Numbered from the stretch's first letter, positions 1 through 64,000 are shown. The stretch: 64,000 bases of DNA from Calditrichota bacterium (GCA_013150955.1 JAADJD010000013.1:27488-91487); one strand, 5' to 3'. Numbers and translations: made by a program. The notes: a model not told the origin generated them from the letters alone.

Positions 1-65
1 TCTCCGAAGAACAACGCATGCCCACGCCCTGGGAAAGCCTGGGAAGATGGGAATTGCTTTCTTAA
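1..65 (+). CDS. C-terminal end of an unidentified protein (partial)
   Basis: Reading from base 3, an open frame ends at a TAA at 63-65 with the C-terminal residues PWESLGRWELLS. The gene starts left of the window. It lies 66 bases before a biotin-carrier gene on the same strand, so it may encode a carboxylase partner such as a biotin carboxylase or carboxyltransferase subunit. The tail alone is too short to identify it, and that role is only suggested by position. Confidence 0.5.
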   Translation, partial: SEEQRMPTPWESLGRWELLS

Positions 66-131
66 GCATTGAATTTTGCTCGAAAGGAAAAAATTGCTTA
101 TCTTTGAATAATTTGAAATGAGCGGATAGCG

Positions 132-662
132 ATGGAAAAGAAGTACCGACACCAGGGGGATGAATTCACGGTTCAGATAGCCAACACCTCACCGGATCAA
201 TTCACCATTAGCCTGAACGGTCACCAGCAAGTGATCGACATTCACCCGATCTCGGATCATCGATTGAGTGTACATCGTGAAGGGCAAACCCTGGATGTTT
301 ATGTGGCCGGAACGGATGATGGGTATCAGGTTTTCATAAACGGGCACGTCTTTCACATCGTTCGTGTGGATCGGGAATCGTCTCGTGCGGGCGCCCATGC
401 TCAGGCACAGCAGGATGCATTCGTGGAAAACGTCATCGAAGCCCCGATGCCCGGACGCATCCTGAAAATCTTCGTTCAGGAAGGCCAGGAGATTGAGGCT
501 GATGATCGGCTATTCATTCTGGAAGCCATGAAGATGGAGAACGAGATTCGGGCTCCCCGCTCAGGGGTGGTAAAAAAAATATTCTTCCAGGAAAACGAAC
601 TGGTTTCCCTGGGACAGCCCATCATGGAGTTGGACTTCACCCGGCGTGATCCCGATAGTTAG
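132..662 (+). CDS. Biotin carboxyl carrier protein (biotinyl-lipoyl domain)
   Basis: This 176-residue protein carries a C-terminal biotinyl/lipoyl domain (about residues 98-170). The canonical biotinylation motif EAMKMEN places the biotinyl lysine at about K134. The first 95 residues are a beta-rich region without a signal peptide, and a short Ala/Gln-rich linker joins the two parts. This form is typical of the carrier subunit of acyl-CoA or other biotin-dependent carboxylases, which ferries carboxyl-biotin between carboxylase and transferase active sites in the cytoplasm. No partner subunit is complete in the window. The truncated gene just upstream may be one. The biotin-carrier call is firm; the substrate of the complex is unknown. 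Confidence 0.88.
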   Translation: MEKKYRHQGDEFTVQIANTSPDQFTISLNGHQQVIDIHPISDHRLSVHREGQTLDVYVAGTDDGYQVFINGHVFHIVRVDRESSRAGAHAQAQQDAFVENVIEAPMPGRILKIFVQEGQEIEADDRLFILEAMKMENEIRAPRSGVVKKIFFQENELVSLGQPIMELDFTRRDPDS

Positions 663-886
663 TTTGTTAGCTGTCGCACAAAACGGAAAACAAAATTTTT
701 TAAGCAATTTATATAATTTATGGTTTTACCGATACTTATTCCTATAAACAATAATCAGTTATGAACATTTTCATGCAAATAAAATTCCGCTACAAAGCGG
801 AAAAATTGATATTGGTCATACAGAAACGAATGAAAATGCGGATATTGTAAATAAATTAAAATTTTTCATATATCAGGAGGACAATT

Positions 887-2086
887 ATGCGTAGACTCCG
901 CAGTGTGATTTTGAGCCTCATTATTCTGGGAATCCTACCTGGATGGATTTTCGCTGCCATTGAAATTGACCTGACCCTTTTAAACACTCAGGCCAGAGTA
1001 TTTTACGTGGGGGATCTGGACTTTACGAAAACCGGTAATGCACCGGATATCTTTCGGCTAAGCATTCGCAACACCACCTCGGAGCCAGAACCCATTGTGT
1101 TGGAGATTCGAATTCTGTATAACGGTCGGGTTCTGGGTAAAGGCGAGACTAACGATTTTACCATACCGGGGAATAACAATCAATACTACCGAGATATCAT
1201 AATTACCCAATCCGATTTGTTAAAAGGCGCTCTTTTTATCCGCGGTCCCGAGGGGCGGCTCCAGAAAGTCTATCTGAAAAGATACGAGCTGGATATAAAT
1301 CAGCTGGAAGATTTAAAGAATAAAATTTTATCCACCGGACGGTTGCCTTCTGGCCGCTATCAATTCGAGATTCGGGCCCGATCATTAAAAAATCCCGGTG
1401 TGGTATATAGCGAATCCCCGGCACAACTGGGCGATAATACCTTGTTTATTACCAATCCCACTAACGTGCAGCTAATTTTTCCCGGACGTCCCACAGGGGA
1501 TCCCAACATCCCCACCATTTCGACGATTTACCCCTATTTTCAATGGCAGTCGGATGCAAACGTATTCAACATTTACGTTTACGAAAAACGGGCTGAAGAT
1601 CGAAACGTTCAGGATGCACTCAGTCACCCGCCAATCCTGTTCATCGAAGGCTATACCCTGGACCCGGATCAGCGGCAATATCTGTTTCAATATCCCACAT
1701 CCACCCAGCCCATACAGTTTGCGAATGGCGGGCGCAGCGTGGGACCCATTCGGCTGCTGGAACCGGGAAAAATTTACTACTGGTACATCGAAGCGGTCGT
1801 CCCGACCGGTTCTGGAGACAATCAGATCATCAAAAGCGAAGTCTACCATTTCAAGATTCAGGAACGGGTGCCCCAGAACAGTCAGGCCCGGCAAATCATG
1901 ACCATGCTGCAAAACCTCGGGGGAGATGCCCTGTTGCAGCAGATCAAGTTGTTAAAAGAGCAGGGATATGAACCCACTGGTAAAGTGCGATTGAACGGCC
2001 GGGAGATCGACCTGACGGAATTCATCCGCTACATGAATCAATTGCAGGGAACGCAATCTAAGATTGGTAAAATCAGCATTTACTAA
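887..2086 (+). CDS. Secreted protein of unknown function, first gene of FecR/cyclase unit
   Basis: This is a 399-residue protein with a clear N-terminal signal peptide (positive start, hydrophobic core, cleavage near residue 23). The start is well placed, behind AGGAGGACAATT. The body is beta-rich: an early segment resembles an immunoglobulin-like fold, and a central stretch with the words YFQWQSD and GKIYYWYIEA resembles fibronectin type III-like repeats. The C-terminal 60 residues look helical. I recognise no named family. It lies 24 bases before a FecR gene, then a putative beta-barrel gene and a cyclase gene, so it probably acts in the periplasm or at the surface in the same process. The 224-base AT-rich stretch upstream would hold the promoter, but no convincing -35/-10 pair was found. 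Confidence 0.75.
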   Translation: MRRLRSVILSLIILGILPGWIFAAIEIDLTLLNTQARVFYVGDLDFTKTGNAPDIFRLSIRNTTSEPEPIVLEIRILYNGRVLGKGETNDFTIPGNNNQYYRDIIITQSDLLKGALFIRGPEGRLQKVYLKRYELDINQLEDLKNKILSTGRLPSGRYQFEIRARSLKNPGVVYSESPAQLGDNTLFITNPTNVQLIFPGRPTGDPNIPTISTIYPYFQWQSDANVFNIYVYEKRAEDRNVQDALSHPPILFIEGYTLDPDQRQYLFQYPTSTQPIQFANGGRSVGPIRLLEPGKIYYWYIEAVVPTGSGDNQIIKSEVYHFKIQERVPQNSQARQIMTMLQNLGGDALLQQIKLLKEQGYEPTGKVRLNGREIDLTEFIRYMNQLQGTQSKIGKISIY

Positions 2087-2110
2087 CGAAAAAAAGCGAA
2101 AGGGGTATAT

Positions 2111-2797
2111 ATGTTTCGTCGAATCACCTCGTTTTTAATATTTCTTTTTCTGCTATCGGTAACACCGGGCCTATATACCGCCAGTGATTATGTGGCCGTG
2201 GTGATTAAAAGTCGAGGGCGGGTTACCCTGATGCCCAAAGGGAAAACGCGGGCCATTAAGGTGCAGAAAGGCCAGCTGCTGCGGGATGGTGATCGGTTGG
2301 AAACGGGAACTGCCTCATTCTGTGCCATCAAATTCCTGGATGACAAGAGCCTTTTGCGAATTAAAGAAAATTCCACCTGCGTCATCGAAGGGAAAAAGGA
2401 AGGCGAACGAATCGACAAGAACATTCTGGTTGAAGTCGGTTCCTTTTTTGCCAGCATTTTTAAACAGCGGGGGAAGTTCCTGGTAACGACACCGACATCG
2501 GTGGCGTCGGTTAAGGGAACCAAATTCTGGACCATTCAAAAGCGGAACGGTCCCACCATTTACATTGGCATCGAGGGATCCATCGACATTAGCAACGAGG
2601 CCGGGCGTGTTCTCTTGCGAGCCGGTCAAACCGGTATTGTCACCTCGAAAAACCAATTGCCGCAGATTCGGTTAACGGATCCTTCTGAAATCCCATCGGA
2701 AGGGGAAGGGTCGCCCAAAACGCAGATTCTGGAGATCGAATTCAAGAGTCCCGACGGGGGTCAAAAAACGATGCGAATCGAAGTCATTCAAAAATAA
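2111..2797 (+). CDS. FecR-domain secreted protein
   Basis: This 228-residue protein has a signal peptide (about residues 1-24) followed by a FecR domain (about residues 30-180). Supporting segments are RGRVTLMPKG, LLRDGDRLETG, a CAIKFLDDKSLLRIKENS stretch and the VTTPTSVASVKGTKFW core typical of secreted FecR proteins. In classical systems FecR transmits an outer-membrane signal to an anti-sigma module. Stand-alone secreted FecR proteins like this one have no cytoplasmic tail and are often found beside CHASE2 cyclases. It sits between a secreted protein of unknown function and a putative outer-membrane protein in a tightly spaced unit. A role in sensing or in scaffolding the envelope is inference. 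The domain assignment is strong. Confidence 0.85.
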   Translation: MFRRITSFLIFLFLLSVTPGLYTASDYVAVVIKSRGRVTLMPKGKTRAIKVQKGQLLRDGDRLETGTASFCAIKFLDDKSLLRIKENSTCVIEGKKEGERIDKNILVEVGSFFASIFKQRGKFLVTTPTSVASVKGTKFWTIQKRNGPTIYIGIEGSIDISNEAGRVLLRAGQTGIVTSKNQLPQIRLTDPSEIPSEGEGSPKTQILEIEFKSPDGGQKTMRIEVIQK

Positions 2798-2839
2798 AAT
2801 GTTGTAGGGTCTATCAACAGAAAAAGGATGGGGAGAACC

Positions 2840-5239
2840 GTGGAAAGGCGAAAAATTTTGAGTCTTATTCTTCTGTTTGGGGCAATATCCTTGTTTGCCT
2901 CGGGGGTTAAACGGGTTGATGTGCAATTTTCCACGCCGGTCTTTGATGAAGACGCCAATCGGCTCCACCTGGAGCTTACATTAACCAATCGTACATCTTA
3001 CGCCATTCGGGAAGCCCGGGTGTATTATCGCGAGAAAGGAGAGGCCAATTTCAATTGGGAGCGGATGGAGCCTCAGGGATTCCGGTATTTTGCAGTGCTC
3101 AATACCGGACAATTGAATTCCAATTTAATGGAATATTATTTTGACATTGAGTTCGAGGATGGCCTGCACCAGACCTATCCGGATGATGCGCCCGTTGCCA
3201 GCCTATTAAGCTACGCATTGCCCCAGCTGGAAACGCCAGACGAAAACATCATCATTATCAGTCCGGAACCGGGAGAAGAGATTTACACCGATGAATTAAT
3301 CATTACCGTTTCCTTCCCGCGTTTCAGTGCACAGATCGACAAAGAACGCATCCGATTGTTCCTGGACACCTGGGAGGTCTCCAAATCGCGCTTCTTCCAG
3401 GTTTTTGACGATTTTCTCACATTTTCTCCCAATCGGATTCCACCGGGCAAACACCGCATCCGCCTGGAATTATATGATCGAGGGGGGAAATTGCTGGCTC
3501 GCACGGAATGGAGTTTTGTTGCCCATCGCCGTACCGGGCCCAGGGCACTCACCGAAGCGTTAAGTGTTTCCGGAAATGTCTTCCTGGAAAGTCGGCAGGA
3601 GGTGCTTCAGGATGGAAACTCCTCCACCCTGTACAATCGGGCGGGATGGGATATCAACGGGTCTTTTGGCAATCTGCTGTTTGGTACCCGTCTCTTTCTG
3701 TCCAATCAGGAAAGGAAAGATCGCCAGCCAGTCAATCGGTATTCGGCATTCATGCAATATTCATTCTGGAACAATCGCTATTTGCGGGTGGATGTTGGCG
3801 ATAGCTATCCCATTTACGGCCCCAATTCTCTGCAAAACATTTTCGTTCGGGGATACTATGCACAGCTGTTTCTGAAATTTTTGAATCTGGAATTTACCCA
3901 GGGGTACATTCAGCGCGCCATTGACATGCAGGTACCGGCTCCCGGAGACACGGTACTGGGTACCTACCAACGCGACTTAACCGCCATCCGGGCCAGTTTT
4001 GGTGCGCGTCGCAAATTCCAGCTGGGTTTTTCCTATTTGAAAGGAATCGACAACACGAGTTCCATCAACGGCAAAGCCATTGAACCGCCCAAGGAGAATC
4101 TGGTTCTGGGATCCGATATTTACCTGGCCAGTGCCGATCAGCGGTTTGTGCTGGAAGGTTACGTCAACGCCAGTTTCATCAACAACAATATTACCGGTGG
4201 TTCCATTCCGTTCGACACCCTCCGTTCTTCATTACCCGATTCGGGTAAGGGATTGGAAGACATCTATAATACCGCAAAACAGTTCATTACCATCAATCAG
4301 TACCTGAGTCTGATTCCCAGTCTCGCCTATCAAATTCAGGCTCGGGGTCGCTTTTTCCGAAATTATTTCACCATCGTGCTGCAATCTATCGAAGACGGTT
4401 ACTTTAGCATGGGACAACCCTATCTGCTGGCCGATTACCAGGGATTTAGCCTTACGGATAACATCAACCTCTTTCGCAACCAGGTCTTTTTAACCGTTGG
4501 CTTTCAACGATTCCAGAACAATGTGAAAGGCACCAAAAGTACCACCACCGTCACTCAATCTTCCTATCTGAATATTTCCTATTTCCCGACCGGAAATGCT
4601 CCCTCTATTACCATTGGATTCAACAACTACAAACGCGGGAACGATCTGGACAAACCTCCGGCAGAGGACAACACCGAGGAGATTGACCAGCTGGAATTGC
4701 CCGAAAGCAATAACACCAACACCTTCAATTTTTCCACCAGCTATTCGGCCGACATCATGGGTCTGGATAATCAATTTACCATTAATCTGATGAGCTTCCA
4801 GCAACGCGATGATTTCTATCAAAGCGGTAACAGCAATTCCGGGCTGGTTTCGTTCATCACTCGAACGCGTTTTCAATTCCCCCTGATCACGACCCTGGAG
4901 GTTTCTTTGCAGCAAACGGAAAGTGCAAAAGGAACCGATGTGGAAAACCGTATTGAGATGAACAATTTTGGTTTTGGTCTGGAATACCAGCTGGGTAGGT
5001 TGTTTATCCGGTCGGATAATTTGACCGCTGCGTTGAATGCCCAGATCGGCACGGTGAATTCGGTGATTCAGAATGCCAATCAAAGCCTGAAATACACGCG
5101 GGCCTTTGTCAGCGGTCGATTGATTTACAACATGCCTCGAATCGGTCGTTTTTCCGTGAACGCCGATTTCATTAATTACACGGGCGATCAGGCGTATGTC
5201 GACTACATCGTCACCGCGCGCTACGATATAAGTTTTTAA
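2840..5239 (+). CDS. Putative outer-membrane beta-barrel protein with periplasmic beta domains
   Basis: The protein has about 799 residues. A GTG at 2840 behind GGGGAG is preferred over the ATG at 2828, whose only purine-rich stretch touches the codon. A signal peptide is followed by about 220 residues of beta-sandwich-like sequence, with segments such as LHLELTLTNRTSYAIREARVYYRE and an SPEPGEEIYTDELIITVSFP stretch. The remaining 550 residues alternate polar and aromatic residues in a way expected of barrel strands. The chain ends in F (ARYDISF), as outer-membrane barrel proteins usually do. No TonB box or plug domain was seen. It lies 12 bases before a CHASE2 cyclase gene. The barrel call is inferred from pattern, not from a recognised family. 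Confidence 0.65.
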   Translation: MERRKILSLILLFGAISLFASGVKRVDVQFSTPVFDEDANRLHLELTLTNRTSYAIREARVYYREKGEANFNWERMEPQGFRYFAVLNTGQLNSNLMEYYFDIEFEDGLHQTYPDDAPVASLLSYALPQLETPDENIIIISPEPGEEIYTDELIITVSFPRFSAQIDKERIRLFLDTWEVSKSRFFQVFDDFLTFSPNRIPPGKHRIRLELYDRGGKLLARTEWSFVAHRRTGPRALTEALSVSGNVFLESRQEVLQDGNSSTLYNRAGWDINGSFGNLLFGTRLFLSNQERKDRQPVNRYSAFMQYSFWNNRYLRVDVGDSYPIYGPNSLQNIFVRGYYAQLFLKFLNLEFTQGYIQRAIDMQVPAPGDTVLGTYQRDLTAIRASFGARRKFQLGFSYLKGIDNTSSINGKAIEPPKENLVLGSDIYLASADQRFVLEGYVNASFINNNITGGSIPFDTLRSSLPDSGKGLEDIYNTAKQFITINQYLSLIPSLAYQIQARGRFFRNYFTIVLQSIEDGYFSMGQPYLLADYQGFSLTDNINLFRNQVFLTVGFQRFQNNVKGTKSTTTVTQSSYLNISYFPTGNAPSITIGFNNYKRGNDLDKPPAEDNTEEIDQLELPESNNTNTFNFSTSYSADIMGLDNQFTINLMSFQQRDDFYQSGNSNSGLVSFITRTRFQFPLITTLEVSLQQTESAKGTDVENRIEMNNFGFGLEYQLGRLFIRSDNLTAALNAQIGTVNSVIQNANQSLKYTRAFVSGRLIYNMPRIGRFSVNADFINYTGDQAYVDYIVTARYDISF

Positions 5240-5251
5240 TCCCGAGGGCTG

Positions 5252-7363
5252 ATGAAAAAAAATCGGATCATTCCGCTTTTACTGATTGGCATCCTGGTCT
5301 TTCTACTTTCTGTGATGCTGAGCGCCATTCCGGTGCTCAGCAGCTTAGAATTGCGCACCATCGACTGGCGATTTAGCTGGCGCGGCGTGGAGTCGGTGGA
5401 CGACTCCCCCATTGTCATCGTCACCATCGACGATCAATCGTTTGAATCGTTACCGGATCGTTGGCCCTGGCCCCGCTCGTATTATGCGCACCTGATCGAC
5501 AATCTGGTGGAAGCGGGAGCCAAGGTCATTGGCCTGGACGTGATTTTTGACATCCCCGATCCTTACGGCCCGGAAAAAGACCAGATGCTGGCCGATGCTA
5601 TTCGGCGGGCAGGGAATGTGGTGTTAACCGGGAAACTGGAAGAAACCGTTGGACGGGTGCGCTATCCCTATCTGAATAAACCCATCCCCCTGTTGCTGGA
5701 AGCCGACAGCACCTGGGGCATCGTCGCCATTCAATCCGACAATGATGGCATGTACCGGCGCTATTTTGTAGCCCAACGATATCGCGAACGCTGGTTGCCA
5801 TCGTTTGGCCTGCAGGTCATCCGGAAATACATGAATTACGGCCCGGAAGTAAAGCCTGTCCGGCAATCCAAAGGTTTTCGCTTCGGCGAATTCTTCATCC
5901 CTCTGTACGATGCCAACACCATGTTGATTAATTTCGCCGGCCCTCGAAAAACCTTCCCGTACTATTCTTTCGATACGGTGATTGATGACGAAGACTTTGA
6001 CCTGAAAGGCGAATTTGACCTGGACTATTTCTACGAGTTGCTGCATGAAGGGGTGTTCAAGGATAAAATCGTCCTGGTGGGTTCGACGGTTTCGGAACTG
6101 CATGACAACTTCCCCACGCCATTCCTGGAATACACCGACAGCCGGGGCAACCGGTTTAAGGCCGAAATGCCCGGAGTGGAAATCCACGCCAATGCCATTC
6201 GTACCATTCTCAACAGCCTGTATTATTACCAGATCAATCCGGTCCTCTTTTTCATCCTGGTCCTGATACTCATTTTCTTTATTCAATTCATCACCTTTCG
6301 CCTGCCCACCGTGGCGGCGGTTTTATTCACCCTGGGGATGATCATTGCCTACAATTTGCTTCAATTTTACCTGTTTGCCAATCACCACCTGATCATGGAA
6401 ATGGTCTTTCCCACGCTGGCGATTTTCCTTTCTTTTGTGGGGAACAATATTTATCAATACATCATCACCCAGCGGGAAAAGCAAATGATTTTTGGGGCCT
6501 TTCAGCAATACGTACCGGAGAAGGTGGTCAAGGAACTGCTGGCTCATCCGGAAAAATTAACCCTGGGTGGAGAGGAGCGATTCATGACCGTCATGTTTTC
6601 TGACGTGGCCAATTTCACATCCATTTCAGAAAACATGACCCCTCGCGAACTGGTCAATCTGATTAATGAATACCTCTCGGAAATGACCGATATCATCCTG
6701 AAATACGATGGCATCATCGATAAATATGAAGGGGATGCCATCATGGCCGAATTTGGCGCTCCGGTTTATTTTGATGATCACGCCATCAAGGCCTGCGCCG
6801 CGGCACTGGAGATGCAAAAGCGGCTGAAGGAGCTGGGAGAACGCTGGCGAAAACAAAATCGGCCGGTGCTGACCTGCCGGGTGGGTATCAACAGCGGTAA
6901 CATGATTGTCGGCAATATGGGATCGCGCAAGGTGTTTGATTACACGGTGCTGGGAGACGAAGTAAACCTGGCTTCCCGGTTGGAAGGGGCCAACAAGATT
7001 TTCAAAACCAATATCATGATTTCCGAAAGTACCCACAAACTGGTTAAGGAACACTTTATTACCCGTCCACTGGACCTGCTACGGGTAAAAGGAAAGAAAA
7101 AACCGGTGCAGGTGTTCGAACTGATTGCTCGACGGGACGAAAAATTGCCCACCAGCTTCCGGGAGATTTTGCCGGTTTACGTGAACGGCATTCGCTACTA
7201 CCAGACCCGCCAGTGGGACAAGGCCATCGAATGCTTCAGCTACTGCCTGCGCATTAAACCAGACGATGGGCCGTCCGAGCAATACCTACAGCGAGTGAAA
7301 GCATACAAACAAAATCCCCCGCCACCTGACTGGGACGGGGTCTTTACTCTGACCACCAAATGA
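5252..7363 (+). CDS. CHASE2-domain class III adenylate cyclase
   Basis: This 703-residue membrane protein has one N-terminal membrane helix, then a periplasmic CHASE2 sensor (about residues 30-320; IVTIDDQSFESLP and GLDVIFD are characteristic). Three membrane helices follow (about 325-405), then a cytoplasmic class III cyclase domain (about 440-620). Metal-binding aspartates are visible in MFSDVANFT and in YEGDAIMAEFG. Lys in DKYEGD and Thr in DYTVLGDEVN fit ATP as substrate. The C-terminal 80 residues contain a TPR-like segment. The product would be cAMP made in response to a periplasmic cue. As last gene of a unit encoding two secreted proteins and a putative barrel, it is the likely signalling output. 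No cAMP receptor gene lies in the window. Confidence 0.9.
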   Translation: MKKNRIIPLLLIGILVFLLSVMLSAIPVLSSLELRTIDWRFSWRGVESVDDSPIVIVTIDDQSFESLPDRWPWPRSYYAHLIDNLVEAGAKVIGLDVIFDIPDPYGPEKDQMLADAIRRAGNVVLTGKLEETVGRVRYPYLNKPIPLLLEADSTWGIVAIQSDNDGMYRRYFVAQRYRERWLPSFGLQVIRKYMNYGPEVKPVRQSKGFRFGEFFIPLYDANTMLINFAGPRKTFPYYSFDTVIDDEDFDLKGEFDLDYFYELLHEGVFKDKIVLVGSTVSELHDNFPTPFLEYTDSRGNRFKAEMPGVEIHANAIRTILNSLYYYQINPVLFFILVLILIFFIQFITFRLPTVAAVLFTLGMIIAYNLLQFYLFANHHLIMEMVFPTLAIFLSFVGNNIYQYIITQREKQMIFGAFQQYVPEKVVKELLAHPEKLTLGGEERFMTVMFSDVANFTSISENMTPRELVNLINEYLSEMTDIILKYDGIIDKYEGDAIMAEFGAPVYFDDHAIKACAAALEMQKRLKELGERWRKQNRPVLTCRVGINSGNMIVGNMGSRKVFDYTVLGDEVNLASRLEGANKIFKTNIMISESTHKLVKEHFITRPLDLLRVKGKKKPVQVFELIARRDEKLPTSFREILPVYVNGIRYYQTRQWDKAIECFSYCLRIKPDDGPSEQYLQRVKAYKQNPPPPDWDGVFTLTTK

Positions 7364-7407
7364 TCATCCCTTGCGTTGGTGGTAAATTATCTCCGATTTT
7401 GTTTTCG

Positions 7408-7748
7408 CCTACGAATTACACGAATTCACTCGAATAAAATCATTAAACCGCGAATTACACGAATGAAACCCAAAAATATCTACAAAACCACGAATAAATC
7501 CTGGAACACATTTTTATCCAGACATCACCAGATGGATTTTATTATCCCAAATAAAGCGTTAAACCACGAAACAAGCGAATGAATTCTAAAATAATCAATA
7601 AAATAGCGAATATATCCGGGAAAACATTTTCATCCAGATAGAATCCAGTGCATTTTATTATTTTTATTGGTGTTCATTCGTGTCATTCGTAGGCTATTGC
7701 ATAATCTGGGTTAATTCGTGCAATTCGTGGGCTAATGCATAATTTGGG
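7408..7748. repeat. MITE-like intergenic repeat, copy 1 (286-bp unit plus a half unit)
   Basis: The gap between the cyclase and nadK is filled by AT-rich repeat sequence. Its ends form an imperfect terminal inverted repeat of about 21 bp: CCTACGAATTACACGAAT at 7408 faces ATTCGTGTCATTCGTAGG ending at 7693 (about 18 of 21 match). Inside are further CGAATTACACGAAT-like words and a block GCGTTAAACCACGAA that recurs in copy 2. A second half unit, ending GCATAATTTGGG, follows to 7748. Open frames inside it are short and not protein-like. No transposase is present, so this is a non-autonomous or structural repeat. Confidence 0.8.
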
Positions 7749-7783
7749 AATAACGGAAAGAGCAAAAGGCATCCATGGCCGGT

Positions 7784-8671
7784 TCAGGAGTCGTAGCTCC
7801 AGCGGCTTTTGTCCCGAAAATCCTCACCCCAGCGCAATTTACTGTTCAGCAAGGCAAAGAAGTCGCTTTTTTCGTGCTTTACCAGGCGTGTGGTATATTC
7901 CGCTTTTTCAATCAAAATCCGGGTCCGACTCTTACAATAACGGACATCCCGGCCATCGCCCACCACAACCACTTCCGGGTGCTCTGTATAAACGGTTGCC
8001 GAAATCTTCACCGTGTCCGGCAAAATAACCGGGCGATTGGTTAGCGAGTGAGGTGCAATGGGATTGATAATCAGCACTTTTGTGGATGGGATGACAATAG
8101 GTCCCCCCACCGATAGCGAGTATCCGGTCGACCCCGTTGGCGTGGAGATCAGCAGCCCATCGGCAATATAATTGTTCAAGTACCGCTCATTTACTTTGGT
8201 GGTAATCTGAATGACCCGCGGGGAACTTCCCTTGTCGATGGTAATTTCGTTCAAGGCGTAAATGGGCCGGGAATCGCCCTCGATGGTTGCCCGCACCATC
8301 AACCGCTCTTCAATGTGATATCTCCCCTGCAAGATCTCTTCAAAGATCACCTCAAATTTCTCCAGGGGGATTTCCGTTAAAAATCCCAGTCCCCCAACGT
8401 TCACCCCCAGAATGGGGATTTGTTCGTGGTAAACCAGTTGAACGGTTTTAAGAATGGTTCCATCCCCACCAAAGGCCAGGATCATGTCAAACCCCTTATC
8501 GATGTGCTTTTCGGAAAAGGTGGGGAAATCCCGAATGGGAAATTGAGAGGTCTCCACAATCTGTTCGGAGAGGGCCACCTCTACGCGGTGTTTCTTGAAC
8601 CAGCTGAGCAGATAAGGTAATCGTTCCCAGAAAAGTTTCTTCCGAACATTGGCAATGAGTGCAAATTTCAA
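7784..8671 (-). CDS. nadK: NAD kinase
   Basis: The 295-residue protein phosphorylates NAD to NADP in the cytoplasm. The hallmark GGDGT motif appears as FGGDGTILKT, followed by the NAD-binding segment STPTGSTGYSLSVGGP and the C-terminal NPIAPHSLTNRPVILPD segment, all in the usual order. Length is normal for bacterial NAD kinases. Translation starts at a TTG (8671-8669) preceded by AGGAG seven bases upstream; no better start exists. It is divergent from trmB, with 171 bases between the two starts. The gene stands alone on its strand and ends at the first repeat region. The family assignment is secure. Confidence 0.96.
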   Translation of the reverse strand: MKFALIANVRKKLFWERLPYLLSWFKKHRVEVALSEQIVETSQFPIRDFPTFSEKHIDKGFDMILAFGGDGTILKTVQLVYHEQIPILGVNVGGLGFLTEIPLEKFEVIFEEILQGRYHIEERLMVRATIEGDSRPIYALNEITIDKGSSPRVIQITTKVNERYLNNYIADGLLISTPTGSTGYSLSVGGPIVIPSTKVLIINPIAPHSLTNRPVILPDTVKISATVYTEHPEVVVVGDGRDVRYCKSRTRILIEKAEYTTRLVKHEKSDFFALLNSKLRWGEDFRDKSRWSYDS

Positions 8672-8706
8672 CGTGTCGCTCCTTTATTTTTGCGCACGAA
8701 CGTATC

Positions 8707-8735
8707 AAATTAACCGCTTCCCCTGATTCAATCAA
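8707..8735 (-). promoter_or_regulatory. Possible sigma-70 promoter of nadK
   Basis: On the minus strand, TTGATT (8735-8730) and TAATTT (8712-8707) are separated by 17 bases. A transcript would begin about 30 bases before the TTG start of nadK. The match is moderate and found by eye. Confidence 0.35.
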
Positions 8736-8842
8736 GCCTTTTCCTGAAAGTTCACCTGCCCGGATGGAAACGATCAAATTGGTACTTGATTTAACCGGGG
8801 ATTCCAATCTATTTTTAACGCTTCAAAAAAATATACAACACC

Positions 8843-9817
8843 ATGAAAAAGGCCTCGCTGGCAAAGTATTTAAAATACGAGATTTTCCCCCGTCAGGAGA
8901 ATCAATTTCCCCTTCCGTGGACGGATATCTTCGGTCGGTCGGCTCCCCTGTACGTTGAAATCGGATTTGGAAACGGGGTTTTCCTGATCAACTGGGCCAG
9001 GGAACAACCGGAGGGTAATTTCATCGGCATCGAAATATCCCTGGAATCGATGGCCAAGGCGCAGAAGGGGATCTTTCAGGAAGGGATTACCAACATCCGG
9101 GTCATTCATGAAGATGCCCGGTTTGCCCTGCGCGAATTTTTTGCCGATAACAGCATTCGCCACATCATGATGAATTTTCCGGATCCCTGGCCTAAGGAAC
9201 GGCATCGGGAACGGCGAGCACTGAGCCCTGCTTTCGTCCAGATTCTGGGAACGGTGCTGGAATCCGATGGTATTTTCGAGCTGGTAACCGATCAGGAATG
9301 GTATGCTCAGGATGCTCAGGAACTTTGCCAGCAGTTTGCTTTTCTGGCCGTGGAGAAAGTGGAGAAAAACCCCCACCGCCCGGTGCAGACAAAATACGAA
9401 AAAAAATGGCGCCAGTTAGGACGGGACATCTTCCGACTGGTGGCCCGGAAAGTGCAACCCACCACCGTGGAACGCATAATTGAGGGAGGAGAAATGCCTC
9501 ACGTGTTCATCCCGGATATCCCCATAACCTTCGAACACATCCAGTCGCTGGAAAATATGCAGGGCGAAGGGCCGAACCAGTTTTTCATCATCAAAGAAAG
9601 TTATGCCACCCCGGATGGTCAGAAATTTCTACTGTTAACCATTACCCGGGATTTCGATTATCAGCAAAAATTCTACATTACCGTGGTGGCCCGACAAAAT
9701 GGGTGGATTGCGAAACTGGAGTCCACGACTCAGCCGTACCGAACCGCTGCCGTCAAAATGGCGGTTCAGGCTGTTGGTCAAAAACTGCTTTCCCGGAACA
9801 ACGAGGCCATCAAATAG
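8843..9817 (+). CDS. trmB: tRNA (guanine-46-N7)-methyltransferase, long form
   Basis: This enzyme methylates G46 in the variable loop of tRNA using SAM. The SAM-binding motif YVEIGFGNGVFL and GIEISLESM lie near residues 30-80. The family signature NFPDPWPKERHRERR and the VTDQEWYA segment lie near residues 110-155. The typical protein is 210-240 residues long; this one has 324 because of a C-terminal extension of roughly 110 residues that starts around GEMPHVFIPDIPITFEH. Similar tails occur in some thermophile TrmB proteins, from memory. No strong ribosome site precedes the ATG, but the N-terminus aligns well with the family. It is divergent from nadK. Confidence 0.94.
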   Translation: MKKASLAKYLKYEIFPRQENQFPLPWTDIFGRSAPLYVEIGFGNGVFLINWAREQPEGNFIGIEISLESMAKAQKGIFQEGITNIRVIHEDARFALREFFADNSIRHIMMNFPDPWPKERHRERRALSPAFVQILGTVLESDGIFELVTDQEWYAQDAQELCQQFAFLAVEKVEKNPHRPVQTKYEKKWRQLGRDIFRLVARKVQPTTVERIIEGGEMPHVFIPDIPITFEHIQSLENMQGEGPNQFFIIKESYATPDGQKFLLLTITRDFDYQQKFYITVVARQNGWIAKLESTTQPYRTAAVKMAVQAVGQKLLSRNNEAIK

Positions 9818-10038
9818 AACGCAATATCGCCGATAATAACTTTTCGGACCAAAAGAAGCTGATTTTGGGGTGGAAGTTCTGGAAGAATTTTCTTATTTTA
9901 ATTTGGATGAACAATTGTCGCTTTTGAACGATTTATTTTTCATTTTGCTGAAAACGTCGGGAGCCCCAAACGCAATGACATTTTATTACCGAAAAATAAA
10001 AAGAATAAGAATAAAAAATAAGGTTAGCAGGTGTATGA

Positions 10039-11739
10039 ATGGATTACAAATGGGTTATCAATTGCGATTATGATGAGGAGGAAGTTGCGCGCCTTGCTCA
10101 CGAATTAGGTATACCAGAATTACTGTCCCGCATTTTGCTAAAGCGGGGCATCGACTCGTTTGAAAAGGCTAAAACGTACTTCCGGCCGAATCTGGACGAG
10201 CTGCACGATCCCTATCTGATGAAAGACATGGACGTTGCCGTGGATCGGCTGGTGGCAGCCCTGGAAAAGGGCGAAAAAATTCTGATCTACGGCGACTACG
10301 ATGTGGATGGTGTTAGCGGTGCCTCCCTGCTATACCTTGCCCTCTCCCGCCTGGTTGGTCCCAAAGTTACCTACTACATTCCGGATCGGATGACTGAAGG
10401 TTACGGTCTGTCCAACCGGGGAATTGACCTGGCCCATCAGGAAGGCGTTTCGCTCATCGTTACCGTGGATTGTGGTGTGACGGCCATCCAGGAAATCGGA
10501 TACGCCAATCAGCTGGGTATTGACGTCATCGTTTGTGACCATCATCAGCCGGGCGATGCACTGCCACCGGCGGTTGCCGTGCTGGATCCCAAGCGTCCCG
10601 ATTGCCCCTATCCGTTCAAAGAGCTGGCCGGCGTGGGGGTGGGATTCAAATTTCTACAGGGTCTGTACAAAAAGCTGGGCTTGCCCGAAGCTGAACTGGA
10701 TGAATACCTGGACATTGTGGCCATTGGCAGTTGTGCTGACATTGTGCCGTTGATTGATGAGAACCGGATTTTTGTGCGCCACGGACTGGATCGCATTAAT
10801 TACAACCCCCGCTACGGGGTGAAAGCTTTACTGGAGTCGGCCGGTGTGGATAAACGAGAACTTACCGTGGGGTTGATTGTCTTCATCATTGCGCCGCGCA
10901 TCAATGCCGTGGGACGCATGGGCGATGCCCGCCGTGCGGTTCAGTTGTTTACCGCCCGCAGCCTGCAGGAGGCCCGCACCCTGGCCAAGGAACTGGAACG
11001 GGAAAATCGCAACCGCCGCAATGTGGATGAAACCACCTTCAAAGAAGCCCTGGAAATTGTGGAAACCCGCCTGGATCCCGTCAACGACTATGCATTTGTG
11101 CTTTACCGCCGGGACTGGCACCCCGGGGTCATCGGGATCGTGGCCTCCCGCATCGTCGAACGCTACTACCGGCCCACCATCATGATTTCCATCGTCGACG
11201 GCATCGGCAAGGGATCGGCACGCAGCATCGCCAATTTCAACATTTACGAAGCCATTAAGGAATGCTCCCATCTGTTGACCGGATTTGGCGGGCACAAATA
11301 CGCTGCCGGGTTAACCATCGATGAAGAGAAGATTCCCGAATTTGTGGAATGTTTTAAGCAGGTGGCCCGGCAAAAATTGCAGCCAGAAGATTTAATCCCC
11401 CAAATGCAAATCGATTGTGAAGCCCAGCTCAACCACTTCGACGATCGGTTTATTCGATTGCTAAAATTGATGGGACCATTTGGTCCCATGAACATGCGGC
11501 CGGTGTTTGTTTCCCGAAACGTCCGGGTGGTGGGCGAACCAACTGTGGTGGGGAACAATCATTTGAAAATGCGGCTGGAACAAAATGGCGTGCAATTCGA
11601 TGCCATTGGTTTTAACCTGGCCGACCATCTGGACCTGGTGCTACGGAAAAATGGCTATGTGGATTGCGCTTACGTGCTGGAAGAAAGCCACTGGAACGGG
11701 CGCAAAGAAATTCAAATTCGTTTAAAAGATATTAAATAG
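10039..11739 (+). CDS. recJ: Single-stranded-DNA-specific exonuclease RecJ
   Basis: RecJ degrades single-stranded DNA 5' to 3' in recombination and repair. The 566-residue protein shows the DHH-domain motifs GDYDVDGVSGA (about residues 83-93), VTVDCGVTA and DHHQPGD, which bind the catalytic metals. The DHHA1 domain follows with the GFGGHKYAAGLTI motif near residue 415, and a C-terminal OB-like domain ends the chain. Length is normal. The N-terminus (KWVI, then LAHELGIPELLSRILLKRGI) matches the family, which supports the ATG at 10039. The 221 AT-rich bases upstream probably contain the promoter. The next gene begins 85 bases downstream. Confidence 0.96.
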   Translation: MDYKWVINCDYDEEEVARLAHELGIPELLSRILLKRGIDSFEKAKTYFRPNLDELHDPYLMKDMDVAVDRLVAALEKGEKILIYGDYDVDGVSGASLLYLALSRLVGPKVTYYIPDRMTEGYGLSNRGIDLAHQEGVSLIVTVDCGVTAIQEIGYANQLGIDVIVCDHHQPGDALPPAVAVLDPKRPDCPYPFKELAGVGVGFKFLQGLYKKLGLPEAELDEYLDIVAIGSCADIVPLIDENRIFVRHGLDRINYNPRYGVKALLESAGVDKRELTVGLIVFIIAPRINAVGRMGDARRAVQLFTARSLQEARTLAKELERENRNRRNVDETTFKEALEIVETRLDPVNDYAFVLYRRDWHPGVIGIVASRIVERYYRPTIMISIVDGIGKGSARSIANFNIYEAIKECSHLLTGFGGHKYAAGLTIDEEKIPEFVECFKQVARQKLQPEDLIPQMQIDCEAQLNHFDDRFIRLLKLMGPFGPMNMRPVFVSRNVRVVGEPTVVGNNHLKMRLEQNGVQFDAIGFNLADHLDLVLRKNGYVDCAYVLEESHWNGRKEIQIRLKDIK

Positions 11740-11824
11740 AACCATTAAACGGGATAGGATGGAACCGCCAAAGCCCCGGTTATCAACGGGCAACACAGTC
11801 AAATAAGGGTGCTTGAAAACAACC

Positions 11825-12781
11825 ATGAAAGAATTCTTTGACACCTTAAGACAAAAGCGCGAAGAAAAAAACCTGACCCTGGAAGAACTGCATCGACGAA
11901 CGCGTCTTCCCATCGCTTACCTGCAGGCCATCGAAAATGGAGAGATGGAGAAAATCCCCAAAGGGTACGAAAAGATTTACCTGCGCCGCTATGCCCGCGA
12001 AGTGGGCCTGGACCCGGATGAAGTCTCCCGCGATTTTGACCTGATTACCGGACGCCTGACCGAAGAAACCGATACCGAAGCCTCCAGTGAGCAATCTTCC
12101 CCTCCCCCGATGCATGACGATTTACCCCCCGGGAGTGAACCGGATCCCGACTTCCGGCCGTCCAGCCGCTGGAGACGCCACCTGGAAAGCCTGGATCTGG
12201 ACCGCTGGTATAAAGTATTCTGGGCTGGCTTTGCGGTGGTGATCGTGGCCATTGTGGGATTCTTTTCCTACCAGCAATATCGATTCGAAAAGGGCAATCG
12301 AATTGAGATTCGGGAAATCACCATCTCCGAGATGATCAATGAACTCCAGAAACAGGACAGCCTGCTAACCCCGCAACTTTCCAGCAATACAATTTTGCGG
12401 GCCATGGGTCAATCCCATTTAACCGTGGCATTGCGGGCCATTCACCGTACCTGGGTGCGGGAGATCCGGGATCGGCAGGACACCACAGAATACATTTTGC
12501 CACCGGGCATTGAACGAAAAATTGAAGCGCGTGATCAGGTAAAGCTCATGCTTGGCCGGGCAGACGGGGTGGAAGTCTGGTTCAACAACCAGAAACTGGA
12601 ACCGCTGGGTACGGCGGATCAGGTGGTTCTCAGTTTAGTGCTGACACCCGGGGGAGTTGCCGAAAAGCGCCTGAAAACGGTGGTGCGCAAACCGGAACCT
12701 GTCCCCGACACGGTGGCCACCCGCCGGGATTTCCAGATGCGTTCCACAGAAGCCCGCAGCGACACCCTTCAACTTCAATAA
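11825..12781 (+). CDS. RodZ-like helix-turn-helix membrane protein (DUF4115)
   Basis: About 318 residues. An N-terminal helix-turn-helix of the HTH_25/RodZ type (TLEELHRRTRLPIAYLQAIENGEMEKIPKG) is followed by an acidic, Pro-rich linker. One membrane helix (about residues 136-156) and a C-terminal periplasmic DUF4115-like domain (VWFNNQKLEPLG, VVLSLVLTPGG) complete it. In well-studied bacteria RodZ links MreB to the envelope and helps set rod shape. No mreBCD genes are near. A TTG at 11813 is in frame but has a poor Shine-Dalgarno distance, so the ATG at 11825 is chosen. The domain order is clear; whether it works as RodZ here is inferred. Confidence 0.82.
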   Translation: MKEFFDTLRQKREEKNLTLEELHRRTRLPIAYLQAIENGEMEKIPKGYEKIYLRRYAREVGLDPDEVSRDFDLITGRLTEETDTEASSEQSSPPPMHDDLPPGSEPDPDFRPSSRWRRHLESLDLDRWYKVFWAGFAVVIVAIVGFFSYQQYRFEKGNRIEIREITISEMINELQKQDSLLTPQLSSNTILRAMGQSHLTVALRAIHRTWVREIRDRQDTTEYILPPGIERKIEARDQVKLMLGRADGVEVWFNNQKLEPLGTADQVVLSLVLTPGGVAEKRLKTVVRKPEPVPDTVATRRDFQMRSTEARSDTLQLQ

Positions 12782-12894
12782 AATTGACGGGATAAAGCCA
12801 GCGAATTTTAAAATAAGCCCTTCTTTTTTTTCATAACTTTGCGTAAATTTTGTATTCCGTAATGGAAACGGACTTTGAGCGGAGATTAAAACCC

Positions 12895-13416
12895 ATGAAA
12901 AACAGGATACTGTTGGCGATGGCTGCAATGTTGATGCTCCTTTCCTGCGCATCCCGAACCTACCATCCTCAGACGTCCATTGTGGAAATGGATGGCGAAA
13001 AAATGCTTGTTGGCCCGCTTGTTTTTGCGGACATTCTTCATTACTTCCCGGATTGGAACACCGTTTATGAAGAGGCGGAGGTGCCGACAGATCTCGTCCA
13101 GAAAATCCAGGCCATCAACCGCCCGCTTACCATCCGAATATTTCTGGGTACCTGGTGCGGCGATTCCCGGGATGGCGTTCCCCCGTTTATGAAAATTCTG
13201 GAACGGGCACAAAATGCCCATTTACGGGTCGAATTAATCGGGGTGGATCGCCAGAAGCTGGATCCAGACGGGCTGGCCATCGATTACCACATCGAACGCG
13301 TACCTACATTTATCATCCTGGAAAATGGTTCTGAAATTGGTCGCATGGTGGAATTTCCCGAAAAGACCTTTGCAGAAGACCTGCTGGATCTTCTGGCGCA
13401 ATCGAATGATGAATAG
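12895..13416 (+). CDS. Thioredoxin-like lipoprotein with a single active-site cysteine
   Basis: The preferred start is the ATG at 12895, behind GGAG, giving a 173-residue protein with a lipoprotein signal (MLMLLSCAS, lipobox Cys near residue 19). A thioredoxin-like domain follows: FLGTWCGDSRDGVPPF carries the active-site position and VPTFIILENGSEIGR holds the cis-Pro loop. The active site reads C-G-D-S, so the resolving cysteine of the usual CxxC is absent. It could be a monothiol reductase, or a peroxide-, glutathione- or metal-handling protein anchored in the envelope. It sits 10 bases before ggt, so it may act with glutathione breakdown, which is inference. Confidence 0.8.
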   Translation: MKNRILLAMAAMLMLLSCASRTYHPQTSIVEMDGEKMLVGPLVFADILHYFPDWNTVYEEAEVPTDLVQKIQAINRPLTIRIFLGTWCGDSRDGVPPFMKILERAQNAHLRVELIGVDRQKLDPDGLAIDYHIERVPTFIILENGSEIGRMVEFPEKTFAEDLLDLLAQSNDE

Positions 13417-13426
13417 GGAGTAGCCC

Positions 13427-15139
13427 TTGCTGAGCGGAAATAAAAGATTGGCTGGCAACTTCAGATATTTTTTTCTCTTTGTTTTATGGCTTACCTCTGT
13501 TGCCTTCGGGCAACTTCCCCGGCACATAATAGCCCCGCATGCGGGTGTTGCCTGCGCCGAAATTAACGCGGCCCGGGTGGGCATTCAGATTCTGCAACAG
13601 GGTGGAAACGCCATGGACGCGATGATTGCCGTTGGATTTGCCATGGCGGTCACTTACCCGCGGGCAGGCAACATTGGTGGCGGAGGGTTTATTCTCTATC
13701 GGGATGCCCGGACAGGCAAAGTTTCCGCTTTCGACTTTCGGGAGGTGGCACCCGCTGCGGCCCGATACGACATGTACTGGCGGGCCGATGGGACTCCCGA
13801 TCCCCAGAAAAGCCGACTGGGTGCCCTGGCCGTTGGCGTACCCGGAACTGTCAGAGGCCTGGCTCTGGCCCATAAGCGATTTGGAACATTTTCCTGGGAG
13901 CGCCTCCTGCAGCCTGCCATCGAACTGGCGCGCTACGGATTCGTCGTCGATTCCTTTCTGTATCGTTCGCTGGAGAACCGCAGGGAGCGTTTTCAGCAGT
14001 TTCCCGAATCGTTTCGCATTTTCTTTCCCAATGGCCAGCCCCCCCGTCCAGGCACCCTCTTCATCCAGAAGGATCTGGCCATCACGCTGGAGCAGATTGC
14101 CCGTGAGGGCCCGGACGCCTTCTACACTGGCGAGATCGCGGCAAAAATCGTGGAAGGCCTGAAAAAACACGGGGGAATTATTTCTCTGGATGATCTGCGC
14201 AATTATCGCGCAAAAGAACGGGAACCGATAAAATTCACCTATCGCGGCTACACTATCTATTCCATGCCACCCCCTTCTTCCGGCGGGCTTACCCTGCAGG
14301 GAATTCTCAAAACGCTGGAAACATTCCCGCTCCATCAGTTTGAACACAACGGTGCGGATTACATGGCGCTGGTTTCGGAAGTGGAAAAACAATGGTACGC
14401 AAAGCGCAATCTGTACCTGGGCGATCCGGACTTCGTCAAAATCCCATTCCATTTGTTTTCTTCCCCGGAAGTGATTCATCAAATCGCCAGTCGGATCGAC
14501 CCCAGACGCCCCGTCAATTCTCGGGAAATGCCGGAGTACAATCAGATTCGCCAGCAGGAATCCACGCACACCACCCATATCTCTATTGTTGATGCCCATG
14601 GAAACGCGGCCGCCATGACCTACACGCTGAATGGCTCCTACGGCAGCTTTCTGGTTGCCGGAGGCACGGGCATCCTGTTTAATAACGAGATGGACGATTT
14701 TTCTACCCGGCCTGGACATCCCAACATGTACGGGCTGGTTCAGGGCTGGGCCAATGCCATCGAACCCGGGAAACGGATGCTCAGCTCCATGACCCCAACC
14801 ATCGTGGTGCGGGATGATCAGCTGGTCGGGGTTCTGGGAACGCCCGGTGGTTCCACCATTATCACCTCGGTTTTGCAGGTACTGTTGAATAAAATCGATT
14901 TTCACATGCCTTTATCCCAGGCGGTAGAAAAAGGGCGTTTTCACCAGCAGTGGATTCCCGATTCCATTGCTTATGAAAAAGACCGCTTCGATCCAGACGT
15001 TTTGCAGGAACTCCAGCGTCGCGGGTTTGGATTGATGCCCTACTCCAAGATCGGAGACATTCAGGCCATCTGGAAAACAGACGCGGGGTGGGAAATCAGC
15101 TCCGATCCCCGGCGATCGGGATATCCGATAGGTTACTAA
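13427..15139 (+). CDS. ggt: Gamma-glutamyltransferase
   Basis: The 570-residue Ntn-hydrolase cleaves the gamma-glutamyl bond of glutathione and related peptides, usually in the periplasm. A signal peptide precedes the large-subunit start (PHAGVACAEINAARVGIQILQQGGNAMDA). Autoprocessing would occur before the nucleophile Thr at about residue 382, within STHTTHISIVDAHGNAA. The glycine-rich segment near NIGGGGF and the late LGTPGGSTIITSVLQ segment are also typical. The start is a TTG at 13427 behind the overlapping GGGAG of the upstream stop region. It forms a likely unit with the thioredoxin-like lipoprotein upstream and a small membrane protein 14 bases downstream. Confidence 0.95.
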   Translation: MLSGNKRLAGNFRYFFLFVLWLTSVAFGQLPRHIIAPHAGVACAEINAARVGIQILQQGGNAMDAMIAVGFAMAVTYPRAGNIGGGGFILYRDARTGKVSAFDFREVAPAAARYDMYWRADGTPDPQKSRLGALAVGVPGTVRGLALAHKRFGTFSWERLLQPAIELARYGFVVDSFLYRSLENRRERFQQFPESFRIFFPNGQPPRPGTLFIQKDLAITLEQIAREGPDAFYTGEIAAKIVEGLKKHGGIISLDDLRNYRAKEREPIKFTYRGYTIYSMPPPSSGGLTLQGILKTLETFPLHQFEHNGADYMALVSEVEKQWYAKRNLYLGDPDFVKIPFHLFSSPEVIHQIASRIDPRRPVNSREMPEYNQIRQQESTHTTHISIVDAHGNAAAMTYTLNGSYGSFLVAGGTGILFNNEMDDFSTRPGHPNMYGLVQGWANAIEPGKRMLSSMTPTIVVRDDQLVGVLGTPGGSTIITSVLQVLLNKIDFHMPLSQAVEKGRFHQQWIPDSIAYEKDRFDPDVLQELQRRGFGLMPYSKIGDIQAIWKTDAGWEISSDPRRSGYPIGY

Positions 15140-15153
15140 CGGGTTAACGCGAC

Positions 15154-15456
15154 ATGAACAGGAAACGATCAAAGAAAGAGGAATCGATAGTGCATCAATA
15201 TTACCACAAAATTTCCAGAATCCTGGAATATTATATTCTGTTTTGCTTTGTCATGATCATGATTTTACCCCTTTTCGATTATGGTTGGGTGGCACCTGTG
15301 GTTCGTTTCATTTACTTCACCGGTTTCCCCCTGTTGCTCTTGCTTTTAATTGTGAGCCTGTTTAAAGAGCCGTTGCTGAACTTTCTGGCCAGCAAGTATG
15401 CCACTTCCAATAAGTCGGTAAAAACGGATTCGGGAAAATCCGAGGGTAAAGCCTAA
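15154..15456 (+). CDS. Small two-helix membrane protein, unknown
   Basis: A 100-residue protein with two hydrophobic helices (about residues 27-45 and 48-67) and a polar C-terminal tail rich in Lys and Ser. I recognise no family. A GTG at 15190, in frame and behind AGAGGAA, is an alternative start that would drop 12 residues. It sits between ggt and hldA with 14 and 1 bases on either side, so it is almost certainly translated as part of that unit. Its function is unknown. Confidence 0.6.
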   Translation: MNRKRSKKEESIVHQYYHKISRILEYYILFCFVMIMILPLFDYGWVAPVVRFIYFTGFPLLLLLLIVSLFKEPLLNFLASKYATSNKSVKTDSGKSEGKA

Positions 15457-15457
15457 C

Positions 15458-16477
15458 ATGCTTAAGTTTAGCGAATCCCGGCTTCAGGAGATCCTGGAAC
15501 GAGGCCGCGGTAAACGGATCATGGTGGTGGGCGACCTGATGGTGGATCGGTACCTGTGGGGCACGGTAAGTCGCCTGTCCCCGGAAGCCCCGGTGCCCAT
15601 CATTAATATCGAGGATGAGGAGATTCGTTTTGGAGGGGCGGCCAACGTGGCCAACAACGTGATCAGCCTGGGAGCCACGCCGATTGTGGTCGGTGTGGTG
15701 GGTAAGGATCACTGGGGACAAATCTTCAAGTCCATGCTACTGGATCGCAATCTCCGCGCCGATGGACTGGTGGAAGATGCATCCCGTCCCACCACCTTAA
15801 AAACGCGCATCATTGGCAACAATCAACACATTGCACGGGTGGATCGGGAAGTGGCAACCCCCATTGCCGACGATATTCAGCAAAAAATTCTGCAATTTGT
15901 TGCGGATCAGATGGATTCGGTGGATGCCATCATCCTGCAGGACTACAACAAGGGCATTCTGGTACCACCGCTCATTCACCAGATCGTGGATCTGGCCGAG
16001 AAACACGCTGTACTGGTCACCGTCGATCCCAAGTTCGACAATTTTCTGGAATATCGAAAGGTAACCCTGTTTAAGCCCAACAAACGGGAGACCGAGGAAG
16101 CGCTGGCCATGCGTCTGAACGACGAGGCCCGCATCCGAAAGGCGGGAACGACCTTGATTGAACGGTTGAAGGCTCAGGCAGTGCTGATCACCCTGGGCGA
16201 AAAAGGCATGGCACTGTTTGAAGCCAATGGACAGGTCGCATTTACCGGAACCCGTGCCCGCAAGGTAGCCGATGTTTCCGGTGCCGGGGATACGGTAATT
16301 GCCACGGTCACCTTTGCGCTGGCCGCTGGTGCTAACATGCGCGAGGCGGTCACCCTGGCCAATTACGCCGCGGGTGTGGTCTGTGAGGAAGTGGGCGTCG
16401 TTCCCATCGATCGCGATGTGTTGAAAAAAACCATCTTGACGAACCAGCACCTGTTCGATGACTCAAAGACGGGGTAA
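15458..16477 (+). CDS. hldA: D-glycero-beta-D-manno-heptose-7-phosphate kinase
   Basis: The 339-residue PfkB-family sugar kinase (RfaE domain 1) phosphorylates heptose 7-phosphate at C1 in the ADP-heptose route for LPS inner core. Seen: the N-terminal MVVGDLMVDRYLWG, the GGAANVANNVISLGA sugar-binding segment, VTVDPKF, and the C-terminal PfkB signature DVSGAGDTVIATVTFALAAGA with the catalytic Asp. In enteric bacteria this domain is fused to the adenylyltransferase as HldE; here the two are separate adjacent genes. The ATG at 15458 follows the preceding stop by one base. The gap to hldC is 51 bases. Confidence 0.93.
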   Translation: MLKFSESRLQEILERGRGKRIMVVGDLMVDRYLWGTVSRLSPEAPVPIINIEDEEIRFGGAANVANNVISLGATPIVVGVVGKDHWGQIFKSMLLDRNLRADGLVEDASRPTTLKTRIIGNNQHIARVDREVATPIADDIQQKILQFVADQMDSVDAIILQDYNKGILVPPLIHQIVDLAEKHAVLVTVDPKFDNFLEYRKVTLFKPNKRETEEALAMRLNDEARIRKAGTTLIERLKAQAVLITLGEKGMALFEANGQVAFTGTRARKVADVSGAGDTVIATVTFALAAGANMREAVTLANYAAGVVCEEVGVVPIDRDVLKKTILTNQHLFDDSKTG

Positions 16478-16528
16478 TTGACCCTGGCGAAAGGAAAGTT
16501 TACGATTTAAAAAAAAGCTTGAGAAAAT

Positions 16529-17059
16529 ATGATCTCTGAAAATTTTTTAAACCGCATTTACCATAAAATTGTATCGTGGGAGAAACTGAAAACTATGCGC
16601 GAACGCTGGCGGGCTGAAAAGAAAACGGTGGTTTTTACGAATGGGTGTTTCGATTTATTGCATCGCGGACACGTGGAATATCTGGCAAGGGCACGCGAAC
16701 TGGGGGATGTGTTGATCGTTGCGCTGAACAGTGACGATTCCGTGCGCCGTTTAAAAGGGGCAGAGCGCCCCATTCTACCGCAGGACGACCGTGCCATGAT
16801 CCTTGCCGCCCTGCAGATGGTGGATGCGGTAACGCTCTTTGAACAGGATACCCCCTACGAACTGATTCGTGAAATCGTTCCTGATATTCTGGTAAAAGGT
16901 GGCGATTATAAACCAGACCAGGTGGTGGGCAAAGATATCGTTGAAAATGCCGGGGGACGCGTGGAAATCGTGCCCCTGGTTGCAGGAAAATCGACCAGTG
17001 AGGTTATTGAACGCATTCAATCAAAAGGGAATTTGAACCGGGAGGGCTCAAGGGAATGA
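16529..17059 (+). CDS. hldC: D-glycero-beta-D-manno-heptose 1-phosphate adenylyltransferase
   Basis: A 176-residue nucleotidyltransferase of the cytidylyltransferase-like family (RfaE domain 2). The nucleotide-binding motif FTNGCFDLLHRGHVEYL carries the HxGH signature, and the late motif VEIVPLVAGKSTSEVIERI fits this family. It joins heptose 1-phosphate to ATP, giving ADP-heptose. The first 20 residues lie ahead of the core domain, and an internal ATG at 16595 is possible, but the longer start is kept. It is directly downstream of hldA and overlaps the mltD start by four bases (ATGA), implying translational coupling. Confidence 0.93.
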   Translation: MISENFLNRIYHKIVSWEKLKTMRERWRAEKKTVVFTNGCFDLLHRGHVEYLARARELGDVLIVALNSDDSVRRLKGAERPILPQDDRAMILAALQMVDAVTLFEQDTPYELIREIVPDILVKGGDYKPDQVVGKDIVENAGGRVEIVPLVAGKSTSEVIERIQSKGNLNREGSRE

Positions 17060-18972
17060 GAAATCGATCCAGGACGCTGTTTATCTACATTCTATCCATT
17101 TTCTGGCTACTGGGATGCCAGTCCATCCACTTCACCCAGAAGGATTCACCCCATCCGCCAGCCCAAACGTCCCTGAATAAAACACAGGAAGCCCCGGTTA
17201 CCGAAACCGATTTTACGCTATTGCTAATGGAACAACTCCTGGATTCTGCCACGATTTACATGGAAATGCCCGACAGTCTGCTGGCGGAGCAGTATTTTAA
17301 TCGGATCTATCAGCTGCTGGATTCGCTTGAGGAAGCGGAGGTGGAGAGCAGCGCCCTGGATTCCTTCAAAATCCGCCTGGAAAATCAGTACAACCGTTTT
17401 GCGCACCTGTTTTTACAAACGGCAGCGGATTCCCTTTCTCCCGGAGCCATTCTGGATGAACTGGGGCACATGCAGGCCGAACTGGACACGCAGGTAACCG
17501 ATAGCACGGTGGCCATCCCGGATGTGATCGACGAGACCCATTCCATGCGGATTCCCATGGTGCTAAATAAGCAGGTGCAGCAAGCAATCAAATACTTTAC
17601 CACCAATCCGCGAGGCCGCCGGGTCTTTCGGGTCTGGTTAAGACGATCGGGCAAGTACGAAAAACTCATCAAAGATATTTTACGGGAAGAAGGTGTCCCC
17701 GAAGAGCTTTTCTACCTGGCGATGATAGAAAGCGGGTTCAATCCCCATGCCCGTTCGTATGCCCGTGCGGTTGGCATCTGGCAATTTATTGCCTCCACCG
17801 GACGTGCCTACGGGCTGCGCCAGAGCTGGTGGTTTGATGAACGGCGGGATCCGGTGAAAGCCACCCGTGCGGCAGCCCGGCTGTTGAAAGACCTTTACCA
17901 GCGCTTTGGGGATTGGTACCTGGCCATGGCGGGATATAATTTCAGTCCTCGCAAAATTGAGCGTCGCCTGGCCCGCTATGGGGTGGACAGCTACTGGGAT
18001 CTTCCGCGCCTGCCCCGACAAACCCGGAACTACATTCCCACGTTCATCGCTGCTGCCATGATTGCCAAAGAACCGGAAAAATATGGTTTCTACGTGGAAA
18101 AAGCCCCTCCCGTGGAGTTCGATACGGTCACGGTGCGGGAATGTGTGGATTTGAACGTGGTGGCCGAATGCGTTGGCAGCACATTCGAAGAAATCAAGGA
18201 TTTAAATCCGGCGATTTTACGCTGGTGCACCCCTCCGGACGTGGACGAATGGACGCTTTATTTACCAAGGGGCACCCGCGAAAAATTTCTGACCAACTAC
18301 GCCAAAATCCCGGACGATCAGAAACTGACCTGGATCCACCATCGAATTCGCTACGGCGAAACGCTTTCGACCATTGCCCGGAAATACGGGGTGAGCATCC
18401 GGGAGATTAAGCGCTTCAACAAAATTCGGGGCAGTATGATCCGTGCCGGCAGCTACCTGGTGATTCCGGTACCCCAAAACCGGCAGGCCTATCGGAAATA
18501 TGCCCGTCGCAGCACCCGCACCTACAGCCGGCGCAAACCTGTGACCCACGTTCCCGGTCGGGTGAAAAAGGTTTACCTGGTTAAAAAAGGGGATACCCTG
18601 TGGGACATTGCCCGCAAGTTTAATGTCACCATTTCCCAGTTGCGCTACTGGAATGGTCTGGGATACAGTCGGATCATTCGGCCGGGACAGACACTGAACA
18701 TCTGGTTGCCCGAATCTTCCGGGCGTTCAGAAGAAATTGCCCGCGGGAACACTCGTTCCGCTTCACCTCCCCTGGCCACCGATAGTGGTAATCCGGCCTC
18801 GATCATTCACGTGGTACAGAAAGGCGAAACCCTGTGGGACATTGCCCAGCGTTACGGTGTACGCCTGCACGACATTAAACGCTGGAACAATATTCGTTCA
18901 AACCTGATTCGCCCCGGCGATCGACTACGAATCCTGACAAACGGGGAAACATTTCAGGGAGGCACCCGCTAA
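17056..18972 (+). CDS. mltD: MltD-type membrane-bound lytic murein transglycosylase with three LysM domains
   Basis: A 638-residue lipoprotein (signal with lipobox LLGCQS). It has a long helical N-terminal region, then an SLT catalytic domain (about residues 205-320) in which AMIESGFNP carries the catalytic Glu at about 225 and AVGIWQFIASTGRAYGL and AMAGYNFSP follow. Three LysM modules lie at about 432-476, 512-556 and 585-628; the last two contain GDTLWDIA and GETLWDIA. It would cleave peptidoglycan glycan strands, forming 1,6-anhydro ends, while LysM modules hold the wall. It overlaps hldC by four bases and ends the plus-strand unit. E. coli MltD usually has two LysM modules. Confidence 0.93.
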   Translation: MRNRSRTLFIYILSIFWLLGCQSIHFTQKDSPHPPAQTSLNKTQEAPVTETDFTLLLMEQLLDSATIYMEMPDSLLAEQYFNRIYQLLDSLEEAEVESSALDSFKIRLENQYNRFAHLFLQTAADSLSPGAILDELGHMQAELDTQVTDSTVAIPDVIDETHSMRIPMVLNKQVQQAIKYFTTNPRGRRVFRVWLRRSGKYEKLIKDILREEGVPEELFYLAMIESGFNPHARSYARAVGIWQFIASTGRAYGLRQSWWFDERRDPVKATRAAARLLKDLYQRFGDWYLAMAGYNFSPRKIERRLARYGVDSYWDLPRLPRQTRNYIPTFIAAAMIAKEPEKYGFYVEKAPPVEFDTVTVRECVDLNVVAECVGSTFEEIKDLNPAILRWCTPPDVDEWTLYLPRGTREKFLTNYAKIPDDQKLTWIHHRIRYGETLSTIARKYGVSIREIKRFNKIRGSMIRAGSYLVIPVPQNRQAYRKYARRSTRTYSRRKPVTHVPGRVKKVYLVKKGDTLWDIARKFNVTISQLRYWNGLGYSRIIRPGQTLNIWLPESSGRSEEIARGNTRSASPPLATDSGNPASIIHVVQKGETLWDIAQRYGVRLHDIKRWNNIRSNLIRPGDRLRILTNGETFQGGTR

Positions 18973-19038
18973 CCACTTTTGCGAATTTCCCTTTCAATCG
19001 GGTTTGACCACCACTCCCGCTTCAGATAGTGCATCCCT

Positions 19039-19266
19039 TTATCCATTGACCTGGGATTGTTCCGCAGTCACGGATTCTTCTGTTTCTTCCGGGATAATCG
19101 CCCAGGCAATAATGTATGTGATTAAAATGGGAAAGATACCGGTGAAAAATAGGAGCAGAATCATGATCAATCGCAACAGGCTGGAATCGATTTCAAAATA
19201 TTCGGCCAGTCCCCCCACAACACCAGATATTTTGCGGTCTCTCCGGGAACGATACAATTTTTTCAT
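19039..19266 (-). CDS. PspC-domain small membrane protein
   Basis: About 75 residues. It begins MKKLYRSRRDRKISGVVGGL, the standard opening of PspC domains, then AEYFEIDSSLLRLIMIL and one long hydrophobic segment ending in IAWAIIPEE. A longer open frame exists upstream, but the ATG at 19266 has GGAGGG six bases away and starts exactly where the family does. PspC domains occur in envelope-stress proteins; small stand-alone versions are common and of uncertain role. It is convergent with mltD, and no other psp genes are near. Confidence 0.85.
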   Translation of the reverse strand: MKKLYRSRRDRKISGVVGGLAEYFEIDSSLLRLIMILLLFFTGIFPILITYIIAWAIIPEETEESVTAEQSQVNG

Positions 19267-19352
19267 GGCGCCCTCCATTTTCGATGGTTGCGCTAAGTTA
19301 CGACCGGTAGAAGGCAAAGTTGCTGTGGAAAATAATTTTTTTTAATCCCATA

Positions 19353-19619
19353 CCACGAATGACACGAATTTACACAAACGAAAATAATAAACCCAAATAA
19401 TGCGTTAAACCGCGAATCAAGCGAATGAAATCAAAAAATAAACACAAAATCGCGAAAAAACCTAAAACCCATTTTCATCCAGATCTCATCCAATGGATTT
19501 TACTATTTTTATTTGTGTTAATTCGTGTAATTCGTGGTCTAAAGCATAATTTGGGATCAATTATTTGTTGATATTTTCGGATTCATTCGCGTGATTCGGG
19601 GTTGGAATGCAATATCGGG
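19353..19619. repeat. MITE-like intergenic repeat, copy 2 (185-bp unit plus a half unit)
   Basis: This fills the gap between pspC and the DUF342 gene. A terminal inverted repeat of 20 bp matches at 18 positions: CCACGAATGACACGAATTTA at 19353-19372 faces TTAATTCGTGTAATTCGTGG at 19518-19537. Internal blocks GCGTTAAACCGCGAATCAAG and ATTTTCATCCAGATCT recur in copies 1 and 3. A further half unit with TTCATTCGCGTGATT lies at 19560-19619. No coding potential was seen. Confidence 0.8.
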
Positions 19620-19620
19620 G

Positions 19621-21033
19621 TCAAACGGTCGAATAGACTTCGGTCTCGATGGTATTCCCGATCACATAAAAGCGGCGCCGGCGAAGCTTGCGTTTAACCT
19701 CATAGGTCTTCTTTTCAATCTGAATGGTCACCTTCTCAAAAATATCGCCAGTGACAATCACTTCCGCCCGTTTGATGTCCTCCAACGCCTTCTCCAGATG
19801 CTTCTTTTCGGCTTCCATTTTCTGGATTCTCTCAGGGATGAGATCATTCTGGCGCTGTAAAAATTGCAGGTGTTTCTCCTCCTGCTCATTCAAATCGCCA
19901 TCAATCTGCCGCAAAACCAGATCGTAAATCTCCTGCTTCAGCTCGATGATCCGATCGTAATAGGCGTCAATTTCTTCCTGTACTTTGGCCAGTTTGCGTT
20001 TTAATATTTCATCCTGCCCCACGATTAAAAAGGTGGGAACTCCTTCGGTGCTTCCAACCACATCTACCTGGATTTTATACTGGGCTTCGCAGCGGCCGGA
20101 AATGATGCGTCCTCGTGGGCTCAGAATCATATTGCCTGCGGTAATATTGCTGCCGATTAATTCATATTCAAAATACAGATTTTCCCCGGCCTGAATGTTT
20201 TGATACCGGGCAAACGCCAGCAGCACGTTCCGGTCGGCCATAATCAATCCTTTACCATGTCCAATAAATCCTTTGTGAACAATCACATCCCGGCGGCCGT
20301 GAATGCGAGCGTCTTCCACCACGCCATACACTTCCACGTCTTCTCCCGCTTCGATGCGGGTGTTGGCCTTGACGTCGCCCAGGACGATGACGGAACCGGA
20401 TTCCCGCACGTTTCCCACGGTGGGATCCATCTGATCCAGCACCCGAACCGGCTTCACCCATACCTTATTCGGCTCTTCAAAAAAGGCAAAGCCATCGGTA
20501 GCCGCAACAAATACATTGGGATTGCCTGGATCGCGGGTAACCCCCTCCCCGGTCTGCAGGGTAAGCTGGGGGACCTCTTTAACCGGGATCAGCTCCCCCA
20601 GAACGGTTCGCCCCTCGCGGGATGGCTGTCCCGGAATAAAACGGATCAACGCCGTTCCTTTGCGCACCAGATTGGGATGCCGAAAGGTGCCAAATCGGAT
20701 TTCCAGCTTCTCGTCAAATACGATGGGTTTTCGGGGGGTAAAATCGACCAGTTTTTGAATCTGTGCGGGACGACCGACCTGCGGGGGGCGGCCACGGGCA
20801 ACCAGAATGCGTTTATCCGCCTGCTTTTCCAGCAACAATTTTTTAATATTTTCCTTGTCCAGCCCGAAACGGATCCCGGCCTGCTGAAGCTTTTGCTTCA
20901 ATAGCCCCGCCAGTTGTTGCGTGGGAAGGGAGAAATTCGAAATCGTGGCATAAACTTCCATATGATCGCGAGAAATTTCCAGCCGGACAAATTCATCGGT
21001 GTTCGATGTGGAGGTGGGAGAGGGATCAATCAT
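19621..21033 (-). CDS. DUF342 (FapA-type) polymer-forming domain protein
   Basis: About 470 residues. The central beta-helix-like region carries the characteristic DUF342 pattern (SGSVIVLGDVKANTRIEAGEDVEVYGVVEDA, then VIVHKGFIGHGKGLIMADRNVL and SNITAGNMILSPRGRI). Before it is an N-terminal domain, and after it a long coiled coil (about residues 350-440). DUF342 proteins are often encoded next to flagellar or motility genes after fliA; their role is not settled. The ATG at 21033 overlaps the end of the upstream receiver-kinase gene by eight bases. It is the last gene of the minus-strand block. Confidence 0.87.
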   Translation of the reverse strand: MIDPSPTSTSNTDEFVRLEISRDHMEVYATISNFSLPTQQLAGLLKQKLQQAGIRFGLDKENIKKLLLEKQADKRILVARGRPPQVGRPAQIQKLVDFTPRKPIVFDEKLEIRFGTFRHPNLVRKGTALIRFIPGQPSREGRTVLGELIPVKEVPQLTLQTGEGVTRDPGNPNVFVAATDGFAFFEEPNKVWVKPVRVLDQMDPTVGNVRESGSVIVLGDVKANTRIEAGEDVEVYGVVEDARIHGRRDVIVHKGFIGHGKGLIMADRNVLLAFARYQNIQAGENLYFEYELIGSNITAGNMILSPRGRIISGRCEAQYKIQVDVVGSTEGVPTFLIVGQDEILKRKLAKVQEEIDAYYDRIIELKQEIYDLVLRQIDGDLNEQEEKHLQFLQRQNDLIPERIQKMEAEKKHLEKALEDIKRAEVIVTGDIFEKVTIQIEKKTYEVKRKLRRRRFYVIGNTIETEVYSTV

Positions 21034-22216
21034 GGCGCACCGCACGATCTTTACTGCGAACCCGTTTAAACGTGGGAATCTTCAAAATAAAACAATTTCC
21101 ATCCTGAAATTCCGGATCCAGCCGGATATCGCCGCCATGGGCATTCATGGCCAGCTTGCAGAAAATCAGTCCCAGTCCACGGGCCGGTTTGATTCCCGCC
21201 TTCTTCAACTCGGTTTGCCCGAATTTCTGAAATACCTTTTCCTGAAACGGGGGAGGTATGGCGTTCCCATCGTGGCATACCCGCATTTCCAGAAATCCAT
21301 CGGAAGTCTTTCCGGTGGTGACCAGAATGGTCATATATTCCGGGGTATTCTGGAAAACAAAATTGAACAGATTATCCAGGATTCGTTCAAACACGTCCTT
21401 ATCCACATAAGCCGGGGATAAACCGGATGCCAGTTTTAACTGCACGGTTTTATTTTCGTGCTCAGGAATATCCTGGAAATATTCCACCGTGTTCTTAATT
21501 AACGGATGGATATCCACCGGTACCGGCTCCAGATCCATGGTTTTCTGTTCTAATCGACTGATGTCCAATAAGTTCAACACCATGCGTAACAGGCTGCGAC
21601 TGCTGCGTTCAATGCGGCGCGTATACTTTTCGTCCGGTTCGCTGCCGCCGGCCTGCTTTTGCATGTGCATCATCTGTAAATTCCCCTGAATAACAAACAG
21701 GGGATTTTTCATGTCATGCACAATTAAGTTGGTCAGTTCTTTTTTCAAGAGATCCTCTCGTTCCAGAATCTGTTTCTGGCGCTCCAGTTCCTTGTTGCGC
21801 CGGATCAGTTCATCGTAATACAGTTTAAGGCGGAGCAGTGACTTCACCCGTGCCAGCAGTTCCACACTGTCGAAGGGTTTGGAGATAAAATCATCCGCCC
21901 CCGCCTCCAGCGCGCGGATCTTGTCTTTCAGCTCCTTCAGCGCCGTGATCATCACAATGGGGATGTAAAAGGTGCGGCTATTTTTCTTCAATCGCTCGCA
22001 TACCTGAAAACCATCCAGCCTGGGCAGCATGATGTCCAGCAGGATAATATCCGGCGGATCCCGCTCCACCATCTCGATGGCCTGAATACCATCCATCGCT
22101 GTGATCACTTCGTATCCCGCCGGTTTCAGAAAATAAACCAACAGGTCAATGCTTTCCTGGCTGTCTTCGACGATTAAAACTTTTAGTTTCCGATCCGTTG
22201 GGAAAATCGTATCCAT
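21026..22216 (-). CDS. Receiver-histidine kinase fusion protein
   Basis: This 396-residue cytoplasmic protein has an N-terminal receiver domain (about residues 12-130; acidic pocket ED at 17-18, phosphoacceptor Asp at about 61 in ILLDIMLP). A coiled coil, a HisKA domain (LIVHDMKNPLFVIQG, His at about 167) and a HATPase domain with a GLGLIFCKLA G-box follow. The order, receiver first and kinase second, suggests its kinase is controlled by another kinase's phosphorylation of the receiver. The GAF kinase three genes upstream is the obvious candidate. It starts directly after the stop of the FliK-like gene. Confidence 0.88.
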   Translation of the reverse strand: MDTIFPTDRKLKVLIVEDSQESIDLLVYFLKPAGYEVITAMDGIQAIEMVERDPPDIILLDIMLPRLDGFQVCERLKKNSRTFYIPIVMITALKELKDKIRALEAGADDFISKPFDSVELLARVKSLLRLKLYYDELIRRNKELERQKQILEREDLLKKELTNLIVHDMKNPLFVIQGNLQMMHMQKQAGGSEPDEKYTRRIERSSRSLLRMVLNLLDISRLEQKTMDLEPVPVDIHPLIKNTVEYFQDIPEHENKTVQLKLASGLSPAYVDKDVFERILDNLFNFVFQNTPEYMTILVTTGKTSDGFLEMRVCHDGNAIPPPFQEKVFQKFGQTELKKAGIKPARGLGLIFCKLAMNAHGGDIRLDPEFQDGNCFILKIPTFKRVRSKDRAVRHD

Positions 22217-23359
22217 TTAAGCAACCTTATCCACCATTGACACCGAATGCTCTAACATTTGCCGGAATCCCTGGCCGGGCTGAATTCCCTTTGTGTATGA
22301 TAAATTAACCTTTCGGAAGCCCAATTGCATTAGTTTTTCTTTCAAACTTATCTTGTGAGAATCGACCACCTGTGGGAATTCTTTATGATCATTGTAAAAT
22401 ACCACCCGGATCTCTCCATCGGTGCAATCGCCCCGCACCTGAATGACCCGCCAGATGGGATGCTCCACCTCGAAATGAAACCGGGTACGGAAAGCCTTTG
22501 CCAGCGGCTCCTTTCTGACAAATAAAAATCGGGAATGGCCCTCAAAATCGGTCGGGAAGATGGCCCATTTCCCGTTTTGGTAGCGTCGGAGCTGTTCTTC
22601 CAGAAAGCGAAAGCAATCCTGCCAAAACCCTGCCGTTTCCATCTTCTCTCCATCAGCGATTGCTGTATTCAAAAACTGCTGGATCGCCCATCGAAGGTAA
22701 CGGTCAAAGGGGGTGGGATCTTGCCATGCCTCCGATGTCACAAGCGACTCAATCCGTGCCTCATGTTCGGGGGAGGCTGGCACCGACTCTGCCGATTTTT
22801 TCGGCTGCCGACGCGACTTCTCCCGCGAATCCTCCAGTCCCCAGTACCATTTTAATAAAAAGAACGGATCTGCCAGAGCCAGGTGAGCAAAAATACCTGA
22901 TTGCACAAAGTAGGGCAACAGGAATATATCACCCGGAAGTGGATTTTCCCAGCGATATTTCCGGTAAATGGATTTCAACAGTTTCAACTCGTCCAGACGC
23001 ATCACCAGCCCAAACTGGATGGACAATCGGAAAAAATCCAGCGTCAACGCATCTGCTGAAAATCCGAACTGCCGCGCCAGTTGTTTGATCTGCCCCCGTG
23101 CCTGCAACCGCTGAATGGTCGATATCAGACGCAGGTGGATGCGTGTCCCCACCTCCTTCAATTCCATCACCAGTAACTGGCCGTTGGATAAATCCAGCCG
23201 GCTATTCACCGATATTACCTGCTGACCAATCCGTACCCGATACTGAAACGGCCCTTTGCGTTCCACCACGCGTCCCACCAGCACATCACCTTTTTTTACA
23301 GGAAAATGGGAAGGGCTAAACGGGGCAGGCTGATTTGTTTGTACCTCTAAAAGACTCAT
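22217..23359 (-). CDS. FliK-like hook-length-control-type protein (second copy)
   Basis: A 380-residue protein without a signal peptide. The N-terminal 75 residues (VLVGRVVERKGPFQYRVRIG, then NGQLLVMELKEVGTRIHLRL) resemble the small beta domain found at the start of some FliK-family proteins. The last 120 residues (GKWAIFPTDFEG, FHFEVEHPIWRVIQVRGD, LMQLGFRKVNLSYTKG) have the beta-alpha pattern of the FliK C-terminal domain (Flg_hook). The helical middle is unassigned. Canonical FliK is encoded at 43897-46059, so this would be a paralogue or a divergent relative. The assignment rests on pattern, not search. GAGGTAA precedes its ATG. Confidence 0.5.
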   Translation of the reverse strand: MSLLEVQTNQPAPFSPSHFPVKKGDVLVGRVVERKGPFQYRVRIGQQVISVNSRLDLSNGQLLVMELKEVGTRIHLRLISTIQRLQARGQIKQLARQFGFSADALTLDFFRLSIQFGLVMRLDELKLLKSIYRKYRWENPLPGDIFLLPYFVQSGIFAHLALADPFFLLKWYWGLEDSREKSRRQPKKSAESVPASPEHEARIESLVTSEAWQDPTPFDRYLRWAIQQFLNTAIADGEKMETAGFWQDCFRFLEEQLRRYQNGKWAIFPTDFEGHSRFLFVRKEPLAKAFRTRFHFEVEHPIWRVIQVRGDCTDGEIRVVFYNDHKEFPQVVDSHKISLKEKLMQLGFRKVNLSYTKGIQPGQGFRQMLEHSVSMVDKVA

Positions 23360-23364
23360 TTACC

Positions 23365-24840
23365 TCATGCTTGTTTCGCCGACAATTCCAGGAACAATTC
23401 CACTTCGTGCTGACCCAGCTGTAACTCCCGTGCTATTTCCGGTATGCTGTAATTTCGGGCCAACAGATCCAGAATCTGCTGCTTGTAGTTTTGATTGCGA
23501 TGCACCATATGATGATGGGCACTCAGATTGAGCGCCAGCTCAATTTCTCCGACCCCCAGATTCAATTCCTTTGCCAGCTGTTTCTGGCGTTCGGGACTCC
23601 AGCTTCCCGCCCCCTCGTCCCATGCCGCCTGTTCCTGTGGGGGATTCGGGTGCGATTGTTTTTCTGCCAGATCGAATGGTTCTTCACCGGGTGCCTGCAG
23701 ATTCGCGTCCCGCTCCTGCGATTCCGACTGCTCCTTTTTATCCTGAAGCTGACTTACCATTTGCAAAATTTGCTTTTTGCGGGCGGCGACATTCACGGTT
23801 TGATTCGCCGGTTTGGGAGCCACCTGTCGCCGGGTTTGCGCCGCCTGCACAAGAAACTTTTCCCGCTGTCGCTTCAATCCGTGCAACACCGCAATCGAAA
23901 ATCCGAACAGCGCAAACACGGATCCAAGGATAAGATACACCAGCAGACGCTGCCGGGCGCGTTTTTGGGGAGGAGAAGCACCCTGCGCCAGTTGAGCGCT
24001 ATCGGCAACGGCAGGGGTTTCTGCGGCCCGAAGCGAATCGCTGGTGGCTTCCACCAGTTTGATTCGCATGGGAGGTTCGCTTTTGGTCTTCTTTTTCGCC
24101 TGTTCGGCTTCCTCCCGCTGTGCCTTGACTTCCTGATATTTCTTCTCGTAAGATTGTGCCAGCTGGATTTTACCGGATTCCCGGTACAAACGGGCCATGT
24201 ACAGGTAAATCCGGGTAGAATCGCAACCTTTCCGCAGCGCGTGATTGAAATTTATTTCCGCCAGGCGGTACTGCTTCCAGGCCAGGCGAATTTGACCCGC
24301 TTTATAATAGGCATGGGCATGTCCCCGGTTCTGAAAGACCACTCGCCGATAATACTGCAACGCCGTTTTTAAATCCCCCTTCCGCTGGTAGTACACCCCC
24401 CGCCAGTAGAGATTGTCCAGCGGCTGCCGGTACTGGCGATCCTGAATCTCCAGCCGAATCCGGGTACTACCCGTTCTGACCTGAAATTCCAGTTTGTCCA
24501 GCAAATCGACGATTACCAACCCATGGGCGTTATCGATGGGGATATAACGGATCCCCACAATCCCCGATGTTTGCGGTGGCTGCGGAGGTGTTCCGGCAAC
24601 CAGACCACTGAATGTTATACCGGCAGCTTCATCCAGAGATAGCTTTAAAATGATTTTATTTGCTGGCGAAAAATTCAGCAGTTTTACCTGGGTGGGATGG
24701 GGAAACTGGAGCTGTATTCGGGTAAGGTCAGCGGTCTGTTCGTACCGAATATCCATTGCACTGGCCCACTGCACCCCAAACAGCCAGCCAATCAGCCAGA
24801 CCATTTTCACCCAATCAGGCAATCGTTGCAAGCGATACAT
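23365..24840 (-). CDS. AMIN-like / TPR / transmembrane protein with C-terminal helix-turn-helix-like tail
   Basis: About 491 residues from the ATG at 24840 (GGGAGTGACG upstream), with a signal peptide. Residues about 25-140 resemble an AMIN beta domain. TPR-like repeats follow (YWRGVYYQRKGDLKTALQYYRRVVFQNRGHAHAYYKAGQIRLA). A single membrane helix lies near residue 310 (LLVYLILGSVFALFGFSIAVLHG). The cytoplasmic tail is Gln/Glu-rich and ends in two similar segments (LGVGEIELALNL, LGQHEVELFLEL), which resemble the short helix-turn-helix tail of DUF6115 proteins encoded near fliA in other phyla. It could connect the periplasm and cell wall to a cytoplasmic partner. Function unknown. Confidence 0.6.
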   Translation of the reverse strand: MYRLQRLPDWVKMVWLIGWLFGVQWASAMDIRYEQTADLTRIQLQFPHPTQVKLLNFSPANKIILKLSLDEAAGITFSGLVAGTPPQPPQTSGIVGIRYIPIDNAHGLVIVDLLDKLEFQVRTGSTRIRLEIQDRQYRQPLDNLYWRGVYYQRKGDLKTALQYYRRVVFQNRGHAHAYYKAGQIRLAWKQYRLAEINFNHALRKGCDSTRIYLYMARLYRESGKIQLAQSYEKKYQEVKAQREEAEQAKKKTKSEPPMRIKLVEATSDSLRAAETPAVADSAQLAQGASPPQKRARQRLLVYLILGSVFALFGFSIAVLHGLKRQREKFLVQAAQTRRQVAPKPANQTVNVAARKKQILQMVSQLQDKKEQSESQERDANLQAPGEEPFDLAEKQSHPNPPQEQAAWDEGAGSWSPERQKQLAKELNLGVGEIELALNLSAHHHMVHRNQNYKQQILDLLARNYSIPEIARELQLGQHEVELFLELSAKQA

Positions 24841-26233
24841 CGTCACTCCCTGACTGAAATTGAACATTCTTTTTTATTCGAATAATGATCGTATTCCCCT
24901 CTTCCGGGGACGACTGTATGTCCACTTCTCCGCCAATGTCGCGGATCATCTGGACACTCACCATCAGGCTTAAATTGTGCTGCGACCCCGATACGCTGAA
25001 GGGTACCAGGGCGTTGGCCACATCGTTGGGATCCAGAGGTTCCCCGTTATCGTGAATGCGGATTTCAATAAATTCGTCATCGACCATGGCCGTTTCGATG
25101 CGCAATTTGCCCCCCTGGGCCAACTGCTTTTTGGCCGTCAAGAAGAAGTTCAGCAAGATCTGCTGCAAATACACCGAATTGGCCGTAATCACCGGCAGTT
25201 TGTCGGCCAGTTTCAGATCGATCTCGATGCCCCGTTTCTCAATTTGTCCGCGTACTAATTTTAACGTATTGACAATTAGCGGATTGATTTCCACCAGATC
25301 AGACGCCTGTTGCTTGTTTTCCTTGGCCAGCATCAACAGCCCGCGGACGATGGTGGCAATGCGCAACGCCTGCATCTCCACAATCTTCAGCGTGTCCTGA
25401 CTGTTGTTGCCCATCATGGCCACCTGGATCTTACCCAGAATAATCTGCAATGGATTGTTAATCTCGTGCGCGATTCCACCGGCCAGCTCGCCAACCGTGG
25501 CCAACTTGACCGCCTGCATCAATTGCGCCTGGGACTTTTTCAATTCCGTATGGGTCTTTTCCAGATCTTTAAACAATCGCGTGTATTGAATGGCTATGGC
25601 CGTTTGCATACCCAGAAGGTTGATCAATTCCAGATCGCGCAGGGAAAATTGGCTCTGATCTTTTTGTGTGTGCAAAAACAACATTCCAATGCGATTGTCG
25701 TTCACGATCAGCGGGGTGATTACCAGATTCCCGTCGTTTAGTTCCAGTTCCTTGCAAATCATGAACTCATGCAATGGTACCACAATCGATTGTTGATGCT
25801 CCCACATCCATTCCAGGATACCCTCTTCCATCATGGCCTGCGACAATCGCAAGAAATCGTTCTGGTGATTCTCCAGCACCACAATCCACTGATCCCCCTC
25901 TTTTAAAATCACGTTCCCCGATTCGTAGCGAATGATTCGGGTACAGAGTTTCAGCAGCGAGGCCACAATCTTATCGTACTCCAGGTGCTGGGTGATAATT
26001 TCCGAGGCCTTCTGAATGGTCAGGAATTCATCCAGCGAGTAGGACAGATCCCCGTGGAGTTTTTTATGATATTCCAGTTCCTGCTTGAGGGTGTGGATGT
26101 CCTCTTTTAAACGGTTGACCAGGGAGATATAATTTTCGACGATCGAATCGATTTCTCCACTGGTAAATGCCCGTCCTTTAAGATCCTGGACTAAAAAATC
26201 CACATCCTGGTGGTTACGGAAATTGGAAAACAT
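24815..26233 (-). CDS. Cytoplasmic GAF-domain histidine kinase
   Basis: This 472-residue protein has no membrane helix. An N-terminal coiled coil (about residues 1-60) leads to a GAF domain (about 65-215; IGMLFLHTQKDQSQFSLRDLELINLLG). A second coiled coil and a HisKA domain follow (GELAGGIAHEINNPLQIILG, His at about 256), then a HATPase domain (about 360-455). The HEINNPL sequence is typical of NtrB-like kinases. It lacks its own receiver, so it may phosphorylate the receiver-kinase fusion encoded downstream or a FleR/NtrC-type regulator elsewhere. Its 3' end overlaps the next gene by 26 bases. Confidence 0.88.
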   Translation of the reverse strand: MFSNFRNHQDVDFLVQDLKGRAFTSGEIDSIVENYISLVNRLKEDIHTLKQELEYHKKLHGDLSYSLDEFLTIQKASEIITQHLEYDKIVASLLKLCTRIIRYESGNVILKEGDQWIVVLENHQNDFLRLSQAMMEEGILEWMWEHQQSIVVPLHEFMICKELELNDGNLVITPLIVNDNRIGMLFLHTQKDQSQFSLRDLELINLLGMQTAIAIQYTRLFKDLEKTHTELKKSQAQLMQAVKLATVGELAGGIAHEINNPLQIILGKIQVAMMGNNSQDTLKIVEMQALRIATIVRGLLMLAKENKQQASDLVEINPLIVNTLKLVRGQIEKRGIEIDLKLADKLPVITANSVYLQQILLNFFLTAKKQLAQGGKLRIETAMVDDEFIEIRIHDNGEPLDPNDVANALVPFSVSGSQHNLSLMVSVQMIRDIGGEVDIQSSPEEGNTIIIRIKKNVQFQSGSDDVSLATIA

Positions 26234-26258
26234 CCTTATTCTCCTTCCTGGTTAATGG

Positions 26259-27170
26259 TCAGGTTACAGTGGACTCTTCTTTTACCTTGCGATTCAGCAA
26301 GGTAGCCAGAAAGTCGTCAACTTTTTCATTTTCTCTTCGAAAGGCATCCTGATAGTATTCCAGTGGTTGCGGTTGCTTGAAGAGCCCTTTTAAACGTTCT
26401 TCGATATCCACATCGGAAAATTCCGGTAGCTGATTTAATCCGCCACCCTCATCGATGGAGTGGCTAATTAAATCAGCCAGGTGAATTGACCAGACGAATT
26501 CGCGGTACTTCAGGGTTTCCGGAGGTTGATGATGAAACCGAATGGCCTGGACTAACTTTTCGGGCAAATTCCAGCCTTCGGCCAGCCAGCTGCCGACCTC
26601 GGCATGGGAAAATCCCAGCACCGAATATTCGGCCTGTAAAAACGGCACCTGCTTTTCGCGGGCATATTTCATTACCCTTTCGAACAGACTGGGAAAGTGC
26701 TGAACCAGTACCAGATAACCGATGTCGTGTAACAAACCTCCCACAAACACCTCGCCCGCCACCGAATAGCGCACCATGCGCGACAGCATTCGGGAACCCA
26801 TGGCCACCACCACCGCATGGCGCCAGAATTTTTCCAGATTAATGTCGCCATTAAAATTGCGATTGAACTGATCGATGACCGAGATGCTGAGAACCAGATC
26901 CCGCAGGGCATTGAATCCCAGCACCACGATGGCCAGGTTCAGGGTGGAGATGCGCCGCGGAAAACCGTAAAATGCCGAATTGGCCAGCTTCAGAATGCGA
27001 GCCGTCAAAACCTGATCGGCCGAGATGACCTCACCAAGGCGCGATGCTGAGGTTCGGGGATTTTCCACCAATTCCAGTACGCGAGTGGCAATTTGCGGCA
27101 ATGTGGTTAAACGCGAAATGGACTGGACGCGGTTGCGAATATCTATCAGTGAAATTTCTCGTTGTCTCAT
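26259..27170 (-). CDS. HDOD domain signalling protein
   Basis: About 303 residues; the ATG at 27170 with upstream AAGGA is preferred over an in-frame TTG at 27185. The HDOD domain (about residues 15-215) begins LTTLPQIATRVLELVENPRTSASRLGEVISADQVLTARILKLANSAFYGFPRRI, of which only the core is quoted here; an HDIGYL segment lies near residue 148. HDOD proteins resemble HD phosphohydrolases but generally lack full catalytic residues and act as regulators in motility and c-di-GMP networks. It follows a 109-residue orphan gene by 11 bases and precedes the GAF kinase by 25 bases. Confidence 0.88.
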   Translation of the reverse strand: MRQREISLIDIRNRVQSISRLTTLPQIATRVLELVENPRTSASRLGEVISADQVLTARILKLANSAFYGFPRRISTLNLAIVVLGFNALRDLVLSISVIDQFNRNFNGDINLEKFWRHAVVVAMGSRMLSRMVRYSVAGEVFVGGLLHDIGYLVLVQHFPSLFERVMKYAREKQVPFLQAEYSVLGFSHAEVGSWLAEGWNLPEKLVQAIRFHHQPPETLKYREFVWSIHLADLISHSIDEGGGLNQLPEFSDVDIEERLKGLFKQPQPLEYYQDAFRRENEKVDDFLATLLNRKVKEESTVT

Positions 27171-27181
27171 CCCGAATTCCT

Positions 27182-27511
27182 TCAAATTTTAACATCCAGG
27201 TGTTTTACATGCCCTTCTTCGTCTTTCTCAATAATCGCATGGCCTTCTGCCGAACGGGGAGTGGCTTTTTTGGTCTCTTTCCCCCTGCGAGATCCCCGAC
27301 GACCTTTTTCCTGATCCTCGCCCTTTTCTTTCAACAGTGCCTTCTCCGAACCCTCCGCCTTGACGGGTTTGTTCTGTAAGCCTTCCAGATACTGCTGAAT
27401 GGAATTTTCCAGTACCTGCTGGTGGATTTCCGGCAATTTCCGCTGGGTGAGGTACTGTTTATCCCCGGATAACACCCCGGCCTGCAGATACTGAATTTTA
27501 ATTGGGACCAT
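27182..27511 (-). CDS. Small charged protein of unknown function, flagellar-linked
   Basis: A 109-residue protein. The first half is mildly hydrophobic and helical (MVPIKIQYLQAGVLSG), the middle is very rich in Lys, Arg, Glu and Gly (EKGRRGSRRGKETKK), and the end, GHVKHLDVKI, is a compact hydrophobic tail. No signal or membrane helix was seen and no family recognised. The extreme charge suggests a disordered linker between two short interacting ends. It starts the transcription unit that carries the HDOD, kinase and DUF342 genes, 158 bases after fliA. Confidence 0.55.
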   Translation of the reverse strand: MVPIKIQYLQAGVLSGDKQYLTQRKLPEIHQQVLENSIQQYLEGLQNKPVKAEGSEKALLKEKGEDQEKGRRGSRRGKETKKATPRSAEGHAIIEKDEEGHVKHLDVKI

Positions 27512-27533
27512 CGCTTAGCCCCCTTTATATGCT

Positions 27534-27555
27534 TTGTATTTTATTACAAATACAA
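27534..27555. promoter_or_regulatory. Perfect inverted repeat in the promoter region of the post-fliA unit
   Basis: TTGTATTT (27534-27541) and AAATACAA (27548-27555) form an exact 8-bp palindrome around a 6-base centre, 23 bases upstream of the 109-residue gene. AT-rich sequence surrounds it. No T-run follows on either strand at the place needed for a terminator, so an operator or a promoter element is more likely. No regulator is known. Confidence 0.35.
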
Positions 27556-27669
27556 TACCAAAATTTTTTTCCGAGCCTAACCCAATATTATTTATTAACT
27601 TACCCCCAATCCTGTTCAGTATCCCGTTGACCATTTCGTCCCCTTTTTCCATCACAAAGTGTCTGATTT

Positions 27670-28425
27670 TTAAACACTTAGTTCTTTCTTCAACATCCGT
27701 TTCAGGGTCTTGATGGTTTCGGAATGAATCTGGGAAATCCGGCTTTCGGAAACATTCAGAATTTTACCAATTTCCTTAAACGTCAGGCGTTCGTAATAGT
27801 ACAGGGTCAAAGCCAGCCGGGCTTTTTCGGGCAGCTTCTTGATTAACCGGGCCAGCACCTCCTTCATTTCCTGCGATTCCAGGTCCTCCAGCGGATTGCC
27901 CGTGGAGCTATCTTCCACCGAATCGTACAAATTGTGATCATCAAAATTGGGATTGGGTTTGTCCAGTGAAACCATGTTCGTCCGGTTCAATTCGGACTGC
28001 CACTGGTGATACTCTTCCTCGCTGATTCCCAGATGATACGCCACCTGCTGATCCGAAATTTCACCCCGTTGAACCTGCTCCAGCTCTTCCACAACCTTCT
28101 TAATCTTGTTCGACTTGGACCGCAGGGATCGCGGAATCCAATCCTGCTTCCGCAACTCATCGATAATGGCCCCTTTAATCCGTGGAATGGCGTAAGTCTC
28201 GAACTTGATGCCAAAGTAGGGATTGTAACGATCCAGCGCTTCGCTTAACCCAATAACCCCGATGTGCACCAGATCCTCACGATCCACGTTCGAGGGAATG
28301 GATTTAAACAATTTGTTTACCACATAATGCACCAGGCCTAAATACTTGACCATCAACTGATTGCGTAATTCCGGGGATTTCTGTTGATGGTACGCTTGCC
28401 ACAATGAATCCACTTTTGCCTTCAT
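27670..28425 (-). CDS. fliA: RNA polymerase sigma factor FliA (sigma-28)
   Basis: This 251-residue sigma factor of the FliA/WhiG family directs late flagellar and motility transcription. Region 2 is visible in LVHIGVIGLSEALDRYNPYFGIKFETYAIPRIKGAIIDELRK (core only), region 3 in the middle, and region 4 in RLTFKEIGKILNVSESRISQIHSE. Length and order are normal. It is encoded after flhF, flhG and an 88-residue membrane protein, the same neighbourhood as in many bacteria. Its anti-sigma factor FlgM was not found here. A possible target promoter lies before flbD-motA at 40435-40461. Confidence 0.96.
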   Translation of the reverse strand: MKAKVDSLWQAYHQQKSPELRNQLMVKYLGLVHYVVNKLFKSIPSNVDREDLVHIGVIGLSEALDRYNPYFGIKFETYAIPRIKGAIIDELRKQDWIPRSLRSKSNKIKKVVEELEQVQRGEISDQQVAYHLGISEEEYHQWQSELNRTNMVSLDKPNPNFDDHNLYDSVEDSSTGNPLEDLESQEMKEVLARLIKKLPEKARLALTLYYYERLTFKEIGKILNVSESRISQIHSETIKTLKRMLKKELSV

Positions 28426-28450
28426 TGCTTCTTCCTTTCCTTATATTGAT

Positions 28451-28717
28451 TTATTGATTTTCTCCCGTTGATGAAGGGGACTGAACCGGGACCTGTTCCG
28501 GCGCAGCCTCTTCTTCATTCTTTTTCAATTGGGCTTTCAAAAAATTGTAGGTGGTTTGATTGTAAATGAGCAACACCACCAGCTCCAGCACGGAAAAAAT
28601 CAGGTAAATGACAAACGACCGAATTAGATTATCCAGTAACGAAAGCTTGAGATAAAATCCCGACAGGAACGTGATCAAAAAGACCAGAATGGACAGTTTA
28701 AAGGGTAACTGACTCAT
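28451..28717 (-). CDS. Small two-helix membrane protein between flhG and fliA
   Basis: An 88-residue protein with two membrane helices (about residues 6-25 and 32-53) and a polar, Glu/Pro-rich cytoplasmic tail (KKNEEEAAPEQVPVQSPSS). It is not a recognised flagellar component. Its ATG overlaps the flhG stop by four bases, and fliA follows after 25 bases, so it is co-translated with the placement and sigma-factor genes. It might tether FlhG or FliA to the membrane, which is a guess from position only. Confidence 0.6.
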   Translation of the reverse strand: MSQLPFKLSILVFLITFLSGFYLKLSLLDNLIRSFVIYLIFSVLELVVLLIYNQTTYNFLKAQLKKNEEEAAPEQVPVQSPSSTGENQ

Positions 28718-29577
28718 AACGTTACCTCACTGTTATGGGTTACAGAGCGCACTTTATGTGGCATCTGACGGGCCAGATCCTCAGCCACCTGCTGAATGGT
28801 TTTCCACACTTTGGATTTCAACCGCTGTTGCCAGGGAAACGCCTGCGATCCAACACAATCCCGCACCGACAAATCGAAAGGAATGTTGGCCGCCAGCGGA
28901 ACGGTGCTATTCAGAAAATGCTTTAACGCAGCATTTAACTTCTCATGGGCCTCTTCACCCCCTTTCTCCGTGATGGTTTGATTCAAAACCAGCTCAAACA
29001 CATCCAGCGATACATATGGTTGAATTGCCTTTAAAAACAGATAAGAATCGATAATGGCCGTGGGATCGGGTATGGTGGTTAAAAACACCCGATGAGCGGC
29101 CTGTATCAAGGTCAAATTCCAGGTATTGAGTCCCGTCTGTGTATCGAAGAGGATGATGTCGTAGATTTCCCGGAAGGGAGCCAGCTCTTCCAGCAAAAAG
29201 CTGCTATTATCGGCCGCTCCGGAATACACCGCTGCTGCATTGCCCTCGTTGGGAAACAGGTGCAATCCCGGTTGGAGCTCAATGAAAGGCCCCATGCGGT
29301 CGGGCTTTCCGATGGTCAGTAACTGATTCACCGTAAATTCAGGATTCACATTGCTGAAAATGTGCAGCGAAGGATTGCGTAAATTGGCATCCACCAATAA
29401 GACCTGATAACCTCGGGTCGCCAGAATTTCTCCCAGGGCCAGCGTGAAGAAGCTTTTCCCTACGCCTCCCTTTCCACTGGCAACCAGAAACATTCGGGCA
29501 CCTGCCTGGGTATCAGCCGCTGGCCGCGTCGGGTATTGCCGGGCCAATTTCCGTAATTGACTTGCCTGATCCATCAT
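28714..29577 (-). CDS. flhG: MinD-like ATPase FlhG
   Basis: The 287-residue P-loop ATPase of the MinD/ParA family controls flagellar number with FlhF. The deviant Walker A motif SGKGGVGKSFFT lies near residues 33-44, followed by LLVDANLRNPSLH (switch I) and ILFDTQTGLN (Walker B). A short N-terminal segment (DQASQLRKLARQ) resembles the FlhF-stimulating motif DQAxxLR of FlhG proteins. It overlaps the flhF stop by four bases and the next small gene by four bases. The lengths and order fit the family. Confidence 0.95.
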   Translation of the reverse strand: MMDQASQLRKLARQYPTRPAADTQAGARMFLVASGKGGVGKSFFTLALGEILATRGYQVLLVDANLRNPSLHIFSNVNPEFTVNQLLTIGKPDRMGPFIELQPGLHLFPNEGNAAAVYSGAADNSSFLLEELAPFREIYDIILFDTQTGLNTWNLTLIQAAHRVFLTTIPDPTAIIDSYLFLKAIQPYVSLDVFELVLNQTITEKGGEEAHEKLNAALKHFLNSTVPLAANIPFDLSVRDCVGSQAFPWQQRLKSKVWKTIQQVAEDLARQMPHKVRSVTHNSEVTL

Positions 29578-30842
29578 GCGTTCAACACTCCTTTGTAAAT
29601 AAGATTCGACAGCAACGTTCGGTCTGCGGGAACGATATCGTTCGGAACCGTCTGACCGGTGGTTAAAAAGCTGACCGGTAACTGATGCTTGTAGAGAATA
29701 TTGATGATATTGCCGGTATGAATGCTTTCGTCCAGTTTGCTAAAAATGAATCGATTGGGACGCAGTAGCTGGAAGCGTTTCACCACATCCAGCATGGTTT
29801 TCAGACTGGCGGTTAAACTCAGTACCAGATGCACCTCATCAGGATTTGCCGCATCCACAAATTTCTGCAGGTCGCGCAAATGTTGATCATGTTTTTGACT
29901 GCGCCCAACGGTATCGATCAGAATGATCTCTTTGTCTTTGTATTTGTAAATGGCTTCCCGAATTTCCTGCGGGCTATAGGCCACACTCATGGGAATGTTG
30001 GCAATGTTCGCAAAGGTTTGCAATTGCTCAATGGCAGCAATCCGGTACGTATCCGCAGAAATCAACGCTACCCGCCGATTGAAAAACAGCTTCAGGTTGG
30101 CGGCAATTTTTGCAATGGTGGTGGTTTTGCCCACACCTGTCGGCCCAACCAGCGCGATGACATACGGAGTGCGTTTAATCTTATCCAGCGGCTGGGCAAT
30201 CTTAATCATTTTCCCCAGCAGATTCAGCAGATTGCGGGTAACCACTTCGCGCTTGCCGTAATCGGTCATATGCGTGTGGGAATACACCGTTTGAACAATG
30301 GCCTTGGCCAGATCTTCATGCACCTCGTTGTCCACCAGCTTTTTCAGCATTTCCTTGAACAATTCTGGCAGGGCAGGCATGCGGCTGTATTTCAGAAAAT
30401 CTGCCACCTGATTCAGGGTTTTCTTGATGTCGCTGATTTCATCCCTTAGCTCCACAATGTTGCTCAGCTGCTCCAGAATTTTTTTGCGTTCGGCTTCCCA
30501 GGCGGCAAAATCAAAATCTGCCGGACGGGTACCGTTTCCATTTTTGGGGGAATCCTGCACCAGGGTGTCCAGTCGGGCACCCTTCGCGTTGGCATAAGTG
30601 GCCTTACCGGTCGCGGCGGAAGATTCCGTTGTATTGGCCATGCCTCGCAACCGGCCATTTCTGGGCGAAACACTATCCAGACCGGCAGTGATTTCGTAAT
30701 ATTCCTTGCCTCCCCAAAAATCCAGCTTGCCCCCGTTCTTAATCTTCCTCGAATTGAGGATGATGGCTTCGGGGCCCAGCTCGTTCTTCATCTGCTCGAA
30801 TGCTTCCTGAAACGTCCTTCCCACATACTTTTTAATTCTCAT
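29574..30842 (-). CDS. flhF: Flagellar biosynthesis GTPase FlhF
   Basis: An SRP-type GTPase of 422 residues that marks the site of flagellar assembly. The N-terminal B domain (RIKKYVGRTFQEAFEQMKNELG) is followed by a variable linker. The NG domain holds the P-loop GPTGVGKTTT (about residues 231-240), LISADTYRIAAIEQL, the DTVGR G3 motif and the SKLDE G4-like motif. It overlaps flhA by 11 bases upstream and flhG by four bases downstream, which keeps the export gate and the placement genes in one unit. Confidence 0.95.
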   Translation of the reverse strand: MRIKKYVGRTFQEAFEQMKNELGPEAIILNSRKIKNGGKLDFWGGKEYYEITAGLDSVSPRNGRLRGMANTTESSAATGKATYANAKGARLDTLVQDSPKNGNGTRPADFDFAAWEAERKKILEQLSNIVELRDEISDIKKTLNQVADFLKYSRMPALPELFKEMLKKLVDNEVHEDLAKAIVQTVYSHTHMTDYGKREVVTRNLLNLLGKMIKIAQPLDKIKRTPYVIALVGPTGVGKTTTIAKIAANLKLFFNRRVALISADTYRIAAIEQLQTFANIANIPMSVAYSPQEIREAIYKYKDKEIILIDTVGRSQKHDQHLRDLQKFVDAANPDEVHLVLSLTASLKTMLDVVKRFQLLRPNRFIFSKLDESIHTGNIINILYKHQLPVSFLTTGQTVPNDIVPADRTLLSNLIYKGVLNA

Positions 30843-32895
30843 TGGAAATCCTCACTTTTCCTATGGATTCGATTTGGACATCTGCCGGCAATTCTCCAAA
30901 GGAGATTACCGCAACATCCGGGAATACATTTTCGATCAACTTGCGGAAATAGGCCCGGATGGCGGGGGAACAAACAATCACCGGCTGATAACCCTGACTG
31001 ATCGCCTGTTCCACATTTTCGGCAACGCTGCGGTGGATTTGTTGAATGACGGCTGGTGACAGCCCCAGCGTATTGGTGACCTGCTTCTGCTTTTGCAGGG
31101 AGCTGGTAATCAATTGTTCGATTTTGGCATCCAACGTAATGGCCCGGATGACGCCATCCTCATCCTGGTACAGTTTGGCGATCGTGTCGGAAAGGGCATA
31201 GCGCACGTATTCGGTGAGTACCTCCACATTTTTGGTGACGTTGGCGTAATCGGCCAGCGTCTCCAGGATCGTCACCAGATCCCGGATGGGGATATTTTCC
31301 CGAAGCAAATTCTGCAACACTTTTTGAATGGCCCCAATGGACAGCTGGTCGGGCACCAGCTCTTCGACCACAGCAGGATAATCCTTCTTCAGGTTATCCA
31401 GCAGTTGTTTCACCTCCTGGCGGCCCAGCAACTTGTCCGCATTGCGGCGGATAACTTCCATCAAATGCGTCGAAAGTACCGCCGACGGTTCCACAACAGT
31501 GTAACCGGCCAGTTCGGCCGCCTGCTTTTGTTCCGGGCGAATCCATACCGCGGGTAATCCAAATGCGGGTTCGGTTACCGGAATGCCTTCGATCTCCTCT
31601 TCCACGTTTCCGGGATTCATGGCCAGGTAATGCCCCACCAGCAACTCGTTGCGGGCCACCTCGTTCCCGCGAATCTTGATGACGTACTCATCGGGATTGA
31701 GCTGCAGATTATCGCGCACCCGGATCGGCGGCACGATGATGCCCACTTCCATGGCCATCTGTTTGCGCATGGAGGTGATGCGCTCGAACAAATCGCCACC
31801 CTGTTCGGTATCCACCAGCGCAATCAGGTTGTAGCCGATCTCCAGTTCCAGAGCGTCCACCTGCAGGTAGTTTTCGATTTCCACCGTGGGAGCGGGCAGC
31901 TGAGCCTCTTCAACCATTTCTTCCATTTCTTCCTCCAGTTCCTTGGCCTGGCGCACGGAGTAACCAATGAAGGCAATGATGCTGGCCAGAAGGAAGAACG
32001 GCACCGATGGCAGACCGGGCGTAAAAGCAAACAATCCCAGCGTTCCGGCGGCAATAAAGAGGGCCTTGGGATTGGCAAACAGCTGAGTGGTCAGGTCGGC
32101 GCCCAGATTGTCCTGACTGGCAGCCCGGGTCACCACGATACCGGCAGAGGTGGACACCAGCAGGGCGGGAATCTGGGAAACCAGGCCATCGCCGATGGTC
32201 AACAGGCTGTAGGTTTGCAACGCCTGTCCGGCCGACATGCCCATCTGGGCCATGCCGATGATCAACCCGCCCACAATGTTTATGGTTGTGATGATCAATC
32301 CGGCAATGGCATCCCCACGGACAAACTTGCTGGCCCCATCCATGGCTCCGTAAAAATCGGCTTCCCGGGAGATCAGTTCGCGGCGCTGGCGGGCTTCCTC
32401 TTCGGTGATGATACCGGCATTTAAATCGGCGTCGATGCTCATCTGTTTGCCGGGCATGGCATCCAGGGTAAACCGCGCGGCCACCTCCGCAATTCGCCCC
32501 GCTCCCTTCACAATCACCACAAACTGAATGATGATCAGAATGAGAAAGATGATGAAACCCACCACATAATTGCCCTTCACCACAAAACTCCCAAAAGAGC
32601 GGATGATCTCTCCGGCGTAAGCTTCCCCCAGAATCAGGCGTGTTGAGGCAATATTTAAAGACAATCGGAACAAGGTTAAAACCAGTAACAGACTGGGGAA
32701 AACGGATATTTCCAGCGGATTGGTTAAATAGAGCGAAACCAGCAGCAACACCAGAGCGGCCGAGATGTTCAGGGCCAGTAACACATCCAGCAAGGCCGGC
32801 GGCAATGGGATAATCATCAACACCAGAATGGTGATGACCCCAACTGCCAGAAAGATGTCGCTATTCCGTTGCCACATGGTGGTTGCTTTCTCCAT
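30832..32895 (-). CDS. flhA: Flagellar type III export gate protein FlhA
   Basis: The 687-residue protein is the large export-gate subunit that binds chaperone-substrate complexes. Eight membrane helices occupy the first half, and the highly conserved FHIPEP-region loop is visible as FTLDAMPGKQMSIDADLNAG (about residues 143-162). The second half is the cytoplasmic nonamer-ring domain, with LRENIPIRDLVTILETLADYA as a family signature. Its ATG shares one base with the flhB stop. Length is typical. Confidence 0.97.
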   Translation of the reverse strand: MEKATTMWQRNSDIFLAVGVITILVLMIIPLPPALLDVLLALNISAALVLLLVSLYLTNPLEISVFPSLLLVLTLFRLSLNIASTRLILGEAYAGEIIRSFGSFVVKGNYVVGFIIFLILIIIQFVVIVKGAGRIAEVAARFTLDAMPGKQMSIDADLNAGIITEEEARQRRELISREADFYGAMDGASKFVRGDAIAGLIITTINIVGGLIIGMAQMGMSAGQALQTYSLLTIGDGLVSQIPALLVSTSAGIVVTRAASQDNLGADLTTQLFANPKALFIAAGTLGLFAFTPGLPSVPFFLLASIIAFIGYSVRQAKELEEEMEEMVEEAQLPAPTVEIENYLQVDALELEIGYNLIALVDTEQGGDLFERITSMRKQMAMEVGIIVPPIRVRDNLQLNPDEYVIKIRGNEVARNELLVGHYLAMNPGNVEEEIEGIPVTEPAFGLPAVWIRPEQKQAAELAGYTVVEPSAVLSTHLMEVIRRNADKLLGRQEVKQLLDNLKKDYPAVVEELVPDQLSIGAIQKVLQNLLRENIPIRDLVTILETLADYANVTKNVEVLTEYVRYALSDTIAKLYQDEDGVIRAITLDAKIEQLITSSLQKQKQVTNTLGLSPAVIQQIHRSVAENVEQAISQGYQPVIVCSPAIRAYFRKLIENVFPDVAVISFGELPADVQIESIGKVRISNEN

Positions 32896-33962
32896 TAAAC
32901 GGTCTTTTGCTTCAGTTTATACACATAGGCCAGTACTTCGGCCACGGCCTGGAAGAACTGCTCCGGAATTTCCTGATCCAGCTCCACGGTCTGGTACAGC
33001 GCCCGGGCCAGCGGTGGATCTTCCACAATGGGCACATCGTGCATTTCTGCCAGATCCCGAATGCGCAGGGCGATCAGGTTTTGTCCTTTAGCCACCACTT
33101 TGGGTGCCCGCATTTGTTCAACGTCATACTTCAATGCCACGGCATAATGCGTGGGGTTGGTAATGACCACATCCGCCGTGGGCACGTTCTGCATCATGCG
33201 TTTCATGGCCATCTGGATCTGCACGCTGCGAATCTTCGATTTGATCTTGGGATCTCCCTCGGTCTGCTTGGCCTCGTCCTTCACTTCCTGCTTGGTCATC
33301 ATCAAGTTCTTGATGTGTTGATACTTCTGAAAGGCGAAGTCGGCGGCGGCAATCAAAATAAAGATGGCCGCGATTTTAAAACTGACCTTAAATCCCGCCG
33401 AGATCATGAAACTGGCGATCTGCGATACGTCCTTATCCTGCAGCGGGATGAATTCTTCCCGGTATCCCATGATAGCCTGATAACCGATGAAGATCACGAT
33501 GGTCAGTTTGAGGATATTTTTCACCAGCTCTTCCACCGTGCGGGCAGAAAACAGGATCTTTTTAAATCCCTTCAGGGGATTGATTTTCTCGAACTTGAAC
33601 TGAAGCGGCTCCAGGGTAAATAAGAATCCTACTTGCATGATGCTGGCGGCCATACCGATCACCATAATCCCGATCATGAATCCCAGAACCAGTATTCCCA
33701 GGCTCCCCAATCCCTGAATCAGATAGTAGTGAATGGTCTCCGGAGTCAGTTCAATCATGTACCCACCATTCAAAATCTCGTGGTAAATCAAGCGCGTTTG
33801 CTGGTAAAAAAAGCCGCCCAGCAGGTAGAGTAAAGACAACCCACTGATCAACCCGATGGCCGAATTGATCTCGATACTCTTGGCCACATTGCCCTTTCTT
33901 CGGGCTTCTTCCAGGCGCTTACTGGTTGGCTTTTCGGTTTTTTCCTGGAAACTATCCGCCAT
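32895..33962 (-). CDS. flhB: Flagellar export switch protein FlhB
   Basis: The 355-residue protein switches export from rod/hook to filament substrates. The N-terminal polar motif (QEKTEKPTSKRLEEARRKGNV) is followed by four membrane helices, then the cytoplasmic domain with the NPTH autocleavage motif at about residues 269-272 (VVITNPTHYAVALKYD). Length is normal. The ATG and the preceding fliR stop share one base. Two FliK-type proteins that could drive its switch are encoded in this window. Confidence 0.97.
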   Translation of the reverse strand: MADSFQEKTEKPTSKRLEEARRKGNVAKSIEINSAIGLISGLSLLYLLGGFFYQQTRLIYHEILNGGYMIELTPETIHYYLIQGLGSLGILVLGFMIGIMVIGMAASIMQVGFLFTLEPLQFKFEKINPLKGFKKILFSARTVEELVKNILKLTIVIFIGYQAIMGYREEFIPLQDKDVSQIASFMISAGFKVSFKIAAIFILIAAADFAFQKYQHIKNLMMTKQEVKDEAKQTEGDPKIKSKIRSVQIQMAMKRMMQNVPTADVVITNPTHYAVALKYDVEQMRAPKVVAKGQNLIALRIRDLAEMHDVPIVEDPPLARALYQTVELDQEIPEQFFQAVAEVLAYVYKLKQKTV

Positions 33963-34729
33963 TACATTACCTGCAAGATATAGGTGACGTTATTTTCAAA
34001 CTGCTCCAGCAACTTCTGAAAAACGTAAATGAACAATGGCATACCGAAAATCAGTGCCGAGAATCCTGCCAGCATCCGCAACGGAATGCCCACAAAGAAG
34101 ATGTTCATCTGTGGCACCGCCCGCGCAATGATCCCCATGGCCACACTGGTTAAAAAGAGGGTGACCACTGCCGGAGCGGCAATCTTGATCCCGATGATGA
34201 ACACCTCTGCCGAAATCCGCATAATACGCTGAACGGCCAGTTGCGTCAGTTGCCATCCGCCTATGGGAATGGTACGGTAGCTGTAAGCCAGCGCCTCGAT
34301 CAGGTAATGATGGCCATCCAGCAACAGGAATACCAGCATGGCCATATTGGTCTTTAACCGGGCAATGACCGACAGCGGCTGGTTAAACGTGGGATCGATT
34401 TCCTGAACCATGGAGAAACCCATGTCCAGCCCGATGTATTCACCGGCCATCTCGATGCCAACAAACAGGAAACCCAGCACAAAGCCAATGATTACTCCGG
34501 TAAACATTTCGGTAAACACCAGCACCAGCACCTGTAACCAATCCAGGGCAATGTCTGGTGTTTGAGGTTCCACCACCGGGAAAATCAACAGAGACACCAA
34601 TCCGCCCAGGCCCACCTTAAACATCATGGGAACACTGCGGGAGCTGAAAACCGGTGCCGCAATGAATAACGAGGTCATGCGCACCAGAATCAGGAAAAAC
34701 AGCAATATTTGATGTTCGGTATAAGCCAT
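33962..34729 (-). CDS. fliR: Flagellar export gate protein FliR
   Basis: A 255-residue integral membrane protein with about six helices. Segments GVIIGFVLGFLFVGIEMAGEYIGLDMGFS (core) and PLRMLAGFSALIFGMPLFIYVF are characteristic of FliR. It forms the FliPQR helical gate at the membrane centre of the basal body. It lies between fliQ and flhB with one-base spacing on each side. The assignment is supported by both sequence and gene order. Confidence 0.96.
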   Translation of the reverse strand: MAYTEHQILLFFLILVRMTSLFIAAPVFSSRSVPMMFKVGLGGLVSLLIFPVVEPQTPDIALDWLQVLVLVFTEMFTGVIIGFVLGFLFVGIEMAGEYIGLDMGFSMVQEIDPTFNQPLSVIARLKTNMAMLVFLLLDGHHYLIEALAYSYRTIPIGGWQLTQLAVQRIMRISAEVFIIGIKIAAPAVVTLFLTSVAMGIIARAVPQMNIFFVGIPLRMLAGFSALIFGMPLFIYVFQKLLEQFENNVTYILQVM

Positions 34730-34730
34730 A

Positions 34731-35000
34731 TTAACGCACCAGTGTCGGTATTAAGTTGAACACAGCAATGGTATAGTTTTGCATGAGCTGTAACATCCAG
34801 GGCAACAAAAGCAGCAACAAGATGACCACCGCAATGATTTTGGGAATGAAGGTCATGGTCATTTCGTTAATGGACGTCACAGCCTGAAAAATACCGATCA
34901 GGAACCCCACCACCAGGGTAACCAGCAGGATGGGCCCGGCGATGAGAATGACCGTGTAAATGGCATCGGTTAAAAATTTGATCACAAACTGTTCAGTCAT
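34731..35000 (-). CDS. fliQ: Flagellar export gate protein FliQ
   Basis: An 89-residue protein with two membrane helices, the usual FliQ size. The segment LVVGFLIGIFQAVTSINEMTMTFIPKI (core) is the family signature joining the two helices. It packs around FliP and FliR in the export gate. It lies 15 bases after fliP and one base before fliR. Confidence 0.96.
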   Translation of the reverse strand: MTEQFVIKFLTDAIYTVILIAGPILLVTLVVGFLIGIFQAVTSINEMTMTFIPKIIAVVILLLLLLPWMLQLMQNYTIAVFNLIPTLVR

Positions 35001-35015
35001 CTTCTTATTCTCACT

Positions 35016-35807
35016 TTAAAAACTGTTCACCAGGGAATTGACCAGCAAATACCACCCATCCACCAGCACGAACAGCAGGATCTTGAATGGTAGCGAAATC
35101 ATCATGGGTGGCAACATGAGCATTCCCATGGACATGAGCACACTCCCCACGACCATGTCGATAATGAGGAATGGGATGTAAATGATAAACCCGATTTGAA
35201 AAGCGATCCGCAGTTCGCTGATGGCAAATGCCGGGATCAGGGCCAGGGTAGATACTTCGTCGGCATTCAACGGTTTTTGATCCTGAGACAGGCGCACAAA
35301 AAGCGCCAGGTCTTTCTCGCGAGTATGTTTGAACAAAAAGGCGCGAATGGGTTCCATGGCGCGCTCGTAGGCTTCCTGCTGGGTAATCTGCCCATCCAGA
35401 TAGGGTCGCAGGGCGTTATCGTGCACGGCCTCCCAGGTCGGTGCCATGATAAAAAAGGTCAGGAACAGCGCCAGTCCCACCAGCACCTGATTGGGTGGAA
35501 TTTGTTGCGTCCCCAGCGCCTGGCGGATGAAGTGAAACACGATGACGATCCGGGTAAAGGAGGTCAACAGGATCAGAAAAGCGGGTGCCAGGCTCAGGAC
35601 GGTCATCAGGAAAATCAACTGCAGGGTAACCGTAAAATCCTGCGGTGTTCGGGCGGTATCCACGCCAATGGTGACCTTTGGCAACGGCAGCGGCTGGTTT
35701 CCTGGCTGAGCCAGGGCCGGCACTTCACTTCCGGGGAACAACAGCAACAACCCCAGAAAGTACATGGCGTAGCGAAATTTTCCTTTGTTGTAAATTCGAG
35801 CCACCAT
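35016..35807 (-). CDS. fliP: Flagellar export gate protein FliP
   Basis: About 263 residues from the ATG at 35807; an in-frame TTG at 35822 would add five residues and overlap fliO. A cleavable N-terminal signal, unusual among gate proteins but normal for FliP, ends near ALAQPG. Conserved segments are [36 protein letters not shown] (core) and the [24 protein letters not shown] stretch. It forms the pentameric core of the gate with FliQ and FliR. Confidence 0.96.
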
Positions 35808-35811
35808 CTGT

Positions 35812-36270
35812 TTATTTCTCAACTTTCTTTTTCAACAAAGACCAGAACACATTCGGGGTCACAGCACCTGAAGAGACCTGATTCTTCTCGATCCATTGCA
35901 TCAACTGGGGACTCTGTTGTAACTCGCCCAGATTGCTGATAGACGATTCGGTAATCCCCAACAGGAGGAAACGATCGAACACCTTTACCAGCGCAATGGA
36001 ATGCTGGGCGTGCAGGGGTGCTCTGGCCACCACCTGAAACCACTCCTGATCCCCGATGATCCCCAGCTGCCGCCCCCAGACTTTTTTAATGAAAAAGACC
36101 AGCAGAAAAATCAGCGCCAGGATCAGGATCAGCATGGCCACGGCTTTAAACACCAGCCAGCCCAATTCCGGGGTTTCTGCACCGGCAGGCGCCTGCGGAT
36201 CCGACGGCTGAGCCAGCAGAGCAGCGGCCGGCACGAGTGGAGTCAGGATGTAAAACAACCCTCGTTTCAT
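35812..36270 (-). CDS. fliO: Flagellar biosynthesis protein FliO
   Basis: A 152-residue membrane protein with a signal-like N-terminus and one strong membrane helix (about residues 38-66, ending [10 protein letters not shown]). A small cytoplasmic domain of FliO type follows ([32 protein letters not shown]). FliO assists FliP assembly. Sequence conservation is low in this family, but the position between fliN and fliP is diagnostic. The ATG overlaps the fliN stop by four bases. Confidence 0.88.
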
Positions 36271-36704
36271 TCTCCTGGCGTCCCCAGTTTTTTAATCCGG
36301 TCTGCCGGGTCGATGAGGTTGGTGATCCGAATGCCAAAATGCTTATCGACTACCACCACCTCACCCTCGGCCATTTTTTTGTTGTTCACATACAAATCCA
36401 CCGGTTCGCCAGCCATCTTGTCCAGTTCGATGATGGAGCCCCGTTCCAGCTCCAGAATATCCTTGATGTACATGCGGGTGCGCCCCAGCTCAATGGAAAC
36501 GGGCAACACAATGTCCAGCAGCATTTCCAGCTTGCGATTGGTATCCACCTTCTTTTCCGGCGTTTCCAGATTTTCAAATTCCGCCTTCTGAACCTCGGGC
36601 TCGGCTGCCGCATCCGTTTCGGCCTGGGGCTGCGTTTCGCTGGCTTCGTTTGTGGCCTCAGCCTGAGCCTGTTCGGTCTGCAATTCCTGTACGTCTTCCG
36701 CCAT
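36267..36704 (-). CDS. fliN: Flagellar motor switch protein FliN
   Basis: About 145 residues from the ATG at 36704, with GGGAG ten bases upstream. The first half is acidic and Gln/Ala-rich, probably disordered. The second half is the SpoA domain (about 70-140), shown by DIVLPVSIELGRTRMYIKDILELERGSIIELDK (core) and VVVVDKHFGIRITNL. It forms the lower C-ring with FliM and FliG. A 60-bp longer frame upstream lacks a better ribosome site and overlaps fliM. Confidence 0.95.
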   Translation of the reverse strand: MAEDVQELQTEQAQAEATNEASETQPQAETDAAAEPEVQKAEFENLETPEKKVDTNRKLEMLLDIVLPVSIELGRTRMYIKDILELERGSIIELDKMAGEPVDLYVNNKKMAEGEVVVVDKHFGIRITNLIDPADRIKKLGTPGE

Positions 36705-36720
36705 GAGGATTGATCTCCCT

Positions 36721-37707
36721 TTATTTCGTTTCGTCCGTTGCTTCCTGAGTGATTTTAATGGCAATACGATCGTCCACTATGCCGGGACGGCCGTAAAATT
36801 TTAACCGATCCCTCAGGTAGATCGGAATGTCATCATCAATCTGCGTATCCAGACGCAGCACGTCTCCCTCTTCCAGCTCCAGCAATTCACGAATGGTAAG
36901 CTGAGACGTCCCCAGCACCACCCGAACATCCATCGGGGTATGGGCCAGGTGTCGCTGAATGGCCCGCTTGCTGGCATCCTTATTTTTATTTTTGACCACC
37001 GTGGAGAAGTACTGCACATTCAGCTTGGCAATGACATCTTCCAGGGCGTAGGAAGGGTAACAAATGTTCATCATGTAGGAATCTTCTTTGATCTTGATCT
37101 CGAAGGACACCACGATCACGATCTCGCTGGCGGGGGCAATCTGAACAAAGTCCGGATTGCTCTCAAACCCGGTCAATTCAAACGAAAGGGTATAGATGGG
37201 TTTCCAGGCGTTGGTTAAACTTTCCAGTGCATGCATCACCACCGGCCGCATAATCCGCTGCTCGATTGGTGTGATGGGGCGAACCTGGGTGGGCTGGGTA
37301 CCGCCACCTCCCAGTAACCGCTCCACACTGGTAAACACCAGCTCCGGCGTCATTTCGAACACCGCCCGTCCCTCGGTTTCCAGAATTTCAAAGATGTAAA
37401 TGCAGCTGGGATTGGAGATGGACAGCACGTATTCCGAGTATCGCAACTGATCCACCGCCAGCAAATCGATGGTAACCATGGTCTGCAGCTTGGAAGCCAG
37501 ATAAAAGCCGAAGAGCTCCGCAAAACTTTCGTGCAGGGTGCGGATCGTCTTCAATTGATCCTTACTCACCCGTGTGGGTCGTCGGAAATCGTAATCCTGA
37601 ATTTCCTTGTGCTTCCCGATGCTGGTTAGCTCTTCTTCCTGAATGGAGCCGGTATTGATTCCCGACAAAAGTTGATCAATTTCCTGTTGCGAAAGAACTT
37701 CAGCCAC
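36721..37707 (-). CDS. fliM: Flagellar motor switch protein FliM
   Basis: The 328-residue C-ring protein begins with the CheY-binding motif LSQQEIDQLL (about residues 5-14). The middle CheC-like domain is followed by a C-terminal SpoA domain (LTIRELLELEEGDVLRLD). The presence of the CheY-binding segment implies a chemotaxis system elsewhere in the genome, since none is encoded here. It follows fliL by 24 bases and precedes fliN by 16 bases. Confidence 0.97.
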   Translation of the reverse strand: MAEVLSQQEIDQLLSGINTGSIQEEELTSIGKHKEIQDYDFRRPTRVSKDQLKTIRTLHESFAELFGFYLASKLQTMVTIDLLAVDQLRYSEYVLSISNPSCIYIFEILETEGRAVFEMTPELVFTSVERLLGGGGTQPTQVRPITPIEQRIMRPVVMHALESLTNAWKPIYTLSFELTGFESNPDFVQIAPASEIVIVVSFEIKIKEDSYMMNICYPSYALEDVIAKLNVQYFSTVVKNKNKDASKRAIQRHLAHTPMDVRVVLGTSQLTIRELLELEEGDVLRLDTQIDDDIPIYLRDRLKFYGRPGIVDDRIAIKITQEATDETK

Positions 37708-37731
37708 GGCTTCCTCCGTTGGTTCCTCTTG

Positions 37732-38289
37732 CTATTGAATGATATAATTGGAAAAGTACACGTTGTACAGGTGTCCCTTGGGCAAGACTTTGGAGACCCG
37801 CTCGATGATTTCCTTCCGGAGCAATTCCTTGTCATCCGGGCCATCCAGTTCCAGCAGGGTTTTTCCGCTCAACAACTGAATCAGAATGTCGCGCACAATC
37901 ACCTCTCGCTGTTTCAGCAATTCCACATCGTCTTCGGATTTGACCTCAAAGGCCAGATTGATCAACAGAAACTGAGAGCCCTGACTTTCGGCCGGATTCA
38001 CAATGATATCCTCCAGCTGGTGAATGACCCCGTACTCCCGTTCCTGCTCCTCATCTTCCCCGGAATCGGCGGGTGCCGCCTCTTCGGACACCTCTGCGGA
38101 CCGGGACGAGCTGTGCGCACTGGCCTGATCAAAAAACATGGGCACAATCAGGTAGTTGGCCAGAAAGTAAGACACAATGATCTGAATGATGAGCACCGGG
38201 ATTCCCACTTTTATCATGCTGAAACGTTTGGTCTCCTCCTGGGGACTCTCCAGGGATTCTTCCGGGATATTGTCTCGGATGTCTGCCAT
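37732..38289 (-). CDS. fliL: Flagellar basal body-associated protein FliL
   Basis: A 185-residue protein with one membrane helix (about residues 30-50), an acidic linker (SGEDEEQERE) and a periplasmic FliL domain (HQLEDIIVNPAESQGSQFLLINLAFEVKS core, then VLPKGHLYNVYFSNYIIQ). FliL rings stabilise stator units. It lies between motB and fliM, 16 and 24 bases away, which fits its stator role. Confidence 0.93.
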   Translation of the reverse strand: MADIRDNIPEESLESPQEETKRFSMIKVGIPVLIIQIIVSYFLANYLIVPMFFDQASAHSSSRSAEVSEEAAPADSGEDEEQEREYGVIHQLEDIIVNPAESQGSQFLLINLAFEVKSEDDVELLKQREVIVRDILIQLLSGKTLLELDGPDDKELLRKEIIERVSKVLPKGHLYNVYFSNYIIQ

Positions 38290-38305
38290 TTGTTACCCTC
38301 CTTGT

Positions 38306-39043
38306 TTAAAAATTCTCTTCCCTGAATTGAAACTGCTTTTCGTCGCGTTCAATGTAGATTTCTACCCGTCGGTTCTTGGCGCGATTTTCCGCACTGGTGT
38401 TGGGCACCAACGGATGATACTCCCCATAACCAACGGCCGCCAATCGCTGAGGCTCCACTCCCTTGCTCAGGAAATAACGCAACACGCTTAATGCTCTTGC
38501 GGTGGATAATTCCCAGTTGGAAGGAAATTGTCGGGTGTGAATGGGAAGATCATCGGTATGGCCTTCGATTCGAATCTTGTTGGGCCACACCTTTGTCATT
38601 TCAACGACTTTATCCAGAATGGGATAGGCTTCGGGCTTGATGGTGGCTTCCCCCAGATCGAACAGCACGGGGGAGGCAATGCGGATTAAGATTCCCTTGG
38701 TCGTCAATTCCAGGCGGATGTTGTTCCCCAGCCCCTTGGCATCGATGATGCGTTGCAGTTCACGCGCAATGCGCTTGATGCGCTTGCGATTCTTATCGGC
38801 CAGCTGGGGCACGATGACTTCACGTTGAAAAATCACCGATTCCTCCTTGGGTAAAACACCTAATGCTGCTTTTAAACTTCCCAGGGCTTTCTGGAACTTT
38901 ACGTGCTGAATCGAGGAAAACGAGACGATCAATACAAAGAACGTTAACAACAGGGACATTAAATCCCCGTAGGTAACCATCCAGCCGGGGGCGCCACCTC
39001 CGCCGCCTTCATCCGAACCGCCTTTTTTCTTGTTCTTGCCCAT
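38306..39043 (-). CDS. motB: Flagellar stator protein MotB
   Basis: The 245-residue protein has a Lys/Gly-rich N-terminus, one membrane helix with the ion-binding Asp in VTYGDLMSLLLTFFVLIVSF, a plug-like segment, and a C-terminal OmpA-like peptidoglycan-binding domain (IEGHTDDLP, NWELSTARA, NRAKNRRVEIYIE). It anchors the stator to the cell wall. Unlike most genomes, motB does not overlap motA: 369 bases of other sequence lie between. No good ribosome site precedes its ATG, consistent with a displaced gene start. Confidence 0.95.
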   Translation of the reverse strand: MGKNKKKGGSDEGGGGGAPGWMVTYGDLMSLLLTFFVLIVSFSSIQHVKFQKALGSLKAALGVLPKEESVIFQREVIVPQLADKNRKRIKRIARELQRIIDAKGLGNNIRLELTTKGILIRIASPVLFDLGEATIKPEAYPILDKVVEMTKVWPNKIRIEGHTDDLPIHTRQFPSNWELSTARALSVLRYFLSKGVEPQRLAAVGYGEYHPLVPNTSAENRAKNRRVEIYIERDEKQFQFREENF

Positions 39044-39412
39044 TATGCTTTTTCATTTATCCAGTAATAATGAAGGGCAACATGTATGCCAGAAAATGGT
39101 GAGGAGGGGATTAAATACAGAAAGGCTGCAACGAATTGTTATTTTTGAAGTTACAAAAACAGGCGATATTCAGGGAAAATTTCCCATTGCCCACAATGCC
39201 GAAAAAAGTGGTCAATTTTTCGACACTGGGATTTAAAAATCGGACATTGTTAAAAATTCAATCAACACCCCGACTGACGGGGCACCCTGTCGGACTCGAT
39301 GAATCGCTCTAAAATCAACATTCTCATCCAATTACCATCGCGTGCGCATCGCCATGCCCATATCCCCGCCGTGACTATTTCCCGCACATTGAAGCCTGGG
39401 CGCACCAGCAGG
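39044..39412. other. Unusual gap separating motA from motB
   Basis: This is the largest gap within the flagellar block. The half next to motB holds a plus-strand open frame (to 39236) ending in KFPIAHNAEKSGQFFDTG, with no recognised family and no start signal. The half next to motA holds a short minus-strand open frame of about 47 codons and the inverted repeat at 39268-39282. I saw no transposase, no terminal repeat and no known riboswitch. It may be the remnant of an insertion. Confidence 0.5.
39268..39282 (-). terminator. Possible weak terminator after motA
   Basis: CCCCG and CGGGG pair across five bases, and on the minus strand the hairpin is followed by a T-rich stretch (TGTTGATTGAATTTTT). 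The stem is short and lies about 130 bases beyond the motA stop, so termination would be partial at best. Confidence 0.3.
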
Positions 39413-40195
39413 TTATTCACCGCCTCCTTCGGTCTTGCGCAATTTGGGCGGTAAAAAGGTCATGAGTTTTTGTTCCACAATACGAGGATTGTCCCCGGAC
39501 TGAATGGCCAGAATGCCCTCAATAATCATCTCCCGGATCAGCACCTCGCTCTTGGTTCGCTCCTTCAGCTTGCCAGCCAGCGGCAAGAATATCAGGTTCG
39601 ACAACACTGCACCATAAAATGTGGTGATCAGTGCAACAGCCATGGAGGGGCCAATGCTGGACGGATCTTTCATGGTGCGCAGCATCATCACCAGACCAAT
39701 CAGTGTCCCGATCATCCCAAAAGCCGGAGCTGCGGTGCCGAACGCCTCGAAAATGCCCTGCCCCTTGCGATGCCGTTCCTCCAGATTGGCCACTTCGGTT
39801 TCCAGAATGTCTCGCAACAATTCCGGTTCAGTACCGTCGATGGCCAGCTGTAGCCCTCCTTTTATGAAATCATCATCAATTTCCTTGATGTACTTCTCCA
39901 GTACCAGAAGCCCTTCCTTCCGGGCTTCCTCCGCAAATTTGACGATTAATTTCACGATCTCCTGAGGATCGGCTGTGGTTTGCATGATCGTCTGGCGTAC
40001 TACCCCCATTAAACCAAGCACATCGCCCAGGGGATACTGTACCAGAACGGCCGAGATGGTTCCACCCACAACGATCAAAATTGAAGGGATGTTAATAAAG
40101 CCACCGAGTCCTCCACCTACCATTATCGAAACCAGAATCAATAACGATCCACCAAAAATTCCGATCAGTGTGGCAATGTCCAGTGCTTTCTTCAT
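39413..40195 (-). CDS. motA: Flagellar stator protein MotA
   Basis: A 260-residue protein with four membrane helices and the MotA/TolQ/ExbB proton-channel fold. The N-terminal helix pair (LIGIFGGSLLILVSIMVGG, NIPSILIVVGGTISAVLVQYP) and the C-terminal AFGTAAPAFGMIGTLIGLVMML segment are typical. Length fits the shorter MotA class found with FlbD. Its ATG overlaps flbD by four bases. MotB, its partner, begins 369 bases further on. Confidence 0.96.
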   Translation of the reverse strand: MKKALDIATLIGIFGGSLLILVSIMVGGGLGGFINIPSILIVVGGTISAVLVQYPLGDVLGLMGVVRQTIMQTTADPQEIVKLIVKFAEEARKEGLLVLEKYIKEIDDDFIKGGLQLAIDGTEPELLRDILETEVANLEERHRKGQGIFEAFGTAAPAFGMIGTLIGLVMMLRTMKDPSSIGPSMAVALITTFYGAVLSNLIFLPLAGKLKERTKSEVLIREMIIEGILAIQSGDNPRIVEQKLMTFLPPKLRKTEGGGE

Positions 40196-40407
40196 GGCTG
40201 CTGTCTTTCAATTTCGATACGGATTTTCTCGAAACAGCGCTGCCGATACTCGATGATTTTTTCGACCACTTCCTCCACTGATTCTTTAACCAGAATTTTT
40301 TTACCGGTCATGGTGGTAATGATCGTATCCGGCGTCGATTCCACAAACTCAATAATCTCCGCATTGATCGTGATCGGCTGATTGTTAATCCGCGTTACGG
40401 TAATCAT
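40192..40407 (-). CDS. flbD: FlbD family flagellar protein
   Basis: About 71 residues from the ATG at 40407 behind AGAGGT. The sequence MITVTRINNQPITINAEIIEFVE with GKKILVKESVEEVVEKI matches the small FlbD/SwrD family encoded between flgE and motA in many bacteria. In Bacillus, SwrD raises flagellar torque. This FlbD is unrelated to the Caulobacter regulator of the same name. It is coupled to motA by a four-base overlap. Confidence 0.93.
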   Translation of the reverse strand: MITVTRINNQPITINAEIIEFVESTPDTIITTMTGKKILVKESVEEVVEKIIEYRQRCFEKIRIEIERQQP

Positions 40408-40434
40408 TCTGTACCTCTTTGTGTCCAAAGCTCA

Positions 40435-40461
40435 TATTCGGCAGGTTAAAATTGAATATTA
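40435..40461 (-). promoter_or_regulatory. Candidate sigma-28 promoter of flbD-motA
   Basis: On the minus strand, TAAT (40461-40458), 15 bases, then GCCGAATA (40442-40435) closely follows the sigma-28 pattern TAAA-N15-GCCGATAA. Transcription would start about 20 bases before the flbD ATG, leaving room for its AGAGGT. FliA is encoded in the window. The match was found by eye. Confidence 0.42.
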
Positions 40462-40531
40462 ACCGTGCTTTCGAATCTCCCCTCCCGTCAATGCAGGAAA
40501 AGCGTTATAGGCTCATCACTTCAAAATACAA

Positions 40532-40559
40532 GGGGCACATTCATATTAGAATGTGCCCC
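40532..40559 (-). terminator. Terminator after flgE
   Basis: GGGGCACATTC (40532-40542) and GAATGTGCCCC (40549-40559) form a perfect 11-bp stem with a six-base loop. On the minus strand it is followed by TTGTATTTTG. It starts 20 bases beyond the flgE stop and separates the flgB-to-flgE unit from the flbD-motA unit. Confidence 0.8.
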
Positions 40560-40578
40560 CGGAAATTCAGGATTCGAT

Positions 40579-42675
40579 TTACCGCTTCAGGTTGGTTACT
40601 TCGGCTAACAGATCGTCGCTGGTGGTAATGATTCGGGCATTGGCCTGGAATCCGCGTTGGGCCACAATCATCTTGGTGAATTCCTCGGCCAGATCCACAT
40701 TGGACTGTTCCAGTGCCCCGGAAATGATGGTGGCATTGATTCCCGCTCCCGCTGTGGTCAGAATGGGATCGCCGGAATTCCCGGAAGCCAGGAACAGATT
40801 GTCCTCCGTGCGGTAAAGCCCACCGGGATTGTTAAAATTGGCCAGCGCAATCTGCCCCAGCAACTGTACCACGCCATTACTGAAAATGCCGGAAATGTTC
40901 CCGAACTGATCGATGGCAATGCGTTCCAGCGTCCCCATACCATAACCGTCCTGATTCACGATCAGCACATTGCTATTGGAGCCGCTGAACTGGGTGATGC
41001 CATCGAAACTGCCCAGCTCTCCCGGATTCAGCTCGATGCTGATGAGATCCGTGCCGTTGTCTCCCGCAGCCAGCTGCAGGGATGAGGAACCATCCAGATA
41101 ACGGAAGCTCTTCAGGGAACCGTCGGGATTGAACTCGATGTAGCCCTCGTTACCGCCGGTTGCGGTAATGGAGTCCGGTACCCGAACTTCCCATTTCCAC
41201 CGATTGGGCTGCACTACATCTTTGGTGAAGATGATGGTCAGATCAAAACTGTTGCCCTGAGAATCGTAAATGGTAATGGACGAAGATTGCTGGGCATCCT
41301 GGGCCTTTTGCAATTCCTGATAATGGCCCGGTGTGCTATCGAAGATATTGTTAAAGCCCGTTCGCGGGGTACCACCGGCACCGGGGGTATCGTCCGCCCG
41401 AATATCCAGCCCGGACAGTTCGTATGCCTTGCCGCCATCTCCATGGATGACCAGCGCTCCATCATCGGTGGAAATCTTTACCCCATCTTTGTTGGTTAAT
41501 CCCAGCGCCGTTTCAATTTCCGCAGCAAAGTCCTTGTAAGTGGTGGTTGCCGAAATGGTAAATGCATATTCGGTCAACGGATCTCCACCCTTCAACCCAT
41601 TGATGGTGATTTCATCACCCACCTGCAGTCCCAGGCGGTTCCCGTTTTCATCCCGCAAATCTACCAGCAGATCGTTTTCGTTGGCTACGTGAGAAAACTC
41701 ATCGGTCAGCCGGCTACCGGCAGACAAATCCCCATTGGCAGACCGCAACGCCTGATTCAGAATGGGATTGTTGCTCTCGATGGTCAACACATTGGTACCA
41801 CCGGACACATCGGTAAACACAATCGCCCCATCGGCATTCAGGCTGGCGGTAAAGGACGTACTGCCAAAGTCGTTGTTGATCTCGGCAATCAGGTCATCCA
41901 GGGAATTGAACGCCCCGTTGCCAACGGCCGTATCCGCTGCCACGTATTTGTACGTCTTGGTGCCCACCACGCTGTCCGTGATCGTAATGGTGGTACTGTT
42001 GGGAATCATTCCGGAAATGACCTCATTCGCATTCCCTTTGGCATACAGTCCTTCAATGTCGCTGCCATCGCCGGCTTTTTCCACGGCGAAAAGTTTGGTG
42101 GATTTCAGAATGGTGCCCAATGGTTCGGCGCTGGCATCCAGGTTACCGGCTAAATCGATCCGACTGGTCGCATTGGCAGCAATCTTTTTATCCAGCGGTA
42201 ACCGGATGTCCGAAATGGGCGTTCCGGCTTCGATGACGCCATCCTTGTTTGCCAGGAAGCCCTGCACCCGCAGTCCATTGCTGGGCGATACCAGGTAACC
42301 ATTGGCATCAAACTGAAATCCACCGGCACGTGTGAAGACGCGCTTTTCGCCATCACTGAGAATAAAGAAACCATTTCCCTGAATGGCCAGGTCGGTCACC
42401 TGACCGGTGGTCTCAATCGTGCCCTGACTGAACAGGGTATCGATGGAATTTAAAGACATTCCCAGTCCCACCTGCATGGGATTGGTTCCCCCCAGATTGG
42501 CCAGGGGTTGTGTGGTGCCGCGAAGTGTCTGGGCAAACATCTCGCTGAATGTGACCCGTCCCACCTTAAACCCGATGGTGTTAACGTTGGCAATATTATT
42601 GCCAATCACATCCAGCATCACCTGATGATTCCTTAACCCTGAAACCCCGGCATAGAGTGAACGGAGTAAACCCAT
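40579..42675 (-). CDS. flgE: Flagellar hook protein FlgE (long form)
   Basis: About 698 residues from the ATG at 42675 behind AAGGAGG. The N-terminus (SLYAGVSGLRNHQVMLDVIGNNIANVNTIGFK core) and the C-terminus (LEQSNVDLAEEFTKMIVAQRGFQANARIITTSDDLL core) are the conserved rod/hook helices. The family's FlgE cores (SIEL, IDQFGNISGIFSNG) are intact. Most FlgE proteins have 400-450 residues; here a large central insertion of some 250 residues (about 200-450) would add surface domains on the hook. It is the last gene before a strong terminator. Confidence 0.95.
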   Translation of the reverse strand: MGLLRSLYAGVSGLRNHQVMLDVIGNNIANVNTIGFKVGRVTFSEMFAQTLRGTTQPLANLGGTNPMQVGLGMSLNSIDTLFSQGTIETTGQVTDLAIQGNGFFILSDGEKRVFTRAGGFQFDANGYLVSPSNGLRVQGFLANKDGVIEAGTPISDIRLPLDKKIAANATSRIDLAGNLDASAEPLGTILKSTKLFAVEKAGDGSDIEGLYAKGNANEVISGMIPNSTTITITDSVVGTKTYKYVAADTAVGNGAFNSLDDLIAEINNDFGSTSFTASLNADGAIVFTDVSGGTNVLTIESNNPILNQALRSANGDLSAGSRLTDEFSHVANENDLLVDLRDENGNRLGLQVGDEITINGLKGGDPLTEYAFTISATTTYKDFAAEIETALGLTNKDGVKISTDDGALVIHGDGGKAYELSGLDIRADDTPGAGGTPRTGFNNIFDSTPGHYQELQKAQDAQQSSSITIYDSQGNSFDLTIIFTKDVVQPNRWKWEVRVPDSITATGGNEGYIEFNPDGSLKSFRYLDGSSSLQLAAGDNGTDLISIELNPGELGSFDGITQFSGSNSNVLIVNQDGYGMGTLERIAIDQFGNISGIFSNGVVQLLGQIALANFNNPGGLYRTEDNLFLASGNSGDPILTTAGAGINATIISGALEQSNVDLAEEFTKMIVAQRGFQANARIITTSDDLLAEVTNLKR

Positions 42676-42718
42676 AATACACCCTCCTTGTTTTTTAAAA
42701 CATTCATCCTTGAAGCTC

Positions 42719-42744
42719 ACCTCGCCTCGGTCGGTCAGCGAGGT
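42719..42744 (-). other. Intercistronic hairpin upstream of flgE
   Basis: ACCTCGC (42719-42725) and GCGAGGT (42738-42744) pair over seven bases around a 12-base loop in the 120-bp gap between the TIGR02530 gene and flgE. No T-run follows. It may protect the 5' end of a processed flgE mRNA. Confidence 0.35.
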
Positions 42745-42795
42745 TTCAGGGCCTCCTTCTGCGGATTGAACAGGAAGGTCCGGCCCTGCTTCATC

Positions 42796-43191
42796 TTACT
42801 TGAAAATGATTGCCGAATCGATATTGGTAAAGACGTTCTCCTGCAACTGTTCTTCGGCGATTGCCGTAATGACGGTTCGATTGTTCACACTGACGATGAA
42901 CGCCACATCGTTGACCAGCACCAGCGAATCTCTGGCGCCTTTCGTTTCGGCCTTCTCCACTGCTGTGGCCAGCTTATCCATCAGATCAGGCGTCAACTCA
43001 ATATTTCGACTCTGCAATCGCGTCCGCGCATGGGCCGAAAATTTCAACCCCCGGGACGCATCCAGCTTTTCCTTTAAAATGGTGTCGAATGGTGAGGGAT
43101 GGTCCTTGGGTAGCGGTCGGGGGCTACTCAACCCTTCTACCCCACCTACCGGTACAAACGGAACCTTTAACCCTTCTATTTTTTGGGGCAT
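42796..43191 (-). CDS. TIGR02530 family flagellar operon protein
   Basis: A 131-residue protein. The segment FSAHARTRLQSRNIELTPDLMDKLATAVEKAETKGARDSLVLVNDVAFIVSV (core) with VITAI is the signature of the small protein family (TIGR02530) found between flgD and flgE in many flagellar operons. Its function is not established; hook assembly is suggested by position. The first 45 residues are Pro-rich and probably disordered. It follows flgD by 13 bases. Confidence 0.88.
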   Translation of the reverse strand: MPQKIEGLKVPFVPVGGVEGLSSPRPLPKDHPSPFDTILKEKLDASRGLKFSAHARTRLQSRNIELTPDLMDKLATAVEKAETKGARDSLVLVNDVAFIVSVNNRTVITAIAEEQLQENVFTNIDSAIIFK

Positions 43192-43204
43192 ATCATCCCT
43201 CCTT

Positions 43205-43879
43205 TCATCCCATTAAAATTTCGTACACCTCACTTAAAGGAATTTCAATTTGACCCAACATCAATACGGCACCATTGGAACCGTATCGCACCCCGGTAAT
43301 CACTCCGCGGGAGAATAAGGTGACGCCAACTTCCACATCGTTTTCGCCGGTTGCCGAAACGCGAAAGGTGTAGCGCCCTTCTTCCAGACGATTGCCTTCG
43401 TCGTCGGTGCCGTCCCATTCGATTTCGTGCTCACCAGACGACAGATTTTCCTGCCGGATCGTTTTCACCACGTTTCCGTTCTCGTCCAGAATCTCGATGG
43501 TCACCTGCCGGGCCTGTCCATCCAGCTTAAAATTCAATACGGCTGAACCGTCTTCTGGCAGGTAGATCTGATCGCCATACGCTTTCACTTCCCTGCCAAT
43601 CACCGTTGCAGCCAGCGTGTTGTTGATGGAAGTTGCCAGTAGATAGTTTCCATCGATGCTGGCCTGAAGCATGTCTTTAATATTTGCCAGCTGCTCCACC
43701 GTACTGAACTGGGCCAGCTGGGCGCTGAACTCGGTGCCCTCCATGGGATTCAATGGATCCTGATAGCGCAACTGGGTAATGAGCATCTTCAGAAAATCCT
43801 CTTTCCCCATCACGGTTTCCGATGTCGGCAATTGTTGCGGGGTAACCGGTCCACCGCTTGCCAGTTGATTTACCTGCAT
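43205..43879 (-). CDS. flgD: Flagellar hook capping protein FlgD
   Basis: About 224 residues; the ATG at 43879 behind GGGGGTGAAAACGGT is preferred over an ATG at 43900 that has no ribosome site. The N-terminal FlgD motif (MGKEDFLKMLITQLRYQDPLNPMEGTEFSAQLAQFSTVEQL core) is followed by a FlgD Ig-like domain (VVKTIRQENLSSGEHEIEWDGTDDEGNRLEEGRYTFRV core). It caps the growing hook. The fliK stop region is 17 bases upstream. Confidence 0.96.
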   Translation of the reverse strand: MQVNQLASGGPVTPQQLPTSETVMGKEDFLKMLITQLRYQDPLNPMEGTEFSAQLAQFSTVEQLANIKDMLQASIDGNYLLATSINNTLAATVIGREVKAYGDQIYLPEDGSAVLNFKLDGQARQVTIEILDENGNVVKTIRQENLSSGEHEIEWDGTDDEGNRLEEGRYTFRVSATGENDVEVGVTLFSRGVITGVRYGSNGAVLMLGQIEIPLSEVYEILMG

Positions 43880-43896
43880 ACCGTTTTCACCCCCTT

Positions 43897-46059
43897 TCAT
43901 GCAATGTAATCAATCGTGTTATAGCCTAACCAACGGGGTTGTTTCACCCGATTGTCTCCTGAAATAGTCGTCTGGGCATCTGCATCCTCTGTCTGATGAG
44001 AATTACCCGTGAGGGACTGATGTGTCCCCTGCTGTCGCAGGGTCGGTTCCTCCTCCAGATCCCGATTCAGACTCAAATCAAATTGTTGAATGTCAATCTG
44101 GCTCTCCCGCAACCGATCCATCAACTGCTGGTAATGCTGCTGCAACACCCGCAACGCATCGGGATGACTGGTTTCCACCTTACCCGTCAGGCGATCTCCT
44201 TCCATCTTCAGCTGAATGCGAACCAATCCCAGTGAGGCCGGTTTCAGCCGAATCCAGATTTCCTGACGATTGGTCTGTCCCGAATAGCGCACCTGCTCGA
44301 TCCAATTTTTAAGAAAAGAGGGGAAGGATTCCGTCATATCCTGCATGGATAACGGTTGGCCCCAGCTTTTCGGCGCAGAGTCCATTCCTTGCCGCATGGT
44401 CGAATACACTGGATGATTCAGGGGCTTCTCACCAAAAAACAAGGATTGGGTAATCCTTCCCCCTTCTGAGGTAGTGGTTTTATTGGATCCCGCTTCTAAG
44501 GCTGCCCCAGCATCCTTCTGGGTAGATGGTGCGGGACGCGTTGCCACATCCGGTTTTCCCTCTTCAGTAAGATTGTCCAATCCGGAAAACGATTGTGCTG
44601 CGTTCTTCACAACCGGATCGGGTCGATACTCCTGAAACACATCTGTTTTAAACGAATGGGAAACAAGTGTCGTTTTCGGTGCAACGACCGGTTCCGAAAA
44701 ATGGCGAAAGGCTTCGGCAACTCGCTGCCATCCCTTTCGGGCCTCTAACGGCAGCACCCGATGATCCGCCTTCGGGCGGGCGTCTTCGATGGGCCTGCCT
44801 GGCCGGGACGTCTCCGGAAAAACTCGCTGAACGTCGGAAAAGGGTTCCGCTGCCGATTCGTTCCCAACGCGTAACATCGGTTCTGTATGCCCAGCCGCTC
44901 GTTTTGGAAAATCAACAAGTTGATCAACGGGGTGTTTTACTGACGCCTTTTCCGGTGCGGCGTTCGGCAATATGACCGGCATGTTCGTCCCAACCGGATC
45001 GTCGGAACGCGGCAGGTACTGCACTTCGTTTGCCACCGTCACCGGCGCTTTGTTCACCGGCAAATCTCCCGGCCATTGGTCTTTAAATGGAATCCCTGGT
45101 TGGACATATTCCAGCTTTCCAACAAATTCCACCCGTTCCCCTCCCGGCCAATTCAACTGGAGAACAGCTGCCGTCGACGCCCCTGCTCCCTCACGGGTGG
45201 GCATAACCCACTTTGCTGCGATTTCTGAATGCATTTGAGGAGTTGTTGCCGAAATCGCTTCTTTGTTGACCCTTGGCAAATGGGTGGTTGTATTCCCTGG
45301 TAAACCATTCTGCTGAAGGTTTTCATTCCCGGAAAAAATCGGGCTCCTGCTGAGTTCAGGTTCCATTGCCACCGAAACGCGCGGGGGCAGTGGATTTTCG
45401 CCTTTCACTAATGATTGACCGGCCGAATGGGATGGATTCCCCTCTGCCGAAATTGCCTGCACCCGGCCTTTTTCTGCTGGCATTTCAGTTACTGAAAAAT
45501 CTGCGGGTAAGGTCGCTGGAAAGTAGCGGGCCTCCTGAACGGAAAAAACCAGCGGGGGATTGCCCCCGGCATCTCGAAGAATGTGAATGCGCACCGGCGA
45601 TGGCCAGATAAAGCGATAGGGAGACACCCCGTCGGTGCGTTCCCGCATTTCAGCAGCCAACGGTTTCTGTCGTTCGGGTTCTGGTAAAGCGATTAACTCC
45701 CCGGGAACTTGCGGAAGTTTCTCTTTCCCGGTTTCCCCTGTCGGTACATTTCCATCAATGTTTCCAAAGAGGATTTGAATGGCGGGGAAACTTCTGGTTT
45801 CGGATTCCATCACCGCGGCATGAGGGACTGTACCGGATGGATTGGCGGCGATGGGGGAAAAAGAATCCTTCGGTTGTAGATTGACCACGAACGGAATGTC
45901 CGATGTGGAAACCTGTTTCTGCCCTGCCCGACCTGCTGCCAATAACAGGTTGGCAAAGGAAATTGGGGAAAATTGAGTCGGCCTTTCCGGGCTGGGAATG
46001 GGCACCTGCCCCTTGGTGGGGGAAGGTAAAAAGAGAATTGTTTTCCACGTCGTGAACAT
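43897..46059 (-). CDS. fliK: Flagellar hook-length control protein FliK
   Basis: About 720 residues from the ATG at 46059 (AAAGGT upstream; a GTG at 46068 is also in frame). A long, low-complexity, Pro/Ser/Glu-rich region of some 580 residues is expected of a molecular ruler. The C-terminal Flg_hook domain (about 600-690) shows IWIRLKPASLGLVRIQLKMEGDRLTG (core) and LRVLQQHYQQLMDRLRESQIDIQQFDLSL (core). FliK measures the hook and triggers FlhB switching. It sits between motE and flgD, the normal order. A second FliK-like protein is encoded at 22217-23359. Confidence 0.93.
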   Translation of the reverse strand: MFTTWKTILFLPSPTKGQVPIPSPERPTQFSPISFANLLLAAGRAGQKQVSTSDIPFVVNLQPKDSFSPIAANPSGTVPHAAVMESETRSFPAIQILFGNIDGNVPTGETGKEKLPQVPGELIALPEPERQKPLAAEMRERTDGVSPYRFIWPSPVRIHILRDAGGNPPLVFSVQEARYFPATLPADFSVTEMPAEKGRVQAISAEGNPSHSAGQSLVKGENPLPPRVSVAMEPELSRSPIFSGNENLQQNGLPGNTTTHLPRVNKEAISATTPQMHSEIAAKWVMPTREGAGASTAAVLQLNWPGGERVEFVGKLEYVQPGIPFKDQWPGDLPVNKAPVTVANEVQYLPRSDDPVGTNMPVILPNAAPEKASVKHPVDQLVDFPKRAAGHTEPMLRVGNESAAEPFSDVQRVFPETSRPGRPIEDARPKADHRVLPLEARKGWQRVAEAFRHFSEPVVAPKTTLVSHSFKTDVFQEYRPDPVVKNAAQSFSGLDNLTEEGKPDVATRPAPSTQKDAGAALEAGSNKTTTSEGGRITQSLFFGEKPLNHPVYSTMRQGMDSAPKSWGQPLSMQDMTESFPSFLKNWIEQVRYSGQTNRQEIWIRLKPASLGLVRIQLKMEGDRLTGKVETSHPDALRVLQQHYQQLMDRLRESQIDIQQFDLSLNRDLEEEPTLRQQGTHQSLTGNSHQTEDADAQTTISGDNRVKQPRWLGYNTIDYIA

Positions 46060-46130
46060 CCCGTTCACCTTTAATTGTTCATCCTGAACTTCATTGTCAA
46101 CAGTAATTATCGTTATACGGGCGGGGATCT

Positions 46131-46661
46131 TTAACGTAAACTGGCCATGTATTTACTAATTTCGACAGCTTTGTTGGGATCCAGCGCTGCCAGGATCTGC
46201 GCCGCCTTGCGTTTCTTCATTTTCGAGATCACCTCAACAGCAATCTCCAGATCCAGGCGGGCGATGATGGCTGCCGCCTGCTGGGGATCCATATTCTCGT
46301 AAATTTTCGCCATCTGTTTGGCCGTTTGTGCCAGATGCTGGCGGGCCACCTCTCGCTCTCGCTCCCTTTCCTTCAAGCGGGCCAATTCCTGATTCTGGCG
46401 CTGCAATAACTGCAATTGCTGCCGCAGACTGTCCAGCTCCCGTTGCCGCTTTTCCAGCAACGCTTTTTCCTGCGCTCGCCGGATGGAATCCTGCCGCGCC
46501 TTGATGCGGGCACTATCCACCTCCGCCTGCACCGAATCCGATGCCGACGTGGCGTACATGGGATCCTTCGGGGCCTTCATAACCCCCACAATGAAGGTCA
46601 TGATGACCAGGATCACCGCAAAGGTGAATCCAAAAAATAGAAACAATCGACCTTTATCCAT
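46131..46661 (-). CDS. MotE/YlxF-like flagellar protein
   Basis: A 176-residue protein with an N-terminal membrane helix (about residues 6-27), a long coiled coil rich in Arg, Gln and Glu (about 45-115), and a C-terminal helical domain resembling MgtE N-terminal repeats (KIYENMDPQQAAAIIARLDLEIAVEVISKMKKRKAAQILAAL core). This matches MotE of Rhizobiales and YlxF of Bacillus, encoded between fliJ and fliK. MotE is thought to stabilise stator or motor parts from the periplasm. It is followed by fliK after 71 bases. Confidence 0.85.
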   Translation of the reverse strand: MDKGRLFLFFGFTFAVILVIMTFIVGVMKAPKDPMYATSASDSVQAEVDSARIKARQDSIRRAQEKALLEKRQRELDSLRQQLQLLQRQNQELARLKEREREREVARQHLAQTAKQMAKIYENMDPQQAAAIIARLDLEIAVEVISKMKKRKAAQILAALDPNKAVEISKYMASLR

Positions 46662-46678
46662 GGCTTATCATCCCGCCA

Positions 46679-47113
46679 TTACTCTGGCTGTGCCCCCAGC
46701 ATGGCGATTTCATCCAGAAAGGATTGCTCATTCTTTTTATTTTCTTCCAGGTATTTCTGGTAATTTTGTTCTTTCAGGTTCTCCAGAATTTTCTGTTCTT
46801 TCTGCACATCCAGCAGCTTTTTCCGCTGAACATCGGCCTGTTTTTCCAGATCGATGATGCGATTCTGTAAATGGTACATTTCCTGCAGCAACGCCTGCAA
46901 ATACTCGTAGTACGTCTTCAGCGTTCCAGCTTCTCCGGAAGCCACCTTTTCCATCTTCTGAATATAACCTTCCACCATGATGCGCTTTTCATTGAGTAAC
47001 TCGTGCGCTTCCTGCTGTTTTCGAAGCAAATCGGCCAGCGCCTTTTGCTCCCGCTGGAGCTCGCGCTCCTTCATTTCCAGAACCTTTTCTAAACGAAACT
47101 CGAATTTTTTCAT
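46679..47113 (-). CDS. fliJ: Flagellar export chaperone FliJ
   Basis: A 144-residue, almost wholly coiled-coil protein beginning MKKFEFRLEKVLEMKERELQRE, the usual FliJ opening. FliJ acts as the central stalk of the FliI ATPase hexamer and links it to FlhA. Sequence conservation is weak in this family, but length, coiled-coil pattern and its place after fliI are decisive. Confidence 0.92.
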   Translation of the reverse strand: MKKFEFRLEKVLEMKERELQREQKALADLLRKQQEAHELLNEKRIMVEGYIQKMEKVASGEAGTLKTYYEYLQALLQEMYHLQNRIIDLEKQADVQRKKLLDVQKEQKILENLKEQNYQKYLEENKKNEQSFLDEIAMLGAQPE

Positions 47114-47142
47114 CCTCTACCCCCATGTGCGTAAACGGTTAC

Positions 47143-48462
47143 CTAATCGCGAATAACATCCAATAATTGTCGGATACTGGTTTCCAGATCGGATTTCTCC
47201 TCGATGGACTGCCTTAAAAAGGCATTTAATTGATCGATTTTTTTAATGGCATAATCCACTTTGGGATTGCTTCCTTTCACATAGGCACCGATGTTGATCA
47301 AATCTTCCGCTTCCTTGTAAGTGGCCAGCGTGTCCAGAAACTTATTAATCGCTTCGCGATGAGCGGGTTCGGTGATATCGTTCAGTACCCGGCTCACGCT
47401 TTCTAAAACATCAATGGCGGGATAATGTCCCATTGAGGCCAGTCGCCGGGACAACACGATGTGCCCATCCAGAATGGCCCGCGAGGCATCGGCCACCGGT
47501 TCATTCATATCGTCGCCTTCCACCAGAACCGTATACAGCCCGGTAATGCTTCCCCTGGCCGAAGTTCCCGTCCGTTCCAATAATCGCGGCAAGAAGGCAA
47601 ACACCGATGGTGTGTAGCCGCGGGTGGTGGGTGGTTCGCCAATGGTGAGTCCGATTTCCCGCAGCGCCATGGCCACACGGGTAAGGGAGTCCATCATCAA
47701 CATCACATCTTTCCCCTGATCGCGGAAGAATTCTGCAATGGTGGTAGCCACCAGGGCCGATTTAACCCGAACCAGCGCTGGCTGATCCGAAGTGGCCACC
47801 ACAACCACCGACCGCTCCAGACCCGTTTCCCCCAGTTCCTTTTCAATAAATTCCCGCACTTCCCGGCCCCGCTCGCCCACCAGCGCAATGACGTTCACAT
47901 CGGCGGAAGAATGCCGGGCAATCATTCCCATCAGGGTACTTTTGCCCACACCGCTACCGGCAAAAATTCCCACGCGCTGCCCCTTTCCAAGGGTCAGCAG
48001 CGCATCGATGGCGCGGATACCGCTGGAGATCGGTTCCGTAATCCGGCGCCGTTCCAGCGGATGTGGCGGATCCTGATGCACCGGATAGGCCGTGGCCTGG
48101 TTGAACAGCCCCTTTCCATCCATCGGCTGTCCCAACCCATCCAGCACGCGCCCCAGCATCTCCGGACTGACCATGACCTGAAACGGCTCCCCGGTGGCCA
48201 CAATATCGCTTCCCGGCGCAATGCCCTTCATGTCGCCCAGGGGCATGGATAAGACCAGATCGTTCCGGAAACCCACAACTTCGGTCAGGAACACATCCTG
48301 TCCATTCCGGGTGTATACCTGGCAGACATCACCCACCGCTGCAGGTGGCCCCAGCGACTCGATCAACAAACCCACGACCTGAGTCACCTTTCCGTATACA
48401 CGGACCACATCGATGGCATCTACTGTCTGCGACAGATATGTCAGCTTTTCCTCGAATGTCAT
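47143..48462 (-). CDS. fliI: Flagellum-specific ATPase FliI
   Basis: The 439-residue ATPase drives export-substrate unfolding. The Walker A motif GSGVGKST is near residues 168-175, with ALVGERGREVREF just after and LMMDSLTRVAMALREIGL as the Walker B region. The family signature PSVFAFLPRLLERTG follows. Length is normal. It overlaps fliH by four bases and precedes fliJ by 29 bases. Confidence 0.97.
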   Translation of the reverse strand: MTFEEKLTYLSQTVDAIDVVRVYGKVTQVVGLLIESLGPPAAVGDVCQVYTRNGQDVFLTEVVGFRNDLVLSMPLGDMKGIAPGSDIVATGEPFQVMVSPEMLGRVLDGLGQPMDGKGLFNQATAYPVHQDPPHPLERRRITEPISSGIRAIDALLTLGKGQRVGIFAGSGVGKSTLMGMIARHSSADVNVIALVGERGREVREFIEKELGETGLERSVVVVATSDQPALVRVKSALVATTIAEFFRDQGKDVMLMMDSLTRVAMALREIGLTIGEPPTTRGYTPSVFAFLPRLLERTGTSARGSITGLYTVLVEGDDMNEPVADASRAILDGHIVLSRRLASMGHYPAIDVLESVSRVLNDITEPAHREAINKFLDTLATYKEAEDLINIGAYVKGSNPKVDYAIKKIDQLNAFLRQSIEEKSDLETSIRQLLDVIRD

Positions 48463-49148
48463 AATTTTTCGTACGTTTTTTTCAAACGATCCACCAGCTC
48501 GGTAAACTGGGTTTCAATGCGAGCATCCAGTTTACCCAGATCGGTCTCCACCACGCATCCACCGGGATGAATGGTGCTGTCTGCCACAAAACCCAGCTCT
48601 TTTAAATCCGGAAATCCCCGCCGCAATTCCGGTTCCAGATCCTGGACCACCTTCAGATCATCCGGGTGCACCACGATCTTGATTTTCCCGGAAAGCTGCG
48701 AAATCTGAAGCACCTTCCGGATGGTTTCTCGAATCAGATCCCGGTGAACCTCGCTAATGGCGCCTACAATGCGTTCGCTGATGCGGAACACCAGCTCCAG
48801 CAGATAGTTTTCGGTGCGGGAAAAAAATTCATTCTGCCGCGCCTGAATTTCCTCAATCATTCGCGAAAGGGTTTGCATGGTGTGGGAAATTTCGGCCTCG
48901 GCGTGGCGGTAACCCAGCAACTTTCCTTCTTCCAGCCCCTTTTGATAGGCAAAATCCAGTTCCTGCTGGAATTCGCTCTGGGACATCTGGATCAAATCTT
49001 CATACTGGGTGGTTTCCGCTGCAGTGTCGGCTGCGTTCTCGGCTTCCGCTCCCGATGCATTCTCGGGAGGAGTCGATTCGACAGGGACCACCACCACCCG
49101 TTTAATTGGCCGTCGCACTTTTAGAATCCGATCAGACGATAATGGCAT
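48459..49148 (-). CDS. fliH: Flagellar assembly protein FliH
   Basis: About 229 residues from the ATG at 49148 behind GAGGAG; this start overlaps the fliG end by 17 bases. A long helical, Glu/Gln-rich N-terminal half is followed by a globular C-terminal domain (LVFRISERIVGAI, IVVHPDDLKVVQD, VVETDLGKLDARIETQFTEL core) of FliH/HrpE type. FliH regulates the FliI ATPase and docks it to the C-ring. Gene order supports the call. Confidence 0.92.
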   Translation of the reverse strand: MPLSSDRILKVRRPIKRVVVVPVESTPPENASGAEAENAADTAAETTQYEDLIQMSQSEFQQELDFAYQKGLEEGKLLGYRHAEAEISHTMQTLSRMIEEIQARQNEFFSRTENYLLELVFRISERIVGAISEVHRDLIRETIRKVLQISQLSGKIKIVVHPDDLKVVQDLEPELRRGFPDLKELGFVADSTIHPGGCVVETDLGKLDARIETQFTELVDRLKKTYEKL

Positions 49149-50184
49149 CTTCGTCTCCTCGACCGGCAATAATGATTTCGCCTTCTTCTTCCAGCTGCTT
49201 GATAACTTCGATGATCCGACGCTGCGCCTCTTCCACTTCGCGTAACCGCACCGGTCCCAATACTTCCAGATCTTCCTTCAACAGCGTGGCCGCACGTTCG
49301 GACATGTTCTTGAAAATCTTTTCCTTGATCTCATCATCTGCAGCTTTAAGCGCCAGAGCCAGATCTTTCTTATCCACATTCTTAAGCACCCGCTGGATGC
49401 TGCGATCGTCCAGCAACACAATGTCTTCGAAGACGAACATCTGGCTCTTCACTTCCTGAGCCAGTTCAGGATTGATTTCTTCCAGCCGGGAGAGGATGGA
49501 GCGTTCGGTCATCTTGTTGGCCTTGTTCAAGATTTCGGCCAGTGCCTGGGCTCCACCCGTCTTACTCATGTCTTCGGAGATCACGCTTTCTGCCAGCGAT
49601 TCCACCACCTCTTCGATATCCTTCAACAAATTGGGAGAAATTTTCCCCAGCGTGGCAATACGATAAGCCACATCGGCACGCAAATCCTCAGGGAATTCTG
49701 CCAGCACCTCTGCCGTTTGTTCGGGGGACAGGTAGGACAGAATCAGTGCAATGGTCTGCGGATGTTCTTTAATCAGGAAATTGACCAGCTGACTGGAATC
49801 GGCTTTCTTCAGGGTGGAAAATCCGTGCGACTTCATGGAATTGCGAATTTTTTCTACCAACTCCTTGGCTACCGAGGGCCCAAAGGCCTTCTCCAGCACG
49901 GTTTCGGCAAAATCCACGCCTCCGCGGGCTACATATTCCTGGGCCTTGATCAGGTTTAAGAATTCCTGATTGATCTCATCAATGACCGAGGATTTGACCA
50001 TCTCCAGCCGGGCAATTTCCATGCTGATCTTTTCGATGTCATGCTTGTTCATGTTTTTAAAGAGTTCAGCAGCCGTCTCCACATCCAGAGAAATCATCAA
50101 AATGGCCGCCTTCTGCCGCCCGGTCAACTGCGAGGCATCTTCGATCATCAATCCCTGGCTTAACGTATCAGGAACGTCACTCAT
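49132..50184 (-). CDS. fliG: Flagellar motor switch protein FliG
   Basis: The 350-residue protein has the three FliG domains: N-terminal (LTGRQKAAILMISLDVETAAELF, contacts FliF), middle (HPQTIALILSYLSPEQTAEVLAEFP, contacts FliM, EHPQ-type motif) and C-terminal (LLDDRSIQRVLKNVDKKDLALALK), which contains the charged torque helix. Charged residues K, D, R at the expected torque-helix places are present. Length is standard. It follows fliF by two bases. Confidence 0.97.
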   Translation of the reverse strand: MSDVPDTLSQGLMIEDASQLTGRQKAAILMISLDVETAAELFKNMNKHDIEKISMEIARLEMVKSSVIDEINQEFLNLIKAQEYVARGGVDFAETVLEKAFGPSVAKELVEKIRNSMKSHGFSTLKKADSSQLVNFLIKEHPQTIALILSYLSPEQTAEVLAEFPEDLRADVAYRIATLGKISPNLLKDIEEVVESLAESVISEDMSKTGGAQALAEILNKANKMTERSILSRLEEINPELAQEVKSQMFVFEDIVLLDDRSIQRVLKNVDKKDLALALKAADDEIKEKIFKNMSERAATLLKEDLEVLGPVRLREVEEAQRRIIEVIKQLEEEGEIIIAGRGDEDAIIV

Positions 50185-50186
50185 AC

Positions 50187-51827
50187 CTATTCATCCTCCA
50201 CCATCCAGAGTTTTAAAAGATTTAATGCCAGATCCGGATGTTCTTTGATGTATTTTCGAATCCGCATGTTCAATTCCTTGGGCTGGCCAAACTCTTCAAA
50301 AAATTGATCGGCACGGATAAATTCGTCATCCTTGGCGGGAAGTTGTTCGGATTGCCCGCTGGGCAACTGTCCTGCGGGGGCCAGCTGTTCTCCCGGTGGG
50401 AGCTGGGGCAAATCGGTCTCTCCCGTCAGGATCTTGATCTGGGCCTGCAGCTCTTCGTTGCGCTGCTTCACCTGGTTGAACAGCGACCGCATGATCAGCA
50501 TGGACGCCACAATGGCCAGTATAATGAACACCTTTTCGATGATGTTGTAATAATCACTCCACGGTGAACCATCATCCACATTTAACAGCTCTTCTTCCAG
50601 GGAGGGAATGCTGAAATCCACACTGGTAATGGAGATCTGATCGTTCCGTTCTTCCTGAAAGCCCACTGCTTTCTTGACCAGATCGGCCAGCGTGTTGAGT
50701 TCCTGCGGATCCCGTGGCTTAAATTCAATCTTCTCCTCTCCATCGGGAGTCACCACTTTCTCCCGCTTGTTATTCACCAGAACGGCCACCGACAGGCGGG
50801 TGATGTTCCCCACATTTTCGACAATATGCTGCAGCGTTTTGTTGATCTCGTAATTGGTGATGGTATTGGTGGATCGGGATGCCGGTACATTGGTTGTCGC
50901 CTGCGCACTGCCTTCGCCCGTCATGGGTGTTAACTGTTCCACAATCTCTTCGCTGCGCACCACCGTATTGTCCGGATCAAACTCCTCGATGGTCTTCTCT
51001 ACCTGCGTAAAATTCAACTCGGCCGAAACCCGCACAATGGCATTTCCGGGACCCAGCACCTGATCCAGCATGCTCTGCGCCTTCTGGGTCAGGTAATCCT
51101 CCACCTTTTTGGTAAATTCCAGCTGGGTGGCGCTCATGGTAATCAGGTCTTCGGGACTTTGATTATTGGACAACACCCGTCCCCGTGTATCCAGAATGGT
51201 CACATTCTCTGGCTCCAGCCCTTCCACACTGCTGGCAAGTAAATAGGCAATTCCCTGAAGATTGCCGGGATTCAATTGCCGCCCCTTTTTCAACTTAACG
51301 ATGACCGAGGCGGTGGGGACTTTTTGATCCTCGCGGAACAGGGTTCTTTCGGGAATCACAATGTGCACCCGCGCTTTCTCGATAGCATCCAGCTGCTCGA
51401 TGGTACGGGTCAATTCCCCCTCCAGAGCCCGGCGGTAGTTGAGCTTCTGCACAAAATCGGTCATTCCCAGATTGGTCTTATCGAAAATTTCGTATCCCAC
51501 CACACTGTTTTCCGGCAAGCCTTCGCGAGCAAATTCCAGACGGAGCTCATAGACCTTATCCGTGGGAACCAAAATGGTGCTACCGCCGTCCCGAAGCTTG
51601 TAATCAATGTTCCGCTCGCGCAATTTTTCCAGAATAGCGCCTGCATCTTTCTGTGAAAGCTGAGCATACAGCACTTCGTACTGGGCACCACCCGTCCAGA
51701 CCAGGACCAGTAGCAAAATGGTCAGCAGAACCCCAACACCGGCAAAGAGGATGATTTTTTGCTGAGTGGTGAGCTGGGAAAGAAAGGCTTGAATTTGTTG
51801 TCGAAATTGAAAAAAAATGTCTCCCAT
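50187..51827 (-). CDS. fliF: Flagellar MS-ring protein FliF
   Basis: The 546-residue protein has two membrane helices (about residues 22-44 and 437-458) bracketing the periplasmic ring-building domains (VLYAQLSQKDAGAILEKLRERNIDYKL core, then ARVHIVIPERTLF and ASVIVKLKKGRQLNPGNLQGIAYLLASSVEGL core). The short C-terminal cytoplasmic tail (AKDDEFIRADQFFEEFG... to the end) would bind FliG. Length is typical and the fliE gene lies 44 bases upstream. Confidence 0.97.
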   Translation of the reverse strand: MGDIFFQFRQQIQAFLSQLTTQQKIILFAGVGVLLTILLLVLVWTGGAQYEVLYAQLSQKDAGAILEKLRERNIDYKLRDGGSTILVPTDKVYELRLEFAREGLPENSVVGYEIFDKTNLGMTDFVQKLNYRRALEGELTRTIEQLDAIEKARVHIVIPERTLFREDQKVPTASVIVKLKKGRQLNPGNLQGIAYLLASSVEGLEPENVTILDTRGRVLSNNQSPEDLITMSATQLEFTKKVEDYLTQKAQSMLDQVLGPGNAIVRVSAELNFTQVEKTIEEFDPDNTVVRSEEIVEQLTPMTGEGSAQATTNVPASRSTNTITNYEINKTLQHIVENVGNITRLSVAVLVNNKREKVVTPDGEEKIEFKPRDPQELNTLADLVKKAVGFQEERNDQISITSVDFSIPSLEEELLNVDDGSPWSDYYNIIEKVFIILAIVASMLIMRSLFNQVKQRNEELQAQIKILTGETDLPQLPPGEQLAPAGQLPSGQSEQLPAKDDEFIRADQFFEEFGQPKELNMRIRKYIKEHPDLALNLLKLWMVEDE

Positions 51828-51871
51828 AAAGCGACATCCTTGTTATCGGTTTCCTTTAAACCAAGCAAGCA

Positions 51872-52171
51872 TTACATTTGCATGCGCATGATTTCTTTGT
51901 AGGCCTCCACCATCTTGTTGCGGATTTCCAGCATGAGCTCCAATCCCACACGGGCTTTCTCCACCGCAATCATCACCTGATGCAGATCCGTAATCTCTCC
52001 CCTCAAAAAGCGCTCCGTTGTTTCGCCAGCATCTTGCTGCAACTCGTTGATCTCCTGCAACGCTTCTTTTAAGGTATCCTTAAACGACACATCCTCCCCC
52101 GCAGAACGGGAACGCTGCAATTTTTCCTGCAACTGGGACTGAAACGGTGTCCCTTTGATTTTGTCCACCAT
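51872..52171 (-). CDS. fliE: Flagellar rod-MS ring junction protein FliE
   Basis: A 99-residue protein. The core SFKDTLKEALQEINELQQDAGETTERFLRGEITDLHQVMIAVEKARVGLELMLEIRNKMVEAYKEIMRM (only the general pattern is quoted) is the FliE signature, ending in the rod-like helix. It connects the MS ring to FlgB. It is one of the first export substrates. It lies three bases after the 96-residue orphan gene. Confidence 0.95.
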   Translation of the reverse strand: MVDKIKGTPFQSQLQEKLQRSRSAGEDVSFKDTLKEALQEINELQQDAGETTERFLRGEITDLHQVMIAVEKARVGLELMLEIRNKMVEAYKEIMRMQM

Positions 52172-52174
52172 GGC

Positions 52175-52465
52175 TTACCCCTTCACATCGATGTATTGAC
52201 CTTTTTCCACCGATGTTTTGTTTTGCTGATCCAAGTATGCCTGAATTTGCTTTTTGTGCTGCGGAAACACCTGTTCAAAAAAACGGCGTTCCTTTCGGGA
52301 AAGTCCCACCTGCGGTTCAAAATTGTCGGGTATGTTTAACTTTTGCGTGCTATCGTGGGAAGTTGAAGGTGAAGACGCAGGCGGTTTTTGGGTCCTGGAT
52401 GGTGCATCGGGTGCCTGAACGGCCGGGTTCTGATAAATTCGATTCAGCGAATCTTGAATCTTCAT
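52175..52465 (-). CDS. Orphan small protein between flgC and fliE
   Basis: A 96-residue protein with no signal peptide or membrane helix. The first half is rich in Pro, Ser and Gln and looks disordered. The second half has a compact charged helix pair (GLSRKERRFFEQVFPQHKKQIQAYLDQQ core) and ends in KGQYIDVKG. It matches no standard flagellar protein I recognise. It is spaced 18 bases from flgC and three bases from fliE, so it is translated with the rod genes, where flgB-flgC-fliE are normally adjacent. A rod or export role is inferred. Confidence 0.65.
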   Translation of the reverse strand: MKIQDSLNRIYQNPAVQAPDAPSRTQKPPASSPSTSHDSTQKLNIPDNFEPQVGLSRKERRFFEQVFPQHKKQIQAYLDQQNKTSVEKGQYIDVKG

Positions 52466-52483
52466 CGCACATTACTCCTGATT

Positions 52484-52981
52484 TTAAATTCGCAGGGCTT
52501 CGGTGGCCATTTTCTTAGCCGCTTCAATGCTGCTCAAATTGGCTTCGTAGGATCGTGTGGCACTGATCATTTCCACCATTTCCGAGACCACATTAATGTT
52601 CGGGTAATATACATAGCCTTCCTCATCCGCATCCGGATGCGTGGGATCATACACCCGCCGAAAATCCGTTGGGTCTTCCTGAACTTCTGCCCGCACACCG
52701 CGCGTTTCCGTCGAATATACCCGCACAATCTTCTTAAATGGGAAGTGCTTCCGGTCGGTCACCTCCAGTTGCAAGCGGCTTTTCTGGAGTACTTTTTCAA
52801 AAGCGGGGATGGTTTCGCTTTCCATGACGGTAAGCTTCCGGCGATAGGGCTGGCCATCCTCCGTGCGGGTCGTGTTGGCGTTGGCAATGTTACTGGCAAT
52901 GGCATCCAGCTTTTTGCGCTGGGCACTCAGCCCGCTGGCACTGATGTTCAGTGCCGTAAAAAACGACTCTATCCTTTTCAT
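52484..52981 (-). CDS. flgC: Flagellar proximal rod protein FlgC
   Basis: The 165-residue rod protein shows the N-terminal motif ALNISASGLSAQRKKLDAIASNIANANT (core) and the C-terminal YVYYPNINVVSEMVEMISATRSYEANLSSIEAAKKMATEAL (core). Together these are diagnostic of FlgC. It assembles on FliE and FlgB. It lies 20 bases after flgB. Length is slightly above the usual 135-145 residues. Confidence 0.96.
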   Translation of the reverse strand: MKRIESFFTALNISASGLSAQRKKLDAIASNIANANTTRTEDGQPYRRKLTVMESETIPAFEKVLQKSRLQLEVTDRKHFPFKKIVRVYSTETRGVRAEVQEDPTDFRRVYDPTHPDADEEGYVYYPNINVVSEMVEMISATRSYEANLSSIEAAKKMATEALRI

Positions 52982-53001
52982 AGCGCCCTCATCCTTGATG
53001 G

Positions 53002-53421
53002 TTATTGATCAAAACGTCCCTTTATACTGGCTCTCAGGGCCCGGAAATTGCCCTGTAACAGTCGCACGCCATAAAGGAAGCGAATTTCATTTTTAACCTG
53101 CTCTACAATTTCCCGATCAATGTCCACATTGTTGGCCCCACTATGAAATTCGTTGGAGGGATCATCCTGAATTTCGGGTTGTACCTCCCCCATCCGCTGG
53201 GGGCCAATGGGCATGTGCCGGGGATGGGTACGCCGGCCAGGAAGCGTTCGCTGCAAAACCGTCTGCAATTTCTCCTCGAAAACCACTTCTTTCCGGCGAT
53301 ATCCCGGCGTATTGACATTGGCAATATTGCTGGCAATCACCTTCTGCCGGAGGGCATAGACATCGAGGCCTTTACTGAGCAGAGGTACTTTGGTCTGCTT
53401 CAGAATAAAATTCTTGATCAT
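53002..53421 (-). CDS. flgB: Flagellar proximal rod protein FlgB
   Basis: About 139 residues from the ATG at 53421; in-frame starts up to 53472 would add 17 residues but fall at or before the predicted transcription start. The rod motif DVYALRQKVIASNIANVNTPGYRRKEVVFEEKL (core) is near the N-terminus, and the C-terminal NNVDIDREIVEQVKNEIRFLYGVRLLQGNFRAL (core) is conserved. FlgB is the first rod protein on FliE. It is the first gene of the minus-strand flagellar block. Confidence 0.95.
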   Translation of the reverse strand: MIKNFILKQTKVPLLSKGLDVYALRQKVIASNIANVNTPGYRRKEVVFEEKLQTVLQRTLPGRRTHPRHMPIGPQRMGEVQPEIQDDPSNEFHSGANNVDIDREIVEQVKNEIRFLYGVRLLQGNFRALRASIKGRFDQ

Positions 53422-53472
53422 TCGAGCCACCACAATTTTGTTGCATCCTTTTTCATGCAATGGATGTGCCAT

Positions 53473-53500
53473 TAATTATCCAGGCCGCCGATCGTTTCAA
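53473..53500 (-). promoter_or_regulatory. Possible sigma-70-type promoter of the flgB operon
   Basis: On the minus strand TTGAAA (53500-53495) and TAATTA (53478-53473) are 16 bases apart, giving a start point near 53466 and a leader of about 45 bases to the ATG at 53421. The match is modest. A sigma-28-like pair (CAAA, 15 bases, ACCGATCA) lies further up at 53683-53709 but would leave a 260-base leader. Confidence 0.3.
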
Positions 53501-53710
53501 TAACTTTCTGTTTCTTCAGGAAATAGAAAAATTCTAACCTGAACCGAATCTGTGGCTACTTTCGCCGGTTGTCTGATTTTTCATCTATCACTGTTCGAAT
53601 TTTCAGCATTGTTGGGCTTTCCGCAAAAAGTCACGCCCATTATTTTTCCGTAAATCTTTCGCTGTTAAATTAACACCGGTCATGATCGGTAAACAGAGCA
53701 CCCGGTTTGA

Positions 53711-53857
53711 ATCCAAATTATGCTTTAGACTATGGATTGCACGAATTAACATCTTTGGATTAGATCTGGATGAAAATTCGTTCGAGGTTTATTAGTAATT
53801 TTATTGATATTTCTTGGGTTCATTCGCGTGATTTGCATTTAATGCAACATTTGGGTT
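53711..53857. repeat. MITE-like intergenic repeat, copy 3 (inverted, internally deleted)
   Basis: CCAAATTATGCTTTAGAC at 53713-53730 is the exact reverse complement of bases in copy 2 (19537-19554), and AGATCTGGATGAAAAT at 53762-53777 is the reverse complement of another block of copy 2 (19472-19487). The sequence between is shorter here. A half unit with TTCATTCGCGTGATTTGCAT follows. It lies in the 468-base divergent gap between flgB and the next plus-strand gene; the rest of that gap shows no gene. Confidence 0.75.
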
Positions 53858-53889
53858 GAATGGAAAATGAAAAACACAGGGGAGCAAAT

Positions 53890-54156
53890 ATGATCGTATC
53901 TGCTCAGGTGAGCCTGTACCCCCTGCGGCAGCAGGATCTTACCCCGTTTATCGACCGTACCATTCGTTTCTTCCAGGAACGGGGTCTCCAAACGGATCCC
54001 GGCCCTATGAGCACACTGGTTACCGGTCCTGTGGACCTTCTGTTCGATGCCATAAAGGAGGCATTTAAATTGGCAGCAAAGGAAGGGCAGATGGTGCTGG
54101 TGGTGACCTATTCTAACGCCTGTCCGGTGGATTGGAACGAGCCTAACAACGCATGA
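53890..54156 (+). CDS. Thiamine-binding / YkoF-like small protein
   Basis: The preferred ATG at 53890 follows GGGGAG and gives 88 residues. The sequence IVSAQVSLYPLRQQDLTPFIDRTIRFFQERGL (core), then MSTLVTGPVDLLFDAIKEAFKLAAKEGQMVLVVTYSNACP (core), has the ferredoxin-like beta-alpha-beta pattern of the YkoF / MTH1187 thiamine-binding family. Such proteins often accompany thiamine or hydroxymethylpyrimidine transporters; none is here. It precedes a methyltransferase gene by 37 bases. The fold is likely; the ligand is assumed from family. Confidence 0.72.
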   Translation: MIVSAQVSLYPLRQQDLTPFIDRTIRFFQERGLQTDPGPMSTLVTGPVDLLFDAIKEAFKLAAKEGQMVLVVTYSNACPVDWNEPNNA

Positions 54157-54193
54157 AGCATATTAGCATGACCTTCGCAGGGGAGGACCTATC

Positions 54194-54913
54194 ATGGCGA
54201 GGAACCCGTTTGAGGGAGAGATTGCCCGCTACTACGATGCCTGGTTTTCTACACCGGTGGGTCAGTACGTGGAGCGGGTGGAAAACGATTTGCTCTTCCG
54301 GATGATCGGGGAGGTGAAGGGCAAGGCCATCCTGGATGTTGGCTGCGGAACGGGAAATCATCTCATCGCCCTTTACCGCCGTGGGGCAGGTTTGTGTGTT
54401 GGAATCGACCGTTCCCGGGACATGCTGGAGGTGTTCCGACAAAAACTTTCCTCCAATGGCCCGTGCATCGTTCGCGCCGATGCCGCTCACCTGCCGTTTC
54501 GGGAAAAAATCTTTGACCTCTGTTTTTCGGTTACCATGCTGGAATTTGTATCCAAACCCGGAAACGTCATTGCCGAGATGCATCGGGTGAGCCGTGGCCG
54601 GATGGTCCTTGCGGTGTTAAACCGACTGGCTTTCTCCGCATTCCTTCGGAAGCTGGAAAGCCTGTTGAAGCCCACACCCTTTCGCTATGCACGATTCATT
54701 AGCCCGTTTCAACTCAAACACCTGGTTCGCTGCCGGATTCCGGACGCCCGAATCCGCTGGTACACCACACTGGCCTTTTTCCCGTTTTTTCCATCGCGAT
54801 TTCGGAAAGTGCTGGAACGGATCGACATGAGACTCAGCTACTCCCGGTTTCCTTTCGGAGCCTTTCTGGTCATGGCCATTCGCTGGACAACAAGGACTGA
54901 AAATTCTGGATGA
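54194..54913 (+). CDS. Class I SAM-dependent methyltransferase
   Basis: A 239-residue Methyltransf_11-type enzyme. Motif I is ILDVGCGTGNHLIAL (about residues 49-63), followed by VGIDRSRDML (motif II) and ADAAHLPFREKIFDLCFSVTMLEF (motif III region, core). The C-terminal 90 residues are variable and probably set the substrate, which I cannot identify. GGGGAGGACC precedes the ATG. It lies 37 bases after the thiamine-binding-like gene, and the same strand then carries flippase and ligase genes. Confidence 0.87.
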   Translation: MARNPFEGEIARYYDAWFSTPVGQYVERVENDLLFRMIGEVKGKAILDVGCGTGNHLIALYRRGAGLCVGIDRSRDMLEVFRQKLSSNGPCIVRADAAHLPFREKIFDLCFSVTMLEFVSKPGNVIAEMHRVSRGRMVLAVLNRLAFSAFLRKLESLLKPTPFRYARFISPFQLKHLVRCRIPDARIRWYTTLAFFPFFPSRFRKVLERIDMRLSYSRFPFGAFLVMAIRWTTRTENSG

Positions 54914-54969
54914 TAAAAAACGGTCCGGGCAATCGCCAAAATCTTCCACCCGGCATTCTTTTTAAAATC

Positions 54970-54998
54970 TTGTGAAACGATCCACCACCCAATATCTT
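54970..54998 (+). promoter_or_regulatory. Possible promoter of the flippase gene
   Basis: TTGTGA (54970-54975) and TATCTT (54993-54998) are separated by 17 bases, about 150 bases upstream of the flippase ATG. The match is moderate and was found by eye. Confidence 0.3.
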
Positions 54999-55145
54999 AT
55001 GATGGTTTAACGGTTGGGAAACGGTCGGGCATTCCCCGGGGAACACCTTCCCGATGATCAGGGTTTGGGATAGCTCCGGCCCTGGAAGCGATCCTTCCGG
55101 GGAAACAACCGTACCAGGCGGTTGCCGACCACATTAAACAAAACA

Positions 55146-56429
55146 ATGGCACAGAAATTAACCAAAATCATCGGCATCACCTTTCTGGTTCAGATCGGTG
55201 TTTTTGGACTGGGACTGCTGAACAATGTGTTGTTGTCCCGCTGGCTGGGTCCGGCCAATCTGGGCATTATTGCCCTTTTTTTCCTGTTCACCGAGGCCAT
55301 CCACAAAGTCACCAATCTGGGAATTGAAACCGCCAACCTTTACTACATCAGTAACCAGAAATTTCCCCGGAAAAAATTGATTGGTACCAATTTCATAAAC
55401 GGTCTGCTCACGTTATGTCTGGGTTCGGGATTGATCATCCTGTTCATTCAAACCCATGGTCTAACCCTGTTCTTTGAGCCTCAGGAAGCCACCATCCTCG
55501 CCAGGGGCGCTTACTGGAGCATTCTTCTACTTTTTGCGTACATGACTTTCGATTATGGTACCAAAATGCTTCTGGGTCACCAGCAGTTTTACCGGTACAA
55601 CAAAATCATGCTGGCGCGGCCGGTACTGTTTTTTATTTTGCTATCGGCCAGTTACTTCCAGAACAAACTGGACGTGGCACACGTCCTGGCCATCTATAGC
55701 ATATCCTGGCTTTTGCCCGGATTTTATATGTGGTGGCAACAAATCCCTTTTCCGCTCGTCTGGGATCGAGAAATTACTTTCGCCTCTGTCCGCTACGGAA
55801 CCAAAATCATGCTTTCGAACCTGCTCACCTTCCTGAACTATCGCGTGGATATTTTTTTAGTGGGCTACTTTCTCACCAAGGAAATGGTGGGATGGTACTA
55901 CGTGGCCCTCATTGTATCCGAAAAGCTGCTGTACTTAACTCAATCTACCAGTACCATCTTCTTCCCTGCAGCGTCCCAATCCACTCAGCAACAAAGCAAA
56001 ACACCGATCATTTCTCGCACCAATCTCATGCTGGTGGCGCTGGGTTCGCTTGTACTGGGAATACTGGCCCCGTGGGGATTGCCTCTGGTTTTCTCGGATA
56101 AATACCTGAATTCCGTCCCGCCGTTATTGTGGTTATTACCGGGGGTTGTCGCGTTAACCCTCCCCAAAGTGCTTTCGGCCGATTTCTACGCCCGTGGCCG
56201 TCCCGAACTGAGTTTGTATACAGGGTTGGTAAACTTTGTGCTGAATGTTATATTGAATATTTTCCTGATCCCCCGGTGGGGAATCGTAGGCGCGGCCATT
56301 AGTTCCTCGGTGGGGTATCTGGTAGCCGCTGCCTTAATGGCGTTCTACTATCGAAACATGACCGGGGTGCCTTTTCGGGAATTTATCATTCCTAAAGCCG
56401 GGGATTGGGAACGCTTAAAGGAAATTTAA
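55146..56429 (+). CDS. Wzx-like polysaccharide flippase
   Basis: About 427 residues from the ATG at 55146 (an in-frame TTG at 55122 would add eight residues; neither has a strong ribosome site). There are 12-14 membrane helices. The opening FLVQIGVFGLGLLNNVLLSRWLGPANLGIIALFF (core) and the central LSNLLTFLNYRVDIFLVGYFLT (core) are typical of the MATE-like/MVF polysaccharide flippases. It would move lipid-linked sugar units across the inner membrane. An O-antigen ligase-like gene follows after 34 bases; no glycosyltransferase is encoded nearby. Confidence 0.86.
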   Translation: MAQKLTKIIGITFLVQIGVFGLGLLNNVLLSRWLGPANLGIIALFFLFTEAIHKVTNLGIETANLYYISNQKFPRKKLIGTNFINGLLTLCLGSGLIILFIQTHGLTLFFEPQEATILARGAYWSILLLFAYMTFDYGTKMLLGHQQFYRYNKIMLARPVLFFILLSASYFQNKLDVAHVLAIYSISWLLPGFYMWWQQIPFPLVWDREITFASVRYGTKIMLSNLLTFLNYRVDIFLVGYFLTKEMVGWYYVALIVSEKLLYLTQSTSTIFFPAASQSTQQQSKTPIISRTNLMLVALGSLVLGILAPWGLPLVFSDKYLNSVPPLLWLLPGVVALTLPKVLSADFYARGRPELSLYTGLVNFVLNVILNIFLIPRWGIVGAAISSSVGYLVAAALMAFYYRNMTGVPFREFIIPKAGDWERLKEI

Positions 56430-56463
56430 CCAAGCTAAACGAAGGATTTTTAAGAAAACAGCC

Positions 56464-57654
56464 ATGTTATACAAAAATTCTGCATTGCGGCATGCACCTG
56501 CAGTTGTCCTGTTTTTCTGGTTACTGGGGCTTTCTCTTTCTCACATCTTCATTCAAATGGCAGCGGTGGTGTTATCGGTGCTTTTTTTCATCCATAAAAA
56601 AAACTTGAATTTAAAATCCCCTGAGCTGTGGACTTTGGGTGGGTTATTGGCGATAAGCCTGATGGGGACCTTCCGGGCGCCGCCCTACCCAATCTGGAAG
56701 GCACTTCCGGCAACCATGCCATTCATCATCCTATTCTCGGCGATTCCCTTCAGGCACCTCTGCCATTCTCAAATGAAAGAAAAAGGACCATTCTGGATAT
56801 GGAGCTTTGTGCTCCTGGCAACCATTCCGGCCCTGTTTGGCATTGCCGACCACCTGCAAGGAGAACTGAGAAGCGCTGGCGTTTATGGCGGCATTTATAA
56901 CCTCTCTATCCTGATGGCCACATCTTTACCAATAGCCACGGGGCTTTTCCTTATCACCCGGGGACTTCGCACTCAAATCTTCCTGGCCGCTTTGATTGCC
57001 AGCCATTTTCTGGCCCTCTGGTATACAGCCACCCGGGCGGCTTTCCTGGCGGTTCTGGTCAGCATGGGTTTCTGGGCACTTCGCTACTTTATAAATTACA
57101 TTCGCACCCGGCGCAATGGGATCCTCTTGAAACAGGGGTTGATCATTGCCACGGTGCCATTCATTTTATTTTCGATGATCATCACATCCAACGACTACCG
57201 AATCAACCCCTTCTTTAATCAACCCACGGGCCGCTACGCCACGGGAGAAGCGGACTTAACCACGTATCGGTTAGACATCATTAAAGATGCCCTTCGCATT
57301 TTAAACACCGACCTCTCGTCGGGTTCGTATCAAAATCTTCTTTTGGGATACGGTGCTTTCAGCCGGAAACGATTGGTAGAAAGCATTCACATCAGCTGGC
57401 AATCGGATTATTTACAGGTCTTAATGGATTCCGGGCTGGTGGGCCTGATTCTGGTCATTCTGCTTTATGCGTGCTTTTTACGGATGGCCCGCCAGAAAAC
57501 GGGCCATCCTGACCCTTTAATGCAGGCTTTTGCCTGGACAGCATTTGGTTATTTTCTGATGAGTTTTTTAACACTGCAGGTGACCGGGCTTTTCGGTTCC
57601 AGCGTTTTCGTCCTCTTATACAGCCATTTGAGCCTGAACCAGCGCGCCCCCTGA
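56464..57654 (+). CDS. O-antigen ligase/polymerase-like membrane protein
   Basis: A 396-residue protein with about ten membrane helices. The large loop after the central helices, with LWYTATRAAFLAVLVSMG (core) and the later YGAFSRKRLVESIHISWQSDYLQVLMDSGLVGLILVILL (core), has the pattern of the Wzy_C / WaaL family. His and Asp in the periplasmic HxxWxxDYL motif are expected catalytic positions. It may polymerise or ligate surface glycan delivered by the flippase. Whether it is polymerase or ligase cannot be told from sequence alone. Confidence 0.82.
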   Translation: MLYKNSALRHAPAVVLFFWLLGLSLSHIFIQMAAVVLSVLFFIHKKNLNLKSPELWTLGGLLAISLMGTFRAPPYPIWKALPATMPFIILFSAIPFRHLCHSQMKEKGPFWIWSFVLLATIPALFGIADHLQGELRSAGVYGGIYNLSILMATSLPIATGLFLITRGLRTQIFLAALIASHFLALWYTATRAAFLAVLVSMGFWALRYFINYIRTRRNGILLKQGLIIATVPFILFSMIITSNDYRINPFFNQPTGRYATGEADLTTYRLDIIKDALRILNTDLSSGSYQNLLLGYGAFSRKRLVESIHISWQSDYLQVLMDSGLVGLILVILLYACFLRMARQKTGHPDPLMQAFAWTAFGYFLMSFLTLQVTGLFGSSVFVLLYSHLSLNQRAP

Positions 57655-57668
57655 TCCCTCGCGGGATC
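57653..57668. terminator. Hairpin between two convergent genes
   Basis: GATCCC (57653-57658) and GGGATC (57663-57668) pair across four bases just at the ligase-like stop, and a smaller TCCG/CGGA hairpin follows. Neither is followed by a T-run. It is at best a weak terminator for both converging genes. Confidence 0.3.
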
Positions 57669-57689
57669 CGGCTTCGGACATTCATCAAA

Positions 57690-58898
57690 TCACGATTGAT
57701 CCGTTTCCGCAGCGTCCGTCTCCGCTGATGGTTTTTCCTCTGTGGATTCTTCCGGTGACTCTCCTTTCTCACCTGAGGTTTCCGAAGGTTCCCCTTCCCC
57801 TTCTTCCTCCTCTTTCAACTCATCATCTTCCCGTTCCAGAAGATTTTCATCTTCATGGATCTTATAAAGAATCACGTATACCAGGGTCATGCCGGTGTTG
57901 CCCACGGCCTCGCCGTATGCCAATACACTTCCACCCAGAATGATCAAAAAGAACGTAAAAATTCCCGCGGCAATTTGCAAAGACCAGGTCTCGGCAAGGG
58001 GAACATGGGGATGGCTGAGGTACACCCAGCTGGCAAAAGAACCCAGCAAATATTGCAGCCAATCATTCAATACCGGCAGCAGGCGATCCATCCAGGCCAG
58101 ACCGGTTTCCGCCACCTTTACAAATTTCTCGCCCATACCAATAGTAAAAAGGCCAGAAAAAATGAAGTATCCCAGCTTCAACACCAGCGCAAACACCAGC
58201 ATGCTCACAATCTCTAAAACGCCAACGATGGTGCTGTAGATGGCCAACCGCCAGGGTTGATTGAACGTCATGCTAAACGATTGGAACACCCCACCAAGCG
58301 CATCTTCGTCCGACGTGGCAATGACTGCTGGCACCAGAATGATGCCCACAAAGGTCACCACCACGATAAATGCCAGCAAAATGGCCGCAAAAAAGTAGGG
58401 TATGGTCAACAGAAAATTAAACCATTCTCCAAAAATGGGGATGCGACCAACCAATCCCATAAACAACGCCCCAATCACGAAAAAGGCGATCATAAAGCCA
58501 AACGTCAAAAACGCCCCGATGACGGAAATCCATTTGCGCCAGGCAAATCGAAATGCCTGCGACCAGGTGTAAAAGAACTCGTCCCTCAATACCATATAAG
58601 ATGCCCGGGCAACCGCGGTATTGGTCATTAAAATAAGGGCAGCAAACAACGCCACTCCTACCGCAGCAATAACCCGCCCAAACCAGGGCTGTGAAAAAGA
58701 AAAAGCACAGGCTAACAATGCCTGTTTTTGCCAGACCTCACCAATCGAATAGCCGCTGATGAGCAGACTGAGATAAGTAAAAACCAGGTAAACAAGATAC
58801 CCGGTCGCCAGACCTAAACCATTGATCCATATGCGCTGAAAACCCAATGCAATCCGTGGGGCACGAAATAAATCTTTAAAATTGAAATGTAATTTCAT
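57690..58898 (-). CDS. Multispanning membrane protein with acidic tail, unknown
   Basis: A 402-residue protein with six or seven membrane helices in the first 335 residues (for example WINGLGLATGYLVYLVFTYLSLLIS core, and FFLIILGGSVLAYGEAVGN core). The C-terminal 65 residues are very rich in Glu (EREDDELKEEEEGEGE) and lie in the cytoplasm or outside. The pattern of helices resembles DUF4013-type membrane proteins, but I cannot name a family. GAGGAGG precedes the ATG, and a strong promoter lies 42 bases upstream. It is convergent with the ligase-like gene. Confidence 0.7.
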   Translation of the reverse strand: MKLHFNFKDLFRAPRIALGFQRIWINGLGLATGYLVYLVFTYLSLLISGYSIGEVWQKQALLACAFSFSQPWFGRVIAAVGVALFAALILMTNTAVARASYMVLRDEFFYTWSQAFRFAWRKWISVIGAFLTFGFMIAFFVIGALFMGLVGRIPIFGEWFNFLLTIPYFFAAILLAFIVVVTFVGIILVPAVIATSDEDALGGVFQSFSMTFNQPWRLAIYSTIVGVLEIVSMLVFALVLKLGYFIFSGLFTIGMGEKFVKVAETGLAWMDRLLPVLNDWLQYLLGSFASWVYLSHPHVPLAETWSLQIAAGIFTFFLIILGGSVLAYGEAVGNTGMTLVYVILYKIHEDENLLEREDDELKEEEEGEGEPSETSGEKGESPEESTEEKPSAETDAAETDQS

Positions 58899-58939
58899 GA
58901 TGGCCTCCTCGTTTTTCCTCCACTCCTCTGCATGAAAAC

Positions 58940-58968
58940 ATTATACTAAATCCAGGGGAATTATTCAA
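58940..58968 (-). promoter_or_regulatory. Strong sigma-70 promoter of the membrane-protein gene
   Basis: On the minus strand TTGAAT (58968-58963), 17 bases, then TATAAT (58945-58940), a full consensus -10. The leader to the ATG at 58898 would be about 35 bases, with GAGGAGG inside it. This is the best sigma-70 match seen in the window. The 511-base gap it shares with glnA holds no gene. Confidence 0.7.
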
Positions 58969-59313
58969 CAACCCGGCGAATGTCATCGGGAATCGCATGG
59001 TATCGCCATAAAATAATGTTTCCGGATCCGTAAGTGGAGAAAGCCGATCCAATAAACCAGACACCCCCACACTGAACGGTCATTCGCTCCAAAAGAATAC
59101 TCCAAATGTCGCCATTACAGACAAATTACTCACAGGATCGTCTCAAGGAGTCTCATCCGATCAAAGAATTTGATCTGTAGACGGCCTGCCCGGTTCATAA
59201 GGAATTCCCAATAACATGGCCATCCCTTCCTCCACCCTGACCAATCGATTATTCAAACAAAGGCTTTTTATATAAAATGAACAACTAATTTTGTCAAATT
59301 CAAAAAAAATAAA

Positions 59314-59363
59314 TTGCACTTTGCAAGAATCTGGTTTGAATTTACTGAAATGATGGCTATATT
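59314..59363 (+). promoter_or_regulatory. Promoter of glnA with an adjacent palindrome
   Basis: TTGAAT (59336-59341), 16 bases, TATATT (59358-59363) lie about 50 bases before the glnA ATG. Ten bases upstream of the -35 is a perfect palindrome TTGCA-CTT-TGCAA (59314-59326), placed where an activator or repressor could bind. No clear sigma-54 -24/-12 pair was seen here. Found by eye. Confidence 0.5.
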
Positions 59364-59410
59364 TTGCGCTGTTTAACAAAATTATTAATCATTAACACAG
59401 GGGAGGTTGT

Positions 59411-60733
59411 ATGACCCGGGAAGACATTTTACGAATCTGCGATGAAGAAAACATTCAGTTCATGCGCCTGCAATTTACAGACATTATGGGAGCCAATAAA
59501 AATGTGGAAATTCCACGCTCCCAGTTCGAAAAGGCGCTCGACGGAGAGATCATGTTCGACGGCTCATCCATCGATGGATTCGCCCGCATTGAAGAGTCCG
59601 ACATGCTATTAAAACCGGATTACTCCACCTTCCGCATTTTACCCTGGAGTTATGCCCAGGGAAAGGTCGCCCGTTTGATTTGCGACGTCATGAATCCAGA
59701 CGGCACCCCCTTTGAGGGCGATCCTCGCCAGGTGCTTAAACGCGTGGTTAAACGCGCCGAGGACATGGGCTTTACCTTTTATGCCGGGCCGGAGGTGGAA
59801 TTTTTCCTTTTCCTGATCGACGAGCAGGGAGAAGCAACCAACCGCACCCACGACGCTGCCGGGTATTTTGATCTGGCTCCCATAGACCGCGGGGAAGAAG
59901 CCCGTCAGGAAATGGTAAATGTCCTCAATTCCATGGGATTTGAAGTGGAAGCCGCCCATCACGAAGTGGCTGCTGGACAGCACGAAATCGATTTTAAATA
60001 TGCGGATGCTGTGACCACCGCAGATAACGTGGCCACTTTTAAGTACATCATCCGCACGGTCGCCCAGAAATATCGCCTGCATGCGACCTTTATGCCCAAA
60101 CCGGTGTATGGGATCAACGGTTCAGGTATGCACACCCACATGTCCCTATTCCGCAATGGGCAGAATGCGTTTTACGATCCGGATGCGGAGTACCAGCTAA
60201 GTGACATTGCCAAATATTTCATTGGGGGCATTCTTGCTAATGTCCGATCTTTCCTGGCCATAACCAATCCCCTGGTCAATTCCTACAAACGACTGGTTCC
60301 CGGTTACGAGGCGCCGGTGAATATTGCCTGGTCAGAACGCAACCGCAGTCCACTGGTTCGGGTTCCGGCCAAACGAGGGGCTTCTACCCGGATCGAGCTC
60401 CGTGTTCCCGATCCCTCGTGTAATCCGTATCTGGCACTGGCCGTTATGCTGGCAGCCGGACTGGACGGCATTGAACGTCGCATCACCCCACCACCACCGG
60501 TCAATAAAAACATCTTTACCATGAGCGAACGGGAGAAAAAGCGGTTGCGCATTCATCCCTTGCCATCCAACCTGTTGCAGGCGATTGAGCACATGCAAAA
60601 AAGCAAACTCATGCGAGAAACACTGGGCGATCACATCTTCTTCCATTTCATCGAAGCAAAAAAACAGGAATGGCACGAGTACATATCGCAGGTTCATCCC
60701 TGGGAAATCAATCGTTATCTGAAATATTATTAA
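59411..60733 (+). CDS. glnA: Type I glutamine synthetase (GSI-alpha form)
   Basis: The 440-residue enzyme makes glutamine from glutamate, ammonia and ATP. Motifs seen in order: FDGSSIDGF (about residues 55-63), the metal/glutamate site AGPEVEFFLF, AAHHEVAAGQHEIDFKY, NGSGMHTHMSLF, KRLVPGYEAPVNIAWSERNRSPLVRVPA (core) and the late LRVPDPSCNPYLALAVMLAAG. The length and the lack of the adenylylation loop with its Tyr motif mark it as the alpha form, controlled by feedback or transcription rather than adenylylation. GGGGAGG precedes the ATG. An NtrC/kinase pair is encoded on the opposite strand downstream. Confidence 0.96.
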   Translation: MTREDILRICDEENIQFMRLQFTDIMGANKNVEIPRSQFEKALDGEIMFDGSSIDGFARIEESDMLLKPDYSTFRILPWSYAQGKVARLICDVMNPDGTPFEGDPRQVLKRVVKRAEDMGFTFYAGPEVEFFLFLIDEQGEATNRTHDAAGYFDLAPIDRGEEARQEMVNVLNSMGFEVEAAHHEVAAGQHEIDFKYADAVTTADNVATFKYIIRTVAQKYRLHATFMPKPVYGINGSGMHTHMSLFRNGQNAFYDPDAEYQLSDIAKYFIGGILANVRSFLAITNPLVNSYKRLVPGYEAPVNIAWSERNRSPLVRVPAKRGASTRIELRVPDPSCNPYLALAVMLAAGLDGIERRITPPPPVNKNIFTMSEREKKRLRIHPLPSNLLQAIEHMQKSKLMRETLGDHIFFHFIEAKKQEWHEYISQVHPWEINRYLKYY

Positions 60734-60748
60734 ACCCAGTGCCTTAGA

Positions 60749-61025
60749 GCACGAATGATGCGAATGAGCACAAATAGGAACAAATTCATTCTCCTGGCTA
60801 AAGCCAGGCGTTCATAGAAATTCTCATTCATTAACACCCGGATTTATCCGGGTGGACAACTCCTATAGTAATAATAACTTATAGAACCGTTTTAACGGTT
60901 TGGGCTGTCTAATTTGCACAACGGGTTAATTTTATTTGCGTGAATTCGTGTCAATCGTAGGCGAATGCATAATCCCGGATTATCTTTGGTCAGATTAATT
61001 CGTGTCATTCGTAGGCGAATGCAAC
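60749..61025. repeat. Repeat region, copy 4 of the intergenic family, with three hairpins inside
   Basis: ACGAATGATGCGAATGAG near 60751 and two tandem words like TTCGTGTCATTCGTAGGCGAATGCA (core, near 60945-61025) belong to the same family as copies 1-3. Between them, three hairpins with four-base loops stand in a row: CCTGGC-TAAA-GCCAGG (60793-60808), CACCCGGA-TTTA-TCCGGGTG (60835-60854) and AACCGT-TTTA-ACGGTT (60885-60900). The rest of the 467-base gap to 61200 shows no gene. The first hairpin lies 60 bases after glnA, and none has a T-run. Confidence 0.75.
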
Positions 61026-61162
61026 TTACTGGTTAAAACAGAAACTTTTCAGAAAAGTGATTGACCCGGTAAGGATGGCTCGTGGTTTCGGCGGGGACAG
61101 CGAAGGGTTTTAATCCTTCAATTGTGTACAATGAACAGAACAGGCGCATTCTTAAATTCCCC

Positions 61163-61191
61163 TTCCCCGGCTGTGGTTAACAACCGGGGAA
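61163..61191 (-). terminator. Terminator-like hairpin after the NtrC-type gene
   Basis: TTCCCCGG (61163-61170) and CCGGGGAA (61184-61191) form an 8-bp stem with a 13-base loop, starting 10 bases beyond the stop of the NtrC-type gene. A T-run is lacking, so factor-independent termination would be weak. Confidence 0.4.
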
Positions 61192-61200
61192 AAGCCCATA

Positions 61201-62583
61201 TTATTCCTTTCCATTATCCGTTTTCTTCAATAATCCATGTTTGCGCAGCTTTTTGTAAAGATTCGACCGATCGATTCCCAGGATGCGGGCGGCTTCTCCT
61301 TTTTTCCACCCCACCTTATCCAGCACAAATTTCAGGTAATTTTTCTCGAAGATTCGGTGGGCTGTTTGAATGTCCATGAGTTCAAAAATTTCCCCGGAAT
61401 ACAGTGGATGTTTCGCCGAATGGGCTTTCATCTGCTCCAATACGGTCTCCGGAGTAATCTCATCCCCCTCGCTGAAGATAACCAGCTTTTCCATCAAATT
61501 TCGCAGCTCCCGGACATTCCCTGGCCAATCGTAATTGAGAAACAATTCCTCGGTAAGGGGATGCAATTTCAGAACGCGTCGGTTATAACTCTGGCTAAAT
61601 TTCTCCAGGTAATAATAGGCCAGTGGAAGTACATCTTCTTTCCGCTCCCTTAATGGGGGAATGTGAATTCGCAGGACGTCCAACCGATGATACAAATCCA
61701 GTCGGAATTTTTGTTGCTCAATTAATTGCTCCAGATCCTTATTCGTCGCGGCAATGACCCGCACATCCACTTTCTGCGGGGTCGCATCACCAATGACTTC
61801 AATTTCATTTTCTTCTAACACCCGTAGAAGTTTTCCCTGCAAGCGGATATCCATGTCTCCAATTTCATCCAGAAACAGGGTTCCCCCATTTGCCGCCATG
61901 AATTTGCCTTTTCGATCCTCAATGGCTCCCGTAAAGGCGCCCTTGCGATGGCCAAACAATTCGGCCTCCAGTAATTCCGAAGGGATGGCTGCACAATTGA
62001 CCTTAATATAAGGTTTGGCCTTTCGCCGACTGCGGTGATGAATGGCCCAGGCTACCAGCTCTTTTCCAACTCCGCTCTCCCCCGTGATGAGCACTTTCGC
62101 ATCCACTTCAGCCGCCTTTTCAATATCCAGGAAAACCTTTTTCAATGCCTTGCTGGTACCGATCATCCGATAATTTTCCTGCAGCTCGCGGAAAATGTTT
62201 TCTTTTTCTTCAATCAGCGTCCTTTTTTCAATGGCATTCTGCACCGAAACCAGGAGGCGATCGGGGTCAATAGGCTTTTCAATGAAATCATAAGCGCCGA
62301 TCTTCAGGGCTTCCACCGCAATCCCGATGGTGCTTTCGCCGGAAATCATGATCACCGGTAGCTGACCATGCTCCCTTTTCACCAGTTTTAACAAGTCCAT
62401 CCCGCTCAATGCAGGCATTCGCACGTCCAGCAAAATACAGCTATAGCTTTCCTTTTGTAGCATGTCGGGGACGATTTTCGGATTGCTCACCGTGTCCACC
62501 CGATAGCGGCGGGTTTCCAGTAATCGTTTTAAATTGCGGAGCAAAACCTCGTCGTCATCAACCACCAATATGCGATTGTTCAT
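61201..62583 (-). CDS. NtrC-family sigma-54-dependent response regulator
   Basis: The 460-residue regulator has a receiver domain (acidic pocket DDD at 9-11, phosphoacceptor Asp at about 53 in ILLDVRMPALSG). The AAA+ sigma-54-activation domain shows Walker A GESGVGKE near residue 167 and the sigma-54 contact motif GAFTGA near 216, with FLDEIGDMD as Walker B. A Fis-type helix-turn-helix (GEAARILGIDRSNLYKKLRKHGL core) ends the chain. It activates sigma-54 promoters. A histidine kinase gene lies 42 bases upstream. Its targets are unknown; glnA is only a positional guess. Confidence 0.95.
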   Translation of the reverse strand: MNNRILVVDDDEVLLRNLKRLLETRRYRVDTVSNPKIVPDMLQKESYSCILLDVRMPALSGMDLLKLVKREHGQLPVIMISGESTIGIAVEALKIGAYDFIEKPIDPDRLLVSVQNAIEKRTLIEEKENIFRELQENYRMIGTSKALKKVFLDIEKAAEVDAKVLITGESGVGKELVAWAIHHRSRRKAKPYIKVNCAAIPSELLEAELFGHRKGAFTGAIEDRKGKFMAANGGTLFLDEIGDMDIRLQGKLLRVLEENEIEVIGDATPQKVDVRVIAATNKDLEQLIEQQKFRLDLYHRLDVLRIHIPPLRERKEDVLPLAYYYLEKFSQSYNRRVLKLHPLTEELFLNYDWPGNVRELRNLMEKLVIFSEGDEITPETVLEQMKAHSAKHPLYSGEIFELMDIQTAHRIFEKNYLKFVLDKVGWKKGEAARILGIDRSNLYKKLRKHGLLKKTDNGKE

Positions 62584-62625
62584 CTCCTGTACCTGCCTTT
62601 TTCGTTACCGCCTGAATCTCCCCTG

Positions 62626-64000
62626 CTACCGTCGCATTGGCAATGTTATCCGGAATGTGGTGCCCAGATTCTCTTTGCTATAAAATGTGATTGTTCCGCT
62701 ATGATCTTCAACAATCTTTTTAGCAATCGCCAGCCCCATTCCCGTTCCATCCTTTTTCGTGGTAAAAAAGGGTTCGAAAATGCTGTTTTGTTGATCCAGA
62801 GGAATGCCCGGCCCGCTGTCGAAAATTTCAATTTCACACAAAGGAGGAGCGTTTTCAATAACATTTTCCACCCGCGTTGTCTGAATTGCAATGCTACCAC
62901 TTCCCTTCATGGCATCAATGGCATTCTCCAGAATAATGTTAAACACCATTTCCATCTGCTGAGGATCGAAATAAAACAATTCCATTTCCGGATCCAGATC
63001 CATCGACAATTCGATGCTCCCATGTTCAAAGAAGTCCTTAAACCGGTTCAGACTTTGTTGCAAGCATTGATGAATATCAGAAAGCCGGTAGTTCGGACTT
63101 TCCAGATTGGTAAATTTCAGAAAACTTTTTGTAATGGCATGAATCCGCTCGATCTCGGTGCGCATGGTATGCAGATCTTCCTGCAGCTCCTGTTTGTTTT
63201 CCAGGGACGAAGAAACGATGTAGTGCTCCAGAGTCTTCAATCCCACGGTAATAGATGACAGGGGGGTTTTAATATCATGCGCCAACTTCTGAACGGTCTT
63301 CGCCCATATCCTGGCTCGCTCACCAAGTTCGGAGGTTTGTACATCACCAATCTCAATCAAATACCCATAGGGGATATCAAACCAGGAAGTTAAAGGTTTA
63401 AGATACAAGCGACGTTCAAAAACCTTTCCATCAAACTTGAGAGTTATCTGTTTTGAGACTTCTTGATTTTGTTTGATGAGAGATTGGACTATTACCAGAA
63501 GTTCTGGATGGTCATTAAAAATTTTACGAAAATGTTCTCCCCTTCTAATTGGATTTGCAATGTGCAAAAGACTCAAAAATTTCTGATTAAATGAAATGAC
63601 CCGTCCTTTATAATCAATGATTAATACACCGTTTCGGCTGCTTTTCAGATAGACCAACAAAAACCCTAAATAAATGAAGAAGAATGCGGCCAGACGATGA
63701 ATAATCACTAACGACAAATAGGTTAAACCAATCACCAAAGGAAAAATAAGATATCTCCAGGTGTAAACAGGATTTACACTAAGTCGAAATAACCCCGTAC
63801 CCTCGGGACTCGAAAAACACAAACTGGGCAACTCCTGACTACCATTCCACTTTATAGAAAAATAATAATCCGGTGTTATATTGAGTTCTTTTAGGGTCCT
63901 GTTAAATAAAGTTTCCAGCTTTTCATTTAAAATCATCACACCATGTGAACCGTAAACGAATAGCTCCGGTTGTTTATCCCAATTTAAGTCCTGATAACTA
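62626..64000 (-). CDS. Membrane-bound sensor histidine kinase (5' end beyond window)
   Basis: At least 458 residues. The frame stays open to the right edge: upstream of the internal start at 63939 it reads WDKQPELFVYGSHGV into the same protein, so the true start lies outside. An N-terminal sensor part, two adjacent membrane helices, a PAS-like domain (NGVLIIDYKGRVISFNQKFLSLLHIANP core), HisKA (LAHDIKTPLSSITVGLKTL core) and HATPase (ENAIDAMKGSG; DGTGMGLAIAKKIVEDH core) follow in order. With the NtrC-type regulator 42 bases downstream it forms a two-component pair of NtrB/NtrC style. Confidence 0.92.
   Translation of the reverse strand, partial: SYQDLNWDKQPELFVYGSHGVMILNEKLETLFNRTLKELNITPDYYFSIKWNGSQELPSLCFSSPEGTGLFRLSVNPVYTWRYLIFPLVIGLTYLSLVIIHRLAAFFFIYLGFLLVYLKSSRNGVLIIDYKGRVISFNQKFLSLLHIANPIRRGEHFRKIFNDHPELLVIVQSLIKQNQEVSKQITLKFDGKVFERRLYLKPLTSWFDIPYGYLIEIGDVQTSELGERARIWAKTVQKLAHDIKTPLSSITVGLKTLEHYIVSSSLENKQELQEDLHTMRTEIERIHAITKSFLKFTNLESPNYRLSDIHQCLQQSLNRFKDFFEHGSIELSMDLDPEMELFYFDPQQMEMVFNIILENAIDAMKGSGSIAIQTTRVENVIENAPPLCEIEIFDSGPGIPLDQQNSIFEPFFTTKKDGTGMGLAIAKKIVEDHSGTITFYSKENLGTTFRITLPMRR

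Follow-up and report, generated by a model that had tools for sequence, protein, structure and literature searches.

In Bacillus subtilis, the gene after sigD is swrB. SwrB activates flagellar export, and does so in a FliF-dependent way (PMC4526659). FipA, a DUF2802 protein, has been reported for gammaproteobacteria (Vibrio, Pseudomonas, Shewanella) as a polar-flagellum factor; it binds FlhF, needs its own membrane anchor, and requires the glycine of its motif for FlhF binding (PMC11620751). Flagellar-clade sigma factors can also be co-opted, as is the case for WhiG of Streptomyces and Rubrobacter (PMC8325347).

The locus described here is the end of a flagellar operon. The favored reading, at a probability of roughly 0.55, is that it holds two functional sets: a flagellum-bound one, and a sigma-bound one of sigma-28, the HDOD protein and two probable pseudokinases. 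The phylum is a natural dissection series, in which flagella have been kept, lost or replaced across genomes. Comparing these genomes sorts an uncharacterised gene group into a flagellum-bound and a sigma-bound half, which makes specific tests possible.

The window is the whole stretch of 64,000 nucleotides that was analysed. The flagellar context upstream is fliR and flhB-flhA-flhF-flhG-p88-fliA, with the gene order confirmed. All seven genes downstream of fliA were found in the ORF map, on the minus strand, at 19621-27511. With fliA itself, the features are:

27670..28425, minus strand: fliA-type sigma-28, here called sigma-A (TIGR02479, 4e-78)
27182..27511, minus strand: charged 109-aa protein, a positional family with a C-terminal h-D-h-k-h tail
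26259..27185, minus strand: HDOD protein (PF08668, 7e-67), in the same position in about nine phyla
24815..26233, minus strand: GAF-HisKA-HATPase protein (GAF-HK, from Pfam), a probable pseudokinase by loss of ATP-site motifs
23365..24867, minus strand: AMIN-like/TPR/transmembrane protein with a cytoplasmic DUF6115/DUF2802-like tail, putatively of FipA/SwrB type
22217..23359, minus strand: second FliK-type protein, with an N-terminal barrel domain (profile match to Flg_hook proteins)
21026..22216, minus strand: REC-HisKA-HATPase protein (REC-HK; REC 5e-30), a probable pseudokinase and conserved sigma-A partner
19621..21045, minus strand: FapA, or DUF342 (PF03961 6e-51; PF20250, FapA_N, 2e-30)

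Neighbors in the seven-gene group are spaced by -53 to +25 nt, which is operon-like packing. The sole exception to tight spacing is an AT-rich gap of 158 nt between fliA and the 109-aa gene. The preliminary description had placed seven tightly spaced or overlapping genes after fliA, closing off the flagellar cluster, and every ORF as well as the context bears this out. Its naming of the HDOD protein, GAF kinase, receiver-kinase, DUF342 protein and DUF6115-like tail agrees with the Pfam matches. A scan of the gene group for sigma-70 promoters and terminators gave counts close to those of shuffled sequence. Between flhG and fliA lies p88, an 88-aa membrane-type protein (28451-28717) without a family. 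Equivalents occur at the same position in four other loci (L027, L029, L036, L041), and also in the other flagellar set discussed below (L124, L132).

Loci from outside were gathered by similarity to the HDOD protein, followed by iterated profiles. The order that recurs, whole or partially, is fliA, small charged protein, HDOD protein, GAF kinase, DUF6115/DUF2802 membrane protein, FliK-type protein. It was seen in loci of KSB1, Latescibacterota, Gemmatimonadota, Ignavibacteriota/Chlorobiota, Delongbacteria, LCP-89, Calditrichota, Glassbacteria and Fibrobacterota, or about eight phyla besides the window's own; given that the loci were collected by HDOD similarity, this shows recurrence and not frequency. 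Lack of such conservation outside this genome had been named beforehand as a reason to give up the grouping; since the order recurs, the opposite was found. The GAF kinase is absent or more distant in the loci of Calditrichota and Glassbacteria, and the protein at position 5 carries a Flg_hook domain in two loci (L042, L053). Latescibacterota and Gemmatimonadota have a short form of the membrane protein, made up of a single transmembrane helix, a coiled coil and a C-terminal segment with matches to DUF2802 as well as DUF6115. The long form, which has a TPR part and is AMIN-like in its N-terminal region, is found in the window's phylum, LCP-89, Delongbacteria, Calditrichota and Glassbacteria.

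The tail of the window's membrane protein matches DUF6115 at 3e-6 and 28.1 bits, where the cut-off is 27, over the last 42 positions only. By hhalign it also aligns (94.5%, E 8e-8) with the short proteins that other phyla have at this position, and these match DUF2802 and DUF6115 along the same stretch. FipA has the motif G-x15-E-x2-L (G110, E126, L129). The Glu and Leu are present at the same spacing in the window tail; the Gly position holds an Asn here and a Gly in L045 and L041. A DUF6115 match is present in B. subtilis as well, putatively in SwrB. On this sequence evidence, the best reading is that the cytoplasmic tail belongs with the FipA (DUF2802)/DUF6115 tails. Within this phylum the membrane protein occurs only with flagella. 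Because FipA binds FlhF and SwrB acts FliF-dependently, FlhF or the basal body would be the likeliest target of the window tail.

The preliminary description called this an AMIN/TPR protein. TPR has weak Pfam matches. AMIN (PF11741) is not detected by a Pfam scan of the window protein alone, but of 13 homologous N-terminal regions 2 do match it, the better at 1.2e-6, and a profile of such regions has the amidase AmiC as its best PDB match (8e-4). The homologues and the AmiC match suggest an AMIN fold. The predicted structure (mean pLDDT 75.7, pTM 0.49) has an N-terminal helix, an eight-strand domain at 39-142 and TPR helices at 149-262. These are followed by a long helix with transmembrane segment and coiled coil at 300-388 (helices 300-347 and 360-388) and a helical tail at 425-499. 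The model thus has a membrane anchor followed by a coiled coil, and suggests the topology given above. Fold searches with the model returned only TPR proteins; this is because the TPR domain fills the list. The AMIN region was judged from sequence profiles.

The 109-aa protein has no family match in Pfam, NCBIfam or PHROG. Small ORFs with the same C-terminal tail sit between fliA and the HDOD gene in L025, L028, L030, L036-L039, L041, L043, L109 and L110, with HLDVKI and HIDIKV as examples of the h-D-h-k-h pattern. The gene is missing at the flagella-less loci L113 and L116. A similar ending recurs in L042, L047 and L053 on the FliK-type protein, and in L126 and L132 on the small protein that follows fliA.

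The name FliK-like holds for the N-terminal part of the protein only. Pfam gives no match for it, Flg_hook included. Its N-terminal part does match the position-equivalent proteins that carry Flg_hook (hhalign E 9e-9), but its C-terminal part gives no significant profile match (E 0.21). The predicted structure (mean pLDDT 68) covers only the N-terminal barrel and has no significant PDB match. A role as hook-length ruler was considered, and is weakened by a canonical FliK elsewhere in the window (43897-46068, Flg_hook 3e-15). FapA, with bit scores of 174 for PF03961 and 105.7 for PF20250, both above the cut-off, is by sequence an ordinary DUF342 member in which no difference was found, and in this phylum it is limited to flagellated genomes. 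It ends the gene group in three lineage-A genomes (that of the window, G026 and G033) and is apart from fliA in f4-f6.

Forty genomes of the phylum were compared. Rod and hook proteins split these into 27 flagellated and 13 flagella-less ones, with which the presence of FlhA broadly agrees. The exceptions are G028, without FlhA, probably through a fragmented assembly; G036, with only a fragment at a contig edge; and G029 and G030, with distant matches only. In these last two, which have no rod or hook proteins, the matches are paired FHIPEP hits of some 100 bits in large ORFs (G029:C392, G030:C109).

Strong matches to the AMIN protein are found in 7 of the 27 flagellated genomes, the FliK-like protein in 5 and FapA in 22, and all three in 0 of the 13 flagella-less genomes; the Fisher values are 0.07 and 0.15 (not significant) and 7e-7 (significant), and these values and absences are indicative only, because the genomes share ancestry and many of them are not complete. 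Sigma-A behaves differently, being present in 23/27 flagellated and 9/13 flagella-less genomes, as does REC-HK (21/27 and 9/13, an orthologue in 30 of 40). GAF-HK is found in 8/27 and 2/13. Two of the 13 flagella-less genomes retain the set of sigma, HDOD protein, GAF kinase and receiver-kinase; GAF-HK and HDOD orthologues outside flagellated genomes were seen in two sister genomes only. Free occurrence of the genes in relatives without flagella had been named beforehand as a second reason to give up the grouping. It is found for one part of the group, the sigma factor and the genes that stay with it, but not for the AMIN protein, the FliK-like protein and FapA.

In every one of the 26 genomes that have sigma-A and REC-HK on one contig, REC-HK lies downstream of sigma-A in the same orientation, in 18 of them within 500 nt. 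They are adjacent in f4-f6, separated by a GAF-type kinase in G034 and G036, by an HDOD gene and GAF-HK in the flagella-less G037 and G039 (with a FlhG-like gene upstream), and by five genes in f1 and close relatives. In a sigma tree all sigma-A copies form one group (100/99), including stand-alone copies from flagella-less genomes. This group is separate from the sigma found beside flhA in f4-f6, G032, G034 and G036.

Those last genomes have another fliA adjoining flhA, followed by a small barrel protein, with a PAS kinase in L124 (loci L124-L135). The FlhA proteins of f4-f6 share about 70% identity with one another and 52-56% with the window's, which in turn is 53-64% identical to that of other phyla. 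This fits a second, different flagellar set in f4-f6. As outgroups have the order fliA-HDOD-GAF kinase beside flhA, the simplest history would be that the intervening genes were lost later, after the flagellum was lost or replaced.

The sigma may still be functional in the flagella-less G037 and G039. A perfect sigma-28 box, TAAA-N15-GCCGATAA, lies close upstream of HAMP-PAS histidine kinase genes in both (L175 in G037, L171 in G039). The two genes are orthologous (61%), and the upstream DNA around the boxes has otherwise diverged. Genome-wide counts of the sigma-28 consensus show little or no enrichment over a reversed control in most genomes, so that the suggested regulon stands on this one promoter pair. 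A sigma-28 site common to G000, G026 and G030 was dropped, as it falls inside a coding gene. FlgM was also considered as a universal sigma partner and rejected: it is absent or below threshold in most genomes, and above the cut-off almost only where a genome has a window-type operon.

The two kinases are unusual at the ATP site. REC-HK keeps the phospho-Asp (18/18) and Lys (17/18) of its receiver and the His of HisKA (18/18). Its second N-box Asn is replaced in all 17 readable copies, by Phe in 12 and Tyr in 5, and its second G1 Gly is missing in 17/17. GAF-HK of this phylum has lost this Asn in 9/11, this Gly in 11/11, and GGTGLGL, keeping the His in 11/11; in other phyla its ATP-site motifs are intact. 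The control for this comparison was the kinase at 62626-63939, which has intact motifs. A second kinase pair is present near the window's right end (61201-63939). With ATP-site residues lost and the His kept, both are probably pseudokinases, and at most phosphate carriers, where residue loss does not in itself prove absent ATP binding.

In the two-set reading, the flagellum-bound set would be the 109-aa protein, the AMIN/TPR/DUF6115 protein, the FliK-like protein and FapA. The membrane protein would be an assembly factor of the FipA/SwrB type: in the cytoplasm its helical tail would bind to FlhF or to the basal body, and in the periplasm its AMIN-TPR head would anchor it at the wall or envelope. 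The sigma-bound set would be sigma-28, the HDOD protein and both pseudokinases. Here the REC pseudokinase would serve sigma as its dedicated regulator. Its receiver and His domains may accept phosphate from a kinase encoded elsewhere, its state would then switch sigma activity, and the HDOD and GAF proteins would feed into it. In the window's lineage the sigma probably drives flagellar genes, and lineages that lost or replaced their flagella would retain sigma and REC pseudokinase for another purpose.

A bolder version of this is held only tentatively. It is that this is a new class of sigma-28 control. A flagellar-type sigma would have a receiver-bearing pseudokinase as its dedicated regulator, gated by phosphorylation; this pseudokinase would have joined the flagellar operon, survived with its sigma after the flagellum was lost or replaced, and taken on another regulon, with a hybrid kinase gene as one candidate target.

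The sigma-bound set could instead be a phosphorelay that does not bind sigma directly. ChpT and Spo0B are phosphate-carrying kinase-like proteins, and ChpT, a dimeric phosphotransferase that resembles a histidine kinase (PMC3433190), provides a precedent. REC-HK would likewise pass phosphate to a response regulator elsewhere, merely being co-transcribed with sigma, and its retained His and receiver residues next to a lost ATP site are what this would look like. It is nonetheless doubtful as the whole story, because alone it leaves the linkage to sigma on every shared contig, with and without flagella, unexplained.

Less probable again is the mechanism offered in the preliminary description, in which the AMIN head senses the state of the wall or flagellum and the tail passes it on to both kinases, all acting in a single flagellar checkpoint pathway. 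The AMIN protein and both kinases do share one operon in seven genomes, and the homologues back the AMIN fold. However, both kinases persist in G036, G037 and G039, where the AMIN protein is absent, and REC-HK is found without AMIN protein or GAF-HK in at least 20 further genomes. The proteins to which the tail is similar have FlhF or the basal body as their target rather than kinases. The route is unlikely because the kinases are kept where the AMIN protein is absent and lack ATP-site residues. That the regulators simply hitch-hike on one transcript with sigma, with no common function, is improbable too: several phyla do have HDOD-kinase pairs at a distance from flagellar genes (L088, L091-L093, L097, L099, L102), but neither the order conserved across the further phyla nor a sigma/REC-HK linkage that outlasts flagellar loss fits this.

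Returning to the two-set reading, the comparison suggests that a single positional family takes in FipA/DUF2802, SwrB/DUF6115 and the AMIN-TPR proteins that follow fliA, which are named separately in the literature searched. It also indicates a conserved pair of sigma-28 and pseudokinase; no described mechanism for such a pair was found in that literature.

Like FipA, the window protein has a membrane anchor, a coiled coil and a C-terminal helical domain; its gene lies towards the end of a flhA-flhF-flhG-fliA operon and co-occurs with FlhF. Unlike FipA, its anchor bears a large periplasmic AMIN-like/TPR part, and its tail scores best to DUF6115, not DUF2802, with an Asn for the motif Gly. SwrB of Bacillus subtilis is similarly a single-pass membrane protein, needed to activate flagellar export (PMC4526659), but it has no periplasmic domain.

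WhiG and RsiG likewise combine a flagellar-clade sigma with a linked regulator in a non-flagellar use (PMC8325347). Sigma-A and its linked gene are comparable in the 9 flagella-less genomes that have them, the window copy itself being in a flagellated genome. RsiG is a c-di-GMP-binding coiled-coil anti-sigma, whereas here the linked protein is a probable pseudokinase that bears a receiver. With ChpT and Spo0B, finally, REC-HK by its sequence would share a kinase-like fold and a phospho-accepting His without a working ATP site. It differs from both in having its own N-terminal receiver, and in adjoining a sigma factor.
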